From the NCBI GenBank assembly GCA_019359325.1, contig JAHHHN010000012.1, positions 69,995-133,994 on the forward strand: a DNA stretch of 64,000 nt, given 5' to 3'. The stretch is from Mojavia pulchra JT2-VF2 (GTDB lineage: Bacteria; Cyanobacteriota; Cyanobacteriia; Cyanobacteriales; Nostocaceae). Positions 1-64,000 of the stretch are shown piece by piece; position 1 is the stretch's first letter; each line of letters opens with the position of its first letter. The position numbers and the translations under genes were made by a program. The notes under the pieces were generated by a model, which had not been told where the DNA came from, did not search any database, and saw only the letters and a program-made list of their open reading frames with translations.

Positions 1-1812
1 GTTCGGGATGAGCAAGGAGCCATTACTTACTGGAACCGAGGCGCAGAAACAATGTATGGCTGGACGCGAGAAGAAGCAATTGGTCATATAACTCATACCT
101 TCTTGCACACCCAGTTGCCTGAGCCAGGGGTTTGCCTTGATGAAATTCTTCTACAGCAAGAACGCTGGCAGGGCGAATTAACCCATACTCGTAAAGACGG
201 CCAGCAAATTATCGTTGAGAGTCGTCAGGTGTTGATTCGAGATGAGCAGAGAAGCCCAACAGGATTCTTAGAAGTGAATCGAGATATTACCGAACGCAAG
301 CAAATTGAACAAGAGCAGCAAATGTTGGTATCCATTGTAAAAAATAGCTCTGATTTCATCGGTATGGCAAATCTCGACGGTCAAATAATTTATATCAATC
401 CGGCAGGTCGAGCGATGATTGGGCTGTCACCCACTGCACCGATAAACCACCTGCGGGTGTCAGATATTCATCCGCCTGAATACCAAGAATTCATCCTGAA
501 TGATGTTCTGCCCACAATTCTCAAGCAGGGGCATTGGGAGGGAGAAAACCTCTTGCAACACATTTCCTCGCAAGAAGTGATCCCAATACTTCAGATTACA
601 TTTATGAACCGCGATCGCCAAACAGGAAAACCCCTGAATCTGGCAACCATTTCCCGTGATATTCGAGAACGCAAACGAGCCGAAGAAGAATTGAGAGCCA
701 GCGAAGAGCGATTTCGAGCTACTTTTAATCAGGCAGCCGTCGGCATTGCCCATGTTGCTCTCGATGGACGGTGGCTGCGAGTCAACCAAAAACTCTGCGA
801 CATTTTAGGGTATTCCTACGAAGAATTACTCCAAAAAACGTTTCAAGATATTACTCATCCTGATGATTTAGAAATTGATTTAGCCTATGTCCAGCAGATA
901 TTGGCAGGTGAAATTCAGACTTTCTCAATGGAGAAACGCTATATTCGTAAAGACGGCTCTCTCGTTTGGGCTTACTTAACTGTGGCGCTGGTGCGGCAAA
1001 GCGGAGGAACACCAGACTACTTTATTAGTGTTATTAAAGATATTAGCGATCGCAAAGCCGCAGAGATGGCAGTCAGGCATCTCAATGAAACCCTAGAGCA
1101 ACGGGTACAGGAACGGACAGCCCAACTTGCAGAAGTCAACCAGGAGTTAAAACGCTTTGCCTATACAGTCTCCCATGACCTGCGATCGCCCCTACGTGGC
1201 ATCAGAGGCTTAATTGAGGCACTGGTGGAAGACTACGGCGATCGCTTAGATGACCTGGGACAGGAATATGCTCGACACATTGCCGATTCTGCTCAACGCA
1301 TGGATCAGCTAATTCAAGACTTACTCGCCTATAGCCGACTTAGCCAAACCGAGATTCAGTTGCAGGCAGTTGATTTGACAATTGTAATGCAGGAAGTCTT
1401 GGTTCAGTTAGAACCTGAACGGCAAGCCAAGCAGGCCGAAATTACCGTGGCTTTTCCCCTACCTCAGGTTATTGGTCAGCGCACCATTCTGACTCAAGTA
1501 CTGCTCAACTTATTGACAAATGCGCTCAAGTATGTAAATCCTGATGTTAAGCCCCAGGTACGTGTCTGGGCAGAAAAACGCGAAGATTGGATTCGTTTAT
1601 GGATTGCCGACAACGGTATTGGTATTGAACTTGAATTTCAAGAACGGATTTTTGGCGTATTTGAACGGCTTCATGCCGCAGATACTTATTCGGGAACGGG
1701 AGTAGGGCTAGCGATCGTTCAAAAGGGCATCGAACGCTTGGGAGGACGCGTCGGGGTCGAATCTAGTTTAGGGCAGGGAAGCCAGTTTTGGATAGAACTG
1801 CCACAAGGCTGA
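1..1812 (+). CDS. Multi-PAS sensor histidine kinase (5' end outside window)
   Basis: Sensor kinase that autophosphorylates on His and passes phosphate to a response regulator. The frame is open from the first base, and residues before the first ATG (base 52) already read as PAS sequence (TYWNRGAE), so the gene starts upstream of the window. Three PAS/PAC units follow one another, each ending in a DITERK/DIRERK/DISDRK-type PAC tail, then a short coiled linker. The HisKA box is SHDLRSPLRGI with the phospho-acceptor His near residue 392. The HATPase shows N-box NLLTNALKYV, G1 DNGIGIE and G2 GTGVGLAIV. There is no transmembrane segment, so it is probably cytoplasmic. The two receivers just downstream are likely partners; the layout resembles Rcp1-type partners of phytochrome-like kinases, but no GAF/PHY domain is visible in this part. 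The signal is unknown. Confidence 0.93.
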   Translation, partial: VRDEQGAITYWNRGAETMYGWTREEAIGHITHTFLHTQLPEPGVCLDEILLQQERWQGELTHTRKDGQQIIVESRQVLIRDEQRSPTGFLEVNRDITERKQIEQEQQMLVSIVKNSSDFIGMANLDGQIIYINPAGRAMIGLSPTAPINHLRVSDIHPPEYQEFILNDVLPTILKQGHWEGENLLQHISSQEVIPILQITFMNRDRQTGKPLNLATISRDIRERKRAEEELRASEERFRATFNQAAVGIAHVALDGRWLRVNQKLCDILGYSYEELLQKTFQDITHPDDLEIDLAYVQQILAGEIQTFSMEKRYIRKDGSLVWAYLTVALVRQSGGTPDYFISVIKDISDRKAAEMAVRHLNETLEQRVQERTAQLAEVNQELKRFAYTVSHDLRSPLRGIRGLIEALVEDYGDRLDDLGQEYARHIADSAQRMDQLIQDLLAYSRLSQTEIQLQAVDLTIVMQEVLVQLEPERQAKQAEITVAFPLPQVIGQRTILTQVLLNLLTNALKYVNPDVKPQVRVWAEKREDWIRLWIADNGIGIELEFQERIFGVFERLHAADTYSGTGVGLAIVQKGIERLGGRVGVESSLGQGSQFWIELPQG

Positions 1813-2028
1813 TACCAATTCTCCAAGATAAGACTACAGATAGATACTTGGAAATCCAGATTCAACTTAACTTCTTTAATTACGAATTGGTATGAGATAC
1901 ATTTGTAACTACTTTAAAGTTCAATCTGAGGCAAAAGTGTTTTACTTTTAACTTCGATATCCTAAATACGAATTTAAAAAGACGAGCATCGCTTGACAGT
2001 ATCGTTTAGAAAGAAACAATTACAAACT

Positions 2029-2460
2029 ATGAGTAATACTCAGCAGAATTATATTCTGCTAGTAGACGATGAACCAGGTAATGTATTACTAATTAGGCGG
2101 GCAATGAGTAAGGTTGAACGCAACATTCAAATCCAAGCGGTTGAAGATGGCGAACAGGCAGTCAACTATCTCAAAAAAACCGTAGATGATGCCTATCTCA
2201 ATAACTATCCCCTCCCTAATTTAATAGTTACAGATATCAAAATGCCTCGTATGAACGGCATGGAACTACTTGCTTGGATCAAACAACAACCAAACTTTGT
2301 TAACCTGCCTGTGATTGTCCTCAGTAGTTCTGGCGAGATGGAAGATATTAATCAAGCAACTGAGTTAGGGGCAAGTTCCTATATTGTTAGACCTGGATCT
2401 TTTAGTGAACTAGTTGAAATCATGAAGCAACTTGCTACATATTTAAACTCAGTTCAATGA
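2029..2460 (+). CDS. Stand-alone response regulator (Rcp1-type receiver)
   Basis: Single receiver domain of about 143 residues with no output domain, so it probably acts by protein contact or phosphotransfer. The acidic pocket is LVDDE (D13/D14), the phospho-acceptor is D69 in VTDIKMPR, and SSS supplies the switch Ser/Thr. The usual conserved Lys of the KP motif is replaced by Arg (YIVRPGS), which may weaken or alter phosphorylation. The extended loop before the acceptor (LNNYPLPNLIVTD) is typical of receivers paired with cyanobacterial PAS or phytochrome-like kinases. I chose the ATG over an in-frame TTG 36 bases upstream because homologous receivers begin a few residues before the first strand. 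Confidence 0.88.
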   Translation: MSNTQQNYILLVDDEPGNVLLIRRAMSKVERNIQIQAVEDGEQAVNYLKKTVDDAYLNNYPLPNLIVTDIKMPRMNGMELLAWIKQQPNFVNLPVIVLSSSGEMEDINQATELGASSYIVRPGSFSELVEIMKQLATYLNSVQ

Positions 2461-2516
2461 ACGCTAAACAGTCCTCACTAAATTTTGAACATAGGCTTAA
2501 CTAAAGGTTATTAGAA

Positions 2517-2969
2517 ATGGCAGAAGTTGATTCCAAAACTGTCTTATATGTTGAGGACGATGCTGCCTACGTCTTATTGGTTAGACGCGCCCTGCAAAAA
2601 TCTAAGTTAGACAAATTGCCTAATTTGCGAGTTGTAGGGACAACAGAAGATGCTGTACGTTATCTGTTGGGGCAGACTCCTTATGAAGACACAGTTGCTA
2701 ATCCGCTACCAAACTTGCTGTTGACAGACTTAAGGCTACCTGGAAAGTCAGGGCTGCAACTTTTGCGATGGGTGCGCGAACAAGTTGAATTTCAGCAACT
2801 TCCGGTTGTAATGTTGACTGGCTCTGCTTTAGACGAAGATATCAAGATGGCTTACGAGTTAGGCGTTAATTTTTGCTTAGTCAAGCCAGTCGAAGTTGAT
2901 ATGTTAGTCAGCATTATCCTAGCACTCAGCGTTTATTGGATTCCAGCACCAACCAAGCCCACTATCTGA
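2517..2969 (+). CDS. Stand-alone response regulator (Rcp1-type receiver)
   Basis: Second receiver-only protein, 150 residues, 56 bases after the first and in the same direction, so probably one operon with the kinase. Pocket YVEDD (D14/D15), acceptor D71 in LTDLRLPG, Thr in MLTGS, and the normal Lys in CLVKPVE. It belongs to the same subfamily as its neighbour, with the same long loop ahead of the acceptor Asp. Two receivers after one kinase suggest a branched output or a phosphate sink. A hairpin about 100 bases downstream may end the operon. Confidence 0.9.
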   Translation: MAEVDSKTVLYVEDDAAYVLLVRRALQKSKLDKLPNLRVVGTTEDAVRYLLGQTPYEDTVANPLPNLLLTDLRLPGKSGLQLLRWVREQVEFQQLPVVMLTGSALDEDIKMAYELGVNFCLVKPVEVDMLVSIILALSVYWIPAPTKPTI

Positions 2970-3076
2970 TTTGCTTGATACACCACACTCCCAATCACAA
3001 GATATATTTTTGCTGATAGAAGTAGCTGATAGCACAGTTAATTATGCAGAATCTCCAGTTATTCAGAACAAGTAAT

Positions 3077-3101
3077 AAGGGTACAAGATTATTGTACCCT
3101 T
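3077..3101 (+). terminator. Possible terminator hairpin after the receiver genes
   Basis: Perfect 10-bp stem (AAGGGTACAA / TTGTACCCTT) with a 5-base loop, followed by ACAATTTTA. The T-run is short, so this could also be a processing or stability element. The rest of the 2970-3329 gap is AT-rich and shows nothing else I can name. Confidence 0.5.
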
Positions 3102-3329
3102 ACAATTTTAAGTGTTTACACTGGTTAAAAATTGCTGTTATGTTTAGTTTTTAACAAATTTTATACGATTATCTCCAGATTACACAAAATTGTAATTTCA
3201 TGGTATACAATGATGCGTTATAAATTACACAGCCTTTTATGGAGCCTCGCTTAAAAGCCTGATACGCCCAAATACCCAGTAATAATCCTAACCTTATATT
3301 TAATTACCTCTACGGTATATAAATTCATC

Positions 3330-4196
3330 ATGAGAAACAAAATAGCTGGTATTATCGTTGGGTTGACCTTGCTGATGACAGCCAACCGCAGCATGGCTGG
3401 AGTAATCACTCTTTATGATGGATCATCAGGTGTCACGCCAGATCAATATAATTCGCCAGAGCTAAATAATTCGCCAGCGCTAACTTTTGGATCTCCTAAT
3501 GGTGGCACACAAAGCGCCAGCGGAGGTATAACGAATTTGAACACCACTTTCAATAACGGTATATATGCTGGCTATAGTAATTACAATGTCGCCAACCCCC
3601 CAACCTCTCCTAGTTCTGTCATTACCCCTACCACCCTAGTCAATCCATTATTTCCCGCACTTGATCGAAATGCTGGTTACAACCTTTCTTTTAGAGTAAG
3701 AATTAACTCACAAGCTAACGATGGTACTAATGGGAATTATCGTGCTGGCTTCAGCGTTATAGTTCTTGGTAGTGACAAGCAAGGAATCGAAATAGGTTTT
3801 AGAAATGATGATATTTTTTCTCAGGCTAGTTCCTCTTTTAATTCTATTGGCGAACAAGTAACTGGTGTTTCCAGCTTGTTATCAAACCTAACTACCTATA
3901 ATTTAAATGTCTCTGGAAATTCCTACACTTTAAGTAGCGGTGCTACTAATCTTTTTAGCGGTTTGTTACGAGATTACACAACAGCTAGCGGATTTGGAAG
4001 TGATGTTTATAGAACTTCTAACTTTGTTTTCTTGGGAGATAATACTACATCTGCACGAGCTAATATCGATCTCCAATCTGTCGGTTTGATAACTAACACT
4101 GCTGCTGTACCTTACGAATTTTCGCCAACCACTGGAATATTGGCATTAGTTGTTGTGGGTGCTGTAAATCATTGTTCAAAAAAGAAAAATTCATGA
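3330..4196 (+). CDS. PFE-CTERM (cyanobacterial PEP-CTERM) surface protein
   Basis: Exported protein of 288 residues and the likely substrate of the exosortase encoded directly after it. The N-terminus is a signal peptide (charged MRNK, then a hydrophobic core, probable cleavage after SMA). The middle is Ser/Thr/Asn/Gly-rich and looks beta-rich, with no recognised domain. The C-terminus is a tripartite sorting signal: VPYEFSPTTG (residues 260-269), a hydrophobic helix, then a basic tail (CSKKK). That is the cyanobacterial PFE variant of PEP-CTERM. It overlaps the exosortase gene in an ATGA junction, so the two are translationally linked. It is probably cleaved at the signal and then released or anchored outside the cell. 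Confidence 0.85.
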   Translation: MRNKIAGIIVGLTLLMTANRSMAGVITLYDGSSGVTPDQYNSPELNNSPALTFGSPNGGTQSASGGITNLNTTFNNGIYAGYSNYNVANPPTSPSSVITPTTLVNPLFPALDRNAGYNLSFRVRINSQANDGTNGNYRAGFSVIVLGSDKQGIEIGFRNDDIFSQASSSFNSIGEQVTGVSSLLSNLTTYNLNVSGNSYTLSSGATNLFSGLLRDYTTASGFGSDVYRTSNFVFLGDNTTSARANIDLQSVGLITNTAAVPYEFSPTTGILALVVVGAVNHCSKKKNS

Positions 4197-5053
4197 AAGC
4201 ATCAGGCTTGGATATTGTAAAAAAACTAAATAAATCTAACTTTTGGCTATCTGCGATCGCTATTGATTTACTATTAATTCAAATTTATTTAACTTGGAAA
4301 TTTATTGGCAGTTCAGATACTCTAAGCATCAAAGTTCTATTTTGGGCAGCTATACTAAATTTGATTTGGAAAAAACGATATACTCTTAACCTAGAAAGTG
4401 ATATTGTTTCTAGTGTATTTGGTTTTTTACTAATTAGTTTTGTTTTGGTTAAAAGTTCATCATTATTTTGGTTCGAGACTTATTTTGTTAAAATTTATGC
4501 TTTATTTTCTTGTTTTGGCTTGGCTTTGATGGCATCTGGCATTAAGGGATTAAAGCAATACACTAAAGAATTTATAATTTTGCTCTTATTAATATCTGAA
4601 GGTTTGCTAATATCACTAATTTCATCCAAAGTTGATTTCAGTCTATTAGCTGCTAAGTTTTCTAGTTTCGTGCTTTGGTATTTAGGCTTTGCAGTTTCTC
4701 GGCAAGGCGTTAATGTAATTCTTCCTACAGGAGCTATTGAGATATATCCTGCGTGTTCAGGCTTAAATGCTATATTACTACTTTTACAATTAGCATTAAT
4801 TTTTATATTAGTGTTTCCTATTAATACATTTCAGAAAATTTTCTTGCCCATTATTGCAGTATTTCTAGCATTTATAATTAACGTGTTTCGACTTGTATTG
4901 ATAACACTGCTAGTAGCAGCCTCCAACCATGAGGGTTTTGAATACTGGCACGGACAGCCTGGAACACAAATATTTTCTACTATTTCTATTTTCGCTTTCG
5001 GGTTTGTCTGTCATCTGATACTACAAAAAAATCAACAAGTATGTCGCAATTAA
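4193..5053 (+). CDS. Cyanoexosortase (cysteine transpeptidase-like sorting enzyme)
   Basis: Polytopic membrane protein of 286 residues that cleaves PEP/PFE-CTERM tails. It has about eight hydrophobic segments. The expected catalytic triad is present: Cys188 in YPACSGLNA, Arg233 in INVFRLV and His253 in EYWHGQPG. It best fits the cyanobacterial (cyanoexosortase A-like) subfamily. I chose the ATG that overlaps the upstream stop (ATGA) rather than an upstream in-frame ATG inside the previous gene, because the junction is the usual coupling arrangement. With a substrate upstream and an HpsJ-like gene downstream, this looks like a dedicated sorting cassette. Confidence 0.9.
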   Translation: MKASGLDIVKKLNKSNFWLSAIAIDLLLIQIYLTWKFIGSSDTLSIKVLFWAAILNLIWKKRYTLNLESDIVSSVFGFLLISFVLVKSSSLFWFETYFVKIYALFSCFGLALMASGIKGLKQYTKEFIILLLLISEGLLISLISSKVDFSLLAAKFSSFVLWYLGFAVSRQGVNVILPTGAIEIYPACSGLNAILLLLQLALIFILVFPINTFQKIFLPIIAVFLAFIINVFRLVLITLLVAASNHEGFEYWHGQPGTQIFSTISIFAFGFVCHLILQKNQQVCRN

Positions 5054-5151
5054 CTAAACTGAAAAAGGAGATATAACTTCGACAATAAATCCGATTAACA
5101 TTGCTTGCTGTAACTTGTGTTGGGTTTGTTTTACTCTAGGTTGAGCTTTTT

Positions 5152-5841
5152 ATGGATCAATTAGAAAAAGATTTTTGGCCTGCTATTTTTAAGCTACGTT
5201 TTGTTGGTTATATATTATTAGTATTAGCTTTTATTGATGTTATTAATATTTTAATTCCATTTTACTTTACCAATCCTGTTTGGGAATTTCAAATGATAGG
5301 GGCACTTGTAGAACATGCACCTTTACCTTTAATAGGTTTGATATTTGTAGTATTTGGAGAAAGAGATTATCGTAATAAAGTAGAAATTTATTTATTAAGT
5401 CTTGTATCATGGGGTTCTCTCTTGGCTGGGGTTTTATTCTTATTACTACTGCCTTTAGGGATTAATAATACTTGGCGGATTGATAATCAAAATTATCTCC
5501 AAATTAAAAATAATTCTTCACAAAAAATTACCCAAATACGACAGATTAAAGACATTCTGGGAAAAGCTACTACTGACCAAGATATAAATCAAATTTTTAA
5601 ATCGTTAAATCAACAAAAGAATGCGCCAGAGGTAAAAAATCCTCAAGAGGTGAAAAATCAACTGTTATCACAAATCGGAAAATTAGAAAAAAACATCAAT
5701 GATGAAGCTCAAGCAGCACAAAACAATACCCACAAAAAACTCATCAGAAATTCTGTTAAATGGAATTTAGGCGCTTTAATTTGTTCATTTGCGTTTATTT
5801 GGATTTGGCATGTTACAGACTGGGCACGTATACCCTGGTGA
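5152..5841 (+). CDS. HpsJ-like membrane protein, exosortase-associated
   Basis: 229-residue integral membrane protein. Four hydrophobic segments occupy the N-terminal 110 residues (short MDQLEKDFWPAI cytoplasmic start). A charged, probably coiled region follows at about 115-195 (NQQKNAPEVKNPQEVKNQ), then one last membrane segment near the end. This architecture and the motif GERDYRNKVE match the HpsJ-like family that accompanies cyanoexosortase A; HpsJ itself belongs to hormogonium polysaccharide functions. It is 98 bases after the exosortase, so probably the same operon. The molecular role is not known; an accessory role in surface protein or polysaccharide export is inference. Confidence 0.75.
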   Translation: MDQLEKDFWPAIFKLRFVGYILLVLAFIDVINILIPFYFTNPVWEFQMIGALVEHAPLPLIGLIFVVFGERDYRNKVEIYLLSLVSWGSLLAGVLFLLLLPLGINNTWRIDNQNYLQIKNNSSQKITQIRQIKDILGKATTDQDINQIFKSLNQQKNAPEVKNPQEVKNQLLSQIGKLEKNINDEAQAAQNNTHKKLIRNSVKWNLGALICSFAFIWIWHVTDWARIPW

Positions 5842-5939
5842 AAATCTAACATTGCTCACTGGTATACTGTATCCTTTTATAAGGAATAGGATGGTAAATA
5901 AACAATATTTGCGCCAGTTGCTTGAATTCAGAGGCTCAT

Positions 5940-6347
5940 ATGAAATATCAACAGCCCCAACCACAAGCAGAACTGTTTCATTGCAATGATGCACTCGTAA
6001 CGATCGCAACAGTTAATTTTGAGGTTTTGGTAAATTTCTATAGTCAATTATTAGAGCAGAATCCAACCTCGGTAATTCCTAATATTTATGCAGAGTTTCA
6101 GATATCTGGACTACGAATAGGTATCTTTAAACCCAAAAAAATACACGAGTCTGAATTTGAAACGAGTGCCAAAAGTAAGCTAAGTTTGTGTTTAGAGGTC
6201 TGTAGCTTAGAAAGTGCGATCGCCCACCTTACCAATTTAGGCTATTCTCCACCCGGAGAGATTTCCATTGCTTCTCACGGGAGAGAAATTTATGCCTATG
6301 ACCCCGATGGCAATCGTCTAATTCTGCATCAAGCCACTAAACAATGA
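5940..6347 (+). CDS. VOC (glyoxalase/bleomycin-resistance) family protein
   Basis: Small soluble protein of 135 residues with the beta-alpha-beta-beta-beta fold of vicinal-oxygen-chelate proteins. Visible features are the opening DALVTIATVNFEVLVNFYSQ strand-helix and the closing YAYDPDGNRLILHQ strand, the standard VOC end with a possible metal-ligand Glu/His region. Family members bind a metal or a small hydrophobic ligand; no specific substrate can be inferred. I chose the ATG that follows AGAGG at 6 bases rather than the upstream TTG. It sits 24 bases before the RbgA gene, in the same direction, so they may be co-transcribed. Confidence 0.8.
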   Translation: MKYQQPQPQAELFHCNDALVTIATVNFEVLVNFYSQLLEQNPTSVIPNIYAEFQISGLRIGIFKPKKIHESEFETSAKSKLSLCLEVCSLESAIAHLTNLGYSPPGEISIASHGREIYAYDPDGNRLILHQATKQ

Positions 6348-6371
6348 ACAGTTACGAGTAATTAATAACAA

Positions 6372-7253
6372 ATGTCTATAACACAAAACTATAAGTTAAA
6401 TGTAATTCAATGGTATCCAGGTCACATTGCCAAGGCTGAAAAGAACCTAAAAGAACAGCTCAAGCGGGTAGATGTGGTATTGGAGGTAAGAGACGCCCGG
6501 ATTCCCTTAGCGACACACCATCCCCAAATAGAAGAGTGGGTAGGCAATAAGACGCGGGTGTTGGTACTGAATCGCTTAGATATGATTTCTTCGCAAGTGC
6601 GATCGCTGTGGGTAGACTGGTTTAAACGCCAAGGAGAAACAGCTTATTTTACTAATGCTCAACATGGTCAAGGTGTCGCCGCAGTCTTGAAAGCAGCACA
6701 AGCAGCTGGGGTAGAACTCAATCAAAGAAGACGCGATCGCGGGATGTTACCCCGTCCAGTCCGTGCAGTAGTGATTGGTTTTCCCAATGTCGGTAAATCA
6801 GCTTTGATTAACCGTTTGTTAGGAAAGCGGGTGGTAGAAAGTGCTGCCCGTCCTGGAGTAACTCGTGCTTTGCGTTGGGTACGAATTTCTGAGCAATTAG
6901 AATTGTTAGATGCTCCTGGTGTGATTCCCCTCAGGCTGGAAGATCAAGAAGCAGCATTAAAATTAGCTATCTGTGATGATATTGGCGAAGCATCTTACGA
7001 TAATCAGTTAGTAGCAGCAGAGTTAGTAAATTTGCTCAATTATCTCCAAGATGTAGCTACTAATTTGTTGCCAGATAAGCCATTAGCATCACGCTATGAA
7101 TTAGATTCTTCACCCCACACAGGAGAAGTTTACTTGCACGCTTTGGCAGAACATCGCTACAAAGGTGATGTAGAAAGAGCCGCAAGGCAACTTTTAACAG
7201 ATTATCGTAAGGGCTTTTTAGGTACGATACCTTTAGAGTTGCCACCAAACTGA
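6372..7253 (+). CDS. rbgA: Ribosome biogenesis GTPase RbgA/YlqF
   Basis: Circularly permuted GTPase that assists late assembly of the 50S subunit. The G4 motif comes first (LNRLDM, residues ~68-73), followed by G1 GFPNVGKS, the G2-region PGVT and G3 DAPG. This order is diagnostic of the YlqF/YawG family. The family opening is WYPGHIAKAEKNLKE, and the C-terminal helical domain ends in FLGTIPLELP. The length (293 residues) is normal for RbgA. The RNA-binding C-terminal part is present, so the gene looks intact. It is cytoplasmic and expected to be expressed with growth. Confidence 0.95.
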   Translation: MSITQNYKLNVIQWYPGHIAKAEKNLKEQLKRVDVVLEVRDARIPLATHHPQIEEWVGNKTRVLVLNRLDMISSQVRSLWVDWFKRQGETAYFTNAQHGQGVAAVLKAAQAAGVELNQRRRDRGMLPRPVRAVVIGFPNVGKSALINRLLGKRVVESAARPGVTRALRWVRISEQLELLDAPGVIPLRLEDQEAALKLAICDDIGEASYDNQLVAAELVNLLNYLQDVATNLLPDKPLASRYELDSSPHTGEVYLHALAEHRYKGDVERAARQLLTDYRKGFLGTIPLELPPN

Positions 7254-7789
7254 ATTGGTTCGCCAAAATGCTCTATTTTACAACAGCATTCCCCCTGTAC
7301 TGAAGTGCAAGGCTAAAAGCGTAAGTCCACTTAAGTGGACTAAAATCCCATAATTATTAATTTGTAATTGGTAATTCCTAATTCCCTACAGTGGATTGAA
7401 AGTTAACGTGAATTCGATGGCTGGAGAAAACCCCGCTTCCATTCCTCTCTCCTACAAGGTGAGAGGCTTTAAAACCTCGATTTTTCATTGATATTTCGGA
7501 AGATTTAAGCCCCTCTCCGCCTTGGAGAGGGGTTGGGGTGAGGTTCATCGAATTCACGTAAAGTTAGTAATGTATCAAGGTTAAAGTGAAACCGTATAAT
7601 CACCTTAACCTTGCGATCGCACTATCATCAATAATCTCTGATTATAATTAATCTGTAATATTTACTACATCAAGTTGTCGTAAAGTTCTTAGCGGTGTCA
7701 TAAATAAAAGGCAAAGGGTTGACTTTTAGTTTATTCCTAACCTCAGATATGCTTGAACCCTTAGATTCCAGGACAAATATTTCATACTC
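7254..7789. other. Gene-free gap holding one small inverted-repeat element
   Basis: No coding sequence is supported here. The only structured part is the element at 7406-7560. The stretch upstream of the cyclase gene is AT-rich with one HIP1-like site; no promoter can be named. Confidence 0.6.
7406..7560. mobile_element. MITE-like element with 14-bp terminal inverted repeats
   Basis: Left end ACGTGAATTCGATG and right end CATCGAATTCACGT are exact inverted repeats. AAGTTA occurs immediately outside both ends and may be the target duplication. The interior carries CCTCTCC/GGAGAGG-type inverted motifs common in cyanobacterial intergenic repeats. There is no transposase, so any movement would need a trans-acting enzyme. 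Confidence 0.65.
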
Positions 7790-9406
7790 ATGACTGAACT
7801 CAAACTACTTCTAAAAGAGGGAGATACCGAAACAACAGTTTTGGTGGATCAAGATGTATTCACTATCGGCCGTTTACCAGAATGTAATTTATACTTACCT
7901 TTTGGGGGAGTCTCCCGTAACCATGCCCAGATTGTGAAAGTAGCTCATGGTGTATGGACTATTAAGGATCTGGGGAGTAAAAATGGGACACAAGTAAATG
8001 ACCGTCTGATTACCTGTCCTCAAGAGTTACATCATGATGATATTGTTTGGTTAGGGAATGTGAGTCTGGTAGTGTTGCTCACAACTTCTATTGCCCAGTC
8101 AATGACTAATCAGGCAGATGACTGGGACGCTGCTGAACAAAGAACAATTTTTCGCAACGTCAAACAACTGCAACAGCAATGGATACAAGCTGATAGCAAA
8201 GATGGCGACATCAGCAATAAGGACATCACCATTGCCCGGCTTAAAGACTTGGTAGATATCGCTAAAAATCTCTGTGCGGCAACTTCCATTGAAGATATTT
8301 TTTTTCAGGTGCAAGAAGTCGTTTTTCGTTACCTCGATAGCATTGATCGTTTGGCATTATTAATTGATGTCACTGGTGGTGGTAACTTGGAGTTAATGAA
8401 TTCTGCCACCAGAAACAGTTCTCAGCAACAACATCTAGCAGCTGATGGCAGTTGGATTAGTCGTAGTATCTGTCAAAAAGTTTTTGAGGAAAAAGTCGTT
8501 ATTCAATCAGCTGATACCCATAAAGATGAACGGTTTTCCGCAGAACACAGCATTTTAGTCAAAGGTATTCGCAGCGTCATGGCAGTGCCTTTATGGGATG
8601 AAAATAAAGTTGTAGGTGTTCTCTACGCGGATGCTCATCTTTCTTCTTACCATTGGGCCAATGAAGGCGAGGAAGAACTTAGCTTTTTTTCGGCTTTAGC
8701 AAATCTTGTCGCTTCTAGTGTGCAACGCTGGTTATTAGTAGATAAACTCAAAAACGAAGAGGTGATTCGTCACAGACTAGAACGCTATCACTCTCCAGCT
8801 GTAGTGCAGCAGTTAATATCTGTAAATCGGTTGCCAGATGGACGTTTACTTCCCGCAGAAACTGAAATTAGCGTTTTATTTGCAGATTTAGTTGGCTTTA
8901 CGGCAATTTCTGAACGAGTTACACCAACTGCGATCGCCCAATTACTCAATAATTTATTTGAAGAGATGCTACAAGAAGTGTTTGCCTATGGCGGCACTTT
9001 AGATAAATATATTGGTGATTGTATTATGGCGTTCTTTGGCGCTCCAGAACCGCAACCAGATCACGCCGACCGCGCTACTGCTGCTGCCAAGGGTATGCTA
9101 ACTCGTCTTGAGCGTCTTAATATGAATGGTTTTTGGCAAGAACCCTTACAATTACGCATTGCGATTAATAGCGGTAAGGCGGTTGTCGGAGATGTTGGTA
9201 GCTCCCAAAGGGTAGAATATACAGCTTTAGGCGCTAGTATTAATCTTGCGGCTCGCATGGAAGGAATCTGCCCTCCTGGTGAATGTGTAATTAGTGAAGT
9301 TACTTATAGAATGCTTTCACAACCTGTAGACTTCCAAGAAATGGGAAGTTATAGTTTCAAAGGTATTAATCGATTAGTTAAGGTTTATCAGACAAAGATG
9401 CATTAA
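7790..9406 (+). CDS. FHA-GAF class III adenylate cyclase
   Basis: Makes cAMP (probably) from ATP under control of two sensory domains. Residues 1-100 form an FHA domain (GRLPECNLYLP, GVSRNHAQI, DLGSKNGT), a phosphothreonine-binding module. Residues ~155-315 form a GAF domain. Residues ~360-535 form the class III catalytic domain. Both metal-binding Asp residues are present (D366 in LFADLVGFT and D410 in YIGDCIMAFFG). Lys406 in DKYIGD and Thr in EYTALG favour ATP over GTP, and the SINLAARM motif supplies the transition-state Asn and Arg. There is no membrane segment. The FHA domain implies coupling to a Ser/Thr kinase. Confidence 0.92.
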   Translation: MTELKLLLKEGDTETTVLVDQDVFTIGRLPECNLYLPFGGVSRNHAQIVKVAHGVWTIKDLGSKNGTQVNDRLITCPQELHHDDIVWLGNVSLVVLLTTSIAQSMTNQADDWDAAEQRTIFRNVKQLQQQWIQADSKDGDISNKDITIARLKDLVDIAKNLCAATSIEDIFFQVQEVVFRYLDSIDRLALLIDVTGGGNLELMNSATRNSSQQQHLAADGSWISRSICQKVFEEKVVIQSADTHKDERFSAEHSILVKGIRSVMAVPLWDENKVVGVLYADAHLSSYHWANEGEEELSFFSALANLVASSVQRWLLVDKLKNEEVIRHRLERYHSPAVVQQLISVNRLPDGRLLPAETEISVLFADLVGFTAISERVTPTAIAQLLNNLFEEMLQEVFAYGGTLDKYIGDCIMAFFGAPEPQPDHADRATAAAKGMLTRLERLNMNGFWQEPLQLRIAINSGKAVVGDVGSSQRVEYTALGASINLAARMEGICPPGECVISEVTYRMLSQPVDFQEMGSYSFKGINRLVKVYQTKMH

Positions 9407-9658
9407 AAAATTCCAAATTCAAAATTATCAAATTGGTAATTATTAATTACCAATAATTTTTATGGTTGCTTATTTGTATTTTACAGGCATAAATACTGAG
9501 CAAAAATGTATATTTTATTTCAATTTTAGTTGCGAAAATTTAATATTGATCCCCCAATTCTTGGCTGAGAGTCTAAAATCTAGATGGTAGCTTCCGCAAT
9601 AGATATGTGTAACACTGGAATGCTACCTCAAGCTATTTTTTGAACGGGAGGTCAGGCA

Positions 9659-11026
9659 ATGGCTATCGCCACCATTAATCCCGCAACTGGGGAGACGCTC
9701 AAAACTTTTGAGCCGCTGAATGATACAGAAATCGCCACTAAACTCGATTTGGCAGGTCAGGCTTTTGAGCAGTACCGCAAAACTAGTTTTACTGAGCGAT
9801 CGCACGCTCTGCAAAAAGCCGCGGAAATTTTAGAGCAAGAAAAAGCAGAATTTGCTAAAGTGATGACTCTGGAAATGGGTAAGCCTTTAAAGGCTGCGAT
9901 CGCTGAAGTAGAAAAATGCGCTCTTGTCTGCCGTTACTACGCCGAACACGCCGCCGACTTTCTTGCTGATGTTTCTGTGGAAACCGATGCTAGTAAAAGT
10001 TTTGTGCGCTACCAGCCATTAGGTGTAATTCTTGCAGTCATGCCGTGGAATTTTCCCTTTTGGCAAGTGTTCCGTTTTGCAGCGCCGGCACTAATGGCAG
10101 GGAATGTTGGTTTACTTAAACACGCTTCCAATGTGCCCCAATGTGCCTTAGCTATTGAAGATATTTTTCGACGGGCAGGTTTTGGGCAAGGTGTATTTCA
10201 AACTTTGTTGATCGGTGCTGCCAAAGTTGCTGATTTAATGGCTGATGATCGGATCAAAGCCGCTACCTTAACAGGAAGTGAACCAGCAGGCGCATCTTTA
10301 GCTGTTGCAGCTGGCAAACAAATAAAAAAAACCGTCCTGGAATTAGGAGGAAGCGATCCGTTCATTGTGTTAGAAAGTGCTGATATAGAGGCAGCAGTTG
10401 TCACAGCTACTACAGCAAGAATGTTGAATAACGGGCAATCTTGTATAGCAGCGAAACGCTTCATTGTGGCAGAAGCGATCGCTGATAAATTTGAAAAGCT
10501 GTTATTAGACAAATTCTTGGCATTAAAAGTTGGCGATCCCATGCAACCAGACACCGACTTAGGCCCATTGGCGACCCCGGATATTCTCCAGGATTTAGAC
10601 CAACAAGTGCAAGCTGCTGTAGCAAGTGGTGGCAGAATTCTCACGGGTGGACATCCGTTATCAGATCGTCCTGGTAATTTCTATACAGCGACGATAGTTA
10701 CAGATATTCCCCAAAATAGTCCAATTGCCCAAGAAGAATTCTTTGGCCCAGTGGCCTTATTATTCCGCGTCCCGGATATCGATGCAGCTATTCAACTAGC
10801 GAATAACATACCCTTTGGCTTGGGTGCAAGTGCTTGGACAAAAAATGACCAAGAACGCGATCGCCTAATTGAAGAAATCGAAGCCGGTTCGGTCTTTATC
10901 AACGGTATGGTAAAATCCGATCCCCGCTTGCCCTTCGGTGGTATCAAGCGTTCTGGGTATGGCAGAGAATTGAGTATCCAAGGTATACATGAGTTTGTCA
11001 ATGTTAAAACTGTGTGGGTTAAATAA
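9659..11026 (+). CDS. gabD: Succinate-semialdehyde dehydrogenase, NAD(P)-dependent
   Basis: Oxidises succinic semialdehyde to succinate. It is an aldehyde dehydrogenase of 455 residues with catalytic Cys262 (NNGQSCIAAKRF), general-base Glu228 (LELGGSDPF) and Asn131 in the oxyanion region (MPWNFPFW). The short N-terminus and MAIATINPATGE opening match the cyanobacterial SSADH of the alternative TCA cycle. The next gene, same direction, encodes the matching 2-oxoglutarate decarboxylase, so together they convert 2-oxoglutarate to succinate in place of 2-oxoglutarate dehydrogenase. The start follows GGGAGG at good spacing. The 201-base gap to the next gene is filled by heptamer repeats. Confidence 0.93.
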   Translation: MAIATINPATGETLKTFEPLNDTEIATKLDLAGQAFEQYRKTSFTERSHALQKAAEILEQEKAEFAKVMTLEMGKPLKAAIAEVEKCALVCRYYAEHAADFLADVSVETDASKSFVRYQPLGVILAVMPWNFPFWQVFRFAAPALMAGNVGLLKHASNVPQCALAIEDIFRRAGFGQGVFQTLLIGAAKVADLMADDRIKAATLTGSEPAGASLAVAAGKQIKKTVLELGGSDPFIVLESADIEAAVVTATTARMLNNGQSCIAAKRFIVAEAIADKFEKLLLDKFLALKVGDPMQPDTDLGPLATPDILQDLDQQVQAAVASGGRILTGGHPLSDRPGNFYTATIVTDIPQNSPIAQEEFFGPVALLFRVPDIDAAIQLANNIPFGLGASAWTKNDQERDRLIEEIEAGSVFINGMVKSDPRLPFGGIKRSGYGRELSIQGIHEFVNVKTVWVK

Positions 11027-11028
11027 TT

Positions 11029-11212
11029 AGGGATTGGGGATCGGGTATAGGGTACTGGGGATCGGGTATTGGGTACTGGGTACTGGGGATTGGTGATTGG
11101 GTATTAGGAAAGATTTTTCTTAATCCCTAATCCCTAGTCCCTAATCCCTAGTCCCCAGTCCCTAGTCCCCAATCCCTAGTCCTCAGCCCCCAGTTCCTAG
11201 TCCCTAGCCCCT
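11029..11212. repeat. Heptanucleotide tandem repeat, two opposed arms
   Basis: The first half is G-rich (GGGTACT/GGGGATC-type units). The second half (11122-11212) is thirteen 7-bp units of the form AATCCCT/AGTCCCT/AGTCCCC. The arms are imperfect complements and could fold into a long stem. This is the short tandemly repeated repetitive (STRR) type known from heterocystous cyanobacteria. Confidence 0.85.
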
Positions 11213-11227
11213 ATTGAGGAAATCAAA

Positions 11228-12871
11228 ATGAATACGGCAGATTTGTTGGTACAGTGTTTAGAAAATGAAGGAGTAGAATATGTTTTTGGACTTCCAGGTG
11301 AAGAAAACCTACACGTTTTAGAAGCCCTAAAACATTCTTCTATTAAATTTATTACTACTCGTCACGAACAAGGCGCGGCATTTATGGCCGATGTCTATGG
11401 ACGCCTGACCGGAAAAGCAGGTGTTTGTCTTTCTACTCTTGGCCCTGGAGCAACAAATTTAATGACTGGGGTAGCAGATGCTAACCTCGATGGTGCGCCT
11501 TTAGTTGCTATTACCGGGCAAGTGGGAACAGATAGAATGCACATCGAATCCCATCAATATTTGGATTTGGTGGCAATGTTTGCACCTGTAACTAAGTGGA
11601 ATAAACAAATTGTCCGCCCAAGTATTACACCAGAAGTTGTCCGCAAAGGATTTAAGCTAGCACAAACCGAAAAACCAGGTGCAGTTCACATCGATTTGCC
11701 AGAAAATATTGCCGCTATGCCAGTAGAAGGCAAACCCTTGCATAAGGATAATATTCAAAAAACTTATGCAGCTTTTGCTAGCATTCGGGCAGCAGCAGCA
11801 GCAATTTCTCAGGCAGTTAATCCGTTAATCTTAGTAGGAAATGGGGCTATTCGTGCCCAAGCTAGTGATGCGGTAACGCAATTTACTACTCAGATGAATA
11901 TTCCCGTTGCCAATACTTTTATGGGCAAGGGCGTTATTCCTTATACTCATCACTTAGCTTTGTGGTCAGTAGGCTTACAGCAACGAGATTTTATTACTTG
12001 TGGTTTTGATAACACAGATTTAGTAATTGCTATTGGCTATGATTTAATCGAGTTTTCTCCAAAAAAATGGAATCCAGAAGGCAAGATTCCAATTGTTCAT
12101 ATTGCAGCTCTTTCGGCTGAAGTTGATAGTAGTTACATTCCCAGCGTTGAAGTCGTAGGAGATATTTCTGATTCCCTATTTGAAATCCTCAAGTTGGCAG
12201 ATAGACAGGGCAAATCAAATCCCTACGCTATCAGCTTACGGACGAATATTCGTGAAGATTACGAATACCATGCCCATGATGATGGGTTTCCTATTAAGCC
12301 GCAAAAGATAATTTATGATTTACGCCAGGTAATGGGCCCTGATGATATTGTCATTTCTGATGTCGGCGCACATAAAATGTGGCTGGCTCGACATTATCAT
12401 TGTCATAGCCCCAATACTTGCATTATTTCCAATGGCTTTGCGGCGATGGGTATTGCTATTCCTGGCGCTTTAGCAGCAAAACTCGTTCATCCTAACCGCA
12501 AAGTAGTGGCTGCAACTGGTGATGGTGGTTTTATGATGAATTGCCAGGAATTAGAAACTGCTTTGCGTGTCGGTACTCCCTTTGTCACCTTGATTTTTAA
12601 TGATGGTGGCTACGGTTTAATTGAGTGGAAGCAAGAAAATCATTTTGGCCCAGGAAACTCATCTTTTGTTCATTTTAGTAATCCCGATTTCGTTAAATTA
12701 GCCGAAAGCATGGGTTTAAAAGGTTACCGTGTTGAATCTGCTACTGATTTAATTCCTGTCCTCAAAGAAGCCTTAGCTCAAGATGTACCCGCGGTGATTG
12801 ATTGTCCTGTAGACTACCGCGAAAATCGCCGCTTTACACGTAAAGCCGGTGAGTTAAATTGTGCGGTGTAA
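11228..12871 (+). CDS. 2-oxoglutarate decarboxylase (ThDP enzyme, acetolactate-synthase-like)
   Basis: Decarboxylates 2-oxoglutarate to succinic semialdehyde, the first step of the cyanobacterial TCA bypass. It has 547 residues in the usual Pyr, central and PP domains. Catalytic Glu47 lies in TTRHEQGAAFMADVYGR, and the ThDP-Mg motif GDGGFMMNCQE is followed by NDGGYG. By sequence alone it would be labelled acetolactate synthase large subunit. Its pairing with SSADH, and the known Synechococcus PCC 7002 pair (described by Zhang and Bryant), argue for 2-oxoglutarate decarboxylase. No FAD/herbicide-site regulatory subunit gene is nearby. The start codon follows TTGAGGA, a clear ribosome-binding site. 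Confidence 0.87.
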   Translation: MNTADLLVQCLENEGVEYVFGLPGEENLHVLEALKHSSIKFITTRHEQGAAFMADVYGRLTGKAGVCLSTLGPGATNLMTGVADANLDGAPLVAITGQVGTDRMHIESHQYLDLVAMFAPVTKWNKQIVRPSITPEVVRKGFKLAQTEKPGAVHIDLPENIAAMPVEGKPLHKDNIQKTYAAFASIRAAAAAISQAVNPLILVGNGAIRAQASDAVTQFTTQMNIPVANTFMGKGVIPYTHHLALWSVGLQQRDFITCGFDNTDLVIAIGYDLIEFSPKKWNPEGKIPIVHIAALSAEVDSSYIPSVEVVGDISDSLFEILKLADRQGKSNPYAISLRTNIREDYEYHAHDDGFPIKPQKIIYDLRQVMGPDDIVISDVGAHKMWLARHYHCHSPNTCIISNGFAAMGIAIPGALAAKLVHPNRKVVAATGDGGFMMNCQELETALRVGTPFVTLIFNDGGYGLIEWKQENHFGPGNSSFVHFSNPDFVKLAESMGLKGYRVESATDLIPVLKEALAQDVPAVIDCPVDYRENRRFTRKAGELNCAV

Positions 12872-12931
12872 AGAAGTTTAAGTGATGAGTCGGTAGTTAA
12901 CTATAGCTCCTTAAATTTCATCAACGAGTCC

Positions 12932-13090
12932 AGAACTTACGCACTCAGATCCCCCAACCCCCTTAGAAAGGGGCAGCCCTGCGCCCTTGCGGGTTAAGCG
13001 ACTCCCTCAGTGGCGTGGCTTTAGACGTTCCCCCCTTAAAAAGGGGGGCTAGGGGGGATCGGGGTTTCAGGCTTGAGTGCGTAAGTCCTA
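12932..13090. mobile_element. Small non-autonomous element with ACTTACGCACT ends
   Basis: Left end AGAACTTACGCACTCA and right end TGAGTGCGTAAGTCCT are inverted repeats with one mismatch over 16 bp. GAGTCC lies directly outside each end and may be a target duplication, although it also resembles the neighbouring minisatellite unit. The interior holds CCCCCT/AGGGGG stretches and a segment resembling other nested repeats. No ORF. Confidence 0.6.
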
Positions 13091-13173
13091 GAGTCCTAAA
13101 TACTCATTAACGAGGTTCTAATACTCGTAGACGCAATTCTAATATTCGTCTACGAGTTTTATTTATTCATCCA

Positions 13174-13488
13174 CGAGTCTTTTATACTCGTGAGCGAGTC
13201 TTTTATACTCGTGAGCGAGCCTTTTATACTCGTGAGCGAGTCTTTTATACTCGTCAATGAGTCTTTGATACTCGTGAGCGAGTCTTTTATACTCGTCAAT
13301 GAGTCTTTGATACTCGTCAACGAGTCTTTGATACTCGTCAATGAGTCTTTGATACTCGTCAACGAGTCTTTGATACTCGTCAATGAGTCTTTGATACTCG
13401 TCAACGAGTCTTTTATACTCGTGAATGAGTCTTTGATACTCGTCAACGAGTCTTTTATACTCGCGGACGAGTCTTTTATACTCGTGAG
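13174..13488. repeat. 21-bp minisatellite, 15 units
   Basis: Fifteen contiguous 21-bp units of consensus CGAGTCTTTTATACTCGTGAG, with variants at the third-last to first bases (TCAA/TGAG) and T/G at unit position 10. At each junction CTCG...CGAG can form a small hairpin with a 4-base loop. Because 21 is divisible by 3, both strands stay open in some frames (a TSIKDSL heptapeptide on the minus strand), but I see no other coding evidence. Degenerate units extend upstream to about 13105. The array abuts the 3' end of the minus-strand membrane-protein gene. Confidence 0.93.
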
Positions 13489-13505
13489 CGAAATAGCATC
13501 CTAAA

Positions 13506-13817
13506 TCAAGACTCTGCTTCTAATGCCCGTGCAGCTTTATCTAGCCTATCATTGCTATCTTTTGCCAGTTTTAGCCATGAAGCTGTAACACTAGCATAAA
13601 TTCCACCTCCTGCGGCTGTGATAGTTCCAGCGGAAATGTTGCCAGAAAACAGTAGCATAATACCAGCGAAACCTGCGATCGCACTAATCGTTGTCATTGC
13701 AAAAGCAAGGTTAAATGCTGCACTAGCTTGGCGGAGTCTTTCCTGATAAATGCTGTGGCGTTCCTGGTAATTTAGATTCACAGAGATGTTTGTTTCATCT
13801 TGGTTTTGGTTATGCAT
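13506..13817 (-). CDS. CyanoTRADD-associated two-transmembrane protein
   Basis: 103-residue protein with a hydrophilic N-terminus and an ERLRQASAAFNLAFAMT helix leading into two hydrophobic hairpin segments (ISAIAGFAGIMLLFSG and ITAAGGGIYASVTASWL). It ends in a LAKDSNDRLDKAARALE tail. The pattern matches the cyanobacterial TRADD-N-associated two-TM domain, described as a membrane effector module in multicomponent conflict systems. Here it is a stand-alone short form. A purine-rich GGAAGGGC precedes the start. The gene on its 5' side is a broken HTH of the kind fused to NB-ARC-type ATPases, which fits an eroded defence locus. Confidence 0.72.
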   Translation of the reverse strand: MHNQNQDETNISVNLNYQERHSIYQERLRQASAAFNLAFAMTTISAIAGFAGIMLLFSGNISAGTITAAGGGIYASVTASWLKLAKDSNDRLDKAARALEAES

Positions 13818-14006
13818 ATTGCTTGCCCTTCCAATGAACTCTACAATCTATTAAAATCGGGCACTAGGTGAGAACATAGCTGAGTGATAGCTGAGTTTTA
13901 GTGGATTTGTTAGGTGATTTGTCGTCTTGGTAGAGTTTAGTGTATTAGGCTGTTGTAGTTACTACCCTACAATTAACTTTGAATTGGTATTAATAAATGA
14001 GGCGTG

Positions 14007-14200
14007 ATGGCGCGATCGCTTCGGGTAGCCCCAGAGTATATTAAAAAAGTTAAGTCAGCACTTTTGCGTAATGGCTATCCCAGCCAGCAGTCATTAGCTG
14101 ATGCAGTAGGGATTTCTCTATCCACCGTTAAAAACTGTACCGTTATGATGATCCTTTTGAAGCTGCTGTGCCTTTGGAAGATTGGGAATTTAATAATTAA
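14007..14200 (+). pseudogene. Truncated HTH of a cyanobacterial NB-ARC/WD40-type protein
   Basis: The first 40 codons read MARSLRVAPEYIKKVKSAL then NGYPSQQSLADAVGISLSTV, the N-terminal helix-turn-helix found at the start of large Nostocales NB-ARC, AAA or WD40 signalling proteins. After STVKN the frame loses similarity. A different frame then reads YDDPFEAAVPLEDWEF and stops at 14200. This looks like an internal deletion that joined the head of one reading frame to the tail of another. The product is not expected to work. Confidence 0.68.
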
Positions 14201-14300
14201 TAATTTAATTTGACATTTTTGCGTTGGGAAGGAGATTGCTAGCCTACGGGAAGGCTTCGCCTACATTCCGCTGGCGCTTTATTCGCAATGACAAAGATTC

Positions 14301-14375
14301 TGTCATTGCGAGCGAAGCGAAGCAATCGCAAGGGTTGGGATTGCTTCGCTTCACTACGTTACGCTCGCAATGACA
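14301..14375. repeat. Dispersed palindromic repeat (TGTCATTGCGAGCG family)
   Basis: The exact ends TGTCATTGCGAGCG and CGCTCGCAATGACA enclose two GAAGC(A)AATC-type arms, giving a long hairpin. Related copies lie near 14785, 45868 and 54071. It looks like a REP/MITE-type extragenic repeat with no coding role. Confidence 0.75.
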
Positions 14376-14431
14376 ATAGGTTATTTACTCAGTTAAGATT
14401 GTCAAAATTATCAAATATTTGGCATAGCTCA

Positions 14432-14719
14432 ATGAGTAAACAATATTATCTATACATGATGACTAATAAACATAACAGTGTGCTTTATACAGGAGTAACC
14501 AACGATTTGCAAAGAAGGATTTACGAACATAAATCAAAATTGGTAGAGGGATTTACCAAAAAATACAATATTACAAAGTTAGTGTATTACGAAATTTTTG
14601 AGGATGCCTATACAGCGATTAGTAGAGAAAAGCAGATTAAAGCTGGCTCTAGGCAAAAGAAGATTGATTTAGTTAATAGTTTCAATAAAGAATGGAAAGA
14701 TTTATATGATGAATTGTAA
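14432..14719 (+). CDS. GIY-YIG nuclease-domain protein
   Basis: 95-residue single-domain protein of the small GIY-YIG (YhbQ/UvrC-N-like) family. It shows YYLYMMTN, then VLYTGVTNDLQRRIYEHK, with the catalytic Tyr/Arg of the motif and the conserved YYEIFEDAYTAISREKQIK helix, followed by a basic tail. The Glu normally in the last catalytic helix (SREKQIK) is present. The function in such free-standing proteins is unproven; DNA repair or mobile DNA have been proposed. I chose the start at MSKQYYLY because the ATG-initiated extension upstream is made of the dispersed palindromic repeat. Confidence 0.85.
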   Translation: MSKQYYLYMMTNKHNSVLYTGVTNDLQRRIYEHKSKLVEGFTKKYNITKLVYYEIFEDAYTAISREKQIKAGSRQKKIDLVNSFNKEWKDLYDEL

Positions 14720-14784
14720 ATTATAGGTTATGTGATCGCACTTTTGTCATCTCAGTTATGGCGATTGCTTCGTCGTTCCTATGC

Positions 14785-14864
14785 TGTCATTGCGAACGAA
14801 GTGAAACAATCCCAACTCCCTACAAGTCATAGCGATTGCTTCGTCGTTCCTCCTCGCAATGACA
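14785..14864. repeat. Dispersed palindromic repeat (TGTCATTGCGA family)
   Basis: Opens TGTCATTGCGAACGAAGTGAAACAAT and closes with CGCAATGACA, with GATTGCTTCGTCGTTCCTCC inside. A further degraded copy continues to about 14990 (GTCATTGCGTTCGCC... GAAGTGAAGCAATCCCAG). Open frames here are by-products of the repeat, so the 14720-15024 gap holds no gene. Confidence 0.68.
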
Positions 14865-15024
14865 GTGTGAGTCATTGCGTTCGCCCTTGGCGTTCCCGTT
14901 CCCCGAAGGGGTTGCCGAAGGCTAGGGTACGAAGTGAAGCAATCCCAGCCTTTGCACTTCACCAGGGTAATGTTACATTCTCAATGACATAGTTAATTTC
15001 AGCGTCAACCCAAACCGGGAAACT

Positions 15025-15348
15025 ATGGCATCGCCAAACATACTCCGCAACGCCTACACCGATGCACCTGAGCAGCACCCCAACTTAATACTGGGTAGTC
15101 TACAACTGCTGTTCTGGCTATTCTTCCGTCCCGCAGCTTGGCGAAACCACCTCAAACGCATTGACCCCACTTTAAACACCGATATCTCTTTAATTGACTT
15201 TATAAGACAAGGCAGATGGTGGAATTTTGCTCTGTGGCGACTGCTAATTCAAGGATATATAATACTGCCTCTTATAGTTAATTTAACGGTTGGCTTATAC
15301 AAATTCTCTATGAAGTTACAATTCTTTCCCGCCCAGCGTAAACATTGA
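15025..15348 (+). CDS. Hypothetical membrane-associated protein, possibly truncated
   Basis: 107 residues of unknown function. A hydrophilic start (MASPNILRNAYTDAPEQHPN) is followed by a hydrophobic LILGSLQLLFWLFF, a basic AAWRNHLKRI turn, then another membrane-like stretch LLIQGYIILPLIVNLTVGLY. The ATG follows a purine-rich GGGA. The last 41 bases overlap the 3' end of the convergent fdhD gene, which is unusual. The style resembles the N-terminal region of large cyanobacterial membrane proteins, so this may be a stump whose remainder was lost. I do not recognise the family. Confidence 0.5.
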   Translation: MASPNILRNAYTDAPEQHPNLILGSLQLLFWLFFRPAAWRNHLKRIDPTLNTDISLIDFIRQGRWWNFALWRLLIQGYIILPLIVNLTVGLYKFSMKLQFFPAQRKH

Positions 15349-16147
15349 ATCGCTCTCCCCGCAAGAATCCAATTAAGGTGATGCCAAACTCCTGAGCAAT
15401 GGAAACAGCCAAACTACTAGGAGCAGAAATAGAACAAACAATCGGTATCCCTGCAACGGTAGATTTTTGCAAAATCTCAAAGCTAGAACGTCCACTAACC
15501 ATAACAATATGATTATTTAACGGCAACTCGTTAGCAAGTAAAGCTGAACCAATCAATTTATCTACGGCATTGTGACGCCCAATATCCTCTTGCAAGTTTA
15601 ATAGTTGCCCTTGAGCATCAAACACAGCGGCAGCGTGCAAACCTCCTGTAGCGGTAAAGATACCTTGAGCAGCCCGGAGTTTTTCAGGTAAGCTGTAAAT
15701 AATCTCAGGCGTGACTGTTGGATGTGGGGGAATTATGGAACAACCCCGCAAATGCAAAGCCTCAAGGTTGGCTTTACCGCAAACTCCACAAGCACTATTA
15801 ATGTAAAAGTGACGCTCTAAAGGCTGTAAATCTGCAATCAATCCTTGCCGTAGTTGTACGTTTACAATGTTGTAGCGCTGCTCACCATCGACGGCATCAT
15901 CTACACAATAGCTCATGCGTTGGATATCTTCTCTAGAGTTAATGACTCCCTCACCGTAGAGAAAACCAGCAGCTAATTCAAAATCTGCTCCTGGTGTTCG
16001 CATGGTAACGGCTATGGTGCGATTTTGAGAAACTAAGCGAATTTCTAAAGGTTCTTCGGTGGTGAGATAATCTGAGCGCGATCGCACTTTGCCATTTTCT
16101 ACCACCCAGACAGTAGCTTTGGTCTTGCTTCCAAAAGGCTTAGTCAT
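15308..16147 (-). CDS. fdhD: Formate dehydrogenase accessory sulfurtransferase FdhD
   Basis: Carries sulfur from a cysteine desulfurase to the molybdenum cofactor of formate-dehydrogenase-type enzymes. The 279-residue length is normal. The key CxxC is present in INSACGVCGKAN, and other family hallmarks are visible: FELAAGFLYGEGVI, FTATGGLHAAA, DIGRHNAVDKLIG and VMVSGRSSFEI. The C-terminus GFLRGERFNVYAG is also typical. No formate dehydrogenase structural gene lies in the window, so its client is elsewhere. It is transcribed away from the alpha/beta hydrolase gene. Confidence 0.94.
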   Translation of the reverse strand: MTKPFGSKTKATVWVVENGKVRSRSDYLTTEEPLEIRLVSQNRTIAVTMRTPGADFELAAGFLYGEGVINSREDIQRMSYCVDDAVDGEQRYNIVNVQLRQGLIADLQPLERHFYINSACGVCGKANLEALHLRGCSIIPPHPTVTPEIIYSLPEKLRAAQGIFTATGGLHAAAVFDAQGQLLNLQEDIGRHNAVDKLIGSALLANELPLNNHIVMVSGRSSFEILQKSTVAGIPIVCSISAPSSLAVSIAQEFGITLIGFLRGERFNVYAGRERIVTS

Positions 16148-16218
16148 TCTGTGATTTCTGACGGTTAAATCAACAATATGTCATCTGCTAGATTCGATCG
16201 GCTGACTGAGTTAAGACA

Positions 16219-17268
16219 ATGATAAGTATATGCCGAAGTACGACAAGTAACCAAATGACAGTTAGCATTCAGAAGATAACAGAGAGCTTGGAGCAAGTTC
16301 ATAAATCAGAGTCTGCATTTGGACTCAAGAACGAAGCCTGCCGTTCAAAGTTTTTTGTTCATCCTCACTCTACATCAAAAGTTTGTCTGTTTTTGCATGG
16401 TTTTACAGCAGGGCCCTATCAATTTGAACCACTCGGTAAAGCCTTATTTGATGCAGGATATAACGTTCTGGTTCCTTTACAACCTGGCCATGGACGCTCA
16501 GGCGACTGGAACCGCCAAAATCCCCCACCACTACCAACAGATATTCAGACTTATCAACAATTTGTGCTGGAGTGGTTGCAGATTGCCAAAATGCTAGGTC
16601 AACAAGTTGTAGTCGGTGGATTATCAACGGGTGGAACCTTAGCTGCTTGGTTAGCTTTGGAGCATCCCCAGGAGATTGAGCGTGCATTATTATTCGCGCC
16701 TTATTTGGGGAGCCATCATTCACTATTTGATCGACTGATCAAAACTCTGCCAATTTACTTTGAATGGTTCAATAAAGACGCACCTGGCAATTTTGGCTAT
16801 AAAGGTTTCCGGCTGCCGGCATTACGGATATTTCTGGAATTGGGAGAGCAGGTTTTAAAACAGGCTCAAAAGAGTGTTTCTGCTCCTAGTTTAATTGTAT
16901 GTAGCGAGAGCGATCGCGCTGTTAGTCGTTCTAAACAGCAAGAGTTTTTCAAAATGGTACTCAAGCAGCAACCAAAATCCTGGTATTACTGCTTTGATGA
17001 TTCGCTCAACATTGAACACCGGATGATGACAAAACTCGAAGACAATGATTATGAGGAGCTGGTGATTACCCTTGCCAAAGCATTTGTTGATAGTGATTTA
17101 ACTTGGGCACAGTTTCAGCAAATGGCAAGGTGGATAGCGCAGGGAGAAGCTTATGACCAGATCCAGCGACAATTAAACCTTGATGGTCAAGCTTCCCAAC
17201 AGCTATCTGCAATGATGACTCAACGTTTTGGTTGCGATCATCTCAAGTGCATCAATCCATCTAAATGA
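16219..17268 (+). CDS. Alpha/beta hydrolase (carboxylesterase-like)
   Basis: Soluble serine hydrolase of about 349 residues. The oxyanion region is LFLHGFTAGPYQFEPL, and the nucleophile elbow is GLSTGG (Ser in G-x-S-x-G), followed by a hydrophobic AAWLALEHP helix. A late Asp (CSESDRAVS) and His (NIEHRMMT) can complete the triad. The opening HGFTAGPYQF and PLQPGHGRSGDW loops resemble monoacylglycerol lipase/EstD-type carboxylesterases. The C-terminal 60 residues (FQQMARWIAQGEAYDQIQ) are an extra helical tail with no known role. An alternative start at 16255 is possible. The substrate cannot be inferred. Confidence 0.85.
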   Translation: MISICRSTTSNQMTVSIQKITESLEQVHKSESAFGLKNEACRSKFFVHPHSTSKVCLFLHGFTAGPYQFEPLGKALFDAGYNVLVPLQPGHGRSGDWNRQNPPPLPTDIQTYQQFVLEWLQIAKMLGQQVVVGGLSTGGTLAAWLALEHPQEIERALLFAPYLGSHHSLFDRLIKTLPIYFEWFNKDAPGNFGYKGFRLPALRIFLELGEQVLKQAQKSVSAPSLIVCSESDRAVSRSKQQEFFKMVLKQQPKSWYYCFDDSLNIEHRMMTKLEDNDYEELVITLAKAFVDSDLTWAQFQQMARWIAQGEAYDQIQRQLNLDGQASQQLSAMMTQRFGCDHLKCINPSK

Positions 17269-17774
17269 CCATTTTTGAATTCAAAATGCAAATTCGTAGC
17301 TAGCTAAAAAATAGCGATCGCTCTGATGCTAGCCATCAAACTCTTGTGAAGAGAGCATTTTTCTCTACCTATTTTTTAGACTCACCGCAAGCTTATCCTT
17401 TAAGTTACAAAATCATCCAAAGTTTGATTCTTAGACGGCGTATTAGTAACCAAATCTTCGACATCATCAAACCACATACACTGCCACACCAGCCTGTCAC
17501 TATGATTAGAGAAAATCTCCTATCAAAAGTCGCAGTCGCTAGAATTGTCCCTATGATCAATACTTGGGTTTGCTTCCAGACTCTGGTTGAGAAAAGCGTT
17601 GAGACTATAGCTATCAATTTGCATTTCCAGAAGGTCGTAGTACAATAAAGATCGCCATTTGAGTACAGATTACGTTAGTACAATTAGTCAGCAACCACTA
17701 CCGTTAAGTTTAATTAAATCCCTGAAATTTGAACAACTACAACAAGCATTACAATAAAGATTAGGAATCAAAAA
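17269..17774. other. Gene-poor gap, possible degraded coding traces
   Basis: Open frames of about 100 codons (plus, 17346-17648) and 70 codons (minus) lack recognisable features or ribosome sites. A short frame ending at 17757 (TDYVSTISQQPLPL, then KFEQLQQAL) looks like the tail of a lost protein. I would not annotate any of these as genes. Confidence 0.4.
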
Positions 17775-18500
17775 TTAAAGAGCTAATAAAAGAATTGCAT
17801 AACCGATCGCACCCAATGCAAATGCCCAAAAGCGGCTTTCTCGCTCTTCTGGTAGTTCTTCCTTAAGTATATTGAGTACAATACCTCCGGCTAAAAAGGC
17901 GAAGAGAACCGCAACGGCCGCCTGATGAATTACCGTGCCAATGCCAATTACCCAACCAACAATTATCGCGGCTGCTAACAACCACCGCCCAATCCGGTCA
18001 TATATTTGTTTGTGGTTTTCGCGCAAACCATTATCGTTAACTACAAAATGCAGCGCGATCGCAAAAGAAAAGAACAACAAACTCTTGATACCTGATTCTT
18101 CTCGATGTACTAACAAGTAACCAATTAAGGCATTATAAACAGCAAAAGAAGCGATGTGTATCCAAAAAACTCCTGAAGAAGTCACATCTCCCTTGCCTAT
18201 TTGTTGACTACGTTGACGCGATTTGTTTGCAAATCGCTCTAAGCCATAAAACACTGCTAAACCTAAAAGTGCCACCAAATAAACGTGATGTTCTAAGAAA
18301 GCAAGTCCAATATTCAAACTGCTTTGGAGTATTACTTGAGCTTTACTCAATTCTGGCAAAATGTGGACGAACACATAAGCAACAGATACTCCACTGCCAA
18401 AAGAGAGCCAACGACTACGCGGTTTAGCTTCGAGAAATCGTAGTTTACCTGAAAATAAATGTATGATGGCTAAGGCGATCGCACATATTGCTGTGTACAT
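17775..18500 (-). CDS. Conserved polytopic membrane protein, distantly ZIP-like
   Basis: 241 residues with about seven hydrophobic segments. Segment 2 contains FGSGVSVAYVFVHILPEL, which resembles the His/Glu-containing metal-path helix of ZIP transporters. The region GGIVLNILKEELPEERESRFWAF resembles a ZIP C-terminal helix with acidic residues. A cytoplasmic loop near residues 90-110 is rich in Arg, Lys and Gln (NKSRQRSQQIGK). A divalent-metal transport role is inference only, helped by the nearby remnants of ZIP and NRAMP genes. The start ATG gives a normal membrane insertion sequence. Confidence 0.65.
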   Translation of the reverse strand: MYTAICAIALAIIHLFSGKLRFLEAKPRSRWLSFGSGVSVAYVFVHILPELSKAQVILQSSLNIGLAFLEHHVYLVALLGLAVFYGLERFANKSRQRSQQIGKGDVTSSGVFWIHIASFAVYNALIGYLLVHREESGIKSLLFFSFAIALHFVVNDNGLRENHKQIYDRIGRWLLAAAIIVGWVIGIGTVIHQAAVAVLFAFLAGGIVLNILKEELPEERESRFWAFALGAIGYAILLLAL

Positions 18501-18508
18501 ATTTGTTC

Positions 18509-18600
18509 TTATACCAAAGCTGGAATAACTTTCTCACCAAACACTTCGATAAATTGCTGCTGTTCCCGGTTAACGTTGTGCAAAATCAGTTCACCAGGCA
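18509..18600 (-). pseudogene. C-terminal scrap of an LLM-class flavin oxidoreductase
   Basis: Read on the minus strand the last codons are PGELILHNVNREQQQF then EVFGEKVIPALV and stop, the usual end of luciferase-like monooxygenases. Upstream in the same frame a stop appears within 10 codons, and the 18600-18760 stretch shows no more of the protein. Only about 30 codons remain. Confidence 0.7.
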
Positions 18601-18760
18601 TTGCTGAATCATGGGATTATTTAGCCCAACTTGGAACGAATTTTCAATGGTTTCAAATGTCAATTCATCCCGCAATTATGCAATGCCGTTCATCAAACCC
18701 CAATTCAATATTGCATTTTTGATAAAAATTAGAATCAAAAGTGTATTTTTATCAGCGAAT

Positions 18761-19615
18761 TTATAAATTACTAATATGTCGATAGCGAGCCTCGATTACG
18801 CAATACATACCGTAAGCAATCAAACCCAAAGCCACCACACCTAAAATCCAGGGGCCAAAGGGTTGCTGTGCCAGAGCTGTCAATGCACCACCTAATCCCC
18901 TAGCTTGAGTGCCATCTAATTGAATTGCTGCCACCATCATAAAAGTGCCGATGATACCAAAAACAACGCCACGGGCAGAAATCCCAAACCTACCCAGACG
19001 CATCGCCCAAATTTGCTCAGTCTGACTCATTTGATTAAGTTTAAAATAGCGGCAGAATTTGCCTTTGTATGCTTTATAAAGGTAAGAAATCCCAACGCCA
19101 ATCACTGTCAAACCCAAAAGCACTACTAACCATCGTCCAAAAGGTTGATGTAGAAAATATATTGTCCAATCTTCGACTGAATCGCTATCGCTACTACTTG
19201 AACCCATAATAATTATTTTTATAGATGTCACAGCCAAACTGAAGTAAGCGATCGCGCTAAAAGCATAGCCCAGACGCTGGGCAATTCGTTTACTATTCAT
19301 TTGTTGACCAGAATGTTCGGGGTCGAGAATAGTTTGCACAAAACGCCAGAATGCATACCCAATCAGCCCAAGGGTGACGATCCCCAGCAAAAATTTACCG
19401 AAAGGCTGGGTGACAATCGCCTCCAACGCACCACTAGTATCTGTAGTTTTGCCACCATAACCAAATGCTGCCTGTGCTGCTAGCAAACCCACGATAAAAT
19501 AAACTAGACCTTTTGCAACATAGCCTAATCTTGCTAATCGCTCAACCCAAAGATAAGAAGCTGCTTGTCTAACTGGCTGTTTAATTTTTTCAGGAAGTGG
19601 ATCGCGTAGTGTCAT
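18761..19615 (-). CDS. DUF1206 family membrane protein
   Basis: 284-residue protein built from three repeats of a two-helix hairpin, each with the pattern RLGYVAKGLVYFIVG, then PFGKFLLGIVTLGLIGYAFW. The second and third repeats end in PFGRWLVVLLG and PFGPWILGVVALGLIAYG. That is the DUF1206 signature, so six transmembrane helices are expected. Function is unknown in the family, although members are common next to stress and envelope genes. A conserved Arg/Tyr-rich cytoplasmic loop (YLYKAYKGKFCRYFKLNQ) separates repeats 2 and 3. The start MTLRDPLPEKIK is well placed. The gene appears intact, although its downstream neighbours on the minus strand are broken. Confidence 0.9.
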   Translation of the reverse strand: MTLRDPLPEKIKQPVRQAASYLWVERLARLGYVAKGLVYFIVGLLAAQAAFGYGGKTTDTSGALEAIVTQPFGKFLLGIVTLGLIGYAFWRFVQTILDPEHSGQQMNSKRIAQRLGYAFSAIAYFSLAVTSIKIIIMGSSSSDSDSVEDWTIYFLHQPFGRWLVVLLGLTVIGVGISYLYKAYKGKFCRYFKLNQMSQTEQIWAMRLGRFGISARGVVFGIIGTFMMVAAIQLDGTQARGLGGALTALAQQPFGPWILGVVALGLIAYGMYCVIEARYRHISNL

Positions 19616-19802
19616 GTTTTTATTTATTCAGGTTGGGTTAGGACTAAATATTTTCAGCCTTCCCCAAAATTTCTTCTGTTAATAATGTGGAGATTATGGC
19701 AATTTTATTCATCCTCCCTAGTAGATAAATATGCGATAGCACTGGTTAATAAGGCTTGACCAATTGATTCAATTTGATATCTTGATAATTATCTTTAAAT
19801 GT

Positions 19803-20310
19803 TTATTCACCAACACTTAATTGCTGTAGAGAAATCTGTTTGCAGAGACTTTCTACCGCCAGTGTGAGAGACTGCATCAGTTCAGAATTTTCGCTGTAAT
19901 CCACAGGCGCGAGGTTTGCAACTCGTTGACCTTGGGTAATGCTTAACTCCCGTCCCCATTCTTCTGGAGCGCTTTCTAGCTTTGGGTTGATTTCATGGGC
20001 AGATTGACGCAAGCGGTTAAACATTTGAGTAACGCCATCAAAAGGAGCTAAGTTTTGACCAAATTTGGCAATATATTCCTGCGTTATTTTGTTTCCTTGT
20101 CGCTTTGATTCTGCAATCAAGGCGTAAAATCGGGCCAGAATTTTATCCCAACCTTTGTCAATTAAAGGGCGAATTTTATTTTTCCGAAACTCAAGCGCAT
20201 CAATCTACAAACTTGACAACAAAGCATCAACGGTATCTGGTACAAGAGTATCGTCGAAATCAAAAACTACAGCGATGCGATTAGATAGGGGTTTGGTGGA
20301 AACAGACATA
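19803..20310 (-). pseudogene. HAD-superfamily phosphatase with nonsense codon and internal deletion
   Basis: The gene opens MSVSTKPLSNRIAVVFDFDD then TLVPDT, the HAD motif I with both catalytic Asp. Codon 35 is an in-frame TAG (20205-20207), after which the same frame continues LEFRKNKIRPLIDKGWDK and onward through FGQNLAPFDGVTQMFNRLRQ. The sequence then jumps to a C-terminal region (SENSELMQSLTLAVES) without motifs II-IV, so the catalytic core is missing. This is a dead gene carrying both a nonsense mutation and a deletion. Restart downstream of the stop gives a 105-codon frame that could not be a phosphatase. Confidence 0.82.
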
Positions 20311-20339
20311 ATCAAAATTTCAAACAGAATGCAAGGATG

Positions 20340-20438
20340 CTAATTAACAAAAGCAACTTGATAGTTGCAGTTTCCTCCAGCAAAGTTACCGATCGCAGGT
20401 AGAGCAGACAAAGCCAGAGCAATTAAATAATTTTGCAT
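20340..20438 (-). pseudogene. N-terminal stump of a ZIP-type metal transporter
   Basis: 32 codons beginning MQNYLIALALSALPAIGNFA followed by GGN. This is like the first helix of cyanobacterial ZIP-family transporters, which continue GG then a hydrophobic helix. Here the frame changes to CNYQVAFVN and stops, so only the first helix is left. It lies between the HAD and NRAMP remnants. Confidence 0.5.
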
Positions 20439-20462
20439 GGAACTACTCCCAACGCTGTTGTT

Positions 20463-21050
20463 TCAACTTGAACCTCCACCAGATCCAATCACTCCCAGTA
20501 GTTGTAAAAGATAGATAACTGCAAATACACTGAAAAATATGCCCGCGATCGCTGTTCCACCAAAAATAATCTTTGATGGTTGCAGTTCCTTGGGCAACAT
20601 TCGATGATTTAAATAAAGAGTCAGTGCGGTGACGATGGGGATGTGAGCAGCTTCAATTCCGCCTGCGGTTTGTAATAAGCCGACTGGTTCACCAAAGAAT
20701 AGGTAAATGGCGATGGGCAAAGCTGCCAGTAGCACTACAATATAAACACGCTGCAAAAACTTTTCATTTGTCCAACGACCCCGCACGCCAAACCCTTGCA
20801 GTAATATCTGCGTACCATCAGCAAACATTCTTCCAAAACCATCTTCTACCGATAGTACGGTACTACAGAAGGTAATAAAAACGAGCGCCACCATAAACCA
20901 AAAGCCAAACGGCCCCCAAAGGTGGCCGAGCAAGCTACCCAGAGTTTCCGCAACCTGATTTTCTTTTGGCACAAGTCCTTGTGGACGCAGCAGTTCACCA
21001 CCGAGAATCAAGAAAGACAATGCTGCTAACAGCGCACCAACGACCCGCTT
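20463..21050 (-). pseudogene. NRAMP-family Mn/Fe transporter, C-terminal half only
   Basis: Natural-resistance-associated macrophage protein homologues use the proton gradient to import Mn or Fe and are normally about 400-450 residues. Here the frame enters at a stop codon (21051-21053), reads KRVVGALLAALSFLILGGEL, and continues through transmembrane segments with FCSTVLSVEDGFGRMFADG and GGIEAAHIPIVTALTLYLNH. It ends in a Gly/Ser tail. The first half, with the metal-binding DPGN helix, is absent. The DNA upstream (21054-21190) shows no NRAMP sequence, which points to a deletion or insertion breakpoint. Confidence 0.82.
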
Positions 21051-21190
21051 TTACTATTCATTATTTTGCTATCTCACTCACACCAATACCGTTTATGAAT
21101 TCATATCCAAGCAGTGATGCTCAATCTGTCTTTGGGAGGATTGAGCTATAATTCCAGATAGATTTTCTCAGAATGTGGGAATTGAGCCTG

Positions 21191-21349
21191 TTAGAAGGGG
21201 CCACGCACGGGTGGTACATTCTTGCAATTGCGTAATGCTTGCCACGTTAGCGCACCTACTCTACCATCACCAACCAATCTTTGCGATCGCTGAAAGGCCG
21301 CAACTGCCCTAGCGGTTCTAGGGCCATAGATACCATCAATACCTCCCAT
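21191..21349 (-). pseudogene. Peptidoglycan-binding domain remnant
   Basis: 52 codons that read as one PG_binding_1 repeat: GGIDGIYGPRTARAVAAFQR, then SQRLVGDGRVGALTWQALR and a short Pro-rich tail. The frame is preceded by a stop about 8 codons upstream and no signal peptide is present. A whole protein would carry a signal peptide and usually a partner hydrolase domain. Probably the last module of a lost cell-wall protein. Confidence 0.65.
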
Positions 21350-21389
21350 TGTGTGGCAAAGGCATTACGCTGACATAAGTTGATTCAAG

Positions 21390-23858
21390 CTAACTACGAT
21401 GTTCAGAATTGGTGAACACTCCCTGCCAGCGAACTTGCTCAAACTGCTCTACATCCAAACATCGTCCCTGATTCACAACTTCATTGCCGTCCACCCAAAC
21501 TTGTTGCGGCTCAAATCCGTAGAGGTGCAATTGGACACCTGCATAAGGAAAAGCGTAATCTCCTTGTTGTTTCCAAGTCAGTTCTAAGGAGTCTTGATTC
21601 GGCGTTAAGTAAAAACGATCTAAGCGCGATTCACCATAACCATCTCCTGCGTCACTGTAAACCTGAGCTTCAGTAGATAGGTGGGCGGATGGGTAGAGAT
21701 GGAGAATCAGTTGATTATCTTCCTCCATTGGTAAGATACTCCCCGCCTTTACCAATAGTGGTATTTGTTCCAGAGGTGCTTTTAAGTTGACCGACTTTCC
21801 TCCCTCTAGCAGTGCATCATCCCAGAAGTTATACCAGTGTCCTCTAGGTAATATAATTGTTCTTGAGGTTGCGCCTTCTTGAACAATCGCACAAACTAAA
21901 AGTGCATCACCCAACAAAAAGGCATCATCTATACCCCAAAGTTGAGAATCCTCTGGATCTGCCCAGAATAAAGGACGTACTAGAGGATGTCCGGTTTGAG
22001 TTGCTTCCCAGGCTAAGGTATAAAAATAGGGTAGCAAGCGATACCTTAGTCGCAAGAATTCCCGAATAATACTCAGTGTTGGTTCGCCAAAGCTCCACGG
22101 TGTACGCTTTTTAGTGTTATCGGCAGAATGGGTGCGGCAAAATGCTATAAAGCAAGATACTTGCAACCAACGCAAGTATAATTCTGCACTGGGATCGCCC
22201 TGGAAACCACCAATATCAGAACCACTATAAGGAATTCCAGATAACCCTAGATTTAAAACTGTGGGAATGGTTTGGCGTAATCCTTCCCAGCTAGTTTCAA
22301 TATCTCCTGTCCAAGTCCAGGCGTAGCGTTGCAAACCTGCCCAACCAGAACGCGAAACGATGAAAGGTCGTCGTTGAGGTTTGTACTCAGATAGTGCTTC
22401 GTATGCAGCCTCAGCTTGGAGTAAACCATAAACATTATGAGCCTCGTGGTGGGTGCCACCTCTACCTTCCATGTAATGTAGAGTTGTTTTTGGGGGTAAA
22501 CTGCGATCGCCCCACAACACCAAAACGGCAGGCTCGTTCATATCATGCCAAAAGCCCGCTATACCTAAATCTAAAAGATATTCATACTGCCGACTCCACC
22601 AGTGGCGGGCTAAAGGGTTCGTAAAATCTGGGAACGCACATAAACCAGGCCAAACTGGTGCGGTGACAATCTCACCATTTGCACGCCGACAAAAAATTTC
22701 TTGTAACTTACCTTCTTGAAAGAGTTTGCTGTTGGGGTCAGCTTTCACCCCAGGGCTGTTAATTGCAATTAGCCGTACACCCAAGTCTGCAAGTTCGCGG
22801 CTAAATTCAGCTAGTTTGGGAAAGCGGTCTGGATCGATGGTGAAAGCACGAAATTCCTGCTGAGTGTCGATATCTAAGTGAATAGCACTCAAAGGTAAGT
22901 TGTGAGTCTGGAATCCTTGAGCAGTTTTTCGGACTTCTGCTTCAGTTTCATACCCCCAGCGGGACTGATGATAACCCAAAGCCCAACGAGGTGGTAAAAG
23001 AGGGCGGCCTGTCAATTCTGTATAGCGTTCTAGAATTTGCGCTGGGGAACCAAAGGTAAAATAATAACGCAGCGTCCCTCCTTCAAAGCTAGCAGTAGCA
23101 ACATCTGCAAAGTTAAAGGTGGCGGGGAAGAAGTTTTCATAGAAAACTAAGTAACTCCCGCCCTGATAAAGACTCATGTAAACAGGAATACACAAGTAGA
23201 GCGGATCGTCTCCTGGGCCGTATTTGCCAGGTTGATCGGAGTTCCACATCCGGTAATTTGTTTGAGGCTGCGATTGCGCGGATCGCAACGCCAGAGGCGA
23301 TCGCAGATTTAAAGGTGCGGCGCGTTCCCCCAAACCGTAAATATGTTCTTCTGGACGCAGTTTCGCCTGCTGTACCCAACCCTCACTTTTTGCTTGGCGC
23401 GATAGCTTTGTTGGTCGCTGGGGAGGTAGTTCTTCTCTTAATGTCTGTCCTAAAGAATTTTGAAATGTCAAACTGCCATCCACGCCAACAATCACCTTTA
23501 GCTGTGGACTAGAAATTGTCCAACACTCCTCCATCTGGTCAAACACCGTCTCTACTTCTGGCCAATCATTACGGGCGATACCGTAAGGAATAGGAGATAT
23601 CCCAGGTTTCCACTCAACCCGGACTAAATCGGCGGTCAAAAAACAAATTTCCAACTCAAAGTGTTTGAAGTTGAATTGTCCGCCTCTTTTAGTTGCTTCA
23701 GCCTTCTGAATTTCTCCAGTTGCCTCAACAGCTTCTAATTGAGACTTACGAAACTGACGTTCTAACCAATCTCGTTGGAGTGGGTAGAAGAATGACCCTA
23801 AAAACCGTTGAAGTTTAATTGTTCGCAGGTTGAGAGATGCTTTGTTGAGGATATCCAT
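21390..23858 (-). CDS. Glycoside hydrolase family 31 alpha-glucosidase
   Basis: Retaining alpha-glucosidase/alpha-xylosidase-type enzyme of 822 residues. The GH31 catalytic nucleophile is Asp439 in GFWHDMNEPA and the acid/base is Asp519 in TWTGDIETSW. A galactose-mutarotase-like N-terminal domain precedes the barrel (YGLGERAAPLNLRS), which contains LHLDIDTQQEFRAFTID-type sugar-binding strands (IHLDID). A DUF5110-like beta domain closes the protein. No signal peptide is visible, so it is probably cytoplasmic and may act on glycogen-derived or imported malto-oligosaccharides. The alternatives alpha-xylosidase and glucosidase II-like cannot be excluded. Its C-terminus abuts the decayed region at 21.2 kb. 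Confidence 0.95.
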   Translation of the reverse strand: MDILNKASLNLRTIKLQRFLGSFFYPLQRDWLERQFRKSQLEAVEATGEIQKAEATKRGGQFNFKHFELEICFLTADLVRVEWKPGISPIPYGIARNDWPEVETVFDQMEECWTISSPQLKVIVGVDGSLTFQNSLGQTLREELPPQRPTKLSRQAKSEGWVQQAKLRPEEHIYGLGERAAPLNLRSPLALRSAQSQPQTNYRMWNSDQPGKYGPGDDPLYLCIPVYMSLYQGGSYLVFYENFFPATFNFADVATASFEGGTLRYYFTFGSPAQILERYTELTGRPLLPPRWALGYHQSRWGYETEAEVRKTAQGFQTHNLPLSAIHLDIDTQQEFRAFTIDPDRFPKLAEFSRELADLGVRLIAINSPGVKADPNSKLFQEGKLQEIFCRRANGEIVTAPVWPGLCAFPDFTNPLARHWWSRQYEYLLDLGIAGFWHDMNEPAVLVLWGDRSLPPKTTLHYMEGRGGTHHEAHNVYGLLQAEAAYEALSEYKPQRRPFIVSRSGWAGLQRYAWTWTGDIETSWEGLRQTIPTVLNLGLSGIPYSGSDIGGFQGDPSAELYLRWLQVSCFIAFCRTHSADNTKKRTPWSFGEPTLSIIREFLRLRYRLLPYFYTLAWEATQTGHPLVRPLFWADPEDSQLWGIDDAFLLGDALLVCAIVQEGATSRTIILPRGHWYNFWDDALLEGGKSVNLKAPLEQIPLLVKAGSILPMEEDNQLILHLYPSAHLSTEAQVYSDAGDGYGESRLDRFYLTPNQDSLELTWKQQGDYAFPYAGVQLHLYGFEPQQVWVDGNEVVNQGRCLDVEQFEQVRWQGVFTNSEHRS

Positions 23859-23911
23859 AAAACCTTACAGAAAATACCGCATTTAAAACCATCATGACAA
23901 ACTTAGAATTT

Positions 23912-24736
23912 TTAAGAAGGGTATACAGTTTCAGCAACTAAAACAGTTCTGTTACCGTACTCAGCCTCTAACTCCCTTTTTACATTTAGATCCCAGGTAA
24001 AGTCATAGTCTCGCTCAATTTCAGCAACAACAAAAGGACGGACTTCACCTATTACCGATACTGTCTGACCTTGATTTATTGCTACTTTGGGTGGTGCTGT
24101 TAATAAAACTAGTAAATCTTGTCCACCAAACAACTGGTTTTCATCTAGCGTTAATAAAACCGGACTGCGGATATTTTCGACTTTTCCCCTAACTGCAACT
24201 TGACGGTGATAATATTGTTCGGGACGTTGGGTTATTTGGCCAGGTTGGGGCGCTAGTACAAGGTATAGAGCAATAATGGCAGGTTTGTTGATGTAATCTC
24301 TGTAATCCTCCTGCTCTATGTTGAGATTAAACTTTCGCTCAATTTCCGGAATCACCAGATTACGAACCTGACCTGTAACTTGAACTGCTATATTTTGGTC
24401 AAGTGGTAGATCGAAAGGCACACCTGAAGCATTGATAACTACAATAGGTTCGCCGTTAAAGAATCGTGCATCACTGACAGTGAAGGAACTCAAACCAATT
24501 TTTTGAATTGCTCTGCTTCTAATGGTCACAGATTTATCGAGAAATTCGTCTGTATCGTTAGCAATTTCAGATGTATTAGTGAAAGTTGCTTCTGAATTAA
24601 AAAAACTACTTCCTCTAACTAGCAAAGCCAAAAATAGCAGGAAAATTAATACTGATGCATGACCAAGCCATTCTAATAAACTTCGACGTTGGGTACTGTC
24701 ATTGCTTTTATTCTGGTTGGTCTTGAGGCTATTCAT
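23912..24736 (-). CDS. Envelope protein with two repeated domains (paralogue of next gene)
   Basis: 274 residues: a short cytoplasmic N-terminus, one membrane anchor (ASVLIFLLFLALLVRGSSF), then two beta-rich repeats. Repeat 1 contains LDKSVTIRSRAIQKIG, SSFTVSDARFFNGEPIVVIN and VTGQVRNLVIPEIERKFN. Repeat 2 contains RQVAVRGKVENI, LTLDENQLFGGQDLLVL and VIGEVRPFVVAEIERDYDF. The pattern (RVRG..I.....F.L.......LVV) is OB-fold-like, as in predicted envelope-stress proteins, but I do not recognise a named family. It differs from its neighbour in having a transmembrane anchor instead of a lipobox. The function is unknown. Confidence 0.8.
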   Translation of the reverse strand: MNSLKTNQNKSNDSTQRRSLLEWLGHASVLIFLLFLALLVRGSSFFNSEATFTNTSEIANDTDEFLDKSVTIRSRAIQKIGLSSFTVSDARFFNGEPIVVINASGVPFDLPLDQNIAVQVTGQVRNLVIPEIERKFNLNIEQEDYRDYINKPAIIALYLVLAPQPGQITQRPEQYYHRQVAVRGKVENIRSPVLLTLDENQLFGGQDLLVLLTAPPKVAINQGQTVSVIGEVRPFVVAEIERDYDFTWDLNVKRELEAEYGNRTVLVAETVYPS

Positions 24737-24847
24737 GGTAAAAAGCTGTCTTTATTTATGGTTACTCAAGTTTTGATAGTTGTGAAAAGCCTGATTTTTG
24801 AAAAAATCCTACTCACCTCTTCTACCTCCCTTGTTTTCTATTGTCTA

Positions 24848-25648
24848 TTACGGAATTGCTGAGGGATAAACTTCATTTGCAACTAACACAGGTTTATTGC
24901 TGTATTCTGCTTCCAGTTTCTTCTGTAAAGTCAAATCCCAGTTCAGGTCATATTCTCGTTCTAGTTCAGCTACAACAAACGGACGCAACACCCCCGTGAC
25001 TGCAACTTTTTCACCTTCATTGACAGTTGCTTTGGGAGTAGCAGCGCGTATCACTAACAAGTCCTGTCCACCAAATAACTTGTCTTCATCCAAGGTGAAA
25101 GAACTGGCATTTCTAATATCTTCTACTTCACCTGTCACCGCCAGGGTTTTGCCGTAGTATAGGCTGGGGTTTGTGGTAATTTCACCTGGTTTAGGAGCAA
25201 GTGCAATTGATTGAGCGATAATCGCAGGTCGGCTTTCGTACTCTTTATACAAGTTGGGATCTAAGCCCAAGTTGTAATCTCGATTAATATCTGCAATCAC
25301 AAAATTACGAACTTGACCTGTTGCTTGAATTGGTATGTTTGGGTCAGTAGGTAAAGTGAAAGTTTTGCCAGAAGCATTTACAACTAAAATCGGTTCGGTA
25401 CCAAAGAATTGCTTATCGCTAACTGTAAATGTTGAGGGGCCCAATTTTCTAATGGGTGTACTTCTAACCGTTACAGTTTTACCGATTAGTTGATTTGTAT
25501 TGTCTGCAACTTCTTCTGTAGTAACGTTGGTTTCTGGTACTGCGGCCTCTCGCTCTAAGTTGTTCTCACAAGCTCCAAGTAGCACTGTGGAGAGTGCTAA
25601 AACAATAGCTCCTTTGGAACTCCACTTAGTTTGAAGAAAATTAATCAT
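24848..25648 (-). CDS. Lipoprotein with two repeated domains (paralogue of previous gene)
   Basis: 266-residue probable lipoprotein. The N-terminus is basic then hydrophobic, with lipobox VLLGACENN (Cys near residue 27), so it is expected to be lipidated and on the outer face of a membrane. It contains the same two repeats as the neighbouring gene: VTVRSTPIRKLGPSTFTVSD, VTGQVRNF-type ends, and a second KTLAVTGEVEDI, FTLDEDKLFGGQDLLVI and VTGVLRPFVVAELEREYDL. The high similarity of the repeats and their adjacency show a tandem gene duplication followed by divergence of the membrane anchor. Confidence 0.85.
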   Translation of the reverse strand: MINFLQTKWSSKGAIVLALSTVLLGACENNLEREAAVPETNVTTEEVADNTNQLIGKTVTVRSTPIRKLGPSTFTVSDKQFFGTEPILVVNASGKTFTLPTDPNIPIQATGQVRNFVIADINRDYNLGLDPNLYKEYESRPAIIAQSIALAPKPGEITTNPSLYYGKTLAVTGEVEDIRNASSFTLDEDKLFGGQDLLVIRAATPKATVNEGEKVAVTGVLRPFVVAELEREYDLNWDLTLQKKLEAEYSNKPVLVANEVYPSAIP

Positions 25649-25818
25649 TTCAAAATCTCCATTTTAGTTGACTAATATCAAGTCCAGATTATGAATTATT
25701 ATTCAAAAATTTTCACATTTTGCCATCAGTCCTAGTGATGAATTTTCAACTGAACTTGATATTTTTGGATGACCACAAAACTTTTGATTTTTTGCAGTAG
25801 CAGTAAAGGTAAAGCACA

Positions 25819-26454
25819 TTAATTCAAGAAGGCCTGACCATCTTTTTGAATTCTTAATACACCTTGATTATTATCGAAATTGGTTGTTTCATCTAACGAA
25901 ACTGCAAGTGTCCCTTCAGAGGTAGACATAGGCATAACTTTTAGCAGTCCATCATCTTGACGTACTAAAGTGATAGTGATAGGCGTTGGTAAGTCTCGTA
26001 GAACAAACTCTTGTCCACCTGCAAGATACCGAGGCTCTGTATGACCAATTGCTTGATAAGAGATACCAACATTAGTGTTATTTTTTAATTTCACATCGAC
26101 TGTGCCTGCTGTTGGTGTAATATTGGCGATCGCACTTTGCCTATTTTCTGGAACAGGTGGTTGTATAGGTCTTACACCTGTACGGCGAGGAACCACCAAA
26201 ATAGTTGATTGGCCTGATGTTTGCCCTTGTTGTTGCAATCTTAAAGTTGCAGCATTCGGTGGACATCCTGCTGGAACCATAACGCGATCGCGGTGTGGTG
26301 CTTCGTAGAAAATACTAGGACAAGGGTTAAGTTTAGGAGTTTGTTGTTGTGCTACTGCCGATTGAGAAATTGTAGATAAACTGATTAGTAAACTCCCAAA
26401 AGCTGTTCCTGCTAATCCAATTTTTTTCAACGAAAAGTGATTGAGATTGTACAT
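25819..26454 (-). CDS. Secreted protein of unknown function
   Basis: 211 residues with a signal peptide (KKIGLAGTAFGSLLISLSTI, cleavage likely after AVA). The mature part begins QQQTPKLNPCPSIFYEAPHR, with two Cys (CPSIF and AGCPPN) that could form a disulfide. A Pro/Gln-rich linker follows, then a beta-rich C-terminal half (GTVDVKLKNNTNVGISYQAI). It is likely periplasmic or surface exposed. Homologous short secreted proteins occur widely in cyanobacteria without known function. It is not obviously in an operon with the lipoprotein gene, which lies 170 bases away on the same strand. Confidence 0.75.
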   Translation of the reverse strand: MYNLNHFSLKKIGLAGTAFGSLLISLSTISQSAVAQQQTPKLNPCPSIFYEAPHRDRVMVPAGCPPNAATLRLQQQGQTSGQSTILVVPRRTGVRPIQPPVPENRQSAIANITPTAGTVDVKLKNNTNVGISYQAIGHTEPRYLAGGQEFVLRDLPTPITITLVRQDDGLLKVMPMSTSEGTLAVSLDETTNFDNNQGVLRIQKDGQAFLN

Positions 26455-26851
26455 AAATACCTCCTGATAATTTTATTTGTTTTTTCTTTATCTAATAGAG
26501 ATAAAAGGACAAAACACTCATAGTCACCCGCTAAGTATTCTTTTTGGAAAAATCTAAATCTTTAAAATGTAATTCAGGTAATATTGAGCCGCTCAACCAA
26601 AAGATTAGACATGAGGACAGACTGTATTCCGAACTCAATAATGAATTAGTTATAAGATTAAGGAGTAAAGGTGGAAAACTAGTGGAAAATATATATTTTA
26701 TGAAAAATTACTACTTAAGAAATAGCTTGCTAAAACCATCGATAGAGTAGGATTATAGTAAATAAGCCATCAATTTCAAACACTAACTAATATTAAGAAT
26801 TTAAAGCAAAAAATAGCTGAGGTTGAAACAACCTTTATAATTTATTAATGT
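26455..26851. other. Gap with no convincing gene
   Basis: AT-rich. A TTG-initiated frame of 68 codons (26544-26750, plus) has charged, low-complexity content and no ribosome site, so it is probably not a gene. The MITE copy follows at 26852. Confidence 0.5.
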
Positions 26852-26960
26852 GAAATCAATTTCAGATAATTAGTTATAATTCCGCATCTGTGCAAAAACG
26901 TAAAAACCCTTTCTCTCCCCTGCGGTCTTAATGATAAGACTTGAAGCAAACACGATATAA
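26852..26960. mobile_element. MITE family 1, copy A
   Basis: About 109 bp, with the shared core GATAATTAGTTATAATT, CCGCATCTGTGCAAAAACGT and TGCGGTCTTAATGATAAG. The ends are degenerate here (GAAATCAATTTCAG and AGCAAACACGATAT). It matches copies at 34340 and 37934. It lies directly downstream of the response-regulator gene, whose stop codon is 2 bases away. Confidence 0.8.
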
Positions 26961-26961
26961 T

Positions 26962-27333
26962 TTAGTTCAAGGCTGCCGCTACTTGAACAGCTAGTTTTTG
27001 AGGGTTGAATGGTTTCTTGATTATGCCTCTAACGCCCAGTTGAGTAAATAAACGCTGGTCAGATGTACGCCCCCTGGCTGTTAATAAAATCACAGGTATA
27101 TGTTTAGTTAGTTGATTAGCCTGTAGTTTCTGAAAAGTTGTCAAACCATCCATATCAGGCATCATTACATCCAAAAGGATGGCATTGGGTTGAGATGACT
27201 GAGCTAAGAGTAATCCTTGATTACCTGAAGTAGCAGTCAACACCTTCCAACCCCCCATTATTTCTAAACAAGTCTGAATCAATTGACGGATATCATCTTC
27301 ATCATCAATAACTAAAATTTGTTTAGTATTCAT
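26962..27333 (-). CDS. Stand-alone response regulator (CheY-like)
   Basis: Receiver-only protein of 123 residues. Acidic pocket VIDDEDD, acceptor Asp55 in ILLDVMMPDMDG, Thr in LLTARG and Lys in IIKKPFNP. It is transcribed away from the hybrid kinase gene 182 bases further on, so they probably share a divergent promoter region and may act in the same pathway. The 3' end runs into a MITE, which may provide its transcription end. Confidence 0.9.
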   Translation of the reverse strand: MNTKQILVIDDEDDIRQLIQTCLEIMGGWKVLTATSGNQGLLLAQSSQPNAILLDVMMPDMDGLTTFQKLQANQLTKHIPVILLTARGRTSDQRLFTQLGVRGIIKKPFNPQKLAVQVAAALN

Positions 27334-27515
27334 CGTTATTATCTTCCTTGCTGTTTGAAATTATGATTGCTGACTACTTCAATTCCTTTAGTGTAGTGAG
27401 GGGCACTATTTAGAATTACCATACTCTTAAGATTAATTTTCTAAGGTAAAACTTGAAAGTGGAAAACTCGTGTAGAAGTTTAATAAACCTATGGCATAAC
27501 CAGAAGTAATAGAAA

Positions 27516-29645
27516 ATGCGGAGATTGACGCGATGGGCTTCGCCCCGCCTTTCCTACGGAACACTCCATGAACGGCGATTCACCTACGGAGACGCTACGC
27601 GATCGCAACTACAAGGCTATAGTATTGCATCCTTAAGCGTTTTACTGGCTTTACTGCTTACACTGCTTTTATGGCAGCTACACAGGCTGAATTCTATTTA
27701 CCCATTGTTTTTAGCTGCTGTCATGGTTAGTTCCTGGTATGGTGGTTTCAACCCAGGAATATTGGCAACTTTTTTGTCTGCTATAGTCTGCGCCTACTTC
27801 CTCTTGCCCCCCTTTTATTCTTTGACTGTAAGTGGGTTCAGTGTAGTGGGGTTGGTTCAGTTTGTGTTAGTGGGATTGTTGATTAGCTCACTCAACTCTG
27901 CACTACGCCAAGCGCGATCGCAAGCTCAAATGAACGCGCGAGCAGCCCAGCAAAATTATGAGCGTCTACGTCAAAGTCAATATAGCCTGCGTCAAAGTGA
28001 AGAACGTTATCGGTTACTAGTAGAAGGAGTAACTAATTACGCAATTTTCATGCTAGACCCAAATGGTAACTTTACCAGTTGGAACATTGGAGCAGAACGT
28101 ATTTTAGGCTATCAGGAAGCAGAAATTATTGGTCAACCTTTTGAGCGAATTTTTTCGTCCGAAGCAATTGAGCAGGGACAACCACAACAAGTATTAAGAA
28201 AAGCCGTAACCGAAGGTTTTTCTAAGGAAAATCGTTGGCATGTCCGCAAAGATGGTAAATTTTTCTGGGCACATTGTGTAGTCACACCTTTACGAGATGA
28301 AGTTGGAAATCTGCGTGGCTTCTCTAAAATTATGCAAGATATTACTGAACGCAAACGCTCTGAAGAAGAGAAAGAGCAATTGCTGCTGCGAGAACAAGCC
28401 GCACGCGCCGAAGCAGAAGCCGCAAACCGTTCCAAGGACGACTTTTTAGCTATAGTTTCTCATGAACTACGTACCCCCATGACTGCAATTATCGGTTGGG
28501 CTGGGATGTTGCAAACCGGTGCGCTAGATGAAGCTAGGGCAACTCTTGCACTTGAGACAATTGAACGCAACGCCAACTTGCAGATGCAACTGATTGAAGA
28601 CTTACTTGATATTTCACGTATTGTAAGGGGAGAACTTTCACTTTCCATTGACTTGGTTGATTTAGCAGAAGTAATTACAGCCGCAATTGAGGTTGTACAA
28701 TCACTGGCAGATGCAAAGGATATTCAACTTGAATCTATACTTGATACTTCCATAGAAAAAATTTGGGGTGACTCAGACCGCTTGCAACAGGTTGTGTTAA
28801 ATCTACTCACCAATGCGATTAAATTTACACCCAACGGCGGACGAGTTGAGGTGCGGTTGTCAAAGGAAGTGGGTACAGACGCGATTAATCGCGTCTGTAC
28901 TAGGGAAGAGTTTTCCCAATGTTCAATTCCTAACTATGTTCAAATTCAAGTGACTGATACAGGTCAGGGTATTAGTGCTGATTTTCTACCTCACGTATTT
29001 GAGCGCTTTCGTCAAGCAGATAGTACCCATACTCGGTCAAATAAAGGACTAGGTTTAGGATTGGCGATCGCACGTCATCTGGTAGAACTGCATGGTGGTA
29101 TAATCGAAGCCCAAAGCCAGGGAATAGGACAAGGAGCGATATTTACAGTCAAATTGCCCATTTTAGAGGAAAGCAGAGGAGCAGAGGAGCAGAGGAGCAG
29201 ACGGACACGAGAGAATAACTTACACTTCTCTCCCCAGTCCCCAGTCCCCAATCTCCTTACTGGGTTGCGGGTACTAGTTGTAGATGACGAAGCCGATGTA
29301 CGACAGTGGATTACCGCAGTACTCAAAGAGTGTGGAGCGAAAGTTACTGCTTTTAGCTCTACAGGCCAGGCACTTGAGGCACTAGAAGAATTACATCCAG
29401 ATGTCTTGATCAGCGACATTGGGATGCCAAACGAGGATGGCTACGCGCTGATGCGTAAAATTAGAGAACTTGAACCGGAGCTAGGCGGACGCATTCCTGC
29501 TGTGGCGCTGACGGGGTATGCCAGGGTAGAAGATTACAAAGAAGCATTAGCAGCAGGCTTTCAGCTACACGTAGCTAAACCAGTTAGAGCAGCTGAGTTA
29601 ATTGCGGTTGTTGCCAGCCTGGGTAAAATGTCTGGTAAACTATGA
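27516..29645 (+). CDS. Membrane hybrid histidine kinase (DUF4118-PAS-HisKA-HATPase-REC)
   Basis: 709 residues. The N-terminal part has four hydrophobic segments of the DUF4118/KdpD-like type (LYPLFLAAVMVSSWYGGFNP-like core). A PAS domain (~165-290) follows, with PAC tail DITERKRSEEE, then HisKA with His316 in IVSHELRTPM, HATPase (NLLTNAIKFT, DTGQGIS, GLGLGLAIARHL) and a C-terminal receiver with Asp634 in LISDIGMPNEDGY. It phosphorylates itself and then its own receiver. Repetitive DNA has entered the coding sequence at three places: the first ~30 codons resemble extragenic repeats, a 28-bp palindrome sits in the HATPase region, and a Ser/Arg/Glu-Gln-rich repeat linker lies before the receiver. 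Confidence 0.92.
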   Translation: MRRLTRWASPRLSYGTLHERRFTYGDATRSQLQGYSIASLSVLLALLLTLLLWQLHRLNSIYPLFLAAVMVSSWYGGFNPGILATFLSAIVCAYFLLPPFYSLTVSGFSVVGLVQFVLVGLLISSLNSALRQARSQAQMNARAAQQNYERLRQSQYSLRQSEERYRLLVEGVTNYAIFMLDPNGNFTSWNIGAERILGYQEAEIIGQPFERIFSSEAIEQGQPQQVLRKAVTEGFSKENRWHVRKDGKFFWAHCVVTPLRDEVGNLRGFSKIMQDITERKRSEEEKEQLLLREQAARAEAEAANRSKDDFLAIVSHELRTPMTAIIGWAGMLQTGALDEARATLALETIERNANLQMQLIEDLLDISRIVRGELSLSIDLVDLAEVITAAIEVVQSLADAKDIQLESILDTSIEKIWGDSDRLQQVVLNLLTNAIKFTPNGGRVEVRLSKEVGTDAINRVCTREEFSQCSIPNYVQIQVTDTGQGISADFLPHVFERFRQADSTHTRSNKGLGLGLAIARHLVELHGGIIEAQSQGIGQGAIFTVKLPILEESRGAEEQRSRRTRENNLHFSPQSPVPNLLTGLRVLVVDDEADVRQWITAVLKECGAKVTAFSSTGQALEALEELHPDVLISDIGMPNEDGYALMRKIRELEPELGGRIPAVALTGYARVEDYKEALAAGFQLHVAKPVRAAELIAVVASLGKMSGKL
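28873..28900. repeat. Perfect 28-bp palindrome inside kinase gene
   Basis: GTACAGACGCGATT is followed directly by its reverse complement AATCGCGTCTGTAC. It encodes the stretch TDAINRVC in the ATPase domain. A related imperfect palindrome (GTAAAGAC...GTCTTTAC) lies at 40560-40587. Confidence 0.9.
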
Positions 29646-29840
29646 GCAATTTTGACAATATTAGTCAATAATCCACAAGTTTTCCACTTTCTCAAGATAT
29701 CTTCAAAAGTGTAATTCAGGCGATAAATGGTGTTATCCATGCGGTTAATGAAGTTATACTACCGCCTGACATCAGCTTGAACCAGTTAGGAAAGTAACAA
29801 CAATATAGTTGCATAGCATATTAGATTGCTTTCCAACGCC

Positions 29841-30149
29841 TTATTTGTTCATGTAAAAATATTTGGAAAATTGAACAATGAATAGTAATTGGTCACAGCG
29901 ATTTTCTGCGTTGCTTGTTTTCTCGACACTCTCAATGTTTGGAAGTGGATTATCTGCTAATGAAACAGCCAAGAGCGGCCAGAATTTTCTAGGAACAAGG
30001 GCAGTAAATGCTAGGGGAATAAAAAATGGTTTAAAGTCGATATCAACAGGAATCTCAGGTATCATCTCGAATAGTGTCAAAGTAATGAAGAATATGACCG
30101 AACACAGGACTGCAATTACTATTAATTTGGATGTATTCGCACTTTCCAT
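29841..30149 (-). CDS. Small membrane protein, possibly truncated
   Basis: 102 residues with a first membrane segment LIVIAVLCSVIFFITLTLF and a second hydrophobic stretch FFIPLAFTALVPRKFWPLLAVSLA. A hydrophilic, compositionally odd tail follows. The first part resembles the start of a multi-pass carrier or ECF-type substrate component, and the tail after ADNPLP may be a frameshift product. A GAGGG motif lies about 10 bases before the ATG. A plus-strand frame over the same region has less plausible composition. I cannot name a family. Confidence 0.35.
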   Translation of the reverse strand: MESANTSKLIVIAVLCSVIFFITLTLFEMIPEIPVDIDFKPFFIPLAFTALVPRKFWPLLAVSLADNPLPNIESVEKTSNAENRCDQLLFIVQFSKYFYMNK

Positions 30150-30604
30150 ACTCCAATACCCTCATGAGCTTAATTTTTGTTTATTTCTCTGATTTTTGGA
30201 AAAAAATGCTGCTTCAAAAAATATGACCACTCGTCAGCAAGATCTGCAAAATAGCATTAGGAAATTGCTTAAAGCTTTCTAAGTCTCAGCCCAATAAAGT
30301 ATATTTAATTATTGCTCCAGTCACCTTTACTTAGTCTTAGCTGTGTAACAAGCGTTGATTTTCCAAGAATGCTCTGAATACTTTTTTATGGGAAAACAAT
30401 AAGATTTTCTTTTATTTCAACTTTTATTTCTTACGTCTGTAGAAGTATATATTGATATAAATATATTAATTAGTTAACATTTAATATAAATTTAATCAAA
30501 AGTTAACTTTACAATTAAAATTTGACAAGAAATTAGAGTTATCAAAGCTTTTGAAGGTTGCTCTTCGCAATTAGTTGCAGAGTAACTATAGAGTAACTAT
30601 ATTT
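30150..30604. other. AT-rich gap without genes
   Basis: No coding signal. It ends in the 8-bp direct repeat that flanks the MITE beginning at 30605. Confidence 0.5.
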
Positions 30605-30717
30605 GGCGTTGCATAAATGCGGGATGAATTACGATGTTTAACCAAAGTGAAAGATTGATTTTTCGCGCCTTTGCGCCTTTGCACGAAATAAAATTCATCC
30701 TATTAATCAGCAACGCC
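30605..30717. mobile_element. MITE family 2, copy A, with 8-bp target duplication
   Basis: 113 bp starting GGCGTTGCATAAATGCGGGA and ending ATTAATCAGCAACGCC; terminal inverted repeats of about 27 bp are imperfect. Exact 8-bp direct repeats CTATATTT flank it (30597-30604 and 30718-30725), which is strong evidence of insertion by a transposase acting in trans. Related copies are at 45429 and 49884, and a solo end at 33647. Confidence 0.88.
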
Positions 30718-30952
30718 CTATATTTAATATAGAAACATAAAAAAGATTTGTGTTTCATTACGTGTCGGCAAGCTAACACGATACCCAGCTTTCCTAACTA
30801 AAGCTCTTTCCTGGCTGATAAGGGGTTTTCTACTGACCTACCAGCCTAAGCCTTGCCTTTGATAGATGACGTATAAAGCTAAAACGGGCATAACCTAAGT
30901 TATAGAGATTTGATTATAGCGCTCAAGGTTGCTTCTACAAGCAAACATTTCC

Positions 30953-32812
30953 ATGAGAATTCTTTTGGTTGAAGACGATGATCTGCTTGCTCAAGCCGTA
31001 GCAACGACTCTTGCTAAACAAAATTATGTGGTTGATGTTGCTGCTGATGGTGAAGCCGGTTGGGAGTTGGTAAGTGTTTGTAACTACGACCTAATTTTGC
31101 TAGATGTCGTTCTGCCAAAGCTGGATGGTATCAGTCTTTGTCGGCAATTACGGCAAGCAGGCTATAAAATGCTGATTCTGCTTTTAACGGCAAAAGATAC
31201 TAAAACTGATAAAATTCTCGGTTTAGATGCCGGTGCAGATGATTATGTAGTCAAACCATTTGACTTTCAAGAGTTATCAGCTCGTATTCGTGCTTTATTA
31301 CGCAGGGGAAATACTTCTTTACCTCCTGTTTTAGAATGGGGAAGTTTGCGTCTTGATCCTAATATTTGTGAAGTGGCTTATGCAGACATTACATTACATT
31401 TAACGGCAAAAGAATTTAGTATTTTAGAGCTTTTTTTACGCAACAACCAACGCACCTTTAGCCGGAGTGCGATTGTAGATCAACTTTGGGGTGCTGAAAA
31501 AGACCCACCAGAAGAAAATACGATTAAATCTCATATCAAAAGTTTACGCCAGAAATTAAAAGCAGCAGGTGCTAACTACGATTTTATAGAAACTGTTTAC
31601 GGGATGGGTTATCGTTTAAAAGCTCTATCTCATGAGCAAAATTGTCCGATAACTGAGCCAGAAACAAATTCAAACCAGCAGCAAATTCTACTAGCAGCCA
31701 TTGCTAAAGAACGGGAAAATTTCAAAGCTAAGGTTGGTTCGCGCATTGCAGTCTTGAAGCAAGCAGTTGATGCTTTAACAAAAGGAACACTTGACGCTCA
31801 ACTACGGCAAAAAGCAGAGCAGGAAGCTCACAAGCTAGTTGGTTCTTTGGGTAGTTTTGGTTTTCCAGAGGGTTCGCTACTGGCTAATGAGATAGAAGAT
31901 TTATTTCAAAGCAAAACATCCATCAGTCAAACTCAATGTTTTTATTTAGATAAGCTCTTGATGGAGTTACAACGAGAGCTAGAAAAAACTTCAGTTGAAC
32001 AAACTCAAACTCTACTATTGGTAGTTAGCAATGATCAGCAAGTAACTGAGCAATTACTAAAGGAGGCTGTAAACCAAGAAATACAAGTTAAAATTACTAC
32101 TAATCTCGCGGCCACCAGAAAGATGATCGCATCTTTAAATCCTGATGTGGTGCTACTTGATATTGATATTGAGAAAGACAGCTTGAAGTTACTAATAGAA
32201 TTATCCCAGCGATCGCCTACGGTGAGCGAAACGCCAACGCCGTCAATACCAGTGTTAGTTTTGACAGAACGAAATAATTTTAGCGATCGCGTTGAGGTTG
32301 CACGAATTGGCGGACGTGCTTTTTTGCAAAAATCCATGCCTCCTAGCCAAATTTTCGAGTCAGTCACCCAAGTATTACAACAAACTCGTATTACTAAAGC
32401 GAGAATCATGGTTGTAGACGATGACCCGCAGATATTAACTGTTATACAACAATCTCTAGAAGCTTTAGGACTTACTTCAAAAACTCTTGAAGACCCACGG
32501 TACTTCTGGGATATTTTGACAGAATTTTCTCCAGATTTGCTAATTTTAGATGTAGAAATGCCTTATATTAATGGCATTGAACTTTGTCAGATAGTACGTA
32601 ACGATCCGTATTGGAAATTTTTACTAGTACTGTTTATTGTTGATGATTTACAAGCAGATATTGTTGAGAAAATATTTGCGCTCGGTGCCGATGATTGTGT
32701 GAGCAAACCTATAGTGAGTTCAAAACTAATCACCCAGATTTTGAACCGTCTGGAGCGAACTCAATTAATTAGCAAGATGTCTAAAGCTAGGTGTTCTGCT
32801 TATATATGCTAA
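30953..32812 (+). CDS. Complex response regulator: OmpR-type with Hpt and two extra receivers
   Basis: 619 residues with four functional blocks. Receiver 1 (residues 1-112, acceptor Asp51 in LLDVVLPK, Lys in VVKPFDF) is joined to an OmpR/PhoB winged-helix DNA-binding domain (~125-225, with LRQKLKAAG and VYGMGYRLK). An Hpt domain follows, with His293 in EAHKLVGSLGSFGF. Two more receivers complete the protein: Asp403 in LLDIDI (the Lys is in FLQKSMP) and Asp533 in ILDVEMPYINGIE. A protein that can pass phosphate among receivers and also bind DNA is probably an integrating regulator. A small repeat-derived insertion (SPTVSETPTPS) lies within the second receiver. The start at MRILLVEDD is preferred over the ATG eight codons upstream. 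Confidence 0.92.
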   Translation: MRILLVEDDDLLAQAVATTLAKQNYVVDVAADGEAGWELVSVCNYDLILLDVVLPKLDGISLCRQLRQAGYKMLILLLTAKDTKTDKILGLDAGADDYVVKPFDFQELSARIRALLRRGNTSLPPVLEWGSLRLDPNICEVAYADITLHLTAKEFSILELFLRNNQRTFSRSAIVDQLWGAEKDPPEENTIKSHIKSLRQKLKAAGANYDFIETVYGMGYRLKALSHEQNCPITEPETNSNQQQILLAAIAKERENFKAKVGSRIAVLKQAVDALTKGTLDAQLRQKAEQEAHKLVGSLGSFGFPEGSLLANEIEDLFQSKTSISQTQCFYLDKLLMELQRELEKTSVEQTQTLLLVVSNDQQVTEQLLKEAVNQEIQVKITTNLAATRKMIASLNPDVVLLDIDIEKDSLKLLIELSQRSPTVSETPTPSIPVLVLTERNNFSDRVEVARIGGRAFLQKSMPPSQIFESVTQVLQQTRITKARIMVVDDDPQILTVIQQSLEALGLTSKTLEDPRYFWDILTEFSPDLLILDVEMPYINGIELCQIVRNDPYWKFLLVLFIVDDLQADIVEKIFALGADDCVSKPIVSSKLITQILNRLERTQLISKMSKARCSAYIC

Positions 32813-32888
32813 ACAAATTTTTGTATCTAATGTCTCTACTCTGGATTATCAACTCAAAGAATTGTTGAGTTACTAAAGGAATAAAACT

Positions 32889-33568
32889 ATGAGCCAGTTA
32901 ACTCCAAGTGAGATAAATATAGCCCTAATGACACTTGGTGGGCTAGTGCTAGGGCTTGGGCTGTTGTCTGGCTGGCTCAAAGAGAGGTTGTTTCTCTGAG
33001 ATCCTCTCATAGCTTTGGTAGTTGGAGTGTTATTGAGTCCATCTGTGTTTGGCTTAATCGACCTTGCTCACTGGGGTAAACCAGAGATGATTTTAGAACA
33101 AGGAGCAAGATTAGCGATCTGGCAGTTTTTGCGGCAGGAATCGCGTTTGATATGGTTGTGGGCGGTCGTGACAGAGCTGAAGAAGAAAACGTACAGGAAG
33201 CAGTAGACCGCTTTTTTACTTTGTATATTTTCGTGCTATTGGGTTTATATCTACCCTAGCAGCAATGGTTCGAGTTAGGTTGGAAGGGTGTGCTATTGGC
33301 GGTAGCGATTCTGTTGCTGCGCCGACTACCAGCAGTACTGTTACTGCGTCCTTTTCTTGGGCGGTTGCGAGGGATACAGGATGCCCTGTTTTTAGGGTGG
33401 TTTGGCCCTATTGGTGTAGCGGCGCTCTTCTATGCTTTCCTTTCACTGCGTCAGGCAGGTGTGGAAGAACCCTGGATTATAGGTAGTCTAGTCATTTGTG
33501 CTTCAATCCTCGTCCACGGTTGCACGGCTGTACCCTTGGCTAAACTCTACGGAAAGCAGCAAAGGTAA
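32889..33568 (+). pseudogene. CPA1-type Na+/H+ antiporter, heavily disrupted
   Basis: Opens MSQLTPSEINIALMTLGGLV like NhaP-type antiporters. A TGA at 32997-32999 interrupts the frame, which continues DPLIALVVGVLLSPSVFGLI, the second membrane segment of a CPA1 protein. Near 33120 a frame change and internal deletion lead to AAGIAFDMVVGGRDR. A TAG ends that frame near 33258, and a third frame carries the C-terminal helices (WFGPIGVAALFYAFLSL) to 33568. Nonsense codons, frameshifts and missing helices together rule out a functional transporter. Confidence 0.85.
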
Positions 33569-33699
33569 TCCTTGATAAAGATTATTAATACTAAGTTGCG
33601 TTCAACAAGAATATTGAGGAATGGAAAAGGTAGTGAAATAAATATTGGCGTTGCTGAATCAGAATATGAAATACGAATCTATCCCACTAATAAAATTCT

Positions 33700-33874
33700 G
33701 TTAAGTGAATACGTTTTAGAAACTCTTGATTTGTCTATTAGAGAGTGGCGTTGCCCATCCTGTGAATCTGTGAACGGACGCGATGAAAACGCCGCTCGGA
33801 ATATTTGTGCAGTCGGGGCATCGACTGTTAGGTTAGGTGATGTAAGACGGGCTAGTCCTGCTATCGCTGTCTGA
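33700..33874 (+). pseudogene. TnpB (IS200/IS605 OrfB) C-terminal remnant
   Basis: The last ~55 codons contain LETLDLSIREWRCPSCESVN, then GRDENAARNI, the C-terminal zinc-ribbon and RuvC-III region of TnpB. The normal second CxxC half and HDRD are altered (ESVNGRDEN). The rest of the gene, including RuvC-I and II, is missing. The remnant is immediately followed by the typical right-end hairpin of this element type. Confidence 0.8.
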
Positions 33875-33883
33875 TCCCAGAAT

Positions 33884-33904
33884 CCCCGCAATTCAATTGC
33901 GGGG
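33884..33904. other. IS200/IS605-type right-end hairpin
   Basis: 10-bp arms CCCCGCAATT / AATTGCGGGG around a single base, followed by AGTATGTCAA. This is the usual right end of cyanobacterial IS200/IS605-like elements, and its transcript form is the 3' part of the TnpB guide (omega) RNA. It begins 10 bases after the TnpB stop. Confidence 0.7.
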
Positions 33905-33922
33905 AGTATGTCAAGGTAACCG

Positions 33923-34321
33923 TTATTGCTTATCTATTCCACCCTCCGAAGCGATCGCTGTTGCTTGTGCTGCAATAATTCGCCATTTGCCATGCTCTTT
34001 CAGGTATGTGCGTGTATAACGGTAGACACCGTAGAAGGGTGAACCCTTGAACATTCCCCCCACTCTCGCCTTCAAGTTAGTAATTGCTGTTGAGCCAAAC
34101 ACTCGAATGATTAAATCAGCTGTTTCATAAGTTGTGACCACCAAGCCACCTGATTGGTGAAGGGTCAAGTCTTGTGCTTTGTCGATTACATCACCTTGAG
34201 GATCGGTGAAAATTACCTCGTCCGATAAGAACTTATCCAAAGCTGCGACATCATTATGCAGCATTGCCTGAGCTAGTTCTACTTCCAAGTTTTCAATTTC
34301 TTGTTCTGGAGACTCACCCAT
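33923..34321 (-). CDS. DUF4440/NTF2-like (SnoaL-type) protein
   Basis: 132 residues with the cone-shaped NTF2-like fold. It opens with a helix (ENLEVELAQAMLHNDVAALD), then KFLSDEVIFTDPQGDVIDKA and a set of strands ending GVYRYTRTYLKEHGKWRIIA. Related proteins (DUF4440) are stress-associated or have small-molecule binding pockets; no catalytic function can be claimed. The start ATG lies just downstream of a GGAG-like ribosome site on the minus strand. It is bounded by a TnpB remnant on one side and a MITE on the other, yet the reading frame is intact. Confidence 0.8.
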   Translation of the reverse strand: MGESPEQEIENLEVELAQAMLHNDVAALDKFLSDEVIFTDPQGDVIDKAQDLTLHQSGGLVVTTYETADLIIRVFGSTAITNLKARVGGMFKGSPFYGVYRYTRTYLKEHGKWRIIAAQATAIASEGGIDKQ

Positions 34322-34339
34322 TGCTTTCTCCTGAGTTTT

Positions 34340-34600
34340 GATATCAAGTTCAGATAATTAGTTATAATTCCCGCATCTGTGCAAAAACGTAAAAAGCCTT
34401 TCTCCCCCTGCACCCTGCCACGCCAGTCGCTACAAGTCGCTTAACCCTTTCGGCAGTCGCTCATGGGGAGCCACTGCGTTGCGCGGGTTTCCCGCGTTGT
34501 AGCAAGTGGCGTGGAAACCCCCTGCGTACCCGTCGCTGCCTCACCAACGCGCTGGCTCCCCCTGCGGTCTTAATGATAAGTCTTTAACCGAACATGATAT
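34340..34600. mobile_element. MITE family 1, copy B, enlarged by a nested repeat
   Basis: Starts GATATCAAGTTCAGATAATTA and ends CTTTAACCGAACATGATAT. The middle contains about 150 bp of a second repeat with GCCACGCCAGTCGCTAC and GTAGCAAGTGGCGTGG arms. This nested insertion explains the larger size compared with the ~110-bp copies A and C. No open frame of interest. Confidence 0.78.
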
Positions 34601-34653
34601 GATTGCCTCAACTGATCGCTGTCGTCCCAAAGATAACGCTACGCAATTCAATT

Positions 34654-35511
34654 TCAAAGATTTTTAACTGCAAAAGTATTACATTGCGCTGGATCGCCTG
34701 TTTCAATGCCCCGCTTAAACCAGCGGACTCTTTGGGCTGAACTACCGTGCGTAAAAGACTCAGGGGTAACATACCCTCTTGCTTGACTTTGCAAACGATC
34801 GTCACCAATACTGCTGGCAGCATTTAGTGCTTCTTCAACATCACCTGTTTCTAATACTTGCCGTGAGCGCTCGGCATGGTGCGCCCAAATGCCAGCAAAA
34901 CAGTCTGCCTGTAACTCTTGCCGGACTGAGAGTTGATTTGCTTCTACTTTATCAGCTTGACGCTGCAATGCTTGAACTCGATTAGAAATGCCCATAAGAT
35001 TCTGGACATGATGCCCAACTTCATGAGCAATTACATACGCTTGGGCAAAGTCTCCTGGTGCTTGATGCCGAGTCTTCAAATCCTCATAAAAACTTAAGTC
35101 AATATAGAGCTTTTGATCGCTAGGGCAGTAAAATGGGCCAACAGCTGATCGCGCAAAACCGCAAGCAGATTCCACTGCATCCGAATAAAGAACTAAGGTG
35201 GGTTCCGCATAAGTCTGTCCTCTTTGCTGAAACAGACTGCGCCATGTATCTTCTGTGTCTGCTAGGACAACTGAAACAAAATCAGCCATGCGGTCATCAC
35301 CCGCAGAACGTTGTGTTTGAGGAGATTGTGAGTAGGGGCGATCGCTCGGTGCTTGTCCTTGTTCCCAGATTACACTTGGATCACCCCCTAATAAGGCAAC
35401 AACCAGCGATAGAATAACTGCGCCAATACCACCTCCTACAACAGGAGCCGAAAGCCGAGTTCCACGCCTGTCTTCAACATTAGTGCTTCTACGGCCAAAT
35501 TCCCAGCGCAT
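34654..35511 (-). CDS. ypfJ: Neutral zinc metallopeptidase (YpfJ family)
   Basis: 285-residue membrane-anchored metallopeptidase. The N-terminus MRWEFGRRSTNVEDRRG is followed by one membrane segment (VVGGGIGAVILSLVVALLGG), and the rest is periplasmic or lumenal. The zinc motif HEVGHH occurs in AYVIAHEVGHHVQNL, with the third ligand region QELQADCFAGIWAHH. Cys residues in ACGFA, FYCP and ADCF suggest a disulfide. The family is conserved in bacteria, and the substrate is unknown. The gene is complete at both ends. The adjacent MITE lies downstream of the stop codon, so expression is probably not affected. Confidence 0.93.
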   Translation of the reverse strand: MRWEFGRRSTNVEDRRGTRLSAPVVGGGIGAVILSLVVALLGGDPSVIWEQGQAPSDRPYSQSPQTQRSAGDDRMADFVSVVLADTEDTWRSLFQQRGQTYAEPTLVLYSDAVESACGFARSAVGPFYCPSDQKLYIDLSFYEDLKTRHQAPGDFAQAYVIAHEVGHHVQNLMGISNRVQALQRQADKVEANQLSVRQELQADCFAGIWAHHAERSRQVLETGDVEEALNAASSIGDDRLQSQARGYVTPESFTHGSSAQRVRWFKRGIETGDPAQCNTFAVKNL

Positions 35512-36024
35512 AATCTAGAGTCTCCAAGCTAATTAACCTGACATAAGTGAATCAGTGGCGAATCAAGAGACATCACACGGAAGTTAGACGTTCTATTAAT
35601 TCATCAAAAATATTAGTAGTTTCATCAATTAAAATCTTCTGCCCAAAGGACAACAATTATTTAATAGTCATTCCAACTTAAGGAAGGCTATTTTATAGTA
35701 AGGTTTATCTGTTAAGGCGATAGGTGCAAAATGTCTATTCAGAGCAGAGATGTAGCCTGACAGCGCTATCTATTCCTCTATATGTCTGTTGTAAACTTTT
35801 GAACAAAAATGTGGGGCGCACTATTTACCCATTAATCAGGGATTTAGGTAGGTTCACAAAACCAGTATAAAATTAATTTCCACACTCGCAACACTATTTT
35901 TGCTATAAATGTATTTATAACTACCAATATTATTGTAGCTACTGATATCAGGCTACTATTTTTGAGTTTTTTATTTAGCTCGTTGTCATTTTTACACTTA
36001 CATTGAATCTTGAGAAATTTAATT
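35512..36024. other. Intergenic gap without genes
   Basis: Low-GC DNA between divergent genes. I saw no ORF with coding properties, no tandem repeat and no clear hairpin. Confidence 0.5.
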
Positions 36025-36462
36025 ATGAAATTCTCGCTCTTAGTCTTCGTTGTTCTGGTTAGCGCATTCGCTGTAACTCAGAGCGCCTATGCCAACCAAG
36101 AAAATATTTTTCCATCGGCAACAGGCAAACTTGATGAAGCTGCTGTTATCCTGCCTGTAATAGATGAACCTAATCAAGCAGCTGTTCTGATAACTGAACC
36201 CGCTACGATTAATGCTAAGTGGAGTAATGTCAGTGAGCAAAGTCAGGATCTAAAACAAACGGCTAATTCAATTTATATTACGCAAGAGCAAGGATGTAAA
36301 AAGATTAATCCCCTTGAGTTTCTTGAAAATCCAGAAGCTATATTTAAGAAATGCCAGAACCAAACTAATAATCAAATTCCTCAACATAACAGCGAACCAA
36401 TTGAGTATTTAAAAGTGCCTCGGCTTGATTCTGGTATCAGTGTTACGGTTACTCAATTTTGA
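36025..36462 (+). CDS. Small secreted protein of unknown function
   Basis: 145 residues starting MKFSLLVFVVLVSAFAVTQS, a clear signal peptide with cleavage near AYA. The mature protein is hydrophilic and Asn/Gln-rich, with two closely spaced Cys (GCKKINP and KKCQNQ) that could form a disulfide. The sequence contains the run LEFLENPEAIFKKC, plausibly a short helix. No family recognised. The frame upstream of this ATG gives a TTG start, but the signal peptide is normal from the ATG. Confidence 0.65.
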   Translation: MKFSLLVFVVLVSAFAVTQSAYANQENIFPSATGKLDEAAVILPVIDEPNQAAVLITEPATINAKWSNVSEQSQDLKQTANSIYITQEQGCKKINPLEFLENPEAIFKKCQNQTNNQIPQHNSEPIEYLKVPRLDSGISVTVTQF

Positions 36463-36507
36463 TATAAAACCCTATTTGATTTTTGCGAAGCTAGGTACAC
36501 CTTCATT

Positions 36508-36577
36508 TCCCTGTCTCTAGGCAATTCTTTAGAAAGAACTGCTCCCTGTCTCTAGGCAATTCTTTAGAAAGAACTGC
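36508..36577. repeat. 35-bp perfect tandem duplication
   Basis: Two exact copies of TCCCTGTCTCTAGGCAATTC followed by TTTAGAAAGAACTGC lie head to tail between two genes. There are only two units and no spacers, so this is not a CRISPR array. Each unit can pair TTCTTTAGAAAGAA internally. Confidence 0.92.
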
Positions 36578-36633
36578 GATCGCAAAATATTTACTAAAAA
36601 CTCATTCCTACACAACCAACAACCCTTCCAGTG

Positions 36634-37833
36634 ATGAATATACAAGGGTCGCAAGAACGACAGATGCATCCGCGAGATTGGTCATGGCCGTTTTGGCCTG
36701 CTGTACCACTTTACCCCTACAGCAAACGGCGGACACTTTGCTTTGAAGTAGTTAAGGACACTATTTGGACATTCGACCAGCTTCAAGGCATCCTCTACAC
36801 CATCGTGCCAATTCGGATGACCGTGGTCAAGCTTGAAGTAGGTGGTTTGTTGGTCTACGCACCTGTTGCTCCAACGACCGAGTGTATCTACCTCCTTAAC
36901 GAATTAGTGGCAAGGCACGGTGAAGTTAAATATATTATCCTGCCAACTAGTTCTGGATTGGAGCATAAAGTTTTTGTTGGCCCTTTTGCCAGAAAATTTC
37001 CCCAAGCGCAGGTATTTGTTGCTCCGCACCAATGGAGCTTTCCAATCAACTTACCGCTGAGTTGGCTTGGCTTTCCCCAAAGACGTACCCAGGTGCTACC
37101 AGAAGACAACAGCCAAGTTCCCTTCGCCAATGAATTTGAGTATGCGGTGTTAGACATCAACCTTGGACGGGGATCTTTTGGTGAAGTTGCAATCTTTCAC
37201 AAGCGATCGCGCACTTTGCTTGTTACTGATTCTGTACTTTCTGTACCAGATAATCCACCTGCGATCGCGCAATTAGATCCATACCCCTTGCTGTTTCATG
37301 CCAGAGACAACGCTTTGCAGGTAATCGAAGATAATCAAGCGAATCGTCGCAAAGGATGGCAACGTATCTCATTGTTTGCGATTTACTTCCGTCCCAGGGT
37401 GTTGGAGGTCGCTGGATTGAGGCAGATATTTCAAGATGCTCTCAAAGCACCTGATCGTTCAAGTAAGGCTTACTTCGGTTTATTTCCGTTCCGATGGCAA
37501 AAAAACTGGCAGTACTCATTTGATGCTTTAAGAGGAAATGGACGTTTATTTGTAGCGCCGATTTTGCAAACTCTAATTCTTCCCCAAGCGCCAAAACAAG
37601 TACTTGACTGGGCCGACAAAGTTGCTAGTTGGGATTTTCAACAGATTATCAGCTGTCATTTTGACTCGCCAATTGCGGCCAGTTCACGGCAATTTCGCCA
37701 AGCATTCACTTTTTTGGAGAAGAATCCATCCCAAAGCCAACCCTTACCGGAAGAAGACTTACGATTTATTAAGGAACTTGAGGCGAGTTTAGTTAGGCGT
37801 GGTATTGCTACACCAGCCAAAGAGAAAATATAA
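36634..37833 (+). CDS. DUF4336 domain protein (metallo-beta-lactamase-like fold)
   Basis: 399 residues. The central region follows the DUF4336 pattern: IVPIRMTVVKLEVGGLLVYA, then NELVARHGEVKYIILPTSSG and AQVFVAPHQWSF, ending with IISCHFDSPI. This resembles a metallo-beta-lactamase fold with a degenerate metal site, for example an LxSSGLEHK replacement for HxHxDH. Members occur in cyanobacteria and plant plastids. A function in lipid or signalling metabolism has not been shown. The first ATG of an overlapping GTG/ATG pair is used. The C-terminus FIKELEASLVRRGIA is helical. Confidence 0.85.
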   Translation: MNIQGSQERQMHPRDWSWPFWPAVPLYPYSKRRTLCFEVVKDTIWTFDQLQGILYTIVPIRMTVVKLEVGGLLVYAPVAPTTECIYLLNELVARHGEVKYIILPTSSGLEHKVFVGPFARKFPQAQVFVAPHQWSFPINLPLSWLGFPQRRTQVLPEDNSQVPFANEFEYAVLDINLGRGSFGEVAIFHKRSRTLLVTDSVLSVPDNPPAIAQLDPYPLLFHARDNALQVIEDNQANRRKGWQRISLFAIYFRPRVLEVAGLRQIFQDALKAPDRSSKAYFGLFPFRWQKNWQYSFDALRGNGRLFVAPILQTLILPQAPKQVLDWADKVASWDFQQIISCHFDSPIAASSRQFRQAFTFLEKNPSQSQPLPEEDLRFIKELEASLVRRGIATPAKEKI

Positions 37834-37933
37834 AGCGATCGCTCTCTTTAAGCGATGATATCCTGGTTGCAGTCAAAATTCTGAACACTTGGGGGAAGAA
37901 GCCGCAAAAGAAAAGAATTCTTCTCTCCTTCTC

Positions 37934-38047
37934 ATATCAAGTTCGGATAATTAGTTATAATTCCCGCATCTGTGCAAAAACGTAAAAACCCTTTCTCCCC
38001 CTGCTCCCTGCGGTCTTAATGATAAGTCTTTAACCGAACACGATATC
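37934..38047. mobile_element. MITE family 1, copy C
   Basis: About 114 bp with the cleanest ends of the family: ATATCAAGTTCGGATAATTA on the left and AACCGAACACGATAT on the right. They are inverted repeats matching at about 15 of 18 positions. The core is the same as in copies A and B. It ends 8 bases from the stop codon of the HlyD gene. Confidence 0.82.
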
Positions 38048-38054
38048 AATCAAC

Positions 38055-39389
38055 CTATAAATCTGTGAGCAGCCTTGCTTTTCTCAGAATAAATCTCAGT
38101 AATGTTTCTTCTTTGGAAATGATATCAGCTGTAACTTCCATCCCTGGTTGAATAGGATAGGATTTACCGTCCTTGTTTAAATTAAGTTTCTCTGGCTCAA
38201 TTGTCAGCTCATAGTAAGGCGCAGTTTGACTGTTGCCGTTAACTTGAGGTGTAATAGCATCGGCAGTTATAGCTCTAACAGCACCTTTGAGGATGCCATA
38301 ATCCGGGTAAGGATAGGTAGAAACTCGCATTAGTACTTTTCCCTCTGTACATTCTGGTACTTGTGCTGCTTTACATACCTGTACCTTGCTAATCTCAGCA
38401 GCGGCAACACGAGCTTTGATCACCAGAGGAGCTGTACTAGGGGCAATTTGAGCGATCGCATCGCCAACACGCACAATCTGCCCAGGATTTCTTAATTCTA
38501 GTTTTAGGATAGTACCTGCCTCTGAAGCCCGAATTACAGTTTTTTGCAGTTGTGATAAGAGTTGTTTTAACTCTTCTTGAGCGCTGCTGATTTGATTTTG
38601 GATTTCTACTTGACGTCCGATGAGTTGTTGTTTTTCTTTGTTCAATGTAGCGAGGGTAGACTCACCTTTTGCTCGTTCTTGGGCAATGCGTTCTTGTGCG
38701 ATCGCCACATTTGCGCCAATGGGATTCAGTGCAGCTTTGGTGCGTTCTAATCTGGCTTTTGCCGCTTTGAAAGCTTGTTCTTTCTCCTTGATTTGTAAAG
38801 TTGCGATCGCTCCAGTATTTGCCAGCTGCTGATATCGCTTCAGTTCCTCCTTCGCTAACTCTACAGAGGCTTCTACTTCTTGCACTTCTGCCTGAGTTGT
38901 AATTTGCTTGTCTCGATATTCCCGTTGGTTACCACTGAGGTCAGCTTGAGCAGAGATAATCGCTCGCCGCGTCGAATTGGACTCAGCAGCAATTTGAGCC
39001 TGTAGCGCTTTTAGTTGTGCACTGATTTGCGCTCGTTGTAAATGATTCTGCCGGATATTTCCGATAATTTGGCTTTTTTTACTTTGCAATTGGGAGTTGT
39101 CGAGCAGTGCAATCTCATCTCCCTTTTTTACCACCTGATTTTCTTTCACCTTGATGCTTGTAACCGTTCCCTCGGTTGCTGCTTGCACTAATCGTATTTC
39201 TCCAGTTGGGCGGACGGTAGCATCAGCTTTCACCGTAATGTTGTATTGAATGACGCTAGCAAAGCCGAAGGCTACGCCAACAGTTCCGATTAAAAATATC
39301 CCTCCCATCCTTGTCCATATATTGATTGGGGGAAGATATTCGTCGTTTTCGACTAAGCGGAGAAAGTCTGGTTGGGGGTCTATAAACAT
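38055..39389 (-). CDS. HlyD-family periplasmic adaptor of a secretion system
   Basis: 444 residues. The N-terminus has a cytoplasmic segment, one membrane segment (MGGIFLIGTVGVAFGFASVI) and a lipoyl-like half-motif (VRPTGEIRLVQAATEGTVTS). A long antiparallel coiled coil with QIKEKEQAFKAAKARLERTK follows, then the second lipoyl half (RNPGQIVRVGDAIAQIAP) and a C-terminal barrel. Such adaptors connect an inner-membrane ABC exporter to an outer-membrane channel. It is divergent from the peptide-exporter locus 880 bases away and is the best candidate partner of that C39 exporter. No TolC gene is in the window. Confidence 0.9.
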   Translation of the reverse strand: MFIDPQPDFLRLVENDEYLPPINIWTRMGGIFLIGTVGVAFGFASVIQYNITVKADATVRPTGEIRLVQAATEGTVTSIKVKENQVVKKGDEIALLDNSQLQSKKSQIIGNIRQNHLQRAQISAQLKALQAQIAAESNSTRRAIISAQADLSGNQREYRDKQITTQAEVQEVEASVELAKEELKRYQQLANTGAIATLQIKEKEQAFKAAKARLERTKAALNPIGANVAIAQERIAQERAKGESTLATLNKEKQQLIGRQVEIQNQISSAQEELKQLLSQLQKTVIRASEAGTILKLELRNPGQIVRVGDAIAQIAPSTAPLVIKARVAAAEISKVQVCKAAQVPECTEGKVLMRVSTYPYPDYGILKGAVRAITADAITPQVNGNSQTAPYYELTIEPEKLNLNKDGKSYPIQPGMEVTADIISKEETLLRFILRKARLLTDL

Positions 39390-40270
39390 GAGCGCTAAAA
39401 GACATTTTGGTTGTGCAAATAATCTAGCAAAAAATCTAGCTAGCTAGATCTAGCTAAATAGGCAAGATTTAGCCTCTATCTATTGGTATAAATTTCCAGA
39501 ATCAACTAAAAATTCTTACCTAACCTTTATATTTTCTTCTACAATTTATCCAATCTTGATTTCTATTTAAAAAGTTTATATGTAGATAAATAAGCTTTTT
39601 CCTTCAGTTAAGGTTCTATTGTTTGAGGTATGAAGAGGTAATAGTAGGGAGCGTTAGAGTCGAGATTGATTTATCGTTTAATCTCAAATCCAGCAGCTTT
39701 AAATGTATTTATATGACAATAGCTTATACTTGTTAAAATACTGAGTGTATAAATTCAATCAACACCAAACTCTATTTCAGACATAATACTTATATTAAAT
39801 TGTAGAACCCTACTGTTTTATTTAACCAGTATTAGTTGACAAAAATCTGTATAAAAAATAATCATTTTATTGATATAAGACGCTATAAGCTTTCTAAAAT
39901 AAAGCATTTTACGGTCGTTTACACATAAATGCTTAATATTATTAGTATTTATTTAGACTAATAATATTAACAATAAAATTACAAAAATAATCTGAAATAA
40001 TCTGAAATCAGCATACTGAGAGTATAAGAAAACTTATATTTTCTAGGTAGGCAATAACTTTTTAAATTAAAATGAAGTATAAAATACTGCCTAAAAATAT
40101 ATTTTTTTGGACTTTTGTCCTAAATATTTCTTAAAAAAAAAATGCTACATCAGCTATTAAAAACTCTATAATCAAAACAGCAGCACAAAAAGTTACTAAA
40201 TATACTATTTATTGGTTACTTTTATGTGGTGCAACTGTACATTTCCCCTTACTAAGTGAGAACTAAGATT
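39390..40270. other. Long AT-rich region between adaptor and peptide genes
   Basis: About 880 bases of divergent intergenic DNA without an ORF that I support. It begins with AGCTAG repeats near 39436 and contains long A- and T-runs. It presumably holds divergent promoters for the secretion locus, but no specific site can be identified by eye. Confidence 0.6.
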
Positions 40271-40513
40271 ATGGAAAGCACATTGTTTACTACACTCAAT
40301 CCCAACGAAGAAGCCAATATTTCTGGTGGTAAGAGGAAGCCCGCTAAAGTCAGACCTGTCCTCGTCAAGGTTGATATCACGCAATCAGCCGATGGTGGCG
40401 ATGGTGGAGATGTTACTTTGAGTCTTGATGATAAGAGTAAAATTATCAAGTCTACTATTACCCTTACCGGTGGAGCTGGTGGAGATGGTGGAACGAACAC
40501 CGTAAAACTTTAG
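40271..40513 (+). CDS. Double-glycine-leader secreted peptide precursor 1
   Basis: 80 residues. The leader MESTLFTTLNPNEEANISGG ends in the Gly-Gly cleavage site recognised by C39 peptidases, with LN and EEAN in the positions also seen in precursor 2. The mature part KRKPAKVRPVLVKVDITQSA is basic at first. It then carries two glycine/aspartate-rich clusters (ADGGDGGDV and GGAGGDGG) separated by a strand-like segment, ending NTVKL. There is no Cys or Ser/Thr-dense modification pattern. The likely role is a secreted bacteriocin-like, adhesive or signalling peptide. The ATG is preferred to an upstream in-frame GTG. Confidence 0.78.
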   Translation: MESTLFTTLNPNEEANISGGKRKPAKVRPVLVKVDITQSADGGDGGDVTLSLDDKSKIIKSTITLTGGAGGDGGTNTVKL

Positions 40514-40643
40514 AGTAATAGGCAAACTTATGAGGTTTAGGAGGAGGGAAATAATTAACGTAAAGACACGCTTAACCGCGTCTTTACTGGACAAAGGATC
40601 GCGTATTAAAAATTACCCTGTTGACGCAGGTGTAAGTTACTTT

Positions 40644-40696
40644 TACGTAGGAACCTAATAGCTAATCGACTTAATCCTACGTAGCCATTAGCTATT
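40644..40696. promoter_or_regulatory. Interleaved inverted repeats, alternative or pseudoknot-like fold
   Basis: Arm A TACGTAGGA (40644) pairs with TCCTACGTA (40675). Arm B AATAGCTAAT (40657) pairs with ATTAGCTATT (40687). The order A-B-A'-B' means the two stems cannot both form as simple hairpins. Loops are short (4, 8 and 3 bases), so a switch between two hairpins is more likely than a full pseudoknot. A regulatory role is inference. Confidence 0.55.
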
Positions 40697-40772
40697 TATT
40701 GCGGTTATCCTAACATACCTTTTCCTACCCACCTACTTTTCTTCAAAAAACTTAAAAAAGCCTTATTGACGA

Positions 40773-40816
40773 AAGCCTTATTGACGGTTGCTATTATACA
40801 ACCGTCAATAAGGCTT
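40773..40816. other. Long perfect hairpin between peptide genes
   Basis: 18-bp stem AAGCCTTATTGACGGTTG / CAACCGTCAATAAGGCTT with an 8-base loop. An additional direct copy of AAGCCTTATTGACG starts just upstream at 40758-40771. No T-run follows, so this is not a standard terminator in the + direction. It could stabilise an RNA end, be a small RNA, or be a mobile-element trace. Confidence 0.75.
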
Positions 40817-41170
40817 CATTAGCGCGTTTCCCTAAATATACTGCTGAGTTTTGACTAGCGAAGTAGGAAAATTAAACGCTAATTTCTGAAAAATCGACCA
40901 TCTTCATCACAATCTAGCTAGGAATTTCTGAACGATAACGAAACTGTTTTTACAGAGCTTATTCCTAACAGTTAAGTAAATCTGTCTAAAGGTAGACATA
41001 CTAAAATTACCGATATTTTCTCTGTTGATATAATAAAAGAAGATTATTTAAAAGTGGGGAGATTCTGTAAGAAAGCTCACAAGGCTAATTGCGGGAATTT
41101 GAAGACAAATGAAAATAGCTTTGTAAAAGGCTCAAAAGTGATAATTAGCAACCTAGCTTAACGTAAGCTC

Positions 41171-41425
41171 ATGAAAAGCGCTCAAACAACCCCAATGTTT
41201 ATGCCATTGAATGAAATCGAAGAAGCAAACCTGTCTGGCGGTCAGAGTTTGGTGCTTTCTAATCAGGTGATTTCTGGTAAAATTATTATAAAAAAGGGAT
41301 CATCTGGGAAAGCAGGTAGAAAAAATGTAAAAGTCCAAGTTACTCGAACTCTCGAAGAAGGTGAAATTGCAGAGTTAGAAGAATTAGATGATCTATTGTC
41401 CCTATTAGAAAGTGAGTGGGAATGA
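41171..41425 (+). CDS. Double-glycine-leader secreted peptide precursor 2
   Basis: 84 residues. The leader MKSAQTTPMFMPLNEIEEAN leads into LSGG. It shares LNxxEEANxSGG with precursor 1, which shows a common leader recognised by one peptidase. The mature part begins QSLVLSNQVISGKIIIKKGS, is Lys-rich in the middle (KAGRKNVKVQV) and strongly acidic at its end (EEGEIAELEELDDLLSLLES). The opposite charges suggest self-association or binding to a partner. The gene lies 102 bases before the exporter gene in the same direction. Confidence 0.8.
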   Translation: MKSAQTTPMFMPLNEIEEANLSGGQSLVLSNQVISGKIIIKKGSSGKAGRKNVKVQVTRTLEEGEIAELEELDDLLSLLESEWE

Positions 41426-41527
41426 TACTACAACTCAACTGTTGGTCAAATTTTTAACCACGCAGGGAGAACAACCCTGCTATTTTTTTGGGTTTGATCA
41501 CGATGTTATTGGGTATTGGAGTGTGAA

Positions 41528-43672
41528 ATGAAATATCAAGTTGTTGCACAACATAGTGAAGAAGATTGTGGAGCGGCTTGTCTTGCTTCTGTTGCCAAAC
41601 ATTATCGGCGTAACTTTACACTAAATCGCATCCGGGAAGCAGTCGGTACTGGACAATTAGGAACAACATTATTGGGATTGAGGCGGGGAGCTGAGGCGCT
41701 TGGTTTCAATGCACGCTCAGTCAGAGCATCAAATGAAATATTAGACCGGATGAATCAAGCGCCACTGCCAGCAATCATTCACTGGAAAGGCTACCACTGG
41801 GTTGTTTTGTATGGTCAAAAAGGCAAGAAATATGTAGTTGCCGACCCAGCCGTTAACATCCGTTATGTCTCTAGAAAAGAATTAACGGAGGCTTGGTCAG
41901 ATAGGGTGATGCTTTTACTAGAGCCAGATTCGGTTCGCTTTTATGCTCAACCGGATGATAAAATCGACGGTCTTTGGCGCTTTGTGCGGCGTGTATTGCC
42001 TTATAAAGGCATAATATTCGAGGCTTTTCTCTGCGCTCTAGTTATCGGACTGCTTTCGTTAACTTCTCCTTTGCTGCTGCAAATTCTTACAGATGATGTC
42101 CTAGTTCGAGGTGATATCAAGCTTCTTGGTGCTGTGATTATTGCCGTTGTAGTGATGAATTTGGTGTCAAGTAGTCTGCAACTAGTTCAAAATAACCTGA
42201 TTGCCCATTTTGCCCAACGGCTTGAGTTAGGGCTAGTTCTAGAATTTGCTAGAACAATTCTGCGGCTGCCTCTGAATTACTATGAATCCCGTCGCAGTGG
42301 CGAGATTGTTAGCAGATTGCAAGATATTCAACAAATTAATCAGCTAGTTTCTCAGGCAGTTATCGGTCTGCCTAGCCAATTGTTTATTGGAGTGGTTTCT
42401 TTGGGTTTCATGCTGTTCTATAGCTGGAAACTCACCTTTGTTGCCATCATTGTTGCTATTGTCATGAGTTTATCTACAGTGGTTTTCTTGCCTACGCTTC
42501 AACAAAAAGTCAGAAGTGTATTGGTCTTAGACGCAGAAAACCAGGGCGTTCTCGTTGAAAGCTTTAAAGGCGCGCTGACACTCAAAACTACTACTGCTGC
42601 TCCTCAATTTTGGGAAGAATTTCAAAACAGATTTGGTCGGCTATCAAACCAAACATTTCGCACAATTCAGATTGGAATTATTAATAATATATTCTCTGGG
42701 TTAGTTTATGGTATTGGCAGCGTTAGTTTGCTTGGTTTTGGTAGCATCCTGGTTATTAATAAAGAACTTAGCATCGGTCAACTCTTGGCATTTAACGGGA
42801 TGAATGGTAATTTTTTGGGGTTAATCGGTGCTGTACTTGGATTTATAGATGAATTCACTCGTGCCAAAACTGCCACGCAGCGCTTAACAGAAGTTATCGA
42901 CTCTACACCTGAAAATCCAGACGATACTAAAAAACCCTTTGCTAAAATTCCTGGCAATGCAGATATTATTTGCACAAATCTAAACTTTCACTACGCCGGC
43001 AGGCTAGAGCTACTGGAGGATTTTTCCCTCACGATTCCTGGCGGTAAGGTTGTTGCCCTCATTGGTACATCAGGCTGTGGAAAAAGTTCTCTTGCTAAAC
43101 TGATTGCCGGATTATATTCACCTAATTCTGGTAATATTCGCATTGGTATTTATAATCTGCAAGACCTAGCCCTTGATTGTTTACGGCAACAAGTTGTCCT
43201 TGTTCCTCAAGACGCTCATTTTTGGAGTCGCTCGATTGTTGAAAACTTCCGTTTAGGTTCTCCTCATGTCACCTTTGAGCAAATTGTCACCGCTTGCCAA
43301 ATTGCTGAGGCTGACGATTTTATTAGTAAACTCCCTGAAAAATATCAAACTGTCTTAGGTGAATTTGGATCAAATATTTCTGGTGGACAACGCCAAAGAC
43401 TGGCTCTAGCACGAGCCATCATCAACGACCCACCAGTCTTAATTTTAGATGAATCAACTGCTGGACTTGATCCAGTAAGTGAAGCTCAAGTTTTGAATCA
43501 ACTGTTGTTACATCGTAAAGGTAAAACTACGATTCTGATTAGCCACCGTCCTAGAGTAATTATGCGTGCTGATTGGATTGTGCTACTAAACCAAGGCAAA
43601 TTACAAATTCAGGGGACTGTAGAAGATTTGCGTGCCCAACCAGGAAACCATTTAGACTTTTTAACCCCTTAA
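41528..43672 (+). CDS. Peptidase-containing ABC exporter (C39, bacteriocin-type)
   Basis: 714 residues that cut the double-glycine leader and pump the product across the inner membrane. The C39 peptidase (~1-135) has catalytic Cys14 in EEDCGAACLASV, His in GYHWVVLYG and Asp in VADPAV. Six membrane helices follow (~155-440). The ATPase domain has Walker A GTSGCGKSS, signature ISGGQRQRLALARA and Walker B LILDESTAGLD. I prefer the ATG that follows GGAG by 6 bases over an in-frame TTG 12 bases upstream. Adjacent peptide genes and an upstream HlyD gene support a complete secretion module except for the outer-membrane channel. Confidence 0.95.
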   Translation: MKYQVVAQHSEEDCGAACLASVAKHYRRNFTLNRIREAVGTGQLGTTLLGLRRGAEALGFNARSVRASNEILDRMNQAPLPAIIHWKGYHWVVLYGQKGKKYVVADPAVNIRYVSRKELTEAWSDRVMLLLEPDSVRFYAQPDDKIDGLWRFVRRVLPYKGIIFEAFLCALVIGLLSLTSPLLLQILTDDVLVRGDIKLLGAVIIAVVVMNLVSSSLQLVQNNLIAHFAQRLELGLVLEFARTILRLPLNYYESRRSGEIVSRLQDIQQINQLVSQAVIGLPSQLFIGVVSLGFMLFYSWKLTFVAIIVAIVMSLSTVVFLPTLQQKVRSVLVLDAENQGVLVESFKGALTLKTTTAAPQFWEEFQNRFGRLSNQTFRTIQIGIINNIFSGLVYGIGSVSLLGFGSILVINKELSIGQLLAFNGMNGNFLGLIGAVLGFIDEFTRAKTATQRLTEVIDSTPENPDDTKKPFAKIPGNADIICTNLNFHYAGRLELLEDFSLTIPGGKVVALIGTSGCGKSSLAKLIAGLYSPNSGNIRIGIYNLQDLALDCLRQQVVLVPQDAHFWSRSIVENFRLGSPHVTFEQIVTACQIAEADDFISKLPEKYQTVLGEFGSNISGGQRQRLALARAIINDPPVLILDESTAGLDPVSEAQVLNQLLLHRKGKTTILISHRPRVIMRADWIVLLNQGKLQIQGTVEDLRAQPGNHLDFLTP

Positions 43673-44199
43673 CTCTGTTTTATCACTCTTGTCAAAGTAT
43701 AATTGAAGGCGATCGCAAAACTGAGAAAAAGACTATGGTTGAGCCTTGTCCACCCGCGCCCATAGTCCAATTTGTGGATAAGGGCTGCCAGCTGTATCAA
43801 AACCTCTTTCCAAAAGTTAGAAGCTCTGACACTCTCTAACATATTATTTTAACACTTCCATACTTGATAAAATTTAAGTTTTGAATAATACAAAATTTAT
43901 ACGTAAATTTTGGGTTGCAGATAAATAAAATGCTTTATCTACGACTAAATTGAGCTTTTATTCTAAATGTGTAGGGTATATTGGGCACTAATAGATACTA
44001 GCTACGTCAACTATCTTAATTTACTGAAATTGCTGAATTTGCTCCAGGTTCTCTGAGGACAAATTTTGATCCAGGGATGCGCGACTACCAATTAACTAAT
44101 TCTTTAGTAAGCATAAATGCTTGTAGACTATATGACTAGTGGACTTCATCACAAAGCAAGCAATGGCGCATGTGGGTAGTTAACGCATCATTCAAACCT
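43673..44199. other. Gap with one doubtful short ORF
   Basis: A 34-codon frame (43735-43839, MVEPCPPAPIVQFVDKGCQL) begins with ATG after a purine-rich region. It has two Cys and could be a small peptide, but I found no leader similarity to the two precursors, so it is not annotated as a gene. The rest is AT-rich. Confidence 0.4.
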
Positions 44200-45423
44200 A
44201 TGAAATTGATTTTTCTAATTCCAGGTTGGCGACATAGACGCGGAGTGAGTTTTCGTCAGGCGTGGCTCAAACGCTTTTTCCCGATACTTGTTTTAATATC
44301 GTGCGTGACGGCATTACTGGTAGGTAACTTCACCCCTGCGATCGCCCAGCTACCCCGTGAAGAAATTCGCGGGGTTTGGATGACCAACAACGATATCGAT
44401 ATTCTCAAGGAACGAGCCAAAGTGCAGGATGCCGTGAGCCAACTGCGGCGGATGAACTTTAATACTATTTATCCCGTAATATGGAATTCTGGCTATGTGA
44501 TGTATCCCAGCGCCGTAGCAAAAAGTAGAGGTATCCAACCCTTTGTTTTGCGAGGAACCGATGGACATGATATCCTTGCAGACTTAATTAACCAAGCCCA
44601 TCGCCAAGGCTTACTCGTGATTCCCTGGTTTGAGTTTGGTTTTATGGCTCCGCCAACCTCAGAACTGGTATTGAATCATCCAAATTGGTTTACGCAAAAG
44701 CGGGATGGTAGCCAAACTTCTATTAGTGCTGCGGGTGAGGTTATGTGGCTCAATCCCTTTCATCCACAAGTGCAGCAGTTTATCACTGATCTCGTGTTAG
44801 AAAACGTCACCCAGTATGATGCTGATGGCATTCAGTTTGACGATCACATGAGTTTACCCCACGAATTTGGCTACGATCCATACACAGTGGCACTGTACAC
44901 TCAAGAAACTAAGAATAATCCCCCAAGCAATCCTCAAGATCCAGCATGGGTAAAATGGCGGGCAGATAAAATCACAGCGTTCATGGTAAAACTCAACCAA
45001 GCTGTCAAAGCCAGAAAACCCAAAGCAATTTTTTCTGTTTCCCCCAATTACTACGACTTTGCTTACAAGTTTCAACTACAAGACTGGCTTACCTGGATAC
45101 GATTGAATATTGTAGACGAGTTAATTGTGCAAATTTATCGTCCCAATCTTCAAAATTTTATTGCCAATCTTTCCCGAACAGAAATTCGAGAAGCGCAGCA
45201 AGTGATTCCAACCGGAGTTGGAATTATGGCAGGATTGCGAAATAAGCCAGTCCCAATGCGGCAAATTCATTCACAAGTGCGGGCTGCTCAAGAACGCGGC
45301 TTGGGTGTAGCCTTCTTCTACTACGAAAGTTTGTGGGAATCTGCCCCAGAAGAAGTTGCAGAAAGACAGGCTGGACTTCAATCTTTATTCCGCTCTCCCG
45401 CACTTCGCGCCAGGATTGAATAA
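44200..45423 (+). CDS. Family 10-like glycosylhydrolase (GHL10/DUF187)
   Basis: About 407 residues. A basic start and membrane/signal segment (FFPILVLISCVTALLVG) ends with AIAQ, so the enzyme is exported. The mature protein is a TIM barrel with EEIRGVWMTNNDIDIL, then MNFNTIYPVIWNSGYVMYPS and QFDDHMSLPHEFGYDPYT. The Asp-Asp of IQFDDHMS and a Glu near PWFEFGF occupy the typical active-site positions. Family members (YngK-like) are predicted to act on cell-wall or extracellular polysaccharide. I chose the ATG at MKLIFLIPG rather than the upstream one, because it begins the signal sequence. Confidence 0.88.
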   Translation: MKLIFLIPGWRHRRGVSFRQAWLKRFFPILVLISCVTALLVGNFTPAIAQLPREEIRGVWMTNNDIDILKERAKVQDAVSQLRRMNFNTIYPVIWNSGYVMYPSAVAKSRGIQPFVLRGTDGHDILADLINQAHRQGLLVIPWFEFGFMAPPTSELVLNHPNWFTQKRDGSQTSISAAGEVMWLNPFHPQVQQFITDLVLENVTQYDADGIQFDDHMSLPHEFGYDPYTVALYTQETKNNPPSNPQDPAWVKWRADKITAFMVKLNQAVKARKPKAIFSVSPNYYDFAYKFQLQDWLTWIRLNIVDELIVQIYRPNLQNFIANLSRTEIREAQQVIPTGVGIMAGLRNKPVPMRQIHSQVRAAQERGLGVAFFYYESLWESAPEEVAERQAGLQSLFRSPALRARIE

Positions 45424-45428
45424 ACTTT

Positions 45429-45536
45429 TAGGCGTTGCATATTTGCGAAATGATTTAGCAACATCAGAAACCTTCTCCCCTGCTACCCCAGCCTCTCCAG
45501 CTTGCCCCAATTCATCCTACTGTTCTGCAATGCCTA
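45429..45536. mobile_element. MITE family 2, copy B
   Basis: Left end TAGGCGTTGCATATTTGCG; right end TTCTGCAATGCCTA. The ends are inverted repeats like those of copies A and C, but the interior is different. No exact target duplication was found. It lies 6 bases after the GHL10 stop codon. Confidence 0.75.
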
Positions 45537-45538
45537 AT

Positions 45539-45620
45539 ATTCTTGTGGGATGGGTGGACACTCATCCCTGATTTTTTCGAGCGGGTAAGATGCTCAACGC
45601 AGTGGCTCCCCTACAAGAAT
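45539..45620. repeat. Inverted-repeat element (ATTCTTGTGGGA family)
   Basis: Left ATTCTTGTGGGATGGGTGGA and right TCCCCTACAAGAAT are near-complementary. The interior AGCGGGTAAGATGCTC resembles a cyanobacterial repeat with GCGGGCAAGATGCCC arms. It lies directly after MITE-2 copy B. Confidence 0.6.
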
Positions 45621-45867
45621 CATTCCTTGATTGTGCAACGCTAACTTTTAGTACAGCGTTTATATCATGTTCCGTTAATTAATATAAATAAACAATTCTC
45701 GCAGCGAAGACTAAAGTCCTCAAAAACACTTTTTTTACCACTCACGATTTTTACCAATAAAATTCCTATATTTTCTATGATGCAGTTGATATCTTCAAAG
45801 AATTGGGAATTATATATTGGCACTGCATTAAGTGTCTATGCGTAATATCATGTCAGTTCAAATAACC

Positions 45868-45941
45868 GTCATTGCGACCGTAGGGAAGCAATCCCAAAAC
45901 CTAGCCATTGCGTCGTTTCACTTTGTTCCACTCGCAATGAC
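45868..45941. repeat. Dispersed palindromic repeat (GTCATTGCGA family)
   Basis: GTCATTGCGACCGTAGGGAA on the left and CTCGCAATGAC on the right bracket a GCAATCCC core. It is the same family as the copies at 14301, 14785 and 54071. Confidence 0.7.
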
Positions 45942-45993
45942 ATACTAAGGGTAATTTGCCGGACATCATATAATTTGGTAAATATAGTTCTAT

Positions 45994-46062
45994 GATCCTT
46001 TCTTTACAACAAAACCAGTGGGACAAGGAACAGAATTTATCATTGAATTGCCGATTAAGTAG
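45994..46062 (+). pseudogene. C-terminal scrap of a histidine kinase
   Basis: The short frame reads DPFFTTKPVGQGTEFIIELP then IK and stop. This joins the F-box (PFFTTK) directly to the last strand of a HATPase domain, skipping the G2 box, so an internal deletion is visible. No kinase sequence precedes it. Confidence 0.75.
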
Positions 46063-46701
46063 CACCTAAGTATGCGATCGCGCGGAGCGCAGCACCGGAG
46101 GCGATCGCACACTTACGACCTTTCTTTGAGAGCATAGAAATTTTTGGCTTGCGGCTCATAAAATTTTAGGATGTAACAGCTTAAAACTCAAAACTTTTAA
46201 GGTAGCATATTTTATTTTTTACAATCTCTATCTAAAGTAAGATGCTATGCTACTACTTTTGGAATAAAATCCTAGCTGAGTATTAACAAGCACATACGAT
46301 CATTTTTCGTAGTCTCAAGAGTATGCATCTTGCTAACTCTAATGCTTTGCTGATAAAGGCTTGTCTTTACCAGCTTACTGCACCATGAGGTAATACAAAA
46401 ATAGGTCACATTGTTGCTCTAGAAAAGTTTTAGCCAAGCCTATTTGTTTGCAAAAAACGGTAACAAATACCGCTTTCTAAGAGAAAATCTGAGGTATTTA
46501 ATCATACCTTTACGGCTCAAAATTTTTCTAACTACGAAAAGCGCAAACTATCTGAGTCTCAGCAGGTATTTTAAAATTTAGTGCTTGCTCTAGACAGTAT
46601 CTTCATGACAACAGATGCTATATTTCATTAAATTTTGAGCTAATTTTAAAGCGTCTGCAAGCTAACGCTAAGGTTATTTATTTAGTTAAAGGAAACAAAA
46701 A

Positions 46702-47559
46702 ATGAGTACACAAGAAATGAATGTAACCACATTTGAACTATTGGATATTTCTCATGAAATTAACTCAATTAATGCAGAAATTATCAACAAGTTAGCTTTA
46801 CAAAGCAAAAATATAAATAAAATTTCTTTGGATAGATTGGTTCAGCAAAAAGCCAAGCTAATAGAGGCTGAAAGAAGCCAAGTAGCTCCTATAGCTCAAA
46901 AAGTTATCAATCGGATGCAGCTAAAAATGCAAGAAATAGATGAACTACTATCTACAAGAAAGGAGCAAGGTAAAATCACCTGTGACGGTTATATCCGCTA
47001 TTTAATTCAAGCTTGGTATTGTAGTAGCCATACCCCTGATTTTCAAGTTTTATTTCATCAACGTATAGCTGAATATACGAAAAGTTTTTCTGAGGAAAAA
47101 TTAAAACGCGGAAGCAAATTTGTTCACACAATGGAATCCGAGGCTGATGAGGAGATAGGACACGAAGTCTTGGCATTAAGGGATTTACAAAAATTAGGTG
47201 TTCAGATATTTAATAAAATTAATGACGTTTTCGATGAATCAAAAAGCTTAATTAATTCACAAAATAAACTGTTAAATCAAAGTAACTTCATAGGCTTTTT
47301 AGGATACTCATCCTACATGGAGTTTTTGTTTGCTAAACATATTGGTTATCAACTAGAACTTTTGAGCGAAGCAGGAATTAATAGAGAAGCTCAAACCTTT
47401 TTATACAATCACTATGTTATTGATTTAAGTCATGCTGGGCATGACATAGATTTACTTAACTTTTTCGTTGACAATGAGGAAATTTTAAATATAATAAATG
47501 AGAATATTGATGTTGTCCACTCGTTTTATAAAGGCATTATAGCCAGAGCTTTTAACTAA
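46702..47559 (+). CDS. Heme-oxygenase-like diiron oxidase family protein
   Basis: 285-residue all-helical protein of the heme-oxygenase-like (iron-containing redox enzyme, HDO) superfamily. The metal-binding helix is DEEIGHEVLALRDLQKLG (E151, H154, possible D161). A later helix has HYVIDLSHAGHDIDLL with H244, H247 and D250 suited to a second iron. Members cleave or oxidise amino-acid or fatty-acid-derived substrates in natural-product pathways. The gene begins a same-strand run with four biosynthetic genes, with an AAAGGA site before the ATG. It is 468 bases from the ScyA-like gene, so it may have its own promoter or share the operon. The reaction is unknown. Confidence 0.75.
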   Translation: MSTQEMNVTTFELLDISHEINSINAEIINKLALQSKNINKISLDRLVQQKAKLIEAERSQVAPIAQKVINRMQLKMQEIDELLSTRKEQGKITCDGYIRYLIQAWYCSSHTPDFQVLFHQRIAEYTKSFSEEKLKRGSKFVHTMESEADEEIGHEVLALRDLQKLGVQIFNKINDVFDESKSLINSQNKLLNQSNFIGFLGYSSYMEFLFAKHIGYQLELLSEAGINREAQTFLYNHYVIDLSHAGHDIDLLNFFVDNEEILNIINENIDVVHSFYKGIIARAFN

Positions 47560-48027
47560 TCAGAGCTTTAGCTATCAACCTCGTCAAGTTTAGGAAACAA
47601 AATCGATATGCTAAATCATGAAAAATGATATTGCAAGTATTTTTCTCCCTAATATCCTTATAAACGAACTTTGGCTACCTCCTTAATTATTTATAAAAAT
47701 TTCCAGAAAACTAAGTTTTTTCATGCATGAATAGCTACTTTGGTACTGCTACTTAAAGGCTCACATCTAGAACCAAGCCCATGCAGTTATAAATTGCACG
47801 GCAGTAGTTTTGTGCAGACATAAATTATCAAAACTTAACATCAATATCTTAGACTTCGTGTTTGTTGGATAACGGTTTCGTGCTGCTTTTAAAATACCTA
47901 ATCGTCAGAATCAATCTGCCAACTATTAGCGATCGCTGCAACAAACTAGTGCCAATTTGCACTCATTTCTAAAACACGACATATCTGCTTTTGTATGTCT
48001 TCATGTAATAACTTTTTCTAATCATCT
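47560..48027. other. Gap between HDO-like gene and ScyA-like gene
   Basis: No convincing ORF, no repeat family member and no terminator hairpin that I can recognise. Its length leaves open whether the upstream gene is co-transcribed with the rest of the cluster. Confidence 0.45.
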
Positions 48028-49875
48028 ATGAACGAAAATAAAGTTTCATCGAACTTGCTTGTGCAATCCCCGTTTTACAACAAATTGGCAATGAAGTTAA
48101 TGGAATCGAGGCTAACTAACGCTAAACTCAATGATGATTACCTCAGACATGAAAAGCACGCAGACATCAAGTCATCCCCATCGCTCTTACTCTCAGATGC
48201 AATTGTCAAGTTACTAGAAGATTTAGGAGTTAAATACGCCTTTGGTGTTTCTGGCGGCGCGATGGCAAAGCTTTGGGGTTCACTCTCAAACAGCCAGATC
48301 CAAGTACTTCACTTTCGCCACGAAGTCGGAGCAGCCTTTGCAGCAGCAGAAGCATCTTTGGCTAGCGATCGCCCTGTTGTCATCTTCACCACAGCAGGCC
48401 CAGGTATTACCAACGCCTTGACCGGGATTTTAGCAGCGCGTGGTGAGGGAGCAAAGGTGATTCTCCTATCCGCTTCTACTTCAGCATTACAGCATGGACG
48501 GTATGCGATCCAAGAAACTCATGAGCAGACAATACCTGGAGGAATTTTTACCTCAGGAGCGCTGTTCCATTATGCAACAACTCTTGAGTGCGCCGAACAA
48601 CTGCCACAAGCTGCTCGCAGAATTGCTCTTGGCTTAACAAGACCAAACGGCTTTGTGGCTCATTTGAGTATTCCGACAAACTTGCAGTCGAGTTTGATAC
48701 ATGAATCTTTACCTCAAGTAGATTTATCTTTGGCGCAAAATATTCCTAGCAAAGACACAATTGCCAAATGCATACATCTACTATCTGAAGGTAACTTTGC
48801 GATCTGGGTTGGTTTTGGTGCAAGATCCGCAGCCGAAGAGATCCGCCAACTGGCTGAAAGAACCGGAGCCGCAGTCATGTGTTCACCTCGTGGCAAAGGT
48901 ATTTTCCCTGAAAATCATCCTCAGTTTGTGGGCGTTACAGGTTTGGGGGGTCATGCTTCAGTATTTACATATATGCAAAAGCATTCTCCTCAACGCATAT
49001 TAGTCTTAGGAACCCGCCTTGGGGAACCGACTTCTTTCTGGAGCAGCCAAATGATTCCCCAAGCTGGATTTGTTCATGTTGATGTTGATCCAGATATTCT
49101 AGGGGTTGCCTATCCATCCGTGCCAACTTTTCCTGTTCTATGTGAAGTGAAAACTTTTGTGGAGTCACTGCTGCAATACTGGCCAGACAATTTTGCAGAA
49201 TCAAAATTAGTAACCCTACCTCATCCTGAAGCTGAAATAATTCAACCAAGCAACAATGAACTAGTACGCCCTGAAGTCTTAATGCAGCAGATTCAGCAGG
49301 TGTGCGTTGAAAACAGCGATGCAATTATTATGGCAGAATCGGGTAATTCGTTTACTTGGGCAACCCACCTCCTACGATTTGCCCTACCTAAGCGTTATCG
49401 AGTCAGTACTGCAATTGGAGCTATGGGTCATGCAGCTACGGGAGTTGTTGGTGCTGCTAAAGCTCATGGCAAAGCGATCGCCATTGTTGGCGATGGTGCA
49501 ATGTTGATGAACAACGAAATCAGCACAGCAGTGAAATACAAGATTCCTGCCGTCTGGATTGTCCTCAATGATGCCCGATACAATATGTGTTTCCAGGGAA
49601 TGGCAATGCTAGGGCTTGAGGCAGATGCAACCATTCCCCGCACAGATTTTGTGATGATTGCTCGCGGTATGGGGGCTGATGGTATTCGCGTCGAAACTGA
49701 ATCTGATATTCGCAAAGCCTTAGAACAAGCACTGGCAGCCTCTACCCCATTTGTGATTGATGTAATGATCGACCCAACTCGGCAAGCACCATCTCGCGGA
49801 CGTAATCAAGGTTTACTTGCCCAAGGAGTTGCAGATAGTCCAAACAAAGAAATTTCATTTCCCTTGCTAAAGTAA
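48028..49875 (+). CDS. scyA: ScyA-like ThDP-dependent acyloin synthase
   Basis: 615 residues of the acetolactate-synthase/ScyA group of ThDP enzymes. ScyA of the scytonemin pathway couples two aromatic 2-oxo acids (indole-3-pyruvate and p-hydroxyphenylpyruvate) to a beta-ketoacid, losing CO2. Key residues are present: Glu99 in HFRHEVGAAFAAAEA, the Mg-ThDP motif GDGAMLMNNE (488 onward) and NDARYN. The first ~50 residues form an extension with no recognised domain. The neighbours (ScyB-like dehydrogenase, ScyC-like cyclase) support this assignment over housekeeping acetolactate synthase. The true substrates may differ, because scyD-F are absent here. An internal ATG at 48091 could also be the start. 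Confidence 0.8.
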   Translation: MNENKVSSNLLVQSPFYNKLAMKLMESRLTNAKLNDDYLRHEKHADIKSSPSLLLSDAIVKLLEDLGVKYAFGVSGGAMAKLWGSLSNSQIQVLHFRHEVGAAFAAAEASLASDRPVVIFTTAGPGITNALTGILAARGEGAKVILLSASTSALQHGRYAIQETHEQTIPGGIFTSGALFHYATTLECAEQLPQAARRIALGLTRPNGFVAHLSIPTNLQSSLIHESLPQVDLSLAQNIPSKDTIAKCIHLLSEGNFAIWVGFGARSAAEEIRQLAERTGAAVMCSPRGKGIFPENHPQFVGVTGLGGHASVFTYMQKHSPQRILVLGTRLGEPTSFWSSQMIPQAGFVHVDVDPDILGVAYPSVPTFPVLCEVKTFVESLLQYWPDNFAESKLVTLPHPEAEIIQPSNNELVRPEVLMQQIQQVCVENSDAIIMAESGNSFTWATHLLRFALPKRYRVSTAIGAMGHAATGVVGAAKAHGKAIAIVGDGAMLMNNEISTAVKYKIPAVWIVLNDARYNMCFQGMAMLGLEADATIPRTDFVMIARGMGADGIRVETESDIRKALEQALAASTPFVIDVMIDPTRQAPSRGRNQGLLAQGVADSPNKEISFPLLK

Positions 49876-49883
49876 CCATTTTT

Positions 49884-50234
49884 AGCGTTGCTGATTAATG
49901 GGATGAATTTTGTTTCGCGCATAGACACGGAGTGGTGAGGCAGTGCGTTGGTGAGGCAGCGACGGGTACGCAGGGGGTTTCCCCCATGAGCGAGAAAGGG
50001 TTAAGCGACTTGAAGCAACTGCCGCTCGCGTAGCGTATCCGTAGGATTCACCCGAAGGGCTTCCCGCAGGGTAGGCGCAAAGACGCAAAGAATTTATGTC
50101 GAAATTCAAAATTCAATATCTCAACCTCTTCGTCTCTGCGCCTCCGTGTCCACTGAAGTTTGCTCAACGGCGTGAACCCCCGCACCGCAACTTCTCTGTG
50201 CGTAAGGCTATTCATACTTTCACTCAGCAACGCC
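49884..50234. mobile_element. MITE family 2, copy C, inserted between ScyA-like and ScyB-like genes
   Basis: About 351 bp beginning AGCGTTGCTGATTAATGGGA and ending CACTCAGCAACGCC. The terminal inverted repeat is the same as in copies A and B. The interior contains further repeat segments (CACGGAGTGGTGAGGC and ACGCAGGGGGTTTCCC). Flanks CCATTTTT and CATATTTT are similar but not identical. Removing it leaves about 33 bp between the two genes. An ORF on the minus strand in it is a by-product. Confidence 0.82.
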
Positions 50235-50259
50235 CATATTTTTATTTCATAGAAAATTT

Positions 50260-51312
50260 ATGAAGTTTTTTGAAAGTCTTAAAGCAATGGGTCACGAGCA
50301 AGTTCTCTTTTGTCATGACCATGAAACCAATCTCAAAGCAATTATTGCCCTTCATGATACCAGTTTGGGATTAGCTATGGGGGCGACTCGCCTATTGCCT
50401 TATGTAAGTGAAGAAGCAGCTTTGCAAGACGTTCTCCGTCTGAGTCGCAGTATGACCTACAAAGCCGCCTGTGCCAATATTCCTGTTGGAGGTGCAAAAG
50501 CAGTTATTATTGCTCATCCTGAAGATAAAACCGATGCCATGCTCAAATCTTATGCACGGTTTGTCGAAAGTCTTAAAGGACGATTTGTTACAGGACAAGA
50601 TGTAAATTTTTCGCCTGAAGATGTGCGAAAAATACGCCAACAAACTAGTTACGTTGTCGGAATTGCAGAAACAGGAGGTGGGCCAACATTAGCAACAGCG
50701 ATCGGTGTGACTTTAGCCATAAAAGCGGCAGCAGAGTATCGTTGGCAAAGGCAAAATCTCGATGGACTGAGAGTAGCAGTTCAAGGATTAGGAAATGTTG
50801 GCAAACATCTCTGTGATTTTCTCTATCAAAATGGGGTCAAACTTTTTGTCAGCGATTTAAATAGAGAAAAATTAGAAGAAGTTGCAGAACTTTATAAAGC
50901 AACCATTGTAGAACCTCAAGAAATTTACTCATTGGATGTTGATGTATTTTCTCCTTGTGCTTTAGGTGGAATTCTGAATAGCTCAACTATTCCCCAAATT
51001 CAAGCTCCTGTAATTGCTGGTGCTGCCAATAATCAACTGGAAGATGAAGATTTACACAGCCAGATGCTTGAATCTAGAAATATTCTTTATTGTCCAGATT
51101 ATGTAATTAATGCTGGTGGCTTAATCAACGTTTACAACGAAATGATTGGCTATGATGACGTGAAAGCTTTCAGCCATGTCCATAAAATTTATGATACCCT
51201 TCTGGAGATTTTTCATAAAGCTGATTTTGAAGGAATCACCACATATATGGCATCTAAACTTTTAGGAGAAGAGCGCATTCAAAAGCAAAAAACCAACAGC
51301 ATTTATCACTAA
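50260..51312 (+). CDS. scyB: ScyB-like leucine/phenylalanine dehydrogenase homologue
   Basis: 350-residue NAD-dependent amino-acid dehydrogenase. In scytonemin biosynthesis ScyB oxidatively deaminates tryptophan to indole-3-pyruvate, the ScyA substrate. Catalytic Lys68 (SMTYKAACANI) and Lys80 (VGGAKAVI) with Asp114 fit the Glu/Leu/Phe dehydrogenase family, and GLGNVG at 176-181 is the nucleotide site. The amino-acid specificity cannot be read from the sequence alone; a hydrophobic side chain is likely. The ATG is 25 bases after a MITE, and I see no obvious ribosome site, so expression may be affected. Confidence 0.8.
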   Translation: MKFFESLKAMGHEQVLFCHDHETNLKAIIALHDTSLGLAMGATRLLPYVSEEAALQDVLRLSRSMTYKAACANIPVGGAKAVIIAHPEDKTDAMLKSYARFVESLKGRFVTGQDVNFSPEDVRKIRQQTSYVVGIAETGGGPTLATAIGVTLAIKAAAEYRWQRQNLDGLRVAVQGLGNVGKHLCDFLYQNGVKLFVSDLNREKLEEVAELYKATIVEPQEIYSLDVDVFSPCALGGILNSSTIPQIQAPVIAGAANNQLEDEDLHSQMLESRNILYCPDYVINAGGLINVYNEMIGYDDVKAFSHVHKIYDTLLEIFHKADFEGITTYMASKLLGEERIQKQKTNSIYH

Positions 51313-51347
51313 ATTAGTTAAACATCAAAACTTCAAGGTATTGAGCA

Positions 51348-52319
51348 ATGGAAAATAATACGTTTGTTACATCCGCCTATATTGCAACTTCACCGGATAC
51401 AGCTTTTAATTACTTGTGCCGTTTAGAAACTCTCAACGAGTGGACTATTAATTGCCGAATGTTAGAGAAGGTAGATGATAATACTTGGATAGGGTCTTGT
51501 GCTGGCTATCAGAGAAATCTTTATTATCATCTTAAAAAGATAGAAAATCCACTATTTTTAGGCATTGAGTGGTACTGTGGATTTTCTCCTGATAACTATT
51601 TTCATTGGTATCCCGTTCTGCTGTTTCCTCCAAGCTACTTGGAGCCGGAATCAAATGAAAAAGGAGTTTACTTTCATTGGATTAGCTTTATAGATCCAAA
51701 ACGGCGGACTCCGATGATTATGCAGGGAATTAAAACAGTACATCTTTGCGAAAGCCGTTCTCTTAAAGCTATTCTGGAGCGCAACGAGGGACTTACAGAA
51801 GCGGCTGAAGGGCAATATACAGTTGATAGTGACACAATTTATGTTGATGCTCCTATTGAATTAGCCGTTGAATATTTGGAAGACTTACGGAATATTGGAA
51901 ATTGGTCACATTTGTTGCGATCGCAGGGCGAAGTTGCTCACCAATCGGGTGAATTCTTAGATGAATATAACCAAACAGTAAAAATCACATTCCGAACTCA
52001 TAAACTCAACAATTATTATCTCATCGAGCAGGATTACTTCTATCCTGATTACCAATTCCTGCAACGCTGCCCTACCGTACTTATACCCTGTTCATGCGCT
52101 TTCAACGATCCGTCTGCTCGTGGATTTATTCTCCACCGCATCGCTTTTTGGAAAGGTGGCAAAGCACCCCGTCACGGCAAACTTCAAATGGAAGATTACG
52201 GAGCAGAAAATATGAGCATTAAACGCTTGCTAGAAGCTAAAGCTGGTAATCTTGAAACCTTCGCTCGTGGAATGAGCTATCTTCCACAAGTTGCTGTTGA
52301 TAGTTGCAATATAAACTAA
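51348..52319 (+). CDS. scyC: ScyC-like cyclase/decarboxylase (START-type fold)
   Basis: 323 residues, close in length to ScyC, which cyclises and decarboxylates the ScyA product to a tricyclic ketone in the scytonemin pathway. The protein looks like two SRPBCC/START-like halves: residues ~1-155 (VTSAYIATSPDTAFNYLCRL, GSCAGYQRNLYYHLKKI) and ~160-300 (DTIYVDAPIELAVEYLEDLR). The second half repeats the DAPIELAVEYL motif style of the first. It is 35 bases after the ScyB-like gene and preceded by AAGG. No cofactor site is visible, as expected for an acid/base-type cyclase. Confidence 0.82.
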   Translation: MENNTFVTSAYIATSPDTAFNYLCRLETLNEWTINCRMLEKVDDNTWIGSCAGYQRNLYYHLKKIENPLFLGIEWYCGFSPDNYFHWYPVLLFPPSYLEPESNEKGVYFHWISFIDPKRRTPMIMQGIKTVHLCESRSLKAILERNEGLTEAAEGQYTVDSDTIYVDAPIELAVEYLEDLRNIGNWSHLLRSQGEVAHQSGEFLDEYNQTVKITFRTHKLNNYYLIEQDYFYPDYQFLQRCPTVLIPCSCAFNDPSARGFILHRIAFWKGGKAPRHGKLQMEDYGAENMSIKRLLEAKAGNLETFARGMSYLPQVAVDSCNIN

Positions 52320-52337
52320 TTTGAGGCGTGTTAAATA

Positions 52338-53738
52338 ATGGTATTAGTAGCAGGTAATCTTTATTTAGAAAAAAACTTTGCCCCTGTAGAGTTGGAAATA
52401 ACAGCAGATAATCTCTCAGTAATTGGAGAAATACCTCCTGAACTTAACGGGATGTTAATTCGTAACGGCCCTAATCCCTTATTTCCATCTCCAGCTTGGT
52501 ATCACTGGTTTGATGGGCACGGTATGTTACACGGTGTCCAGATTAGCAATGGCAAAGCCAAGTATCATAACCGCTACATCCAAACACAGGGGTGGAAAAC
52601 TGAAAAAGATGCTGGACGTGCAATTTGGTCAGGTTTTTTAACACCACCTCAGCCAGAAAGTCCTAATGCTCCTCCGATTAATACTGCTAATACAGCCGTT
52701 GTTTGGCACGCCAATCGCTTGTTGGCTCTTTGGGAAGGCGGAGAACCTTACCAAATCCAAGTACCTGAACTCACAACAGTCGGTTCTTATACTTATGGGG
52801 GTGAGTTGCAAAGCGCTTTCACTGCTCATCCCAAAGTCGATTGTGCCACTGGCGAAATGATGTTTTTTGGCTACTCTTGGGTAAATTTACCTCACTTGCA
52901 ATACAGCGTTGTTTCCCCGCAAGGCAAGCTGTTGCGGACAGTACCAATTGACTTACCAGTGGGGGTGATGATGCACGATTTTGCCATCACCGCCAACTAC
53001 ACAATCTTTATGAATCTGCCCTTGACATTCCGTTTGGAACGCGCACAACAGGGAAAACCACCTTTACTTTTTGAAAAAGATATTCCTAGTCGCTTTGGTA
53101 TTCTGCCACGTCATGGAGATAATAGCAGCATTCGCTGGTTTGAAGCACCTGCGTGTTATGTCGCTCATACTCTCAATGCTTATGAGGACGGAGATGAAGT
53201 AGTACTTATCGCTTGTCGAATGCCAACTACCACTATGCTTGGTCTTGCAGGAAGACCACAAGATAATCACAGTGATATTTCCTTTCTATATAAGTGGCGG
53301 TTCAACCTGAAGACAGGTGCGGTAATTGAAGAACCTTTAGATGATATTCCTTCAGAATTTCCGCGTGTGAACGACCAACAACTGGGACACAAGACTAGAT
53401 ACGGTTACAGTTCACGAATGATACCTAATTCCGTACCTCTGTTCGATGGCGTAATTAAGTATGATTTTGCTAATGGTAGCTCTCAAACTCATGTATTAGG
53501 AAAAGGACGTTATGGCGGTGAGGGGGTGTTTGTACCTCGACCAAATGCAATTGATGAGGATGACGGTTGGCTGCTAACTTTTGTCTACGATGAAGTGGCG
53601 AACATTTCGGAACTGCTTGTATTAAATGCTAAAGACATCACGGCTGAACCTGTCGCTCGCATCATGATTCCCCAACGTGTTCCTTACGGGTTCCACGGTA
53701 CTTGGATTGATCAGACAAATTTTGCAAGTTCTGTCTGA
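52338..53738 (+). CDS. Carotenoid-cleavage-type dioxygenase (RPE65/CCD superfamily)
   Basis: 466-residue non-heme iron oxygenase with a seven-bladed propeller. The four iron-binding His are all present: His164 (FTAHPKVD), His213 (MMHDFAIT), His277 (VAHTLNAYED) and His453 (GFHGTWI). The start MVLVAGNLYLEKNFAPVELE and the sequence IRNGPNPLFPSP are canonical. It is 18 bases after the ScyC-like gene and so certainly in the same operon. Usual substrates are carotenoids or apocarotenoids, but some members cleave stilbene-type double bonds. In this context the product of the neighbouring enzymes could be the substrate. The length is normal, so the gene looks intact. Confidence 0.92.
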   Translation: MVLVAGNLYLEKNFAPVELEITADNLSVIGEIPPELNGMLIRNGPNPLFPSPAWYHWFDGHGMLHGVQISNGKAKYHNRYIQTQGWKTEKDAGRAIWSGFLTPPQPESPNAPPINTANTAVVWHANRLLALWEGGEPYQIQVPELTTVGSYTYGGELQSAFTAHPKVDCATGEMMFFGYSWVNLPHLQYSVVSPQGKLLRTVPIDLPVGVMMHDFAITANYTIFMNLPLTFRLERAQQGKPPLLFEKDIPSRFGILPRHGDNSSIRWFEAPACYVAHTLNAYEDGDEVVLIACRMPTTTMLGLAGRPQDNHSDISFLYKWRFNLKTGAVIEEPLDDIPSEFPRVNDQQLGHKTRYGYSSRMIPNSVPLFDGVIKYDFANGSSQTHVLGKGRYGGEGVFVPRPNAIDEDDGWLLTFVYDEVANISELLVLNAKDITAEPVARIMIPQRVPYGFHGTWIDQTNFASSV

Positions 53739-53798
53739 TAATGTCCGGCAAATCCTGATTGTTGACGGTATCTGGAAAACTTCTCTTTTTGTAGGAGC

Positions 53799-54002
53799 TA
53801 CGGTGTACACACAAATCTTATAAACTTGCCCCACAACCTTTTGATCCCCCCTAACCCCCCTTTTTAAGGGGGGAAAACTTTCTCAAGTCCCCTTTTTAAA
53901 GGGAATAATCGCGTAAATTTCTTAAAAGTCCCCCTTTTTAAGGGGGATTGAGGGGGATCAGATAATATTGTCCGCCCAGCATAGAGATGTGTGTACACCA
54001 TA
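53799..54002. mobile_element. MITE-like element with GGTGTACACAC ends
   Basis: Left end TACGGTGTACACACAAATCT and right end AGATGTGTGTACACCATA form imperfect inverted repeats. The interior is made of CCCCCCTTTTTAAGGGGG-type repeats, which occur in several places in this genome. It lies about 60 bases downstream of the carotenoid-oxygenase-like gene. Confidence 0.72.
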
Positions 54003-54070
54003 ACCTTAAAAAGCGGGAAAAAGTTTTTATCAAGGTGAATACAATTGGGAGCATCCCACTTTTTTTGCAT

Positions 54071-54187
54071 GTCATTGCGAGCGAAACGGAGTGAAGCGAA
54101 GCAAGCGCAAAATCTCCTCCTCAGAGTAAGTCCATGCGATTGCTTCGTCGTTCCTCCTCTCTACGAGACGCTACGCGAACGCAATGA
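54071..54187. repeat. Dispersed palindromic repeat (GTCATTGCGA family)
   Basis: Begins GTCATTGCGAGCGAAACGGA and ends GCGAACGCAATGAC with GATTGCTTCGTCGTTCCTCC in the middle. It is the longest of the four copies in the window. Confidence 0.72.
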
Positions 54188-54246
54188 CCGTTATCCTCTC
54201 ATTGCAAAATAAAAACTGGGATGCACCCATACAATTTGTGTTCATT

Positions 54247-54540
54247 CGAGCTTTTTACTCGAAAGACCGAGCTTTGAACTCGAAACGCCGTGCTTTTTAC
54301 TCGAAAGACCGAGCTTTGAACTCGTAACGCCGTGCTTTTTACTCGAAAGACCGAGCTTTGAACTCGTAACGCCGAGCTTTTTACTCGAAAGACCGAGCTT
54401 TGAACTCGTAACGCCGAGTTTTTTACTCGAAAGACCGTGCTTTTTACTCGAAGCACCGAGCTTGGAACTCGAAACGCCGTACTTGGAACTCGGAACACCG
54501 AGCTTGAAACTCGGAATGTCGTGCTTGGAACTCGGAACTT
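54247..54540. repeat. Second 21-bp minisatellite, 14 units
   Basis: Fourteen contiguous 21-bp units alternating between CGAGCTTTTTACTCGAAAGAC and CGAGCTTTGAACTCGTAACGC, so the first nine form a 42-bp higher-order repeat. Each unit again has CGAG and ACTCG, which can form CTCG...CGAG hairpins with 6-base loops. It differs in sequence from the 13-kb array but has the same length and design. Long minus-strand frames (SSKLGLSSKKHGV heptads) are by-products of 21 being a multiple of 3. Confidence 0.93.
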
Positions 54541-54614
54541 CAAGATTAGTCGTAAAGGCACAGCAATAGACTTCTTGCATAAGTCTATGTTTTCTATATA
54601 AAACCACAGATAAA

Positions 54615-54652
54615 CACAGATGAACACCGATAAATATCGGTGTTCATCTGTG
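54615..54652. repeat. 17-bp-stem hairpin repeat
   Basis: CACAGATGAACACCGAT / ATCGGTGTTCATCTGTG with a 4-base loop. ACCACAGATAAACACAG just upstream is a partial copy of the same arm. This sequence type is a frequent extragenic repeat in cyanobacteria. A few T residues follow (GGTTCCTTTT), so a terminator function is possible. Confidence 0.72.
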
Positions 54653-54770
54653 GTTCCTTTTAGAATTATTCGGATTTTGCCAGAAGTCTACTGAACTGTG
54701 TTGCAGTATGAGCGATTATTTAAGATACGATGTGAAATGAGATGATCAGAGCAATAAAAAAGCGATCGCT

Positions 54771-55322
54771 ATGGTTGTAACTCCAGCCAAGTGGACAACA
54801 AATGAATATCATCGCATGATTGCAGCAGGCATCTTGGATGATCGGTGTGTGGAATTACTAAGAGGAGAAATTGTAGAGATGTCACCGGAAGGCGAACCCC
54901 ACGCCTATTTTAGTAGTGAAGCCGGGGAATATCTCACTCGGTTATTGGGCGATCGCGCTATGATTCGTCAATGTAAACCAATTAGACTGACTAAAAACTC
55001 GGAAGCCCAGCCAGATATCGCCATTGTGCAACGCTTGGGTCGTCATTACCTCAATCGTCATCCTTATCCTGAAAATATCTTCTGGCTGATTGAATACTCA
55101 GATTCCAGCTTAGATAAAGATTTGGAAATTAAAAGTACAGTCTATGCTGAAGCTGAAATCCCTGAATATTGGGTAGTTAACCTCAAAAAAATGCAGCTTG
55201 TAGTATTTCGAGACCCCCAAGATGGTGAATACGCTTCCAAGTTCACGTTAACAGGTGGAACAATTTACCCAATCGGGTTTCCAGATATATCTGTGGCGCT
55301 AGATTTCATTGTCAGTGCTTAG
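54771..55322 (+). CDS. Uma2 family (DUF820) PD-(D/E)XK endonuclease
   Basis: 183-residue predicted nuclease of a family greatly expanded in cyanobacteria. It has the opening VTPAKWTTNEYHRMIAAGIL, and the catalytic core with AQPDIAIV (Asp) and FWLIEYSDSSLDKDLEIK (Glu and Lys) matches the PD-(D/E)XK site. The fold is closed by AEIPEYWVVNLKKMQLVVFR. Many copies are linked to mobile DNA. It follows the minisatellite and is transcribed away from it. The start ATG follows a HIP1 site, and no clear ribosome site is visible. Confidence 0.92.
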   Translation: MVVTPAKWTTNEYHRMIAAGILDDRCVELLRGEIVEMSPEGEPHAYFSSEAGEYLTRLLGDRAMIRQCKPIRLTKNSEAQPDIAIVQRLGRHYLNRHPYPENIFWLIEYSDSSLDKDLEIKSTVYAEAEIPEYWVVNLKKMQLVVFRDPQDGEYASKFTLTGGTIYPIGFPDISVALDFIVSA

Positions 55323-55687
55323 GAATTCAAGAGACTGGTATGCATCCCAAAAAGATGAAGGGGTTGCGGACTTCATAACTGAGCATAGTCCATTGGTTTC
55401 GCACCTCCCTCCGCAATTTCTCGTTTAGCACTTTGAGCAGCTAGCTGCAATTAGTTGTTGTTGAGTGTTCTTGAATCACTTGTCCCTTGAAGTTCGTCTT
55501 GTAAATCTTCAAGGTACTCCCGGAGATGTTCTACAACTTCCTCGTTGCTACCTAAAAAATCAGCATACTCTTTCAGCACTTTTTCGATAATCTCTCTGTA
55601 CTGAGCCTTTAGTCAATCCATATTAGAATATTAATCAAGATTAAACGGGAGCATCCCAACCGAACTATTTTGAATTTTGGCTTGCTT
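55323..55687. other. Gap with a degenerate minus-strand ORF
   Basis: The only coding trace is the disrupted frame at 55451-55621, listed separately. The remainder shows no repeat family member. Confidence 0.5.
55451..55621 (-). pseudogene. Small broken gene of unknown family
   Basis: The frame opens with ATG but has TGA at codon 3 (55613-55615), then runs LKAQYREIIEKVLKEYADFL, then EEVVEHLREYLEDLQDELQG and a Ser/Asn tail. The helix start resembles XisI-like or antitoxin-like proteins, but I cannot prove it. Without the stop codon it would be a 56-residue helical protein. It lies next to the parDE genes. Confidence 0.4.
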
Positions 55688-55942
55688 ATGACTAGTATAA
55701 ATATTTTCTTGTCTGACTCAATGAAAATCTTTGTTGAGGAACAAGTTACAAAAGGCGGCTATGCTTCAATAAGCGAATATCTTTTAGAGTTAATTAATCA
55801 AGACCAACAGCGCCAAGCTAAAGAAAATATAGAGGAACTTTTAATTGAAGGACTTGAGAGTGGAGAAGCCATAGAAGTTACTGATGAATGGTGGGAACAA
55901 AAACGTATACGCCTGATGAACAAGCCGCTTCAGGAACAATAA
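55688..55942 (+). CDS. parD: ParD-family antitoxin
   Basis: 84-residue antitoxin. The N-terminal ribbon-helix-helix (TSINIFLSDSMKIFVEEQVT) binds DNA and represses its own operon. The C-terminal half (LIEGLESGEAIEVTDEWWEQ) is the flexible segment that wraps the toxin. The gene overlaps the next one by one base (TAATG), the typical toxin-antitoxin arrangement. I chose the ATG at MTSIN rather than an upstream TTG. Both genes appear intact. Confidence 0.92.
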   Translation: MTSINIFLSDSMKIFVEEQVTKGGYASISEYLLELINQDQQRQAKENIEELLIEGLESGEAIEVTDEWWEQKRIRLMNKPLQEQ

Positions 55943-56262
55943 TGACAAAGCGGATAATTATCACACCTAAAGCCAGTTTAGATATAGATGAGCATTTTGC
56001 TTACATTGCCCAAGAAAACCCTGATGCTGCACTCAAATTTTTTGATGCAATTAGAGAGACTTTTGCACAGTTAGCAAAAATGCCTGGAATGGGTAGATTG
56101 TATAAAGTGCAGAATCCCCGTTTACAAGGTCTACGTAAGTGGGCTGTTAAGGATTTTAAAAAGTATCTAATTTTTTACTTTAAACAAGACGAAAATATCC
56201 AAATTTTGCGAATTCTCTATGCTGGAAGAGATATTGAGAGAATTTTGGAACAAGAACTATAG
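55942..56262 (+). CDS. parE: ParE/RelE-family toxin
   Basis: 106-residue toxin of the ParE branch. It has the beta-hairpin start RIIITPKASLDIDEHFAYIA, the helix DAALKFFDAIRETFAQLAK, PGMGRLYKVQNPRLQGLRKW and the closing ILRILYAGRDIERIL. The residues of the RelE fold are conserved (Arg in RLYKV, YAGRDIE). ParE proteins usually poison DNA gyrase; target specificity is not provable here. The start is the ATG overlapping the parD stop. It is co-transcribed with parD and expected to be repressed by the ParD-ParE complex. Confidence 0.92.
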   Translation: MTKRIIITPKASLDIDEHFAYIAQENPDAALKFFDAIRETFAQLAKMPGMGRLYKVQNPRLQGLRKWAVKDFKKYLIFYFKQDENIQILRILYAGRDIERILEQEL

Positions 56263-56372
56263 TGTGTAGGCAACGGCTTTTTTAGTAAGTGAATGTGATC
56301 GCATAGTCTACAGCAAAGGCGATCGCACATCCCCCATAAACACGATCGCTCAGGCTTGATATCATACCTTGT

Positions 56373-58028
56373 ATGATGTGTCTCCATCCGCTTTTAGATT
56401 TTATTGACGGGAATTTTGCACTCAGCAACGCATCCCCAAGCTATTATTATGAAGGGCGTTGTCCTCAAAGTGGTCATTTACTAAGGCTACCTCGCACTCC
56501 TTTAGTAGAAGCGATCGCACTGAGTTTAATGCAACAACTTGCCACCGATAACCTTTATTCTCTTGAAGGCAAGATGTATGGAGTATTGTTAGTTGAATTA
56601 CCTAATAGTGAACAACGAATACTCAAAGCTTTCTCCGGGTTGCTGAATGGTTGTAGTGTAGTTGAAGGTTGGGTTCCACCGATTCCGGGGCGAGAGGAAG
56701 TTGCCTTAGAGGAAGCCCAGACTTTGGCTGAATTGGAGGCTATCAAGCAGGAATTAATTCATCTCAAGCAACTCCCACAAAGGCAGGATTACGAAACCCT
56801 ATCTCGTGAGTTTGAACAGCAGTTGCAAGCAATGAGCGATCGCCATCGTGATTGCAAACATCAACGCCAGCAAAAACGTCAGCAACTCTATGAAACACTC
56901 GCAGGAGAAGCACTCACTATTGCCCTTGAACAACTTGATGAAGAAAGCCGTCAGCAGGGAATTGAGCGCCGACAACTCAAACGCCAACAAAATGAAGTCT
57001 TACAACCGCTTCAGCAATTAATTGCAGCAGCAGATACGCGAATAGGGCAACTTAAACAACAGCGTAAACTACTTTCTCGCCAACTCCAGGCGCAGATGCA
57101 CGCGGCTTACACTGTAATGAATTTTTTCGGACAATCGCGATCGCTACAGCAGTTAATGCCGAGAGGCTTACCTACTGGCACAGGTGACTGTTGCGCCCCC
57201 AAGCTACTGCACTATGCAGCAACAAATAATCTCAAACCATTGGCAATGGCAGAGTTTTGGTGGGGATCTTCCGCCGCCGATCAAGACAAAATTCCGGGTA
57301 AATTTTACGGTGCTTGTGCAGAACGCTGTCAGCCATTGATGGGTTTTTTACTGTCAGGATTAAGTAACTCCCCAACCTCCCCTTCTAGGGAAGAGGTCAC
57401 CTTACCAATTATTTACAAAGACGAATGGTTGATTGTCGTCAACAAACCCGCAGGATTATTATCAGTTCCCGGCCGTTATTTTGATAGCCAAGACAGCGTT
57501 CTGGGTCGTTTGCGTAATTTGTTTACAGACGGTATCTTACTCAATGCCGTGCATCGACTCGATCAAGACACCTCCGGTATTCTGGTGCTGGCACGCGATC
57601 GCCAAACTCATCGCCAACTGAGTATCCAATTTCAGCAACAGCAAGTTCACAAAGTTTATGAAGCCCTACTTTCCGGGATTGTAAGCACAGACCGAGGTGT
57701 AATTGAATTGCCACTGTGGGGAAATCCTGATAATCGCCCCTATCAGCAAGTTGATTGGCAGCGCGGTAAACCCAGCATCACGCATTTTCAAGCAATAGCT
57801 AGAGAAGGAAACTATACTCGTGTTGAGTTTAAGCCGCTAACAGGGCGTACCCATCAGTTAAGAGTTCATGCTGCTGATTCGCAAGGGCTAGGTAAACCGA
57901 TTTTGGGCGATCGCCTTTATGGTTGTGGCGCAGTTACCAAGCGCTTATATTTGCACGCTAGGCAACTTTGCTTCCAGCATCCGCAATTGGGAGATCCCCT
58001 GCAACTACAAGTAACAACGCCATTTTAA
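56373..58028 (+). CDS. RluA-family pseudouridine synthase with long N-terminal extension
   Basis: 551 residues. The C-terminal ~220 residues form the RluA catalytic domain with Asp in AVHRLDQDTSGILV, KVYEALLSG, GRTHQLRVH and KPILGDRLYG, so it makes pseudouridine in tRNA or rRNA. The N-terminal ~330 residues are an extension. It has a Cys-containing start (CPQSGHLLRLPRTP), a long charged coiled coil (VALEEAQTLAELEAIKQELI) and a FYGACAERCQPLMGFLL segment. This long form is found in some cyanobacteria and proteobacteria. The extension may bind RNA. It overlaps the convergent DCC gene by four bases. Confidence 0.93.
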   Translation: MMCLHPLLDFIDGNFALSNASPSYYYEGRCPQSGHLLRLPRTPLVEAIALSLMQQLATDNLYSLEGKMYGVLLVELPNSEQRILKAFSGLLNGCSVVEGWVPPIPGREEVALEEAQTLAELEAIKQELIHLKQLPQRQDYETLSREFEQQLQAMSDRHRDCKHQRQQKRQQLYETLAGEALTIALEQLDEESRQQGIERRQLKRQQNEVLQPLQQLIAAADTRIGQLKQQRKLLSRQLQAQMHAAYTVMNFFGQSRSLQQLMPRGLPTGTGDCCAPKLLHYAATNNLKPLAMAEFWWGSSAADQDKIPGKFYGACAERCQPLMGFLLSGLSNSPTSPSREEVTLPIIYKDEWLIVVNKPAGLLSVPGRYFDSQDSVLGRLRNLFTDGILLNAVHRLDQDTSGILVLARDRQTHRQLSIQFQQQQVHKVYEALLSGIVSTDRGVIELPLWGNPDNRPYQQVDWQRGKPSITHFQAIAREGNYTRVEFKPLTGRTHQLRVHAADSQGLGKPILGDRLYGCGAVTKRLYLHARQLCFQHPQLGDPLQLQVTTPF

Positions 58029-58588
58029 TCTATCCGACAACGCCCCTCGGTATTACAGGCCAGTCGTTCTTGGCGTTGGGCTAGAACAGTAGTTAAATTC
58101 GGTCTACCTGTGATGGCGAGTCGCCAGTTTGCCCAAATTCCATAAAGAAAATCTGCGATCGCGCCAACCAGAGGTAACTGAGTTATGGCATAAACCCAAC
58201 CCATCCCCAAGATTTTATAAACACGGCGAAAGACCTCAACATTTTGTACAACTGTCCCATCTGGTAACACAGCATGGATACGCCCCATTGCTGTTTCAAA
58301 GTCAACTCCGCCATTGGCTTCTGGATTATAGTCATCGTCTGCAATGTCTACAAACGACACTAACCCCCGACCCGCATCCCGTTTTTGCAAAAAGTTGACT
58401 TCGCGCATACATAAAGGACATTCACCGTCATACAGCAGCTTAATTTTCCATGAAGGTGTAGTAGATGGAGGCTGAGTCAGCACTTCATTAGAACTGTAGG
58501 ATTGAGAATTTGTTGAAGACGGTGTAGTAGATGGAGGCTGAGTCAGCACTTCATTAGAACTGTAGGATTGAGAATTTGTTGAAGACAT
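58025..58588 (-). CDS. DCC family thiol-disulfide oxidoreductase (DUF393)
   Basis: 187-residue protein with a thioredoxin-like fold and the DCC motif DGECPLCMREV (Cys-x-x-Cys), typical of DUF393. A membrane-prone stretch near residues 130-160 (VYAITQLPLVGAIADFLYG) and a C-terminal GRCRID tail follow. The N-terminus consists of two perfect copies of SSTNSQSYSSNEVLTQPPST (plus TPS), coming from a 66-bp DNA duplication. Such Ser/Thr/Pro-rich leaders are unusual for the family. It may be a duplication of a flexible linker and need not affect catalysis. Confidence 0.9.
   Translation of the reverse strand: MSSTNSQSYSSNEVLTQPPSTTPSSTNSQSYSSNEVLTQPPSTTPSWKIKLLYDGECPLCMREVNFLQKRDAGRGLVSFVDIADDDYNPEANGGVDFETAMGRIHAVLPDGTVVQNVEVFRRVYKILGMGWVYAITQLPLVGAIADFLYGIWANWRLAITGRPNLTTVLAQRQERLACNTEGRCRID
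58455..58586. repeat. Perfect 66-bp tandem duplication in the DCC gene
   Basis: Two identical units (58455-58520 and 58521-58586) encode the duplicated Ser-rich leader. The length is a multiple of 3 and the frame is kept. Identity suggests a recent event. Confidence 0.93.
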
Positions 58589-58812
58589 AGGTGATTTTAA
58601 TCAAGGTATTGGTATTTATATATAAATATTTTAAGAAATATAAATAAATGTTTCAACTTAACTGAAATATAGTTGCATTTTTATGTGTACTTTTGCAACA
58701 ACTCATAGGGTAGAAATTTCTCTATGCCTAATGAAGTAAATATTTATTCACAATTGTTTACAAGCTCTAGTAGAATGACTTTATTCACAGATAAGTATTT
58801 TTTCTCATTGAC

Positions 58813-60501
58813 ATGATAGCGGATCGATTTCCCTGGCTTACCGCGATTGTCCTACTACCACTGGTTGCTTCCCTGCTTATCCCTGTGCTGCCTGATAAAG
58901 ATGGCAAGCGCGTGCGGTGGTATGCTCTAGGCGTAGGTATCGCAGACTTTTTCTTGATGTGCTACACCTTTTGGAAGCATTACGATGCAAGCAGTGCTAG
59001 TTTTCAACTCGTGGAGAATTATGCCTGGGTGCCTCAGTTGGGTTTGAACTGGGCATTATCGGTTGATGGACTGTCAGTCCCGCTTGTGTTGCTAGCAGGA
59101 TTTGTGACCACACTCTCGATGTTTTCGGCATGGCAAGTTGATCGTAGACCCCGCCTGTTTTACTTTCTCATGCTCGTGCTGTATTCCGCACAGGTAGGGG
59201 TGTTCGTCGCCCAAGACTTGCTGCTATTTTTCATCATGTGGGAAGTCGAGCTGATTCCTGTCTACTTACTCGTTTGCATTTGGGGCGGGCAAAAGCGTCG
59301 CTATGCAGCAACAAAATTTTTGCTATATACAGCAGCCGCTTCTATATTTATTTTGATCGCAGGACTGGCAATGGCGCTTTATGGTGGCGGCTCCATAACC
59401 TTTGATATGACCGCCCTGGGCATGAAAGATTACCCGCTTGGTTTAGAACTGCTGCTTTATGCGGGATTGCTAATTGCATTTGGCGTTAAGCTCGCTGTTT
59501 TCCCCATGCACACTTGGTTGCCTGATGCCCACGGTGAAGCATCTGCTCCCGTGTCGATGATTTTGGCAGGCGTGCTGTTGAAAATGGGCGGCTACGGGCT
59601 GATACGTCTAAATCTTGAGCTTCTACCCAATGCACACATATATTTTGCGCCTATTTTAGCGATTCTGGGCGTTGTTAACATTATCTATGGCGCGTTAAAC
59701 TCCTTTGCCCAGTCCAATATGAAGCGTCGCCTAGCGTATTCGTCGATTTCCCACATGGGGTTTGTATTGCTGGGTATTGCCTCCTTCACCGATTTGGGAA
59801 TCAACGGCGCGATGTTACAGATGATTTCCCACGGTTTAATTGCATCGGTGCTTTTCTTCTTGGCAGGGGTGACTTATGACCGCACCCACACCATGGCAAT
59901 GGAAAATATGGGTGGTATTGGTCAAGCCATGCCCAAAGTCTTTGCTCTGTTTACAATCGGTTCGATGGCTTCTTTGGCTCTCCCCGGTATGAGCGGCTTT
60001 GCTGGCGAACTCTCGGTTTTCCTGGGTTTGACAACCAGCGATGTCTACAGTTCGACCTTCTGCACCGTAACAGTTTTCCTGGCGGCCGTAGGAGTTATTC
60101 TCACACCGATTTATCTGCTATCCATGCTGCGGCAAGTATTTTACGGCTCAGGTGCAGAACTTACTTGCAACCTTACAGATGCAGGCTTGCAGAATCAGGA
60201 AGATGAAGAAGCGGTTTGTTTTGGTACAGATTGCGTTGTGCCTACCGAGGCAGTATATAGAGATGCCAGTCCGCGTGAAGTGTTTATCGCTGCCTGCTTT
60301 TTGGTGCTGATTATCGGTATTGGGTTTTACCCTAAGATGCTTATGCAGATGTACGATGTCAAGACTGTCGCGGTAAATGCTCAGGTTCGCCAATCATACA
60401 CTGTAATTTCGCAAGCGAATCCTCGGATTTATGCTAATGGGTTCTTAGCTCCTAAATTTGCAGAGGCTGAGGTAGTACCTGTTATGGCAACCATGAAGTA
60501 A
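58813..60501 (+). CDS. ndhD: NAD(P)H dehydrogenase subunit 4 (NdhD)
   Basis: 562-residue proton-pumping subunit of NDH-1, with about 14 hydrophobic segments in the thylakoid or plasma membrane. Typical features include [20 protein letters not shown], the [12 protein letters not shown] helix with its key Glu, [26 protein letters not shown] and GMSGFAGE. The last cytoplasmic loop is unusually long and acidic for the family ([18 protein letters not shown]). Cyanobacteria carry several ndhD paralogues; the type here cannot be fixed by eye. There are no other ndh genes in the window. An intrinsic terminator follows at 60534. Confidence 0.95.
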
Positions 60502-60533
60502 GCTTTTCGTCCTCTATTATCTGTTGAAAATTA

Positions 60534-60570
60534 AGCGATCGCTCTTCACTTGCAAGGGCGATCGTTTTTT
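60534..60570 (+). terminator. Intrinsic terminator after ndhD
   Basis: An 11-bp stem AGCGATCGCTC / GGGCGATCGTT (allowing G-U pairs) is followed by TTTTTT. It is 33 bases after the ndhD stop, and the HIP1 octamer is part of the stem. Confidence 0.82.
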
Positions 60571-61263
60571 AACTGGCTCTCAATATCAGCATCATGCTTG
60601 CTTGACCAAGGAAGCAGTAAAATGTTGCGCGACCTGAGAAACCAATTTCGCCAGCCATAACTTTTACAACTAAATTGAGGTGAATAGTTATGTCTCAGTA
60701 ATACTCAAATAGCGAAATTAAGTTTTGCATCAGCATTTGTCGTAAATCTGAACGTGTTTCTAAGTTTTGTTTTAATATTTGCGGCTATCACTGAAGTCTT
60801 TGCAGCAAATACCTAAAAATTTGTGGCTTTCACGTAAACAATAGCGATCGCTTTTAATCTTAGTTTCTTGTAGAGCGATCGCATCCTACACATACCAATC
60901 CTTATCCCCAAAGGGGGCCCCAAGTTCCTCAATCCCCAATTCACTTTATCTAAATTTTTATCTTTATCTGTATTTTCCCTTAATTTTTTTCCAAAATTGA
61001 ATCTGATTCCTACATTAACGATAACTATAATTTGTTACTTGGACAAAAGCGACTAACATAACTTTTTATAGTTTTCATGAATCCTCTAAATTAACCAATG
61101 AACTTGGGAATATTAAGTTAATAGGAGGACATTAGGGTTACAATCGCCATTCCTGAAGCTACCGCTAGGAAAAGCAATCCCCAATTCGGCAGTAAACTTG
61201 CAGTTAAAAATCTGTTTTATTTCCTTTTAATGTGTCATTTACGACAGTAAAACGAGAAAAATT
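60571..61263. other. Gap upstream of the kinase gene
   Basis: About 690 bases without an ORF that I support. It contains HIP1 sites, AT-rich stretches and no repeat family listed above. The kinase promoter is probably here. Confidence 0.5.
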
Positions 61264-64000
61264 ATGACTACTCTTTTAGAATACAAAGTTATAGAAACAG
61301 TTTATGAAGATTCGAGAACCGTTATATATCGAGCTTTAGGAGAAAAAGCTACGAAACCAGTTATTCTCAAAACGCTCCGTGCTGAGTGTCCCACCTTAGA
61401 AGAAATTACGCAACTCCGGCACGAATACGATATCTCAAAAAAGCTAAAAATAGCTGGAATCGTTCAACCTTACGGGCTGGAAAACTATCGCAACAGTCTT
61501 GTTATAGTCTGGGAAGATTTTGGCGGTCAGTCTCTCAAACAATTTATTGATCACAACCCTATCGATATTGTTACCTTTCTCAAAATTGCCATTCAACTAG
61601 CAAAGACTCTGTTCGATTTGCACGAAAATCAGATTATCCATAAAGATATTAAAAGCCAAAATATTATTATCAATCCAGAAACTTTACAAGTCAAAATTAC
61701 TGACTTTAGTATTGCTTCGCGTTTATCAAAAGAAAATCCCAACTTCAGCAATCCTAACTTTATACAAGGGACGCTTGCCTATATGTCCCCGGAACAAACT
61801 GGGCGCATGAATCGTTCCATTGACTATCGTACTGACTTTTATTCCTTAGGAGTCACTTTTTATGAAATCCTCACAGGTAAGCTACCTTTTTCAACGAATG
61901 ACCCAATGGAGTTAGTTCACTGTCATATTGCCAAACAACCGTTACCCCCTAGCGAACTCAATCCTCAAATTCCTGTAAGTATTTCTAACATCACCCTGAA
62001 GTTGTTGGCAAAGACAGCAGAAGATAGATACCAAAGCGCTCTCGGTCTGCAAGCTGATTTAGAAACTTGTCTCATCCAGCTTCAGGTTACAGGCAAAATA
62101 GAAAACTTCATTTTGGGCGAACAAGACCGTTGCGGTCAACTACAAATTCCGCAAAAACTTTACGGTCGTGAAGCCGAAGTTGCTACGCTTATTGAGGCTT
62201 TCGTTCGCGTTGCAACTGTGTCAGAGAAACCAGCCAGTTCCGGCTCGACGGAAATGATGCTGGTGGCGGGTTATTCCGGGATTGGTAAGTCCGCTTTAGT
62301 CAACGAAGTTCACAAACCGATTGTGAAAGCACGCGGTTATTTTATTGCAGGTAAGTTCGATCAGTTTAAACGAAATATTCCCTATAGTGCTGTTGTTAAC
62401 GCGTTTCAAGATTTGATTCGCCAGTTGCTCACAGAAACTCAAGAAAGTATAGCTGTTTGGAAACAAAAACTTTTAGAGGCTTTGGGTGATAACGGTCAGG
62501 CGATTGTTGAAGTCATTCCTGAAGTAGAACTCATTATCGGTGAACAACCCAACATTCCGCAATTAGGGCCAGCCGAATCTCAAAATCGCTTCAATCGAGT
62601 CTTTCAAAATTTTATTCAAGTCTTCGCTCAACCCGAACATCCGCTGGTTTTGTTTTTAGATGACTTGCAGTGGTCAGATTCAGCGTCCCTAAAATTAATT
62701 GAACTGATGATGACAGACCCCGATAGCAAACATCTGTTGCTAATCGGAGCTTATCGAGATAACGAAGTCAGCGCTACCCATCCTTTAATGCTGACCTTGG
62801 AGGAAATTAAAAAAACGGGTGCAACTGTTAACGCGATCGCCTTACAAGCTTTAGAACTTTCTCACGTCTGTCAAATAGTAGCTGATACCCTCAAAGAAAG
62901 CGAAAAATCACAATCTCTTGCCGAACTACTATTCAATAAAACTCAAGGTAATCCTTTCTTCCTGACTCAGTTGCTCCAAACCCTGCACCAAGACAAGCTC
63001 TTAACTTTTGACTTTAAATCTAACGCTTGGCAATGGGACATCGCTAAAATTCAAGCCGTTGACATCACCGATTATAATGTTGTCGAACTCGTTGCCAGAA
63101 ATATTCAAAAACTGCCGCCCACAACGCAGCAAGTTCTTAAATTAGCCGCTTGTATTGGTAACTCTTTTAATTTAGACGTTCTGGCAATTGTACACGAGAA
63201 ATGTCAGTCAAAAACGGCTACAGAACTTTGGAGCGCTCTGCAATCAGGTTTAATTTTACCCCTCAGCAATGCTTATAAAATTCCTTTAGCAACCGATGAT
63301 GAGTCACAAACTCTTGATGACTTTGAACAGCTAACCACAGACTGGGAAGCAGTAATCATTTCCTATAAATTTTTACACGACCGAGTGCAGCAAGCAGCTT
63401 ATTCCCTGATTCCTGAGGATCAGAAAAAAGAAACTCACCTCAAAATTGGTCAACTGCTGCTAAAAAATACCCCTCCCGAAAAAATTGAAGAAAGTATATT
63501 TGACATCGTTAATCAACTCAATATTGGGGTGGAACTGATTAGCGAACGCACCCAAAAAGACGATCTAGCTCGCCTAAATCTCATTGCAGGCCGCAAAGCT
63601 AAGGCCGCAACAGCTTACGAACCAGCAGTTAGATACTTAACGGTTGGATTGGGACTGCTAGCACCTAAGTGTTGGCAAACTCATTACGACTTAACGCTTA
63701 ACCTCCACGTAGAAGCAGCAGAAGCAGAGTACTTAAACACCAACTTCGAGCGGTCAGCCGCCTTAACTGAAGCCACATTGCAGCATACAACTAACCTACT
63801 CGATAAAGTGAAGGTGTACGAGCTGCAAATCCAGTTTTATTTTGCTCAAAGCCAAATGAGCGCAGCGATGGATACGGGGCTTTCTGTACTTGAAATGCTG
63901 GGAGTTTCGTTAGAATCCACCAATAATGAGGTGGATTGGGTAGTTGAGTTACCTCAAATTGAGGACTTAGACAACCTTCCCGTCATGAGCGATCCTCACA
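61264..64000 (+). CDS. Ser/Thr kinase-AAA multidomain protein (3' end outside window)
   Basis: Open to the end of the window, at least 912 codons. The N-terminal kinase (residues ~1-270) has Lys36 (VILK) and Glu54, but the catalytic loop is HKD (126-128) instead of HRD and the metal motif is DFS (147-149) instead of DFG; the Gly-rich loop is atypical (YEDSRTVIYRA). It is followed by YMSPEQTGRMNRSIDYRTDF. Next is an ATPase with Walker A GYSGIGKSALVNEV (336 onward) and LFLDDLQWSDSA, then TPR-like repeats. In cyanobacteria such proteins usually continue with GAF and histidine kinase domains. The substitutions suggest kinase activity may be altered, but the family often has them. Confidence 0.9.
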   Translation, partial: MTTLLEYKVIETVYEDSRTVIYRALGEKATKPVILKTLRAECPTLEEITQLRHEYDISKKLKIAGIVQPYGLENYRNSLVIVWEDFGGQSLKQFIDHNPIDIVTFLKIAIQLAKTLFDLHENQIIHKDIKSQNIIINPETLQVKITDFSIASRLSKENPNFSNPNFIQGTLAYMSPEQTGRMNRSIDYRTDFYSLGVTFYEILTGKLPFSTNDPMELVHCHIAKQPLPPSELNPQIPVSISNITLKLLAKTAEDRYQSALGLQADLETCLIQLQVTGKIENFILGEQDRCGQLQIPQKLYGREAEVATLIEAFVRVATVSEKPASSGSTEMMLVAGYSGIGKSALVNEVHKPIVKARGYFIAGKFDQFKRNIPYSAVVNAFQDLIRQLLTETQESIAVWKQKLLEALGDNGQAIVEVIPEVELIIGEQPNIPQLGPAESQNRFNRVFQNFIQVFAQPEHPLVLFLDDLQWSDSASLKLIELMMTDPDSKHLLLIGAYRDNEVSATHPLMLTLEEIKKTGATVNAIALQALELSHVCQIVADTLKESEKSQSLAELLFNKTQGNPFFLTQLLQTLHQDKLLTFDFKSNAWQWDIAKIQAVDITDYNVVELVARNIQKLPPTTQQVLKLAACIGNSFNLDVLAIVHEKCQSKTATELWSALQSGLILPLSNAYKIPLATDDESQTLDDFEQLTTDWEAVIISYKFLHDRVQQAAYSLIPEDQKKETHLKIGQLLLKNTPPEKIEESIFDIVNQLNIGVELISERTQKDDLARLNLIAGRKAKAATAYEPAVRYLTVGLGLLAPKCWQTHYDLTLNLHVEAAEAEYLNTNFERSAALTEATLQHTTNLLDKVKVYELQIQFYFAQSQMSAAMDTGLSVLEMLGVSLESTNNEVDWVVELPQIEDLDNLPVMSDPH

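Follow-up and report, generated by a model that had tools for sequence, protein, structure and literature searches.

The window, a 64,000-nucleotide stretch of Mojavia pulchra JT2-VF2 DNA, carries a locus that we read, with a probability of roughly 0.55, as a leader-guided C39 system exporting repeat-rich surface or matrix peptides in the manner of the EbfG/PteB system. The first-pass annotation had pointed to two small ORFs with a common leader adjoining a C39-ABC exporter, and all of these were recovered in place (Table 1). An HlyD-type gene that was absent from this annotation also belongs to the unit, since 27 of 30 loci from relatives have a homologue close to the exporter. Within about 8 kb, hlyD, the precursors and the exporter were the only genes common to the loci, and no modification enzyme, immunity gene, regulator, receptor or kinase was conserved within that distance of the unit in relatives' loci, in line with the earlier remark that no modification enzyme was visible. 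These counts were drawn from draft genomes, so that loci at contig ends may lack genes. A search of plasmid records gave no match.

Table 1. Features of the precursor and exporter locus, in window coordinates.
Feature	Coordinates	Strand	Basis
HlyD-type membrane fusion protein, 444 aa	38055..39389	-	Pfam HlyD_3, Biotin_lipoyl_2
Upstream box / ribosome-binding region AAGTGAGAACTAAGATT, directly 5′ of class A start codon	40251..40270	+	Kept in relatives
Class A precursor, 80 aa, leader MESTLFTTLNPNEEANISGG	40271..40513	+	ORF, leader HMM, composition
Hairpin GTAAAGACACGCTTAACCGCGTCTTTAC 3′ of class A gene	40560..40587	.	Similar hairpins in relatives
Class B precursor, 84 aa, leader MKSAQTTPMFMPLNEIEEANLSGG	41171..41425	+	ORF, leader HMM, L174 identity
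Intrinsic terminator GCAGGG-loop-CCCTGC-TATTTTTTT, between precursor B and exporter	41462..41489	+	Terminator scan
C39 peptidase-containing ABC exporter, 714 aa from ATG 41528	41528..43672	+	PF03412/PF00664/PF00005

The exporter matched PF03412 (E = 9.7e-37), PF00664 and PF00005, all far above the cut-off. Its start codon is most likely ATG 41528 rather than TTG 41516, because the resulting 714 aa equals the length in relatives. Counted from this ATG, the C39 catalytic residues Q8, C14, H90 and D106 are all present, bearing out the full triad reported earlier, and the Walker A, signature and Walker B motifs are intact. The protein thus shows the make-up of a PCAT, with an N-terminal C39 domain holding Q, C, H and D joined to ABC membrane and ATPase domains. 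Among solved structures, the PCAT1-type entries (PDB 4ry2 and 8vp3) were the closest full-length matches, aligning end to end over the C39, membrane and ATPase parts. The HlyD gene, divergent from the precursor genes, had TIGR01843 as its best NCBIfam match, below the cut-off. PCAT1 cargo is unrelated to the window precursors, and PCAT1 is not known to work with an HlyD protein.

The leader DNA pattern GARGARGCNAAYNTNTCNGGNGG matched twice in the window versus 0.02 times in shuffles, and below 3 mismatches the only matches in the whole 8.2-Mb genome were the same two. As a full-length class A query returned mostly Gly-rich background matches, an HMM was built from the leader alone (alignment A1). 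This HMM scored the window leaders of class A and class B at 50.3 bits (E = 3.0e-12) and 45.1 bits, respectively, and reached E-values down to 6e-13 in relatives. At E < 1e-3 it detected the leader in 30 of 217 Nostocaceae genomes, mostly from one genus containing named Nostoc strains, and in only two genomes outside the family (from a sample of 388 from the order). The relatives of the window genome include named Nostocaceae, among them Nostoc sp. CCCryo 231-06, Nostoc desertorum and a Peltigera lichen cyanobiont. The first-pass annotation had made its claim depend on the leader recurring in homologues, to be sought among small ORFs of other cyanobacteria; the leader was found there, and on this point the claim therefore stands.

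Positions F6, L9, E13, E14, G19 and G20 were invariant in alignment A1. The leader is amphipathic, with conserved L–16, F–15, L–12, E–8 and L/I–4 followed by Gly-Gly, and so has the hydrophobic –12 and –4, acidic –8 and GG –2/–1 positions of double-glycine precursors, next to an adjoining C39 exporter. As read from the sequence, this register fits recognition by a C39 domain. The idea that the two ORFs are open by chance and contain a leader-like stretch by coincidence is scarcely credible and was rejected: neither window precursor rises above any Pfam or NCBIfam cut-off, as chance frames would have it, but against this stand the pattern counts in window and genome, the leader E-values in relatives and the gene order conserved there. 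Moreover, the box AATCAAGCGAGAACTAAGATT-ATG, start codon included, is conserved 5′ of class A genes and present at most of those in relatives, and the leaders show a third-codon-position excess (0.292 versus 0.17).

Exporters of at least 80% identity followed the leader closely, occurring in 23 genomes that were all leader-positive. Two leader-positive genomes lacked such an exporter (23/25 versus 0/183 leader-negative genomes; Fisher p 1e-28, with related genomes treated as independent). When 85 exporters were arranged in a tree, 26 rows of the window type grouped into one clade at 100% support, and G012 was placed next to it. The neighbouring clade (38 rows, likewise 100% support) is accompanied by precursors of the type MSNELFTEVSVEQQEIVAGG.

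Altogether, 45 loci yielded 131 precursors, and those that were parsed gave 124 different mature parts. The precursors fall into two classes whose counts depend on the regular expressions used. Judged by their sequences, the window's two peptides are one member of each class and not a fixed pair. The earlier idea that one locus gives rise to two different kinds of peptide thus held, but a fixed pair with a strict two-component mechanism is unsupported, since some relatives lack class B or have class A only. Nor do the loci resemble those of class IIb two-peptide bacteriocins: copy numbers vary, class B is missing or decayed in several relatives, and there is no conserved immunity gene. Decayed or frameshifted copies were seen for class B in L166, L153 and L090 and for class A in L140. 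Wherever an intact class B gene and an exporter share a locus, class B is the precursor nearest the exporter. In some genomes (e.g. L091, L135 and L158) there are also orphan clusters of precursor genes that have no exporter beside them and are presumably served in trans.

Class A precursors share the leader MESTLFTxLxxNEEANLSGG and occur in 1–6 copies, arisen by tandem duplication. The window member (MESTLFTTLNPNEEANISGG followed by KRKPAKVRPVLVKVDITQSADGGDGGDVTLSLDDKSKIIKSTITLTGGAGGDGGTNTVKL) has a 60-aa mature part that contains GGDGGD and GGAGGDGG repeats and has a pI of 9.5. The mature parts of this class are hypervariable, with GGX repeats, Pro/Thr-rich stretches or Q/N beta-repeats. At least 25% Gly was found in 62 of the 106 and GGX repeats in 53, while 15 were Pro-rich and 10 carried Q/N repeats of the form QTAVNVxxG; the remainder, to which the window's own belongs, were mixed. 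By eye the QTAVNV-type members are like curlin repeats, but this identity was rejected and is not claimed here for want of a Pfam match.

Class B precursors are single-copy and nearest the exporter, and have leaders of the type M(K/E)STQTSPMFISLTETEEANLSGG (STQTSPMF... type), with variants of the form QISPMF or QIFPMF. Their mature parts combine a collagen-like or Lys/Gly tract with a C-terminal stretch predicted to be helical (alignment A4). Pfam Collagen (PF01391) matched 9 of 20 class B proteins (best E = 1.3e-7), and several matched NCBIfam collagen-like adhesin models; the window's own class B was unmatched by PF01391. That member (MKSAQTTPMFMPLNEIEEANLSGG followed by QSLVLSNQVISGKIIIKKGSSGKAGRKNVKVQVTRTLEEGEIAELEELDDLLSLLESEWE; 52% identical to the class B precursor of L174) has a mature part of 60 aa with a KKGSSGKAG tract, a predicted acidic C-terminal helix (residues 70–83 in a low-confidence structure model) and a pI of 4.9. 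Its earlier description as Lys-rich and then acidic needs correcting, in that the mature part also holds a short GSSGKAG tract, the reduced or vestigial counterpart of the collagen-like tract of relatives.

Several known precursor types were considered and set aside. A lanthipeptide reading was rejected because Cys occurs in only 3 of the 124 mature parts and no LanM/LanBC-type enzyme is conserved, and NHLP or Nif11-type precursors were rejected because no model matched and no enzyme is conserved near the unit. No Pfam or NCBIfam name could be given to the precursors, the weak FlgI, GTP1_OBG, formyl-CoA transferase and similar matches being composition artefacts. Structure models of both precursors were of low confidence (pLDDT 58.6 and 52), too poor to show a fold.

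The terminator scan placed a stem of GCAGGG/CCCTGC with a T-run between the class B precursor and the exporter, the only such site in the 8.2-Mb genome. Of 27 exporter-clade loci, 25 have the same stem ahead of the exporter, usually 60–73 bases from the exporter start codon, versus 1 of 55 other loci with a terminator. The stem also lies 3′ of class B in orphan clusters. This terminator would most likely end precursor transcripts, so that far more precursor than exporter would be made and exporter expression would stay below that of the precursors. The hairpin 3′ of the class A gene, in turn, was called terminator-like on the minus strand only; it has one exact copy in its own genome, and similar hairpins follow 18 class A genes in relatives.

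Among the nearest known relatives are the CTB family bacteriocin clusters (NCBIfam NF038167, cyan_ocin_like). Both families share the leader register (LFT at –16 to –14, hydrophobic –12, E/Q at –8, hydrophobic –4, GG), their leader profiles are related (hhalign probability 96), and the C39 exporters form sister clades at about 70–76% identity, with small precursors just 5′ of the exporter. However, the leader core reads EEANLSGG in the window family and QQEIVAGG in CTB, the mature parts of the window family are repeat-rich or collagen-like, and the conserved pre-exporter terminator sets the window clade apart. One sister-clade precursor matched NF038167 at 35.9 bits, above the cut-off of 32 bits, whereas no match was obtained for the window precursors (E up to 10) or for 28 class A and 20 class B proteins (E up to 0.1). 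Membership of the CTB family was therefore rejected, though leader and exporter are related.

The EbfG1-4/PteB system of Synechococcus elongatus likewise combines several small double-glycine proteins with a C39 exporter; its mature sequences differ, and in the window family a conserved terminator separates precursors from exporter. In that system, the medium contained EbfG forms that begin immediately behind GG, and both efficient EbfG secretion and biofilm required the C39 cysteine of PteB (PMC4997328). Amyloid is formed by EbfG1-3, and EbfG4 occurs on cells and in the matrix (PMC9981879). As far as the main text of Wang et al. 2011 (PMC3140520) describes it, their group III is also similar in its short C39-ABC exporter without a cyclic-nucleotide domain, HlyD, tandem precursors and lack of SurA/LanM, but the window HlyD gene is divergent and the window precursors match neither NHLP nor Nif11-type models. 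With bacterial collagen-like adhesins (NCBIfam SclA/SclB, Lcl; PF01391), the likeness resides in the Gly-X-Y tracts of class B relatives, which match these models. In contrast to SclA/SclB and Lcl, class B is far shorter (about 4–16 triplets), has a double-glycine leader and lacks an LPXTG anchor, and the window's own vestigial tract has no match.

Taken together, we infer cleavage, export, attenuation and a matrix role for this locus. The C39 domain of the exporter would recognise the amphipathic leader and cut after Gly-Gly, upon which the mature peptide would be pumped out via the ABC exporter together with the nearby HlyD and a TolC-type channel whose gene lies elsewhere. The predicted export is well supported by the gene anatomy. 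The cargo would consist of apparently unmodified repeat peptides of two classes, the duplicated hypervariable A and the single-copy B beside the exporter, which may be structural or adhesive parts of the cell surface, the sheath or the colony matrix in Nostoc. We prefer this role because the cargo repeats typify structural or adhesive proteins and change fast in kind while the leader stays fixed. Some observations sit less easily with it. The diversity of the mature parts would also befit toxins or recognition signals, and the sister clusters bear a bacteriocin annotation (CTB family). For the Q/N repeats, a curlin-type amyloid is supported by no Pfam match. The mature parts of EbfG differ in sequence, and in the window's class B the collagen-like tract is no more than vestigial.

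The GGX repeats of class A resemble snow-flea antifreeze repeats, and the peptides might act on ice or water (antifreeze, desiccation, hydration) via polyglycine-II helices in Nostoc of exposed habitats, among which the CCCryo, desertorum and lichen-associated relatives could be counted. This is very improbable, given that many members of the same family and exporter clade are Pro-rich or Q/N-rich without GGX and that the structure predictions are of low confidence. A conserved leader ahead of a variable mature region would also suit peptides that are secreted as signals or as kin-recognition tags and sensed by a receptor, for instance in filament differentiation or symbiosis, and HetC, a peptidase-containing exporter needed for heterocyst formation, has been proposed to export a signalling peptide (PMC10986499). 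We consider such a function improbable: no receptor, kinase or regulator is conserved beside the unit, low-complexity repeats of mostly 50–90 aa would be unusual signals, and several divergent copies per locus would make for a noisy one.

It is rather doubtful, too, that the peptides are bacteriocins, i.e. diversified leader-cleaved toxins directed against related cyanobacteria. The CTB-type precursors of the sister exporter clade and their related leader profiles speak for this, tandem hypervariable precursors with presence or absence between species fit warfare, and CTB genes are induced by phosphate starvation in Nodularia (PMC9846622). However, no immunity gene is conserved beside the cluster, and the mature parts are low-complexity Gly-, Pro- or Q/N-repeat or collagen-like sequences, with no bacteriocin family matching any tested member. 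Moreover, 'CTB bacteriocin' is a name given by annotation, for which we found no demonstrated activity. The cargo repeats and the precedent of EbfG1-4/PteB thus lead us to prefer a surface or matrix role over bacteriocins, signalling and ice or water binding.

Catalogues of cyanobacterial C39 clusters that carry double-glycine precursors in tandem go back to 2011 (PMC3140520), so clusters of this kind are already known. What appears to be new is the family itself, with its own leader and exporter clade, its A/B division, its collagen-like class and its conserved terminator. The main text of Wang et al. 2011 makes no mention of a collagen-like or Gly-rich class, and our searches of open-access full text turned up no description of collagen-like peptides that carry a double-glycine leader. 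Tentatively, some Nostoc might build part of their colony matrix from a kit, in which one collagen-like anchor or organiser (B) per cluster is combined with a fast-changing set (A) of polyglycine, polyproline or Q/N beta-repeat peptides. If so, collagen-like and polyglycine-type structural peptides would be secreted by the double-glycine leader route.

Cyanobacterial double-glycine clusters are routinely filed as bacteriocins without shown activity, and the present family, with a structural-type repeat cargo that includes collagen-like members, offers a sequence-based reason to look beyond them. If the surface or matrix role is true, the locus would allow the 'CTB family bacteriocin' annotation to be tested, would supply short collagen-like and polyglycine peptides that are genetically encoded and carry an export tag of their own, and would open the proteins of the Nostoc colony matrix to genetic study.

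The 8.2-Mb genome holding the window encodes nine C39-domain proteins, several of which have distinct precursor types of their own. At locus L094, the double-glycine peptide contains Cys as well as repeated GNTSNPVLGLC-type units, and the locus as a whole looks like a lanthipeptide cluster. The two larger double-glycine proteins of L099, which are adjoined by another C39 exporter and HlyD, carry repeated FN...W-type stretches and appear crystallin-like by eye alone; a Pfam search with one of the two returned no match. Near the paralogous L096 peptides lies a long-type C39 protein of 1009 aa.

Features of the window and of other loci of the same genome
Feature	Location	Positions
Inverted repeat, between the class A and class B precursors	window	40774-40815
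GHL10 glycosyl hydrolase-like protein, downstream neighbour of the unit	window	44170-45423
Haem-oxygenase-like protein, downstream neighbour	window	46702-47559
Thiamine-pyrophosphate enzyme, downstream neighbour	window	48028-49875
Consecutive double-glycine peptide, protein of 1093 aa, C39 exporter and HlyD	L094, contig C24	4304-12199
Two paralogous double-glycine peptides, 67-69 aa (SELSCEDINIVRGG)	L096, contig C60	7041-7837
Pair of larger double-glycine proteins (116 aa; 149 aa)	L099, contig C46	7774-9008

Within the window, the long inverted repeat (GCCTTATTGACGGTTG...CAACCGTCAATAAGGC; predicted -32.8 kcal/mol) could be a REP-like element or a small mobile one. Across the relatives' loci, the three downstream neighbours are not conserved together with the unit.

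In Phormidium sp. LEGE 05292 (locus L246), three tandem double-glycine precursors, with mature parts markedly rich in Tyr, Gly and Arg (YYGCYYGGYGYRRYRR...), stand beside a related C39 exporter, ca. 0.4-1.0 kb ahead of its position at 5818. Several precursors each, without an exporter within about 16-19 kb, were found at loci L091, L135, L139, L140, L146, L154 and L158, and these orphan clusters may be either abandoned or exported in trans.

Follow-up and report, generated by a model that had tools for sequence, protein, structure and literature searches.

In Nostoc punctiforme, ScyA and ScyC, enzymes of the sunscreen pigment scytonemin, carry out the acyloin coupling of indole-3-pyruvate with p-hydroxyphenylpyruvate, followed by cyclisation with decarboxylation (PMC4870267). 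A survey treats ScyC as single-copy in each genome and as the strictest marker of the capacity to make scytonemin (PMC9796282). The furanolide pathways (cyanobacterin, cyb; maculalactone, mac) also combine a ScyA-family TPP enzyme, an aromatic acyloin and an elaborating partner, the partner in this case being the KASIII-like furanolide synthase CybF, used together with acyl-CoA (PMC13288894, PMC12395478). In the cyb system CybE is the TPP enzyme and CybF a 3-oxoacyl-ACP synthase (PMC8777810). In carquinostatin/neocarazostatin biosynthesis, ThDP-dependent coupling of indole-3-pyruvate by CqsB3 is followed by the action of CqsB2, a cyclase of the Bet v1/ARO-CYC fold (PMC7466098).

Gene content of the cassette

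The window (the whole 64-kb stretch of DNA that was analysed) carries between positions 46702 and 53738 five intact open reading frames, all on the forward strand, encoding in order a haem-oxygenase-like dimetal oxidase/oxygenase (HDO) candidate, homologues of ScyA, ScyB and ScyC, and a dioxygenase of the carotenoid cleavage dioxygenase (CCD)/RPE65 type (Table 1). An earlier note on this DNA had described five same-direction genes in this order, and both the reading frames and the Pfam and NCBIfam profiles agreed with that description. The nearest gene upstream encodes a GHL10 glycosyl hydrolase and ends at 45423.

Table 1. Coordinates of the cassette genes and of the scyA-scyB spacer in the window, with the evidence for each assignment.
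Feature	Position	Strand	Product or description	Evidence
HDO-like	46702..47559	+	285 aa, haem-oxygenase-like dimetal oxidase/oxygenase candidate	PF14518, ligand residues, 3dde profile match
ScyA-like ThDP enzyme	48028..49875	+	615 aa, predicted aromatic alpha-keto-acid acyloin synthase	NCBIfam, identity to C19 copy, tree
scyA-scyB spacer	49876..50259	+	dispersed repeats, present elsewhere in window too	blastn
ScyB-like tryptophan dehydrogenase	50260..51312	+	350 aa, optional member, predicted indole-3-pyruvate supply	NF035922
ScyC-like cyclase/decarboxylase	51348..52319	+	323 aa, two SRPBCC (Bet v1/ARO-CYC) domains	NF035924, AF2 model, Foldseek
CCD/RPE65-family non-haem iron dioxygenase	52338..53738	+	466 aa, F-to-A276 beside third iron His	PF03055, four His, clade-specific changes

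The cassette resembles the scyABCDEF cluster of N. punctiforme in having ScyA, ScyB and ScyC in the relative order A-B-C (PMC4870267, PMC2726228), but differs from it in the absence of scyDEF, tyrA, aroB and dsbA, in the addition of the HDO and the CCD, in a dispensable ScyB and in belonging to a separate deep clade. As the earlier note had said of the scytonemin partners, tblastn searches for scyD-F, tyrA, aroB and dsbA gave no match anywhere in the 64-kb window, nor did they at the three other cassette loci described below, and at none of the four loci did scyDEF and the aromatic precursor genes adjoin the cassette. Compared with the furanolide pathways, the place of the elaborating partner is taken here by ScyC, and neither a KASIII nor a CoA ligase was found in the cassette, which does not have the CybE/CybF pairing. 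The carquinostatin/neocarazostatin pathways differ in drawing on other sequence families, in their KASIII step and ACP substrate, and in having no CCD or HDO. Among the papers searched, none names both ScyC and a carotenoid cleavage dioxygenase.

Distribution and relation to the scytonemin enzymes

Among 218 Nostocaceae genomes searched for the close HDO family, the cassette was found in four, in all of which the HDO gene directly precedes ScyA and is followed by ScyC and, last, the CCD; a scan of GTDB contigs for the same family recovered two of these four loci. As the close HDO family always lies directly upstream of ScyA in these genomes, with the CCD last, the clustering is not due to chance. 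The window genome and a genome of another genus, G729, have the complete set of five genes, identically ordered (the ScyB of G729 is 78% identical to that of the window), and the order proposed by the earlier note thus recurs. The cassettes of Cylindrospermum sp. FACHB-282 (L027/L103) and Amazonocrinis nigriterrae CENA67 (L028) consist of HDO, ScyA, ScyC and CCD without ScyB, and the only match to ScyB found in the Cylindrospermum genome was a glutamate-dehydrogenase-like one at 35%. Of the ScyABC core that the earlier note had envisaged, ScyA and ScyC were therefore constant and ScyB was not; judged by gene content, the core is ScyA with ScyC, and ScyB appears dispensable.

The cassette genes are intact, their order is common to four genera at 67-88% identity, and catalytic and metal-ligand residues are kept. 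When all open reading frames of the four loci were compared, the common genes were those of the cassette, apart from GHL10 and a weak ABC-ATPase match, and homology essentially ended at the cassette boundaries. The rarity of the cassette would suit a degraded or silent relic, or unrelated genes brought together by chance, but this preservation of order and residues between unrelated flanks makes such an explanation hardly credible. The GHL10 gene was seen near the cassette in two genomes (window, 44170-45423; Cylindrospermum L103, 235-1458; 80% identical), on opposite sides of the cassette in the two. No ScyC was found in plasmids, and no relative of the HDO in plasmids or viral contigs.

On contig C19 of the window genome lies a complete canonical cluster of scyA, B, C, D, E and F with prephenate dehydrogenase (tyrA), DsbA and 3-dehydroquinate synthase (aroB), its scy genes preceded by a histidine kinase and an AraC-type response regulator; the earlier note had suggested looking for such a second cluster. 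The window ScyA and ScyC are 67% and 63% identical to the C19 copies. Against the scytonemin equivalog models, the window ScyB (NF035922, 609.8 bits, cut-off 600) and ScyC (NF035924, 586.6, cut-off 400) passed and ScyA failed, so that the three did not pass as a set. The best model for the window ScyA was indeed ScyA, but its score of 1002.7 fell below the ScyA cut-off of 1020 and its score of 936 below the ScyA-related cut-off of 1000; the ScyA of the Cylindrospermum cassette was likewise below both (1004.3 and 933), while the canonical C19 ScyA scored 1111.8 with the ScyA model. The closest relative of ScyA in the PDB was the ThDP enzyme BbmA.

Phylogenetic analysis placed the cassette enzymes outside the Nostocaceae scytonemin group, in trees built without an outgroup and with the root not fixed. 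In a ScyC tree of 54 sequences, including the four cassette proteins and 48 of scytonemin type, the cassette ScyC formed a clade with 100/100 support on a stem of 0.40, separated from the 48 by a branch with 90/83 support, and the cassette also formed its own clade in the ScyA tree (support 100). The cassette clade has fixed residues of its own at fourteen positions of ScyC and at five of ScyA. AU tests rejected joining the cassette to the Nostocaceae scytonemin enzymes both for ScyC (p=4.75e-5) and for concatenated ScyA, ScyB and ScyC (p=4.6e-5), though for ScyA (p=0.07) and ScyB (p=0.057) alone this grouping was not rejected at 5%. Grouping the concatenated enzymes with the genome's own C19 copy was also rejected (p=1.4e-5), and with it a recent duplication of the resident scytonemin cluster. 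Of the two findings that the earlier note had named as speaking against its reading, a place inside the scytonemin clade and the lack of any other scy cluster in the genome, neither was obtained. Because the two cassettes without ScyB are sisters in the ScyA tree (Cylindrospermum and Amazonocrinis, support 99), one loss of ScyB would be the simplest history. A late insertion of ScyB in the window genome was considered, and dropped once a second five-gene cassette had been found and the ScyB-less pair had proved to be sisters.

Across the 391 genomes of the order that were sampled, ScyC was present in 52, and in two copies only in the window genome; Amazonocrinis also has two ScyC, the second of them inside a canonical cluster. 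No second ScyC was found in the Cylindrospermum FACHB-282 genome, and since neither ScyB nor another ScyC was found there, its cassette apparently works without a scytonemin pathway. A second, old lineage of ScyC type occurs beside scytonemin genes in the window genome and Amazonocrinis and by itself in Cylindrospermum FACHB-282. Finding ScyC in a genome therefore does not prove scytonemin. The cassette might instead be a redundant second supply of scytonemin monomer to the normal pathway, as the presence of ScyA, ScyB and ScyC, and the passing scores of the last two, would allow; the Cylindrospermum cassette, the lack of scyDEF near any of the four cassettes, the deep separate clade and the two extra oxygenases make this very unlikely. 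The canonical cluster on C19, the deep clade and the gene order in another genus give good support to the proposal of the earlier note that the cassette would encode a pathway distinct from that of scytonemin. Gene content and order, the separate origin, the metal-ligand residues, the altered CCD site and the dispensability of ScyB are all read from sequence.

Further ScyA/ScyC loci outside the scytonemin clade were seen at L105 (3323-6065, G265), which has ScyA-ScyC and no ScyB within the 14-kb locus, and at L104 (1527-5624, G327), which has an unusual gene order; these are possibly more scytonemin-like pathways.

The HDO, ScyC and CCD enzymes

The window HDO matched PF14518 (iron-containing redox enzyme) with 38.6 bits, above the gathering threshold of 28.9, as did the HDO of two other cassettes (L027 and L028). 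Candidate 3H/3C ligands are H154, H237 and H244 with E/D147 or E151, E207 and D241, assigned from the alignment and from the ligand spacing of CADD and UndA rather than from a structure, and these positions are kept in five homologues, namely those of the four cassettes and one 35% identical homologue. Such a 3H/3C ligand set is typical of the HDO superfamily (PMC13108848), and the protein is a candidate dimetal (diiron) oxidase/oxygenase. It shares the PF14518 fold family and the 3H/3C pattern with the superfamily members UndA, CADD, AetD and BesC, but differs in having no close characterised relative; in the PDB the only match found was 3dde (profile match, E=2e-4), itself of unassigned function. 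The AF2 model (pLDDT 42, three-sequence alignment) was too poor to confirm the fold. The 35% identical homologue, at L161 280-2916 of a 2.4-Mb cyanobacterial genome (G614), adjoins genes for an SCP2-like protein and a DevBCA-looking exporter; no Scy genes were seen there, so the HDO family exists in another context as well.

The AF2 model of ScyC (pLDDT 89) consists of two tandem SRPBCC units. Among its best Foldseek matches are StfQ and BexL, both di-domain ARO/CYC proteins, and CqsB2, a carbazole cyclase; the whole-chain TM-scores are low, as expected if domain orientations differ.

The CCD matched PF03055 (RPE65) with 505 bits over the full profile and has all four iron His reported by the earlier note (H164, H213, H277 and H453), as is proper to the CCD/RPE65 superfamily; its closest solved relatives are the plant-type carotenoid 9,10-dioxygenases. 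An ordinary CCD copy, 67% identical, lies on contig C3 of the same genome, and the family was found in 63 of 80 Nostocaceae genomes searched. The cassette CCD derives by duplication from an ordinary carotenoid-type CCD of this NSC1-like family. At fourteen positions all four cassettes share a fixed residue that differs from that of 28 ordinary cyanobacterial homologues (L012, a wrong ORF, was left out of this comparison). These changes include D61H in the FDGDGM motif, which is invariant otherwise, and the F-to-A276 change directly before the third iron His. In the alignment A276 apparently corresponds to Ser-283 of LSD4, where NOV1 has Ser and LsdA Gly. Other lignostilbene dioxygenases carry Ala or Gly at this position, and a Phe there presumably occludes the distal ring site (PMC8191317).

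The cassette CCD thus shares with the lignostilbene dioxygenases LsdA, LSD4 and NOV1 the superfamily, the four-His iron and a small residue beside the third iron His, but their phenol-binding Tyr-101 and Lys-134 positions are F/I100 and W132 in the cassette, and overall it is nearer to the carotenoid CCDs; it was therefore rejected as a lignostilbene dioxygenase. Given the altered active site, cleavage of an aromatic alkene is plausible. The CCD could still be a carotenoid or apocarotenoid enzyme, with the aromatic product conjugated to or made beside an apocarotenal, or with a separate function in the operon, and its nearest solved relatives and NSC1-like origin point that way; its retention beside ScyC in every cassette, the replacements at positions 276, 61 and others in all four, and the ordinary copy still kept on C3 argue against it, and we consider it quite improbable.

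The predicted pathway and other ScyA-family loci

We infer that the cassette makes an aromatic compound related to scytonemin and very probably different from it. In the reading that we find the most likely, and quite possible although we would stop short of calling it probable, the cassette is an ancient paralogue operon of the ScyABC core. The HDO would oxidise its tricyclic product, which the CCD would then cleave at an aryl C=C bond. By analogy with its characterised homologues, ScyA would couple two aromatic alpha-keto acids, probably indole-3-pyruvate and p-hydroxyphenylpyruvate, to a beta-keto-acid acyloin. ScyB, where present, would supply the indole-3-pyruvate; in cassettes without ScyB the keto acids would have to come from aminotransferases. 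ScyC, again by homology, would cyclise and decarboxylate the acyloin to a tricyclic ketone of the cyclopenta[b]indolone type. What follows is our proposal as to the order of steps, the reaction of the HDO, the cleavage and the final product: rather than being exported and dimerised to scytonemin, the ketone would be oxidised by the diiron HDO, for example from benzyl to benzylidene, and the CCD-type dioxygenase would use O2 to cleave the resulting aryl-conjugated C=C, giving a truncated ketone or dione with an aromatic aldehyde, or a nostodione-like monomer.

Nostodione A has been obtained from scytonemin by ozonolysis and isolated from Nostoc and Scytonema (PMC2726228), so compounds with this scaffold in oxidatively cleaved form exist in nature; their link to the cassette, possibly the enzymatic origin of nostodione-type monomers, is hypothetical. 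We hold it possible but somewhat doubtful that the CCD has moved from carotenoid metabolism to the biosynthesis of an indole/phenol alkaloid, in which it would cleave an aryl alkene built by ScyA, ScyC and the diiron HDO to give a new cyanobacterial aromatic scaffold. Against HDO oxidation followed by CCD cleavage stand the missing phenol-binding Tyr and Lys of the CCD and its closeness to solved carotenoid 9,10-dioxygenases.

The HDO may also act on Trp or Tyr and not on the tricycle, because most of the HDOs that have been characterised have fatty or amino acids as substrates (PMC13108848), as the cyanobacterial AetD has tryptophan (PMC11611611). The same separate pathway would then begin with the HDO acting on tryptophan, tyrosine or the keto acid, ScyA and ScyC would therefore build on a modified precursor, and the CCD would modify the product by a different reaction. 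In all four cassettes the HDO gene stands first, as this order would have it, but its sequence is not closely linked to that of any characterised amino-acid HDO, and we regard the alternative as rather unlikely. The cassette would show that the ScyA/ScyC pair can be reused as a module for C-C bond formation and cyclisation, joined here to two iron enzymes predicted to use O2. The operon is small enough for reconstitution in E. coli, in which scyABC have already been expressed (PMC4870267).

Other ScyA relatives were observed in these genomes. On contig C18 of Cylindrospermum FACHB-282 (L128 3628-9932), genes for an aromatic amino acid lyase, an AMP-ligase and a ScyA-related enzyme and a KASIII-looking gene stand in a row, which by gene content resembles the core of a furanolide cluster (CybB, C, E, F); the ScyA-related match has one TAA inside the matched stretch, yet a 610-aa open reading frame is read there. 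The window genome, outside the cassette, has two pairs of a ScyA-related TPP enzyme gene with a KASIII-like gene, on contigs C28 (L111 8456-11390) and C69 (L112 7904-10922), in an arrangement like that of CybE/CybF, and their ScyA relatives pass the ScyA-related model (1034 and 1043, cut-off 1000). The G729 cassette is flanked by genes for hisG-like, response-regulator and 349-aa proteins (L164 3681-13183) that resemble those around the C28 pair (L111 888-13158), as if ScyA-family cassettes swapped at one site.
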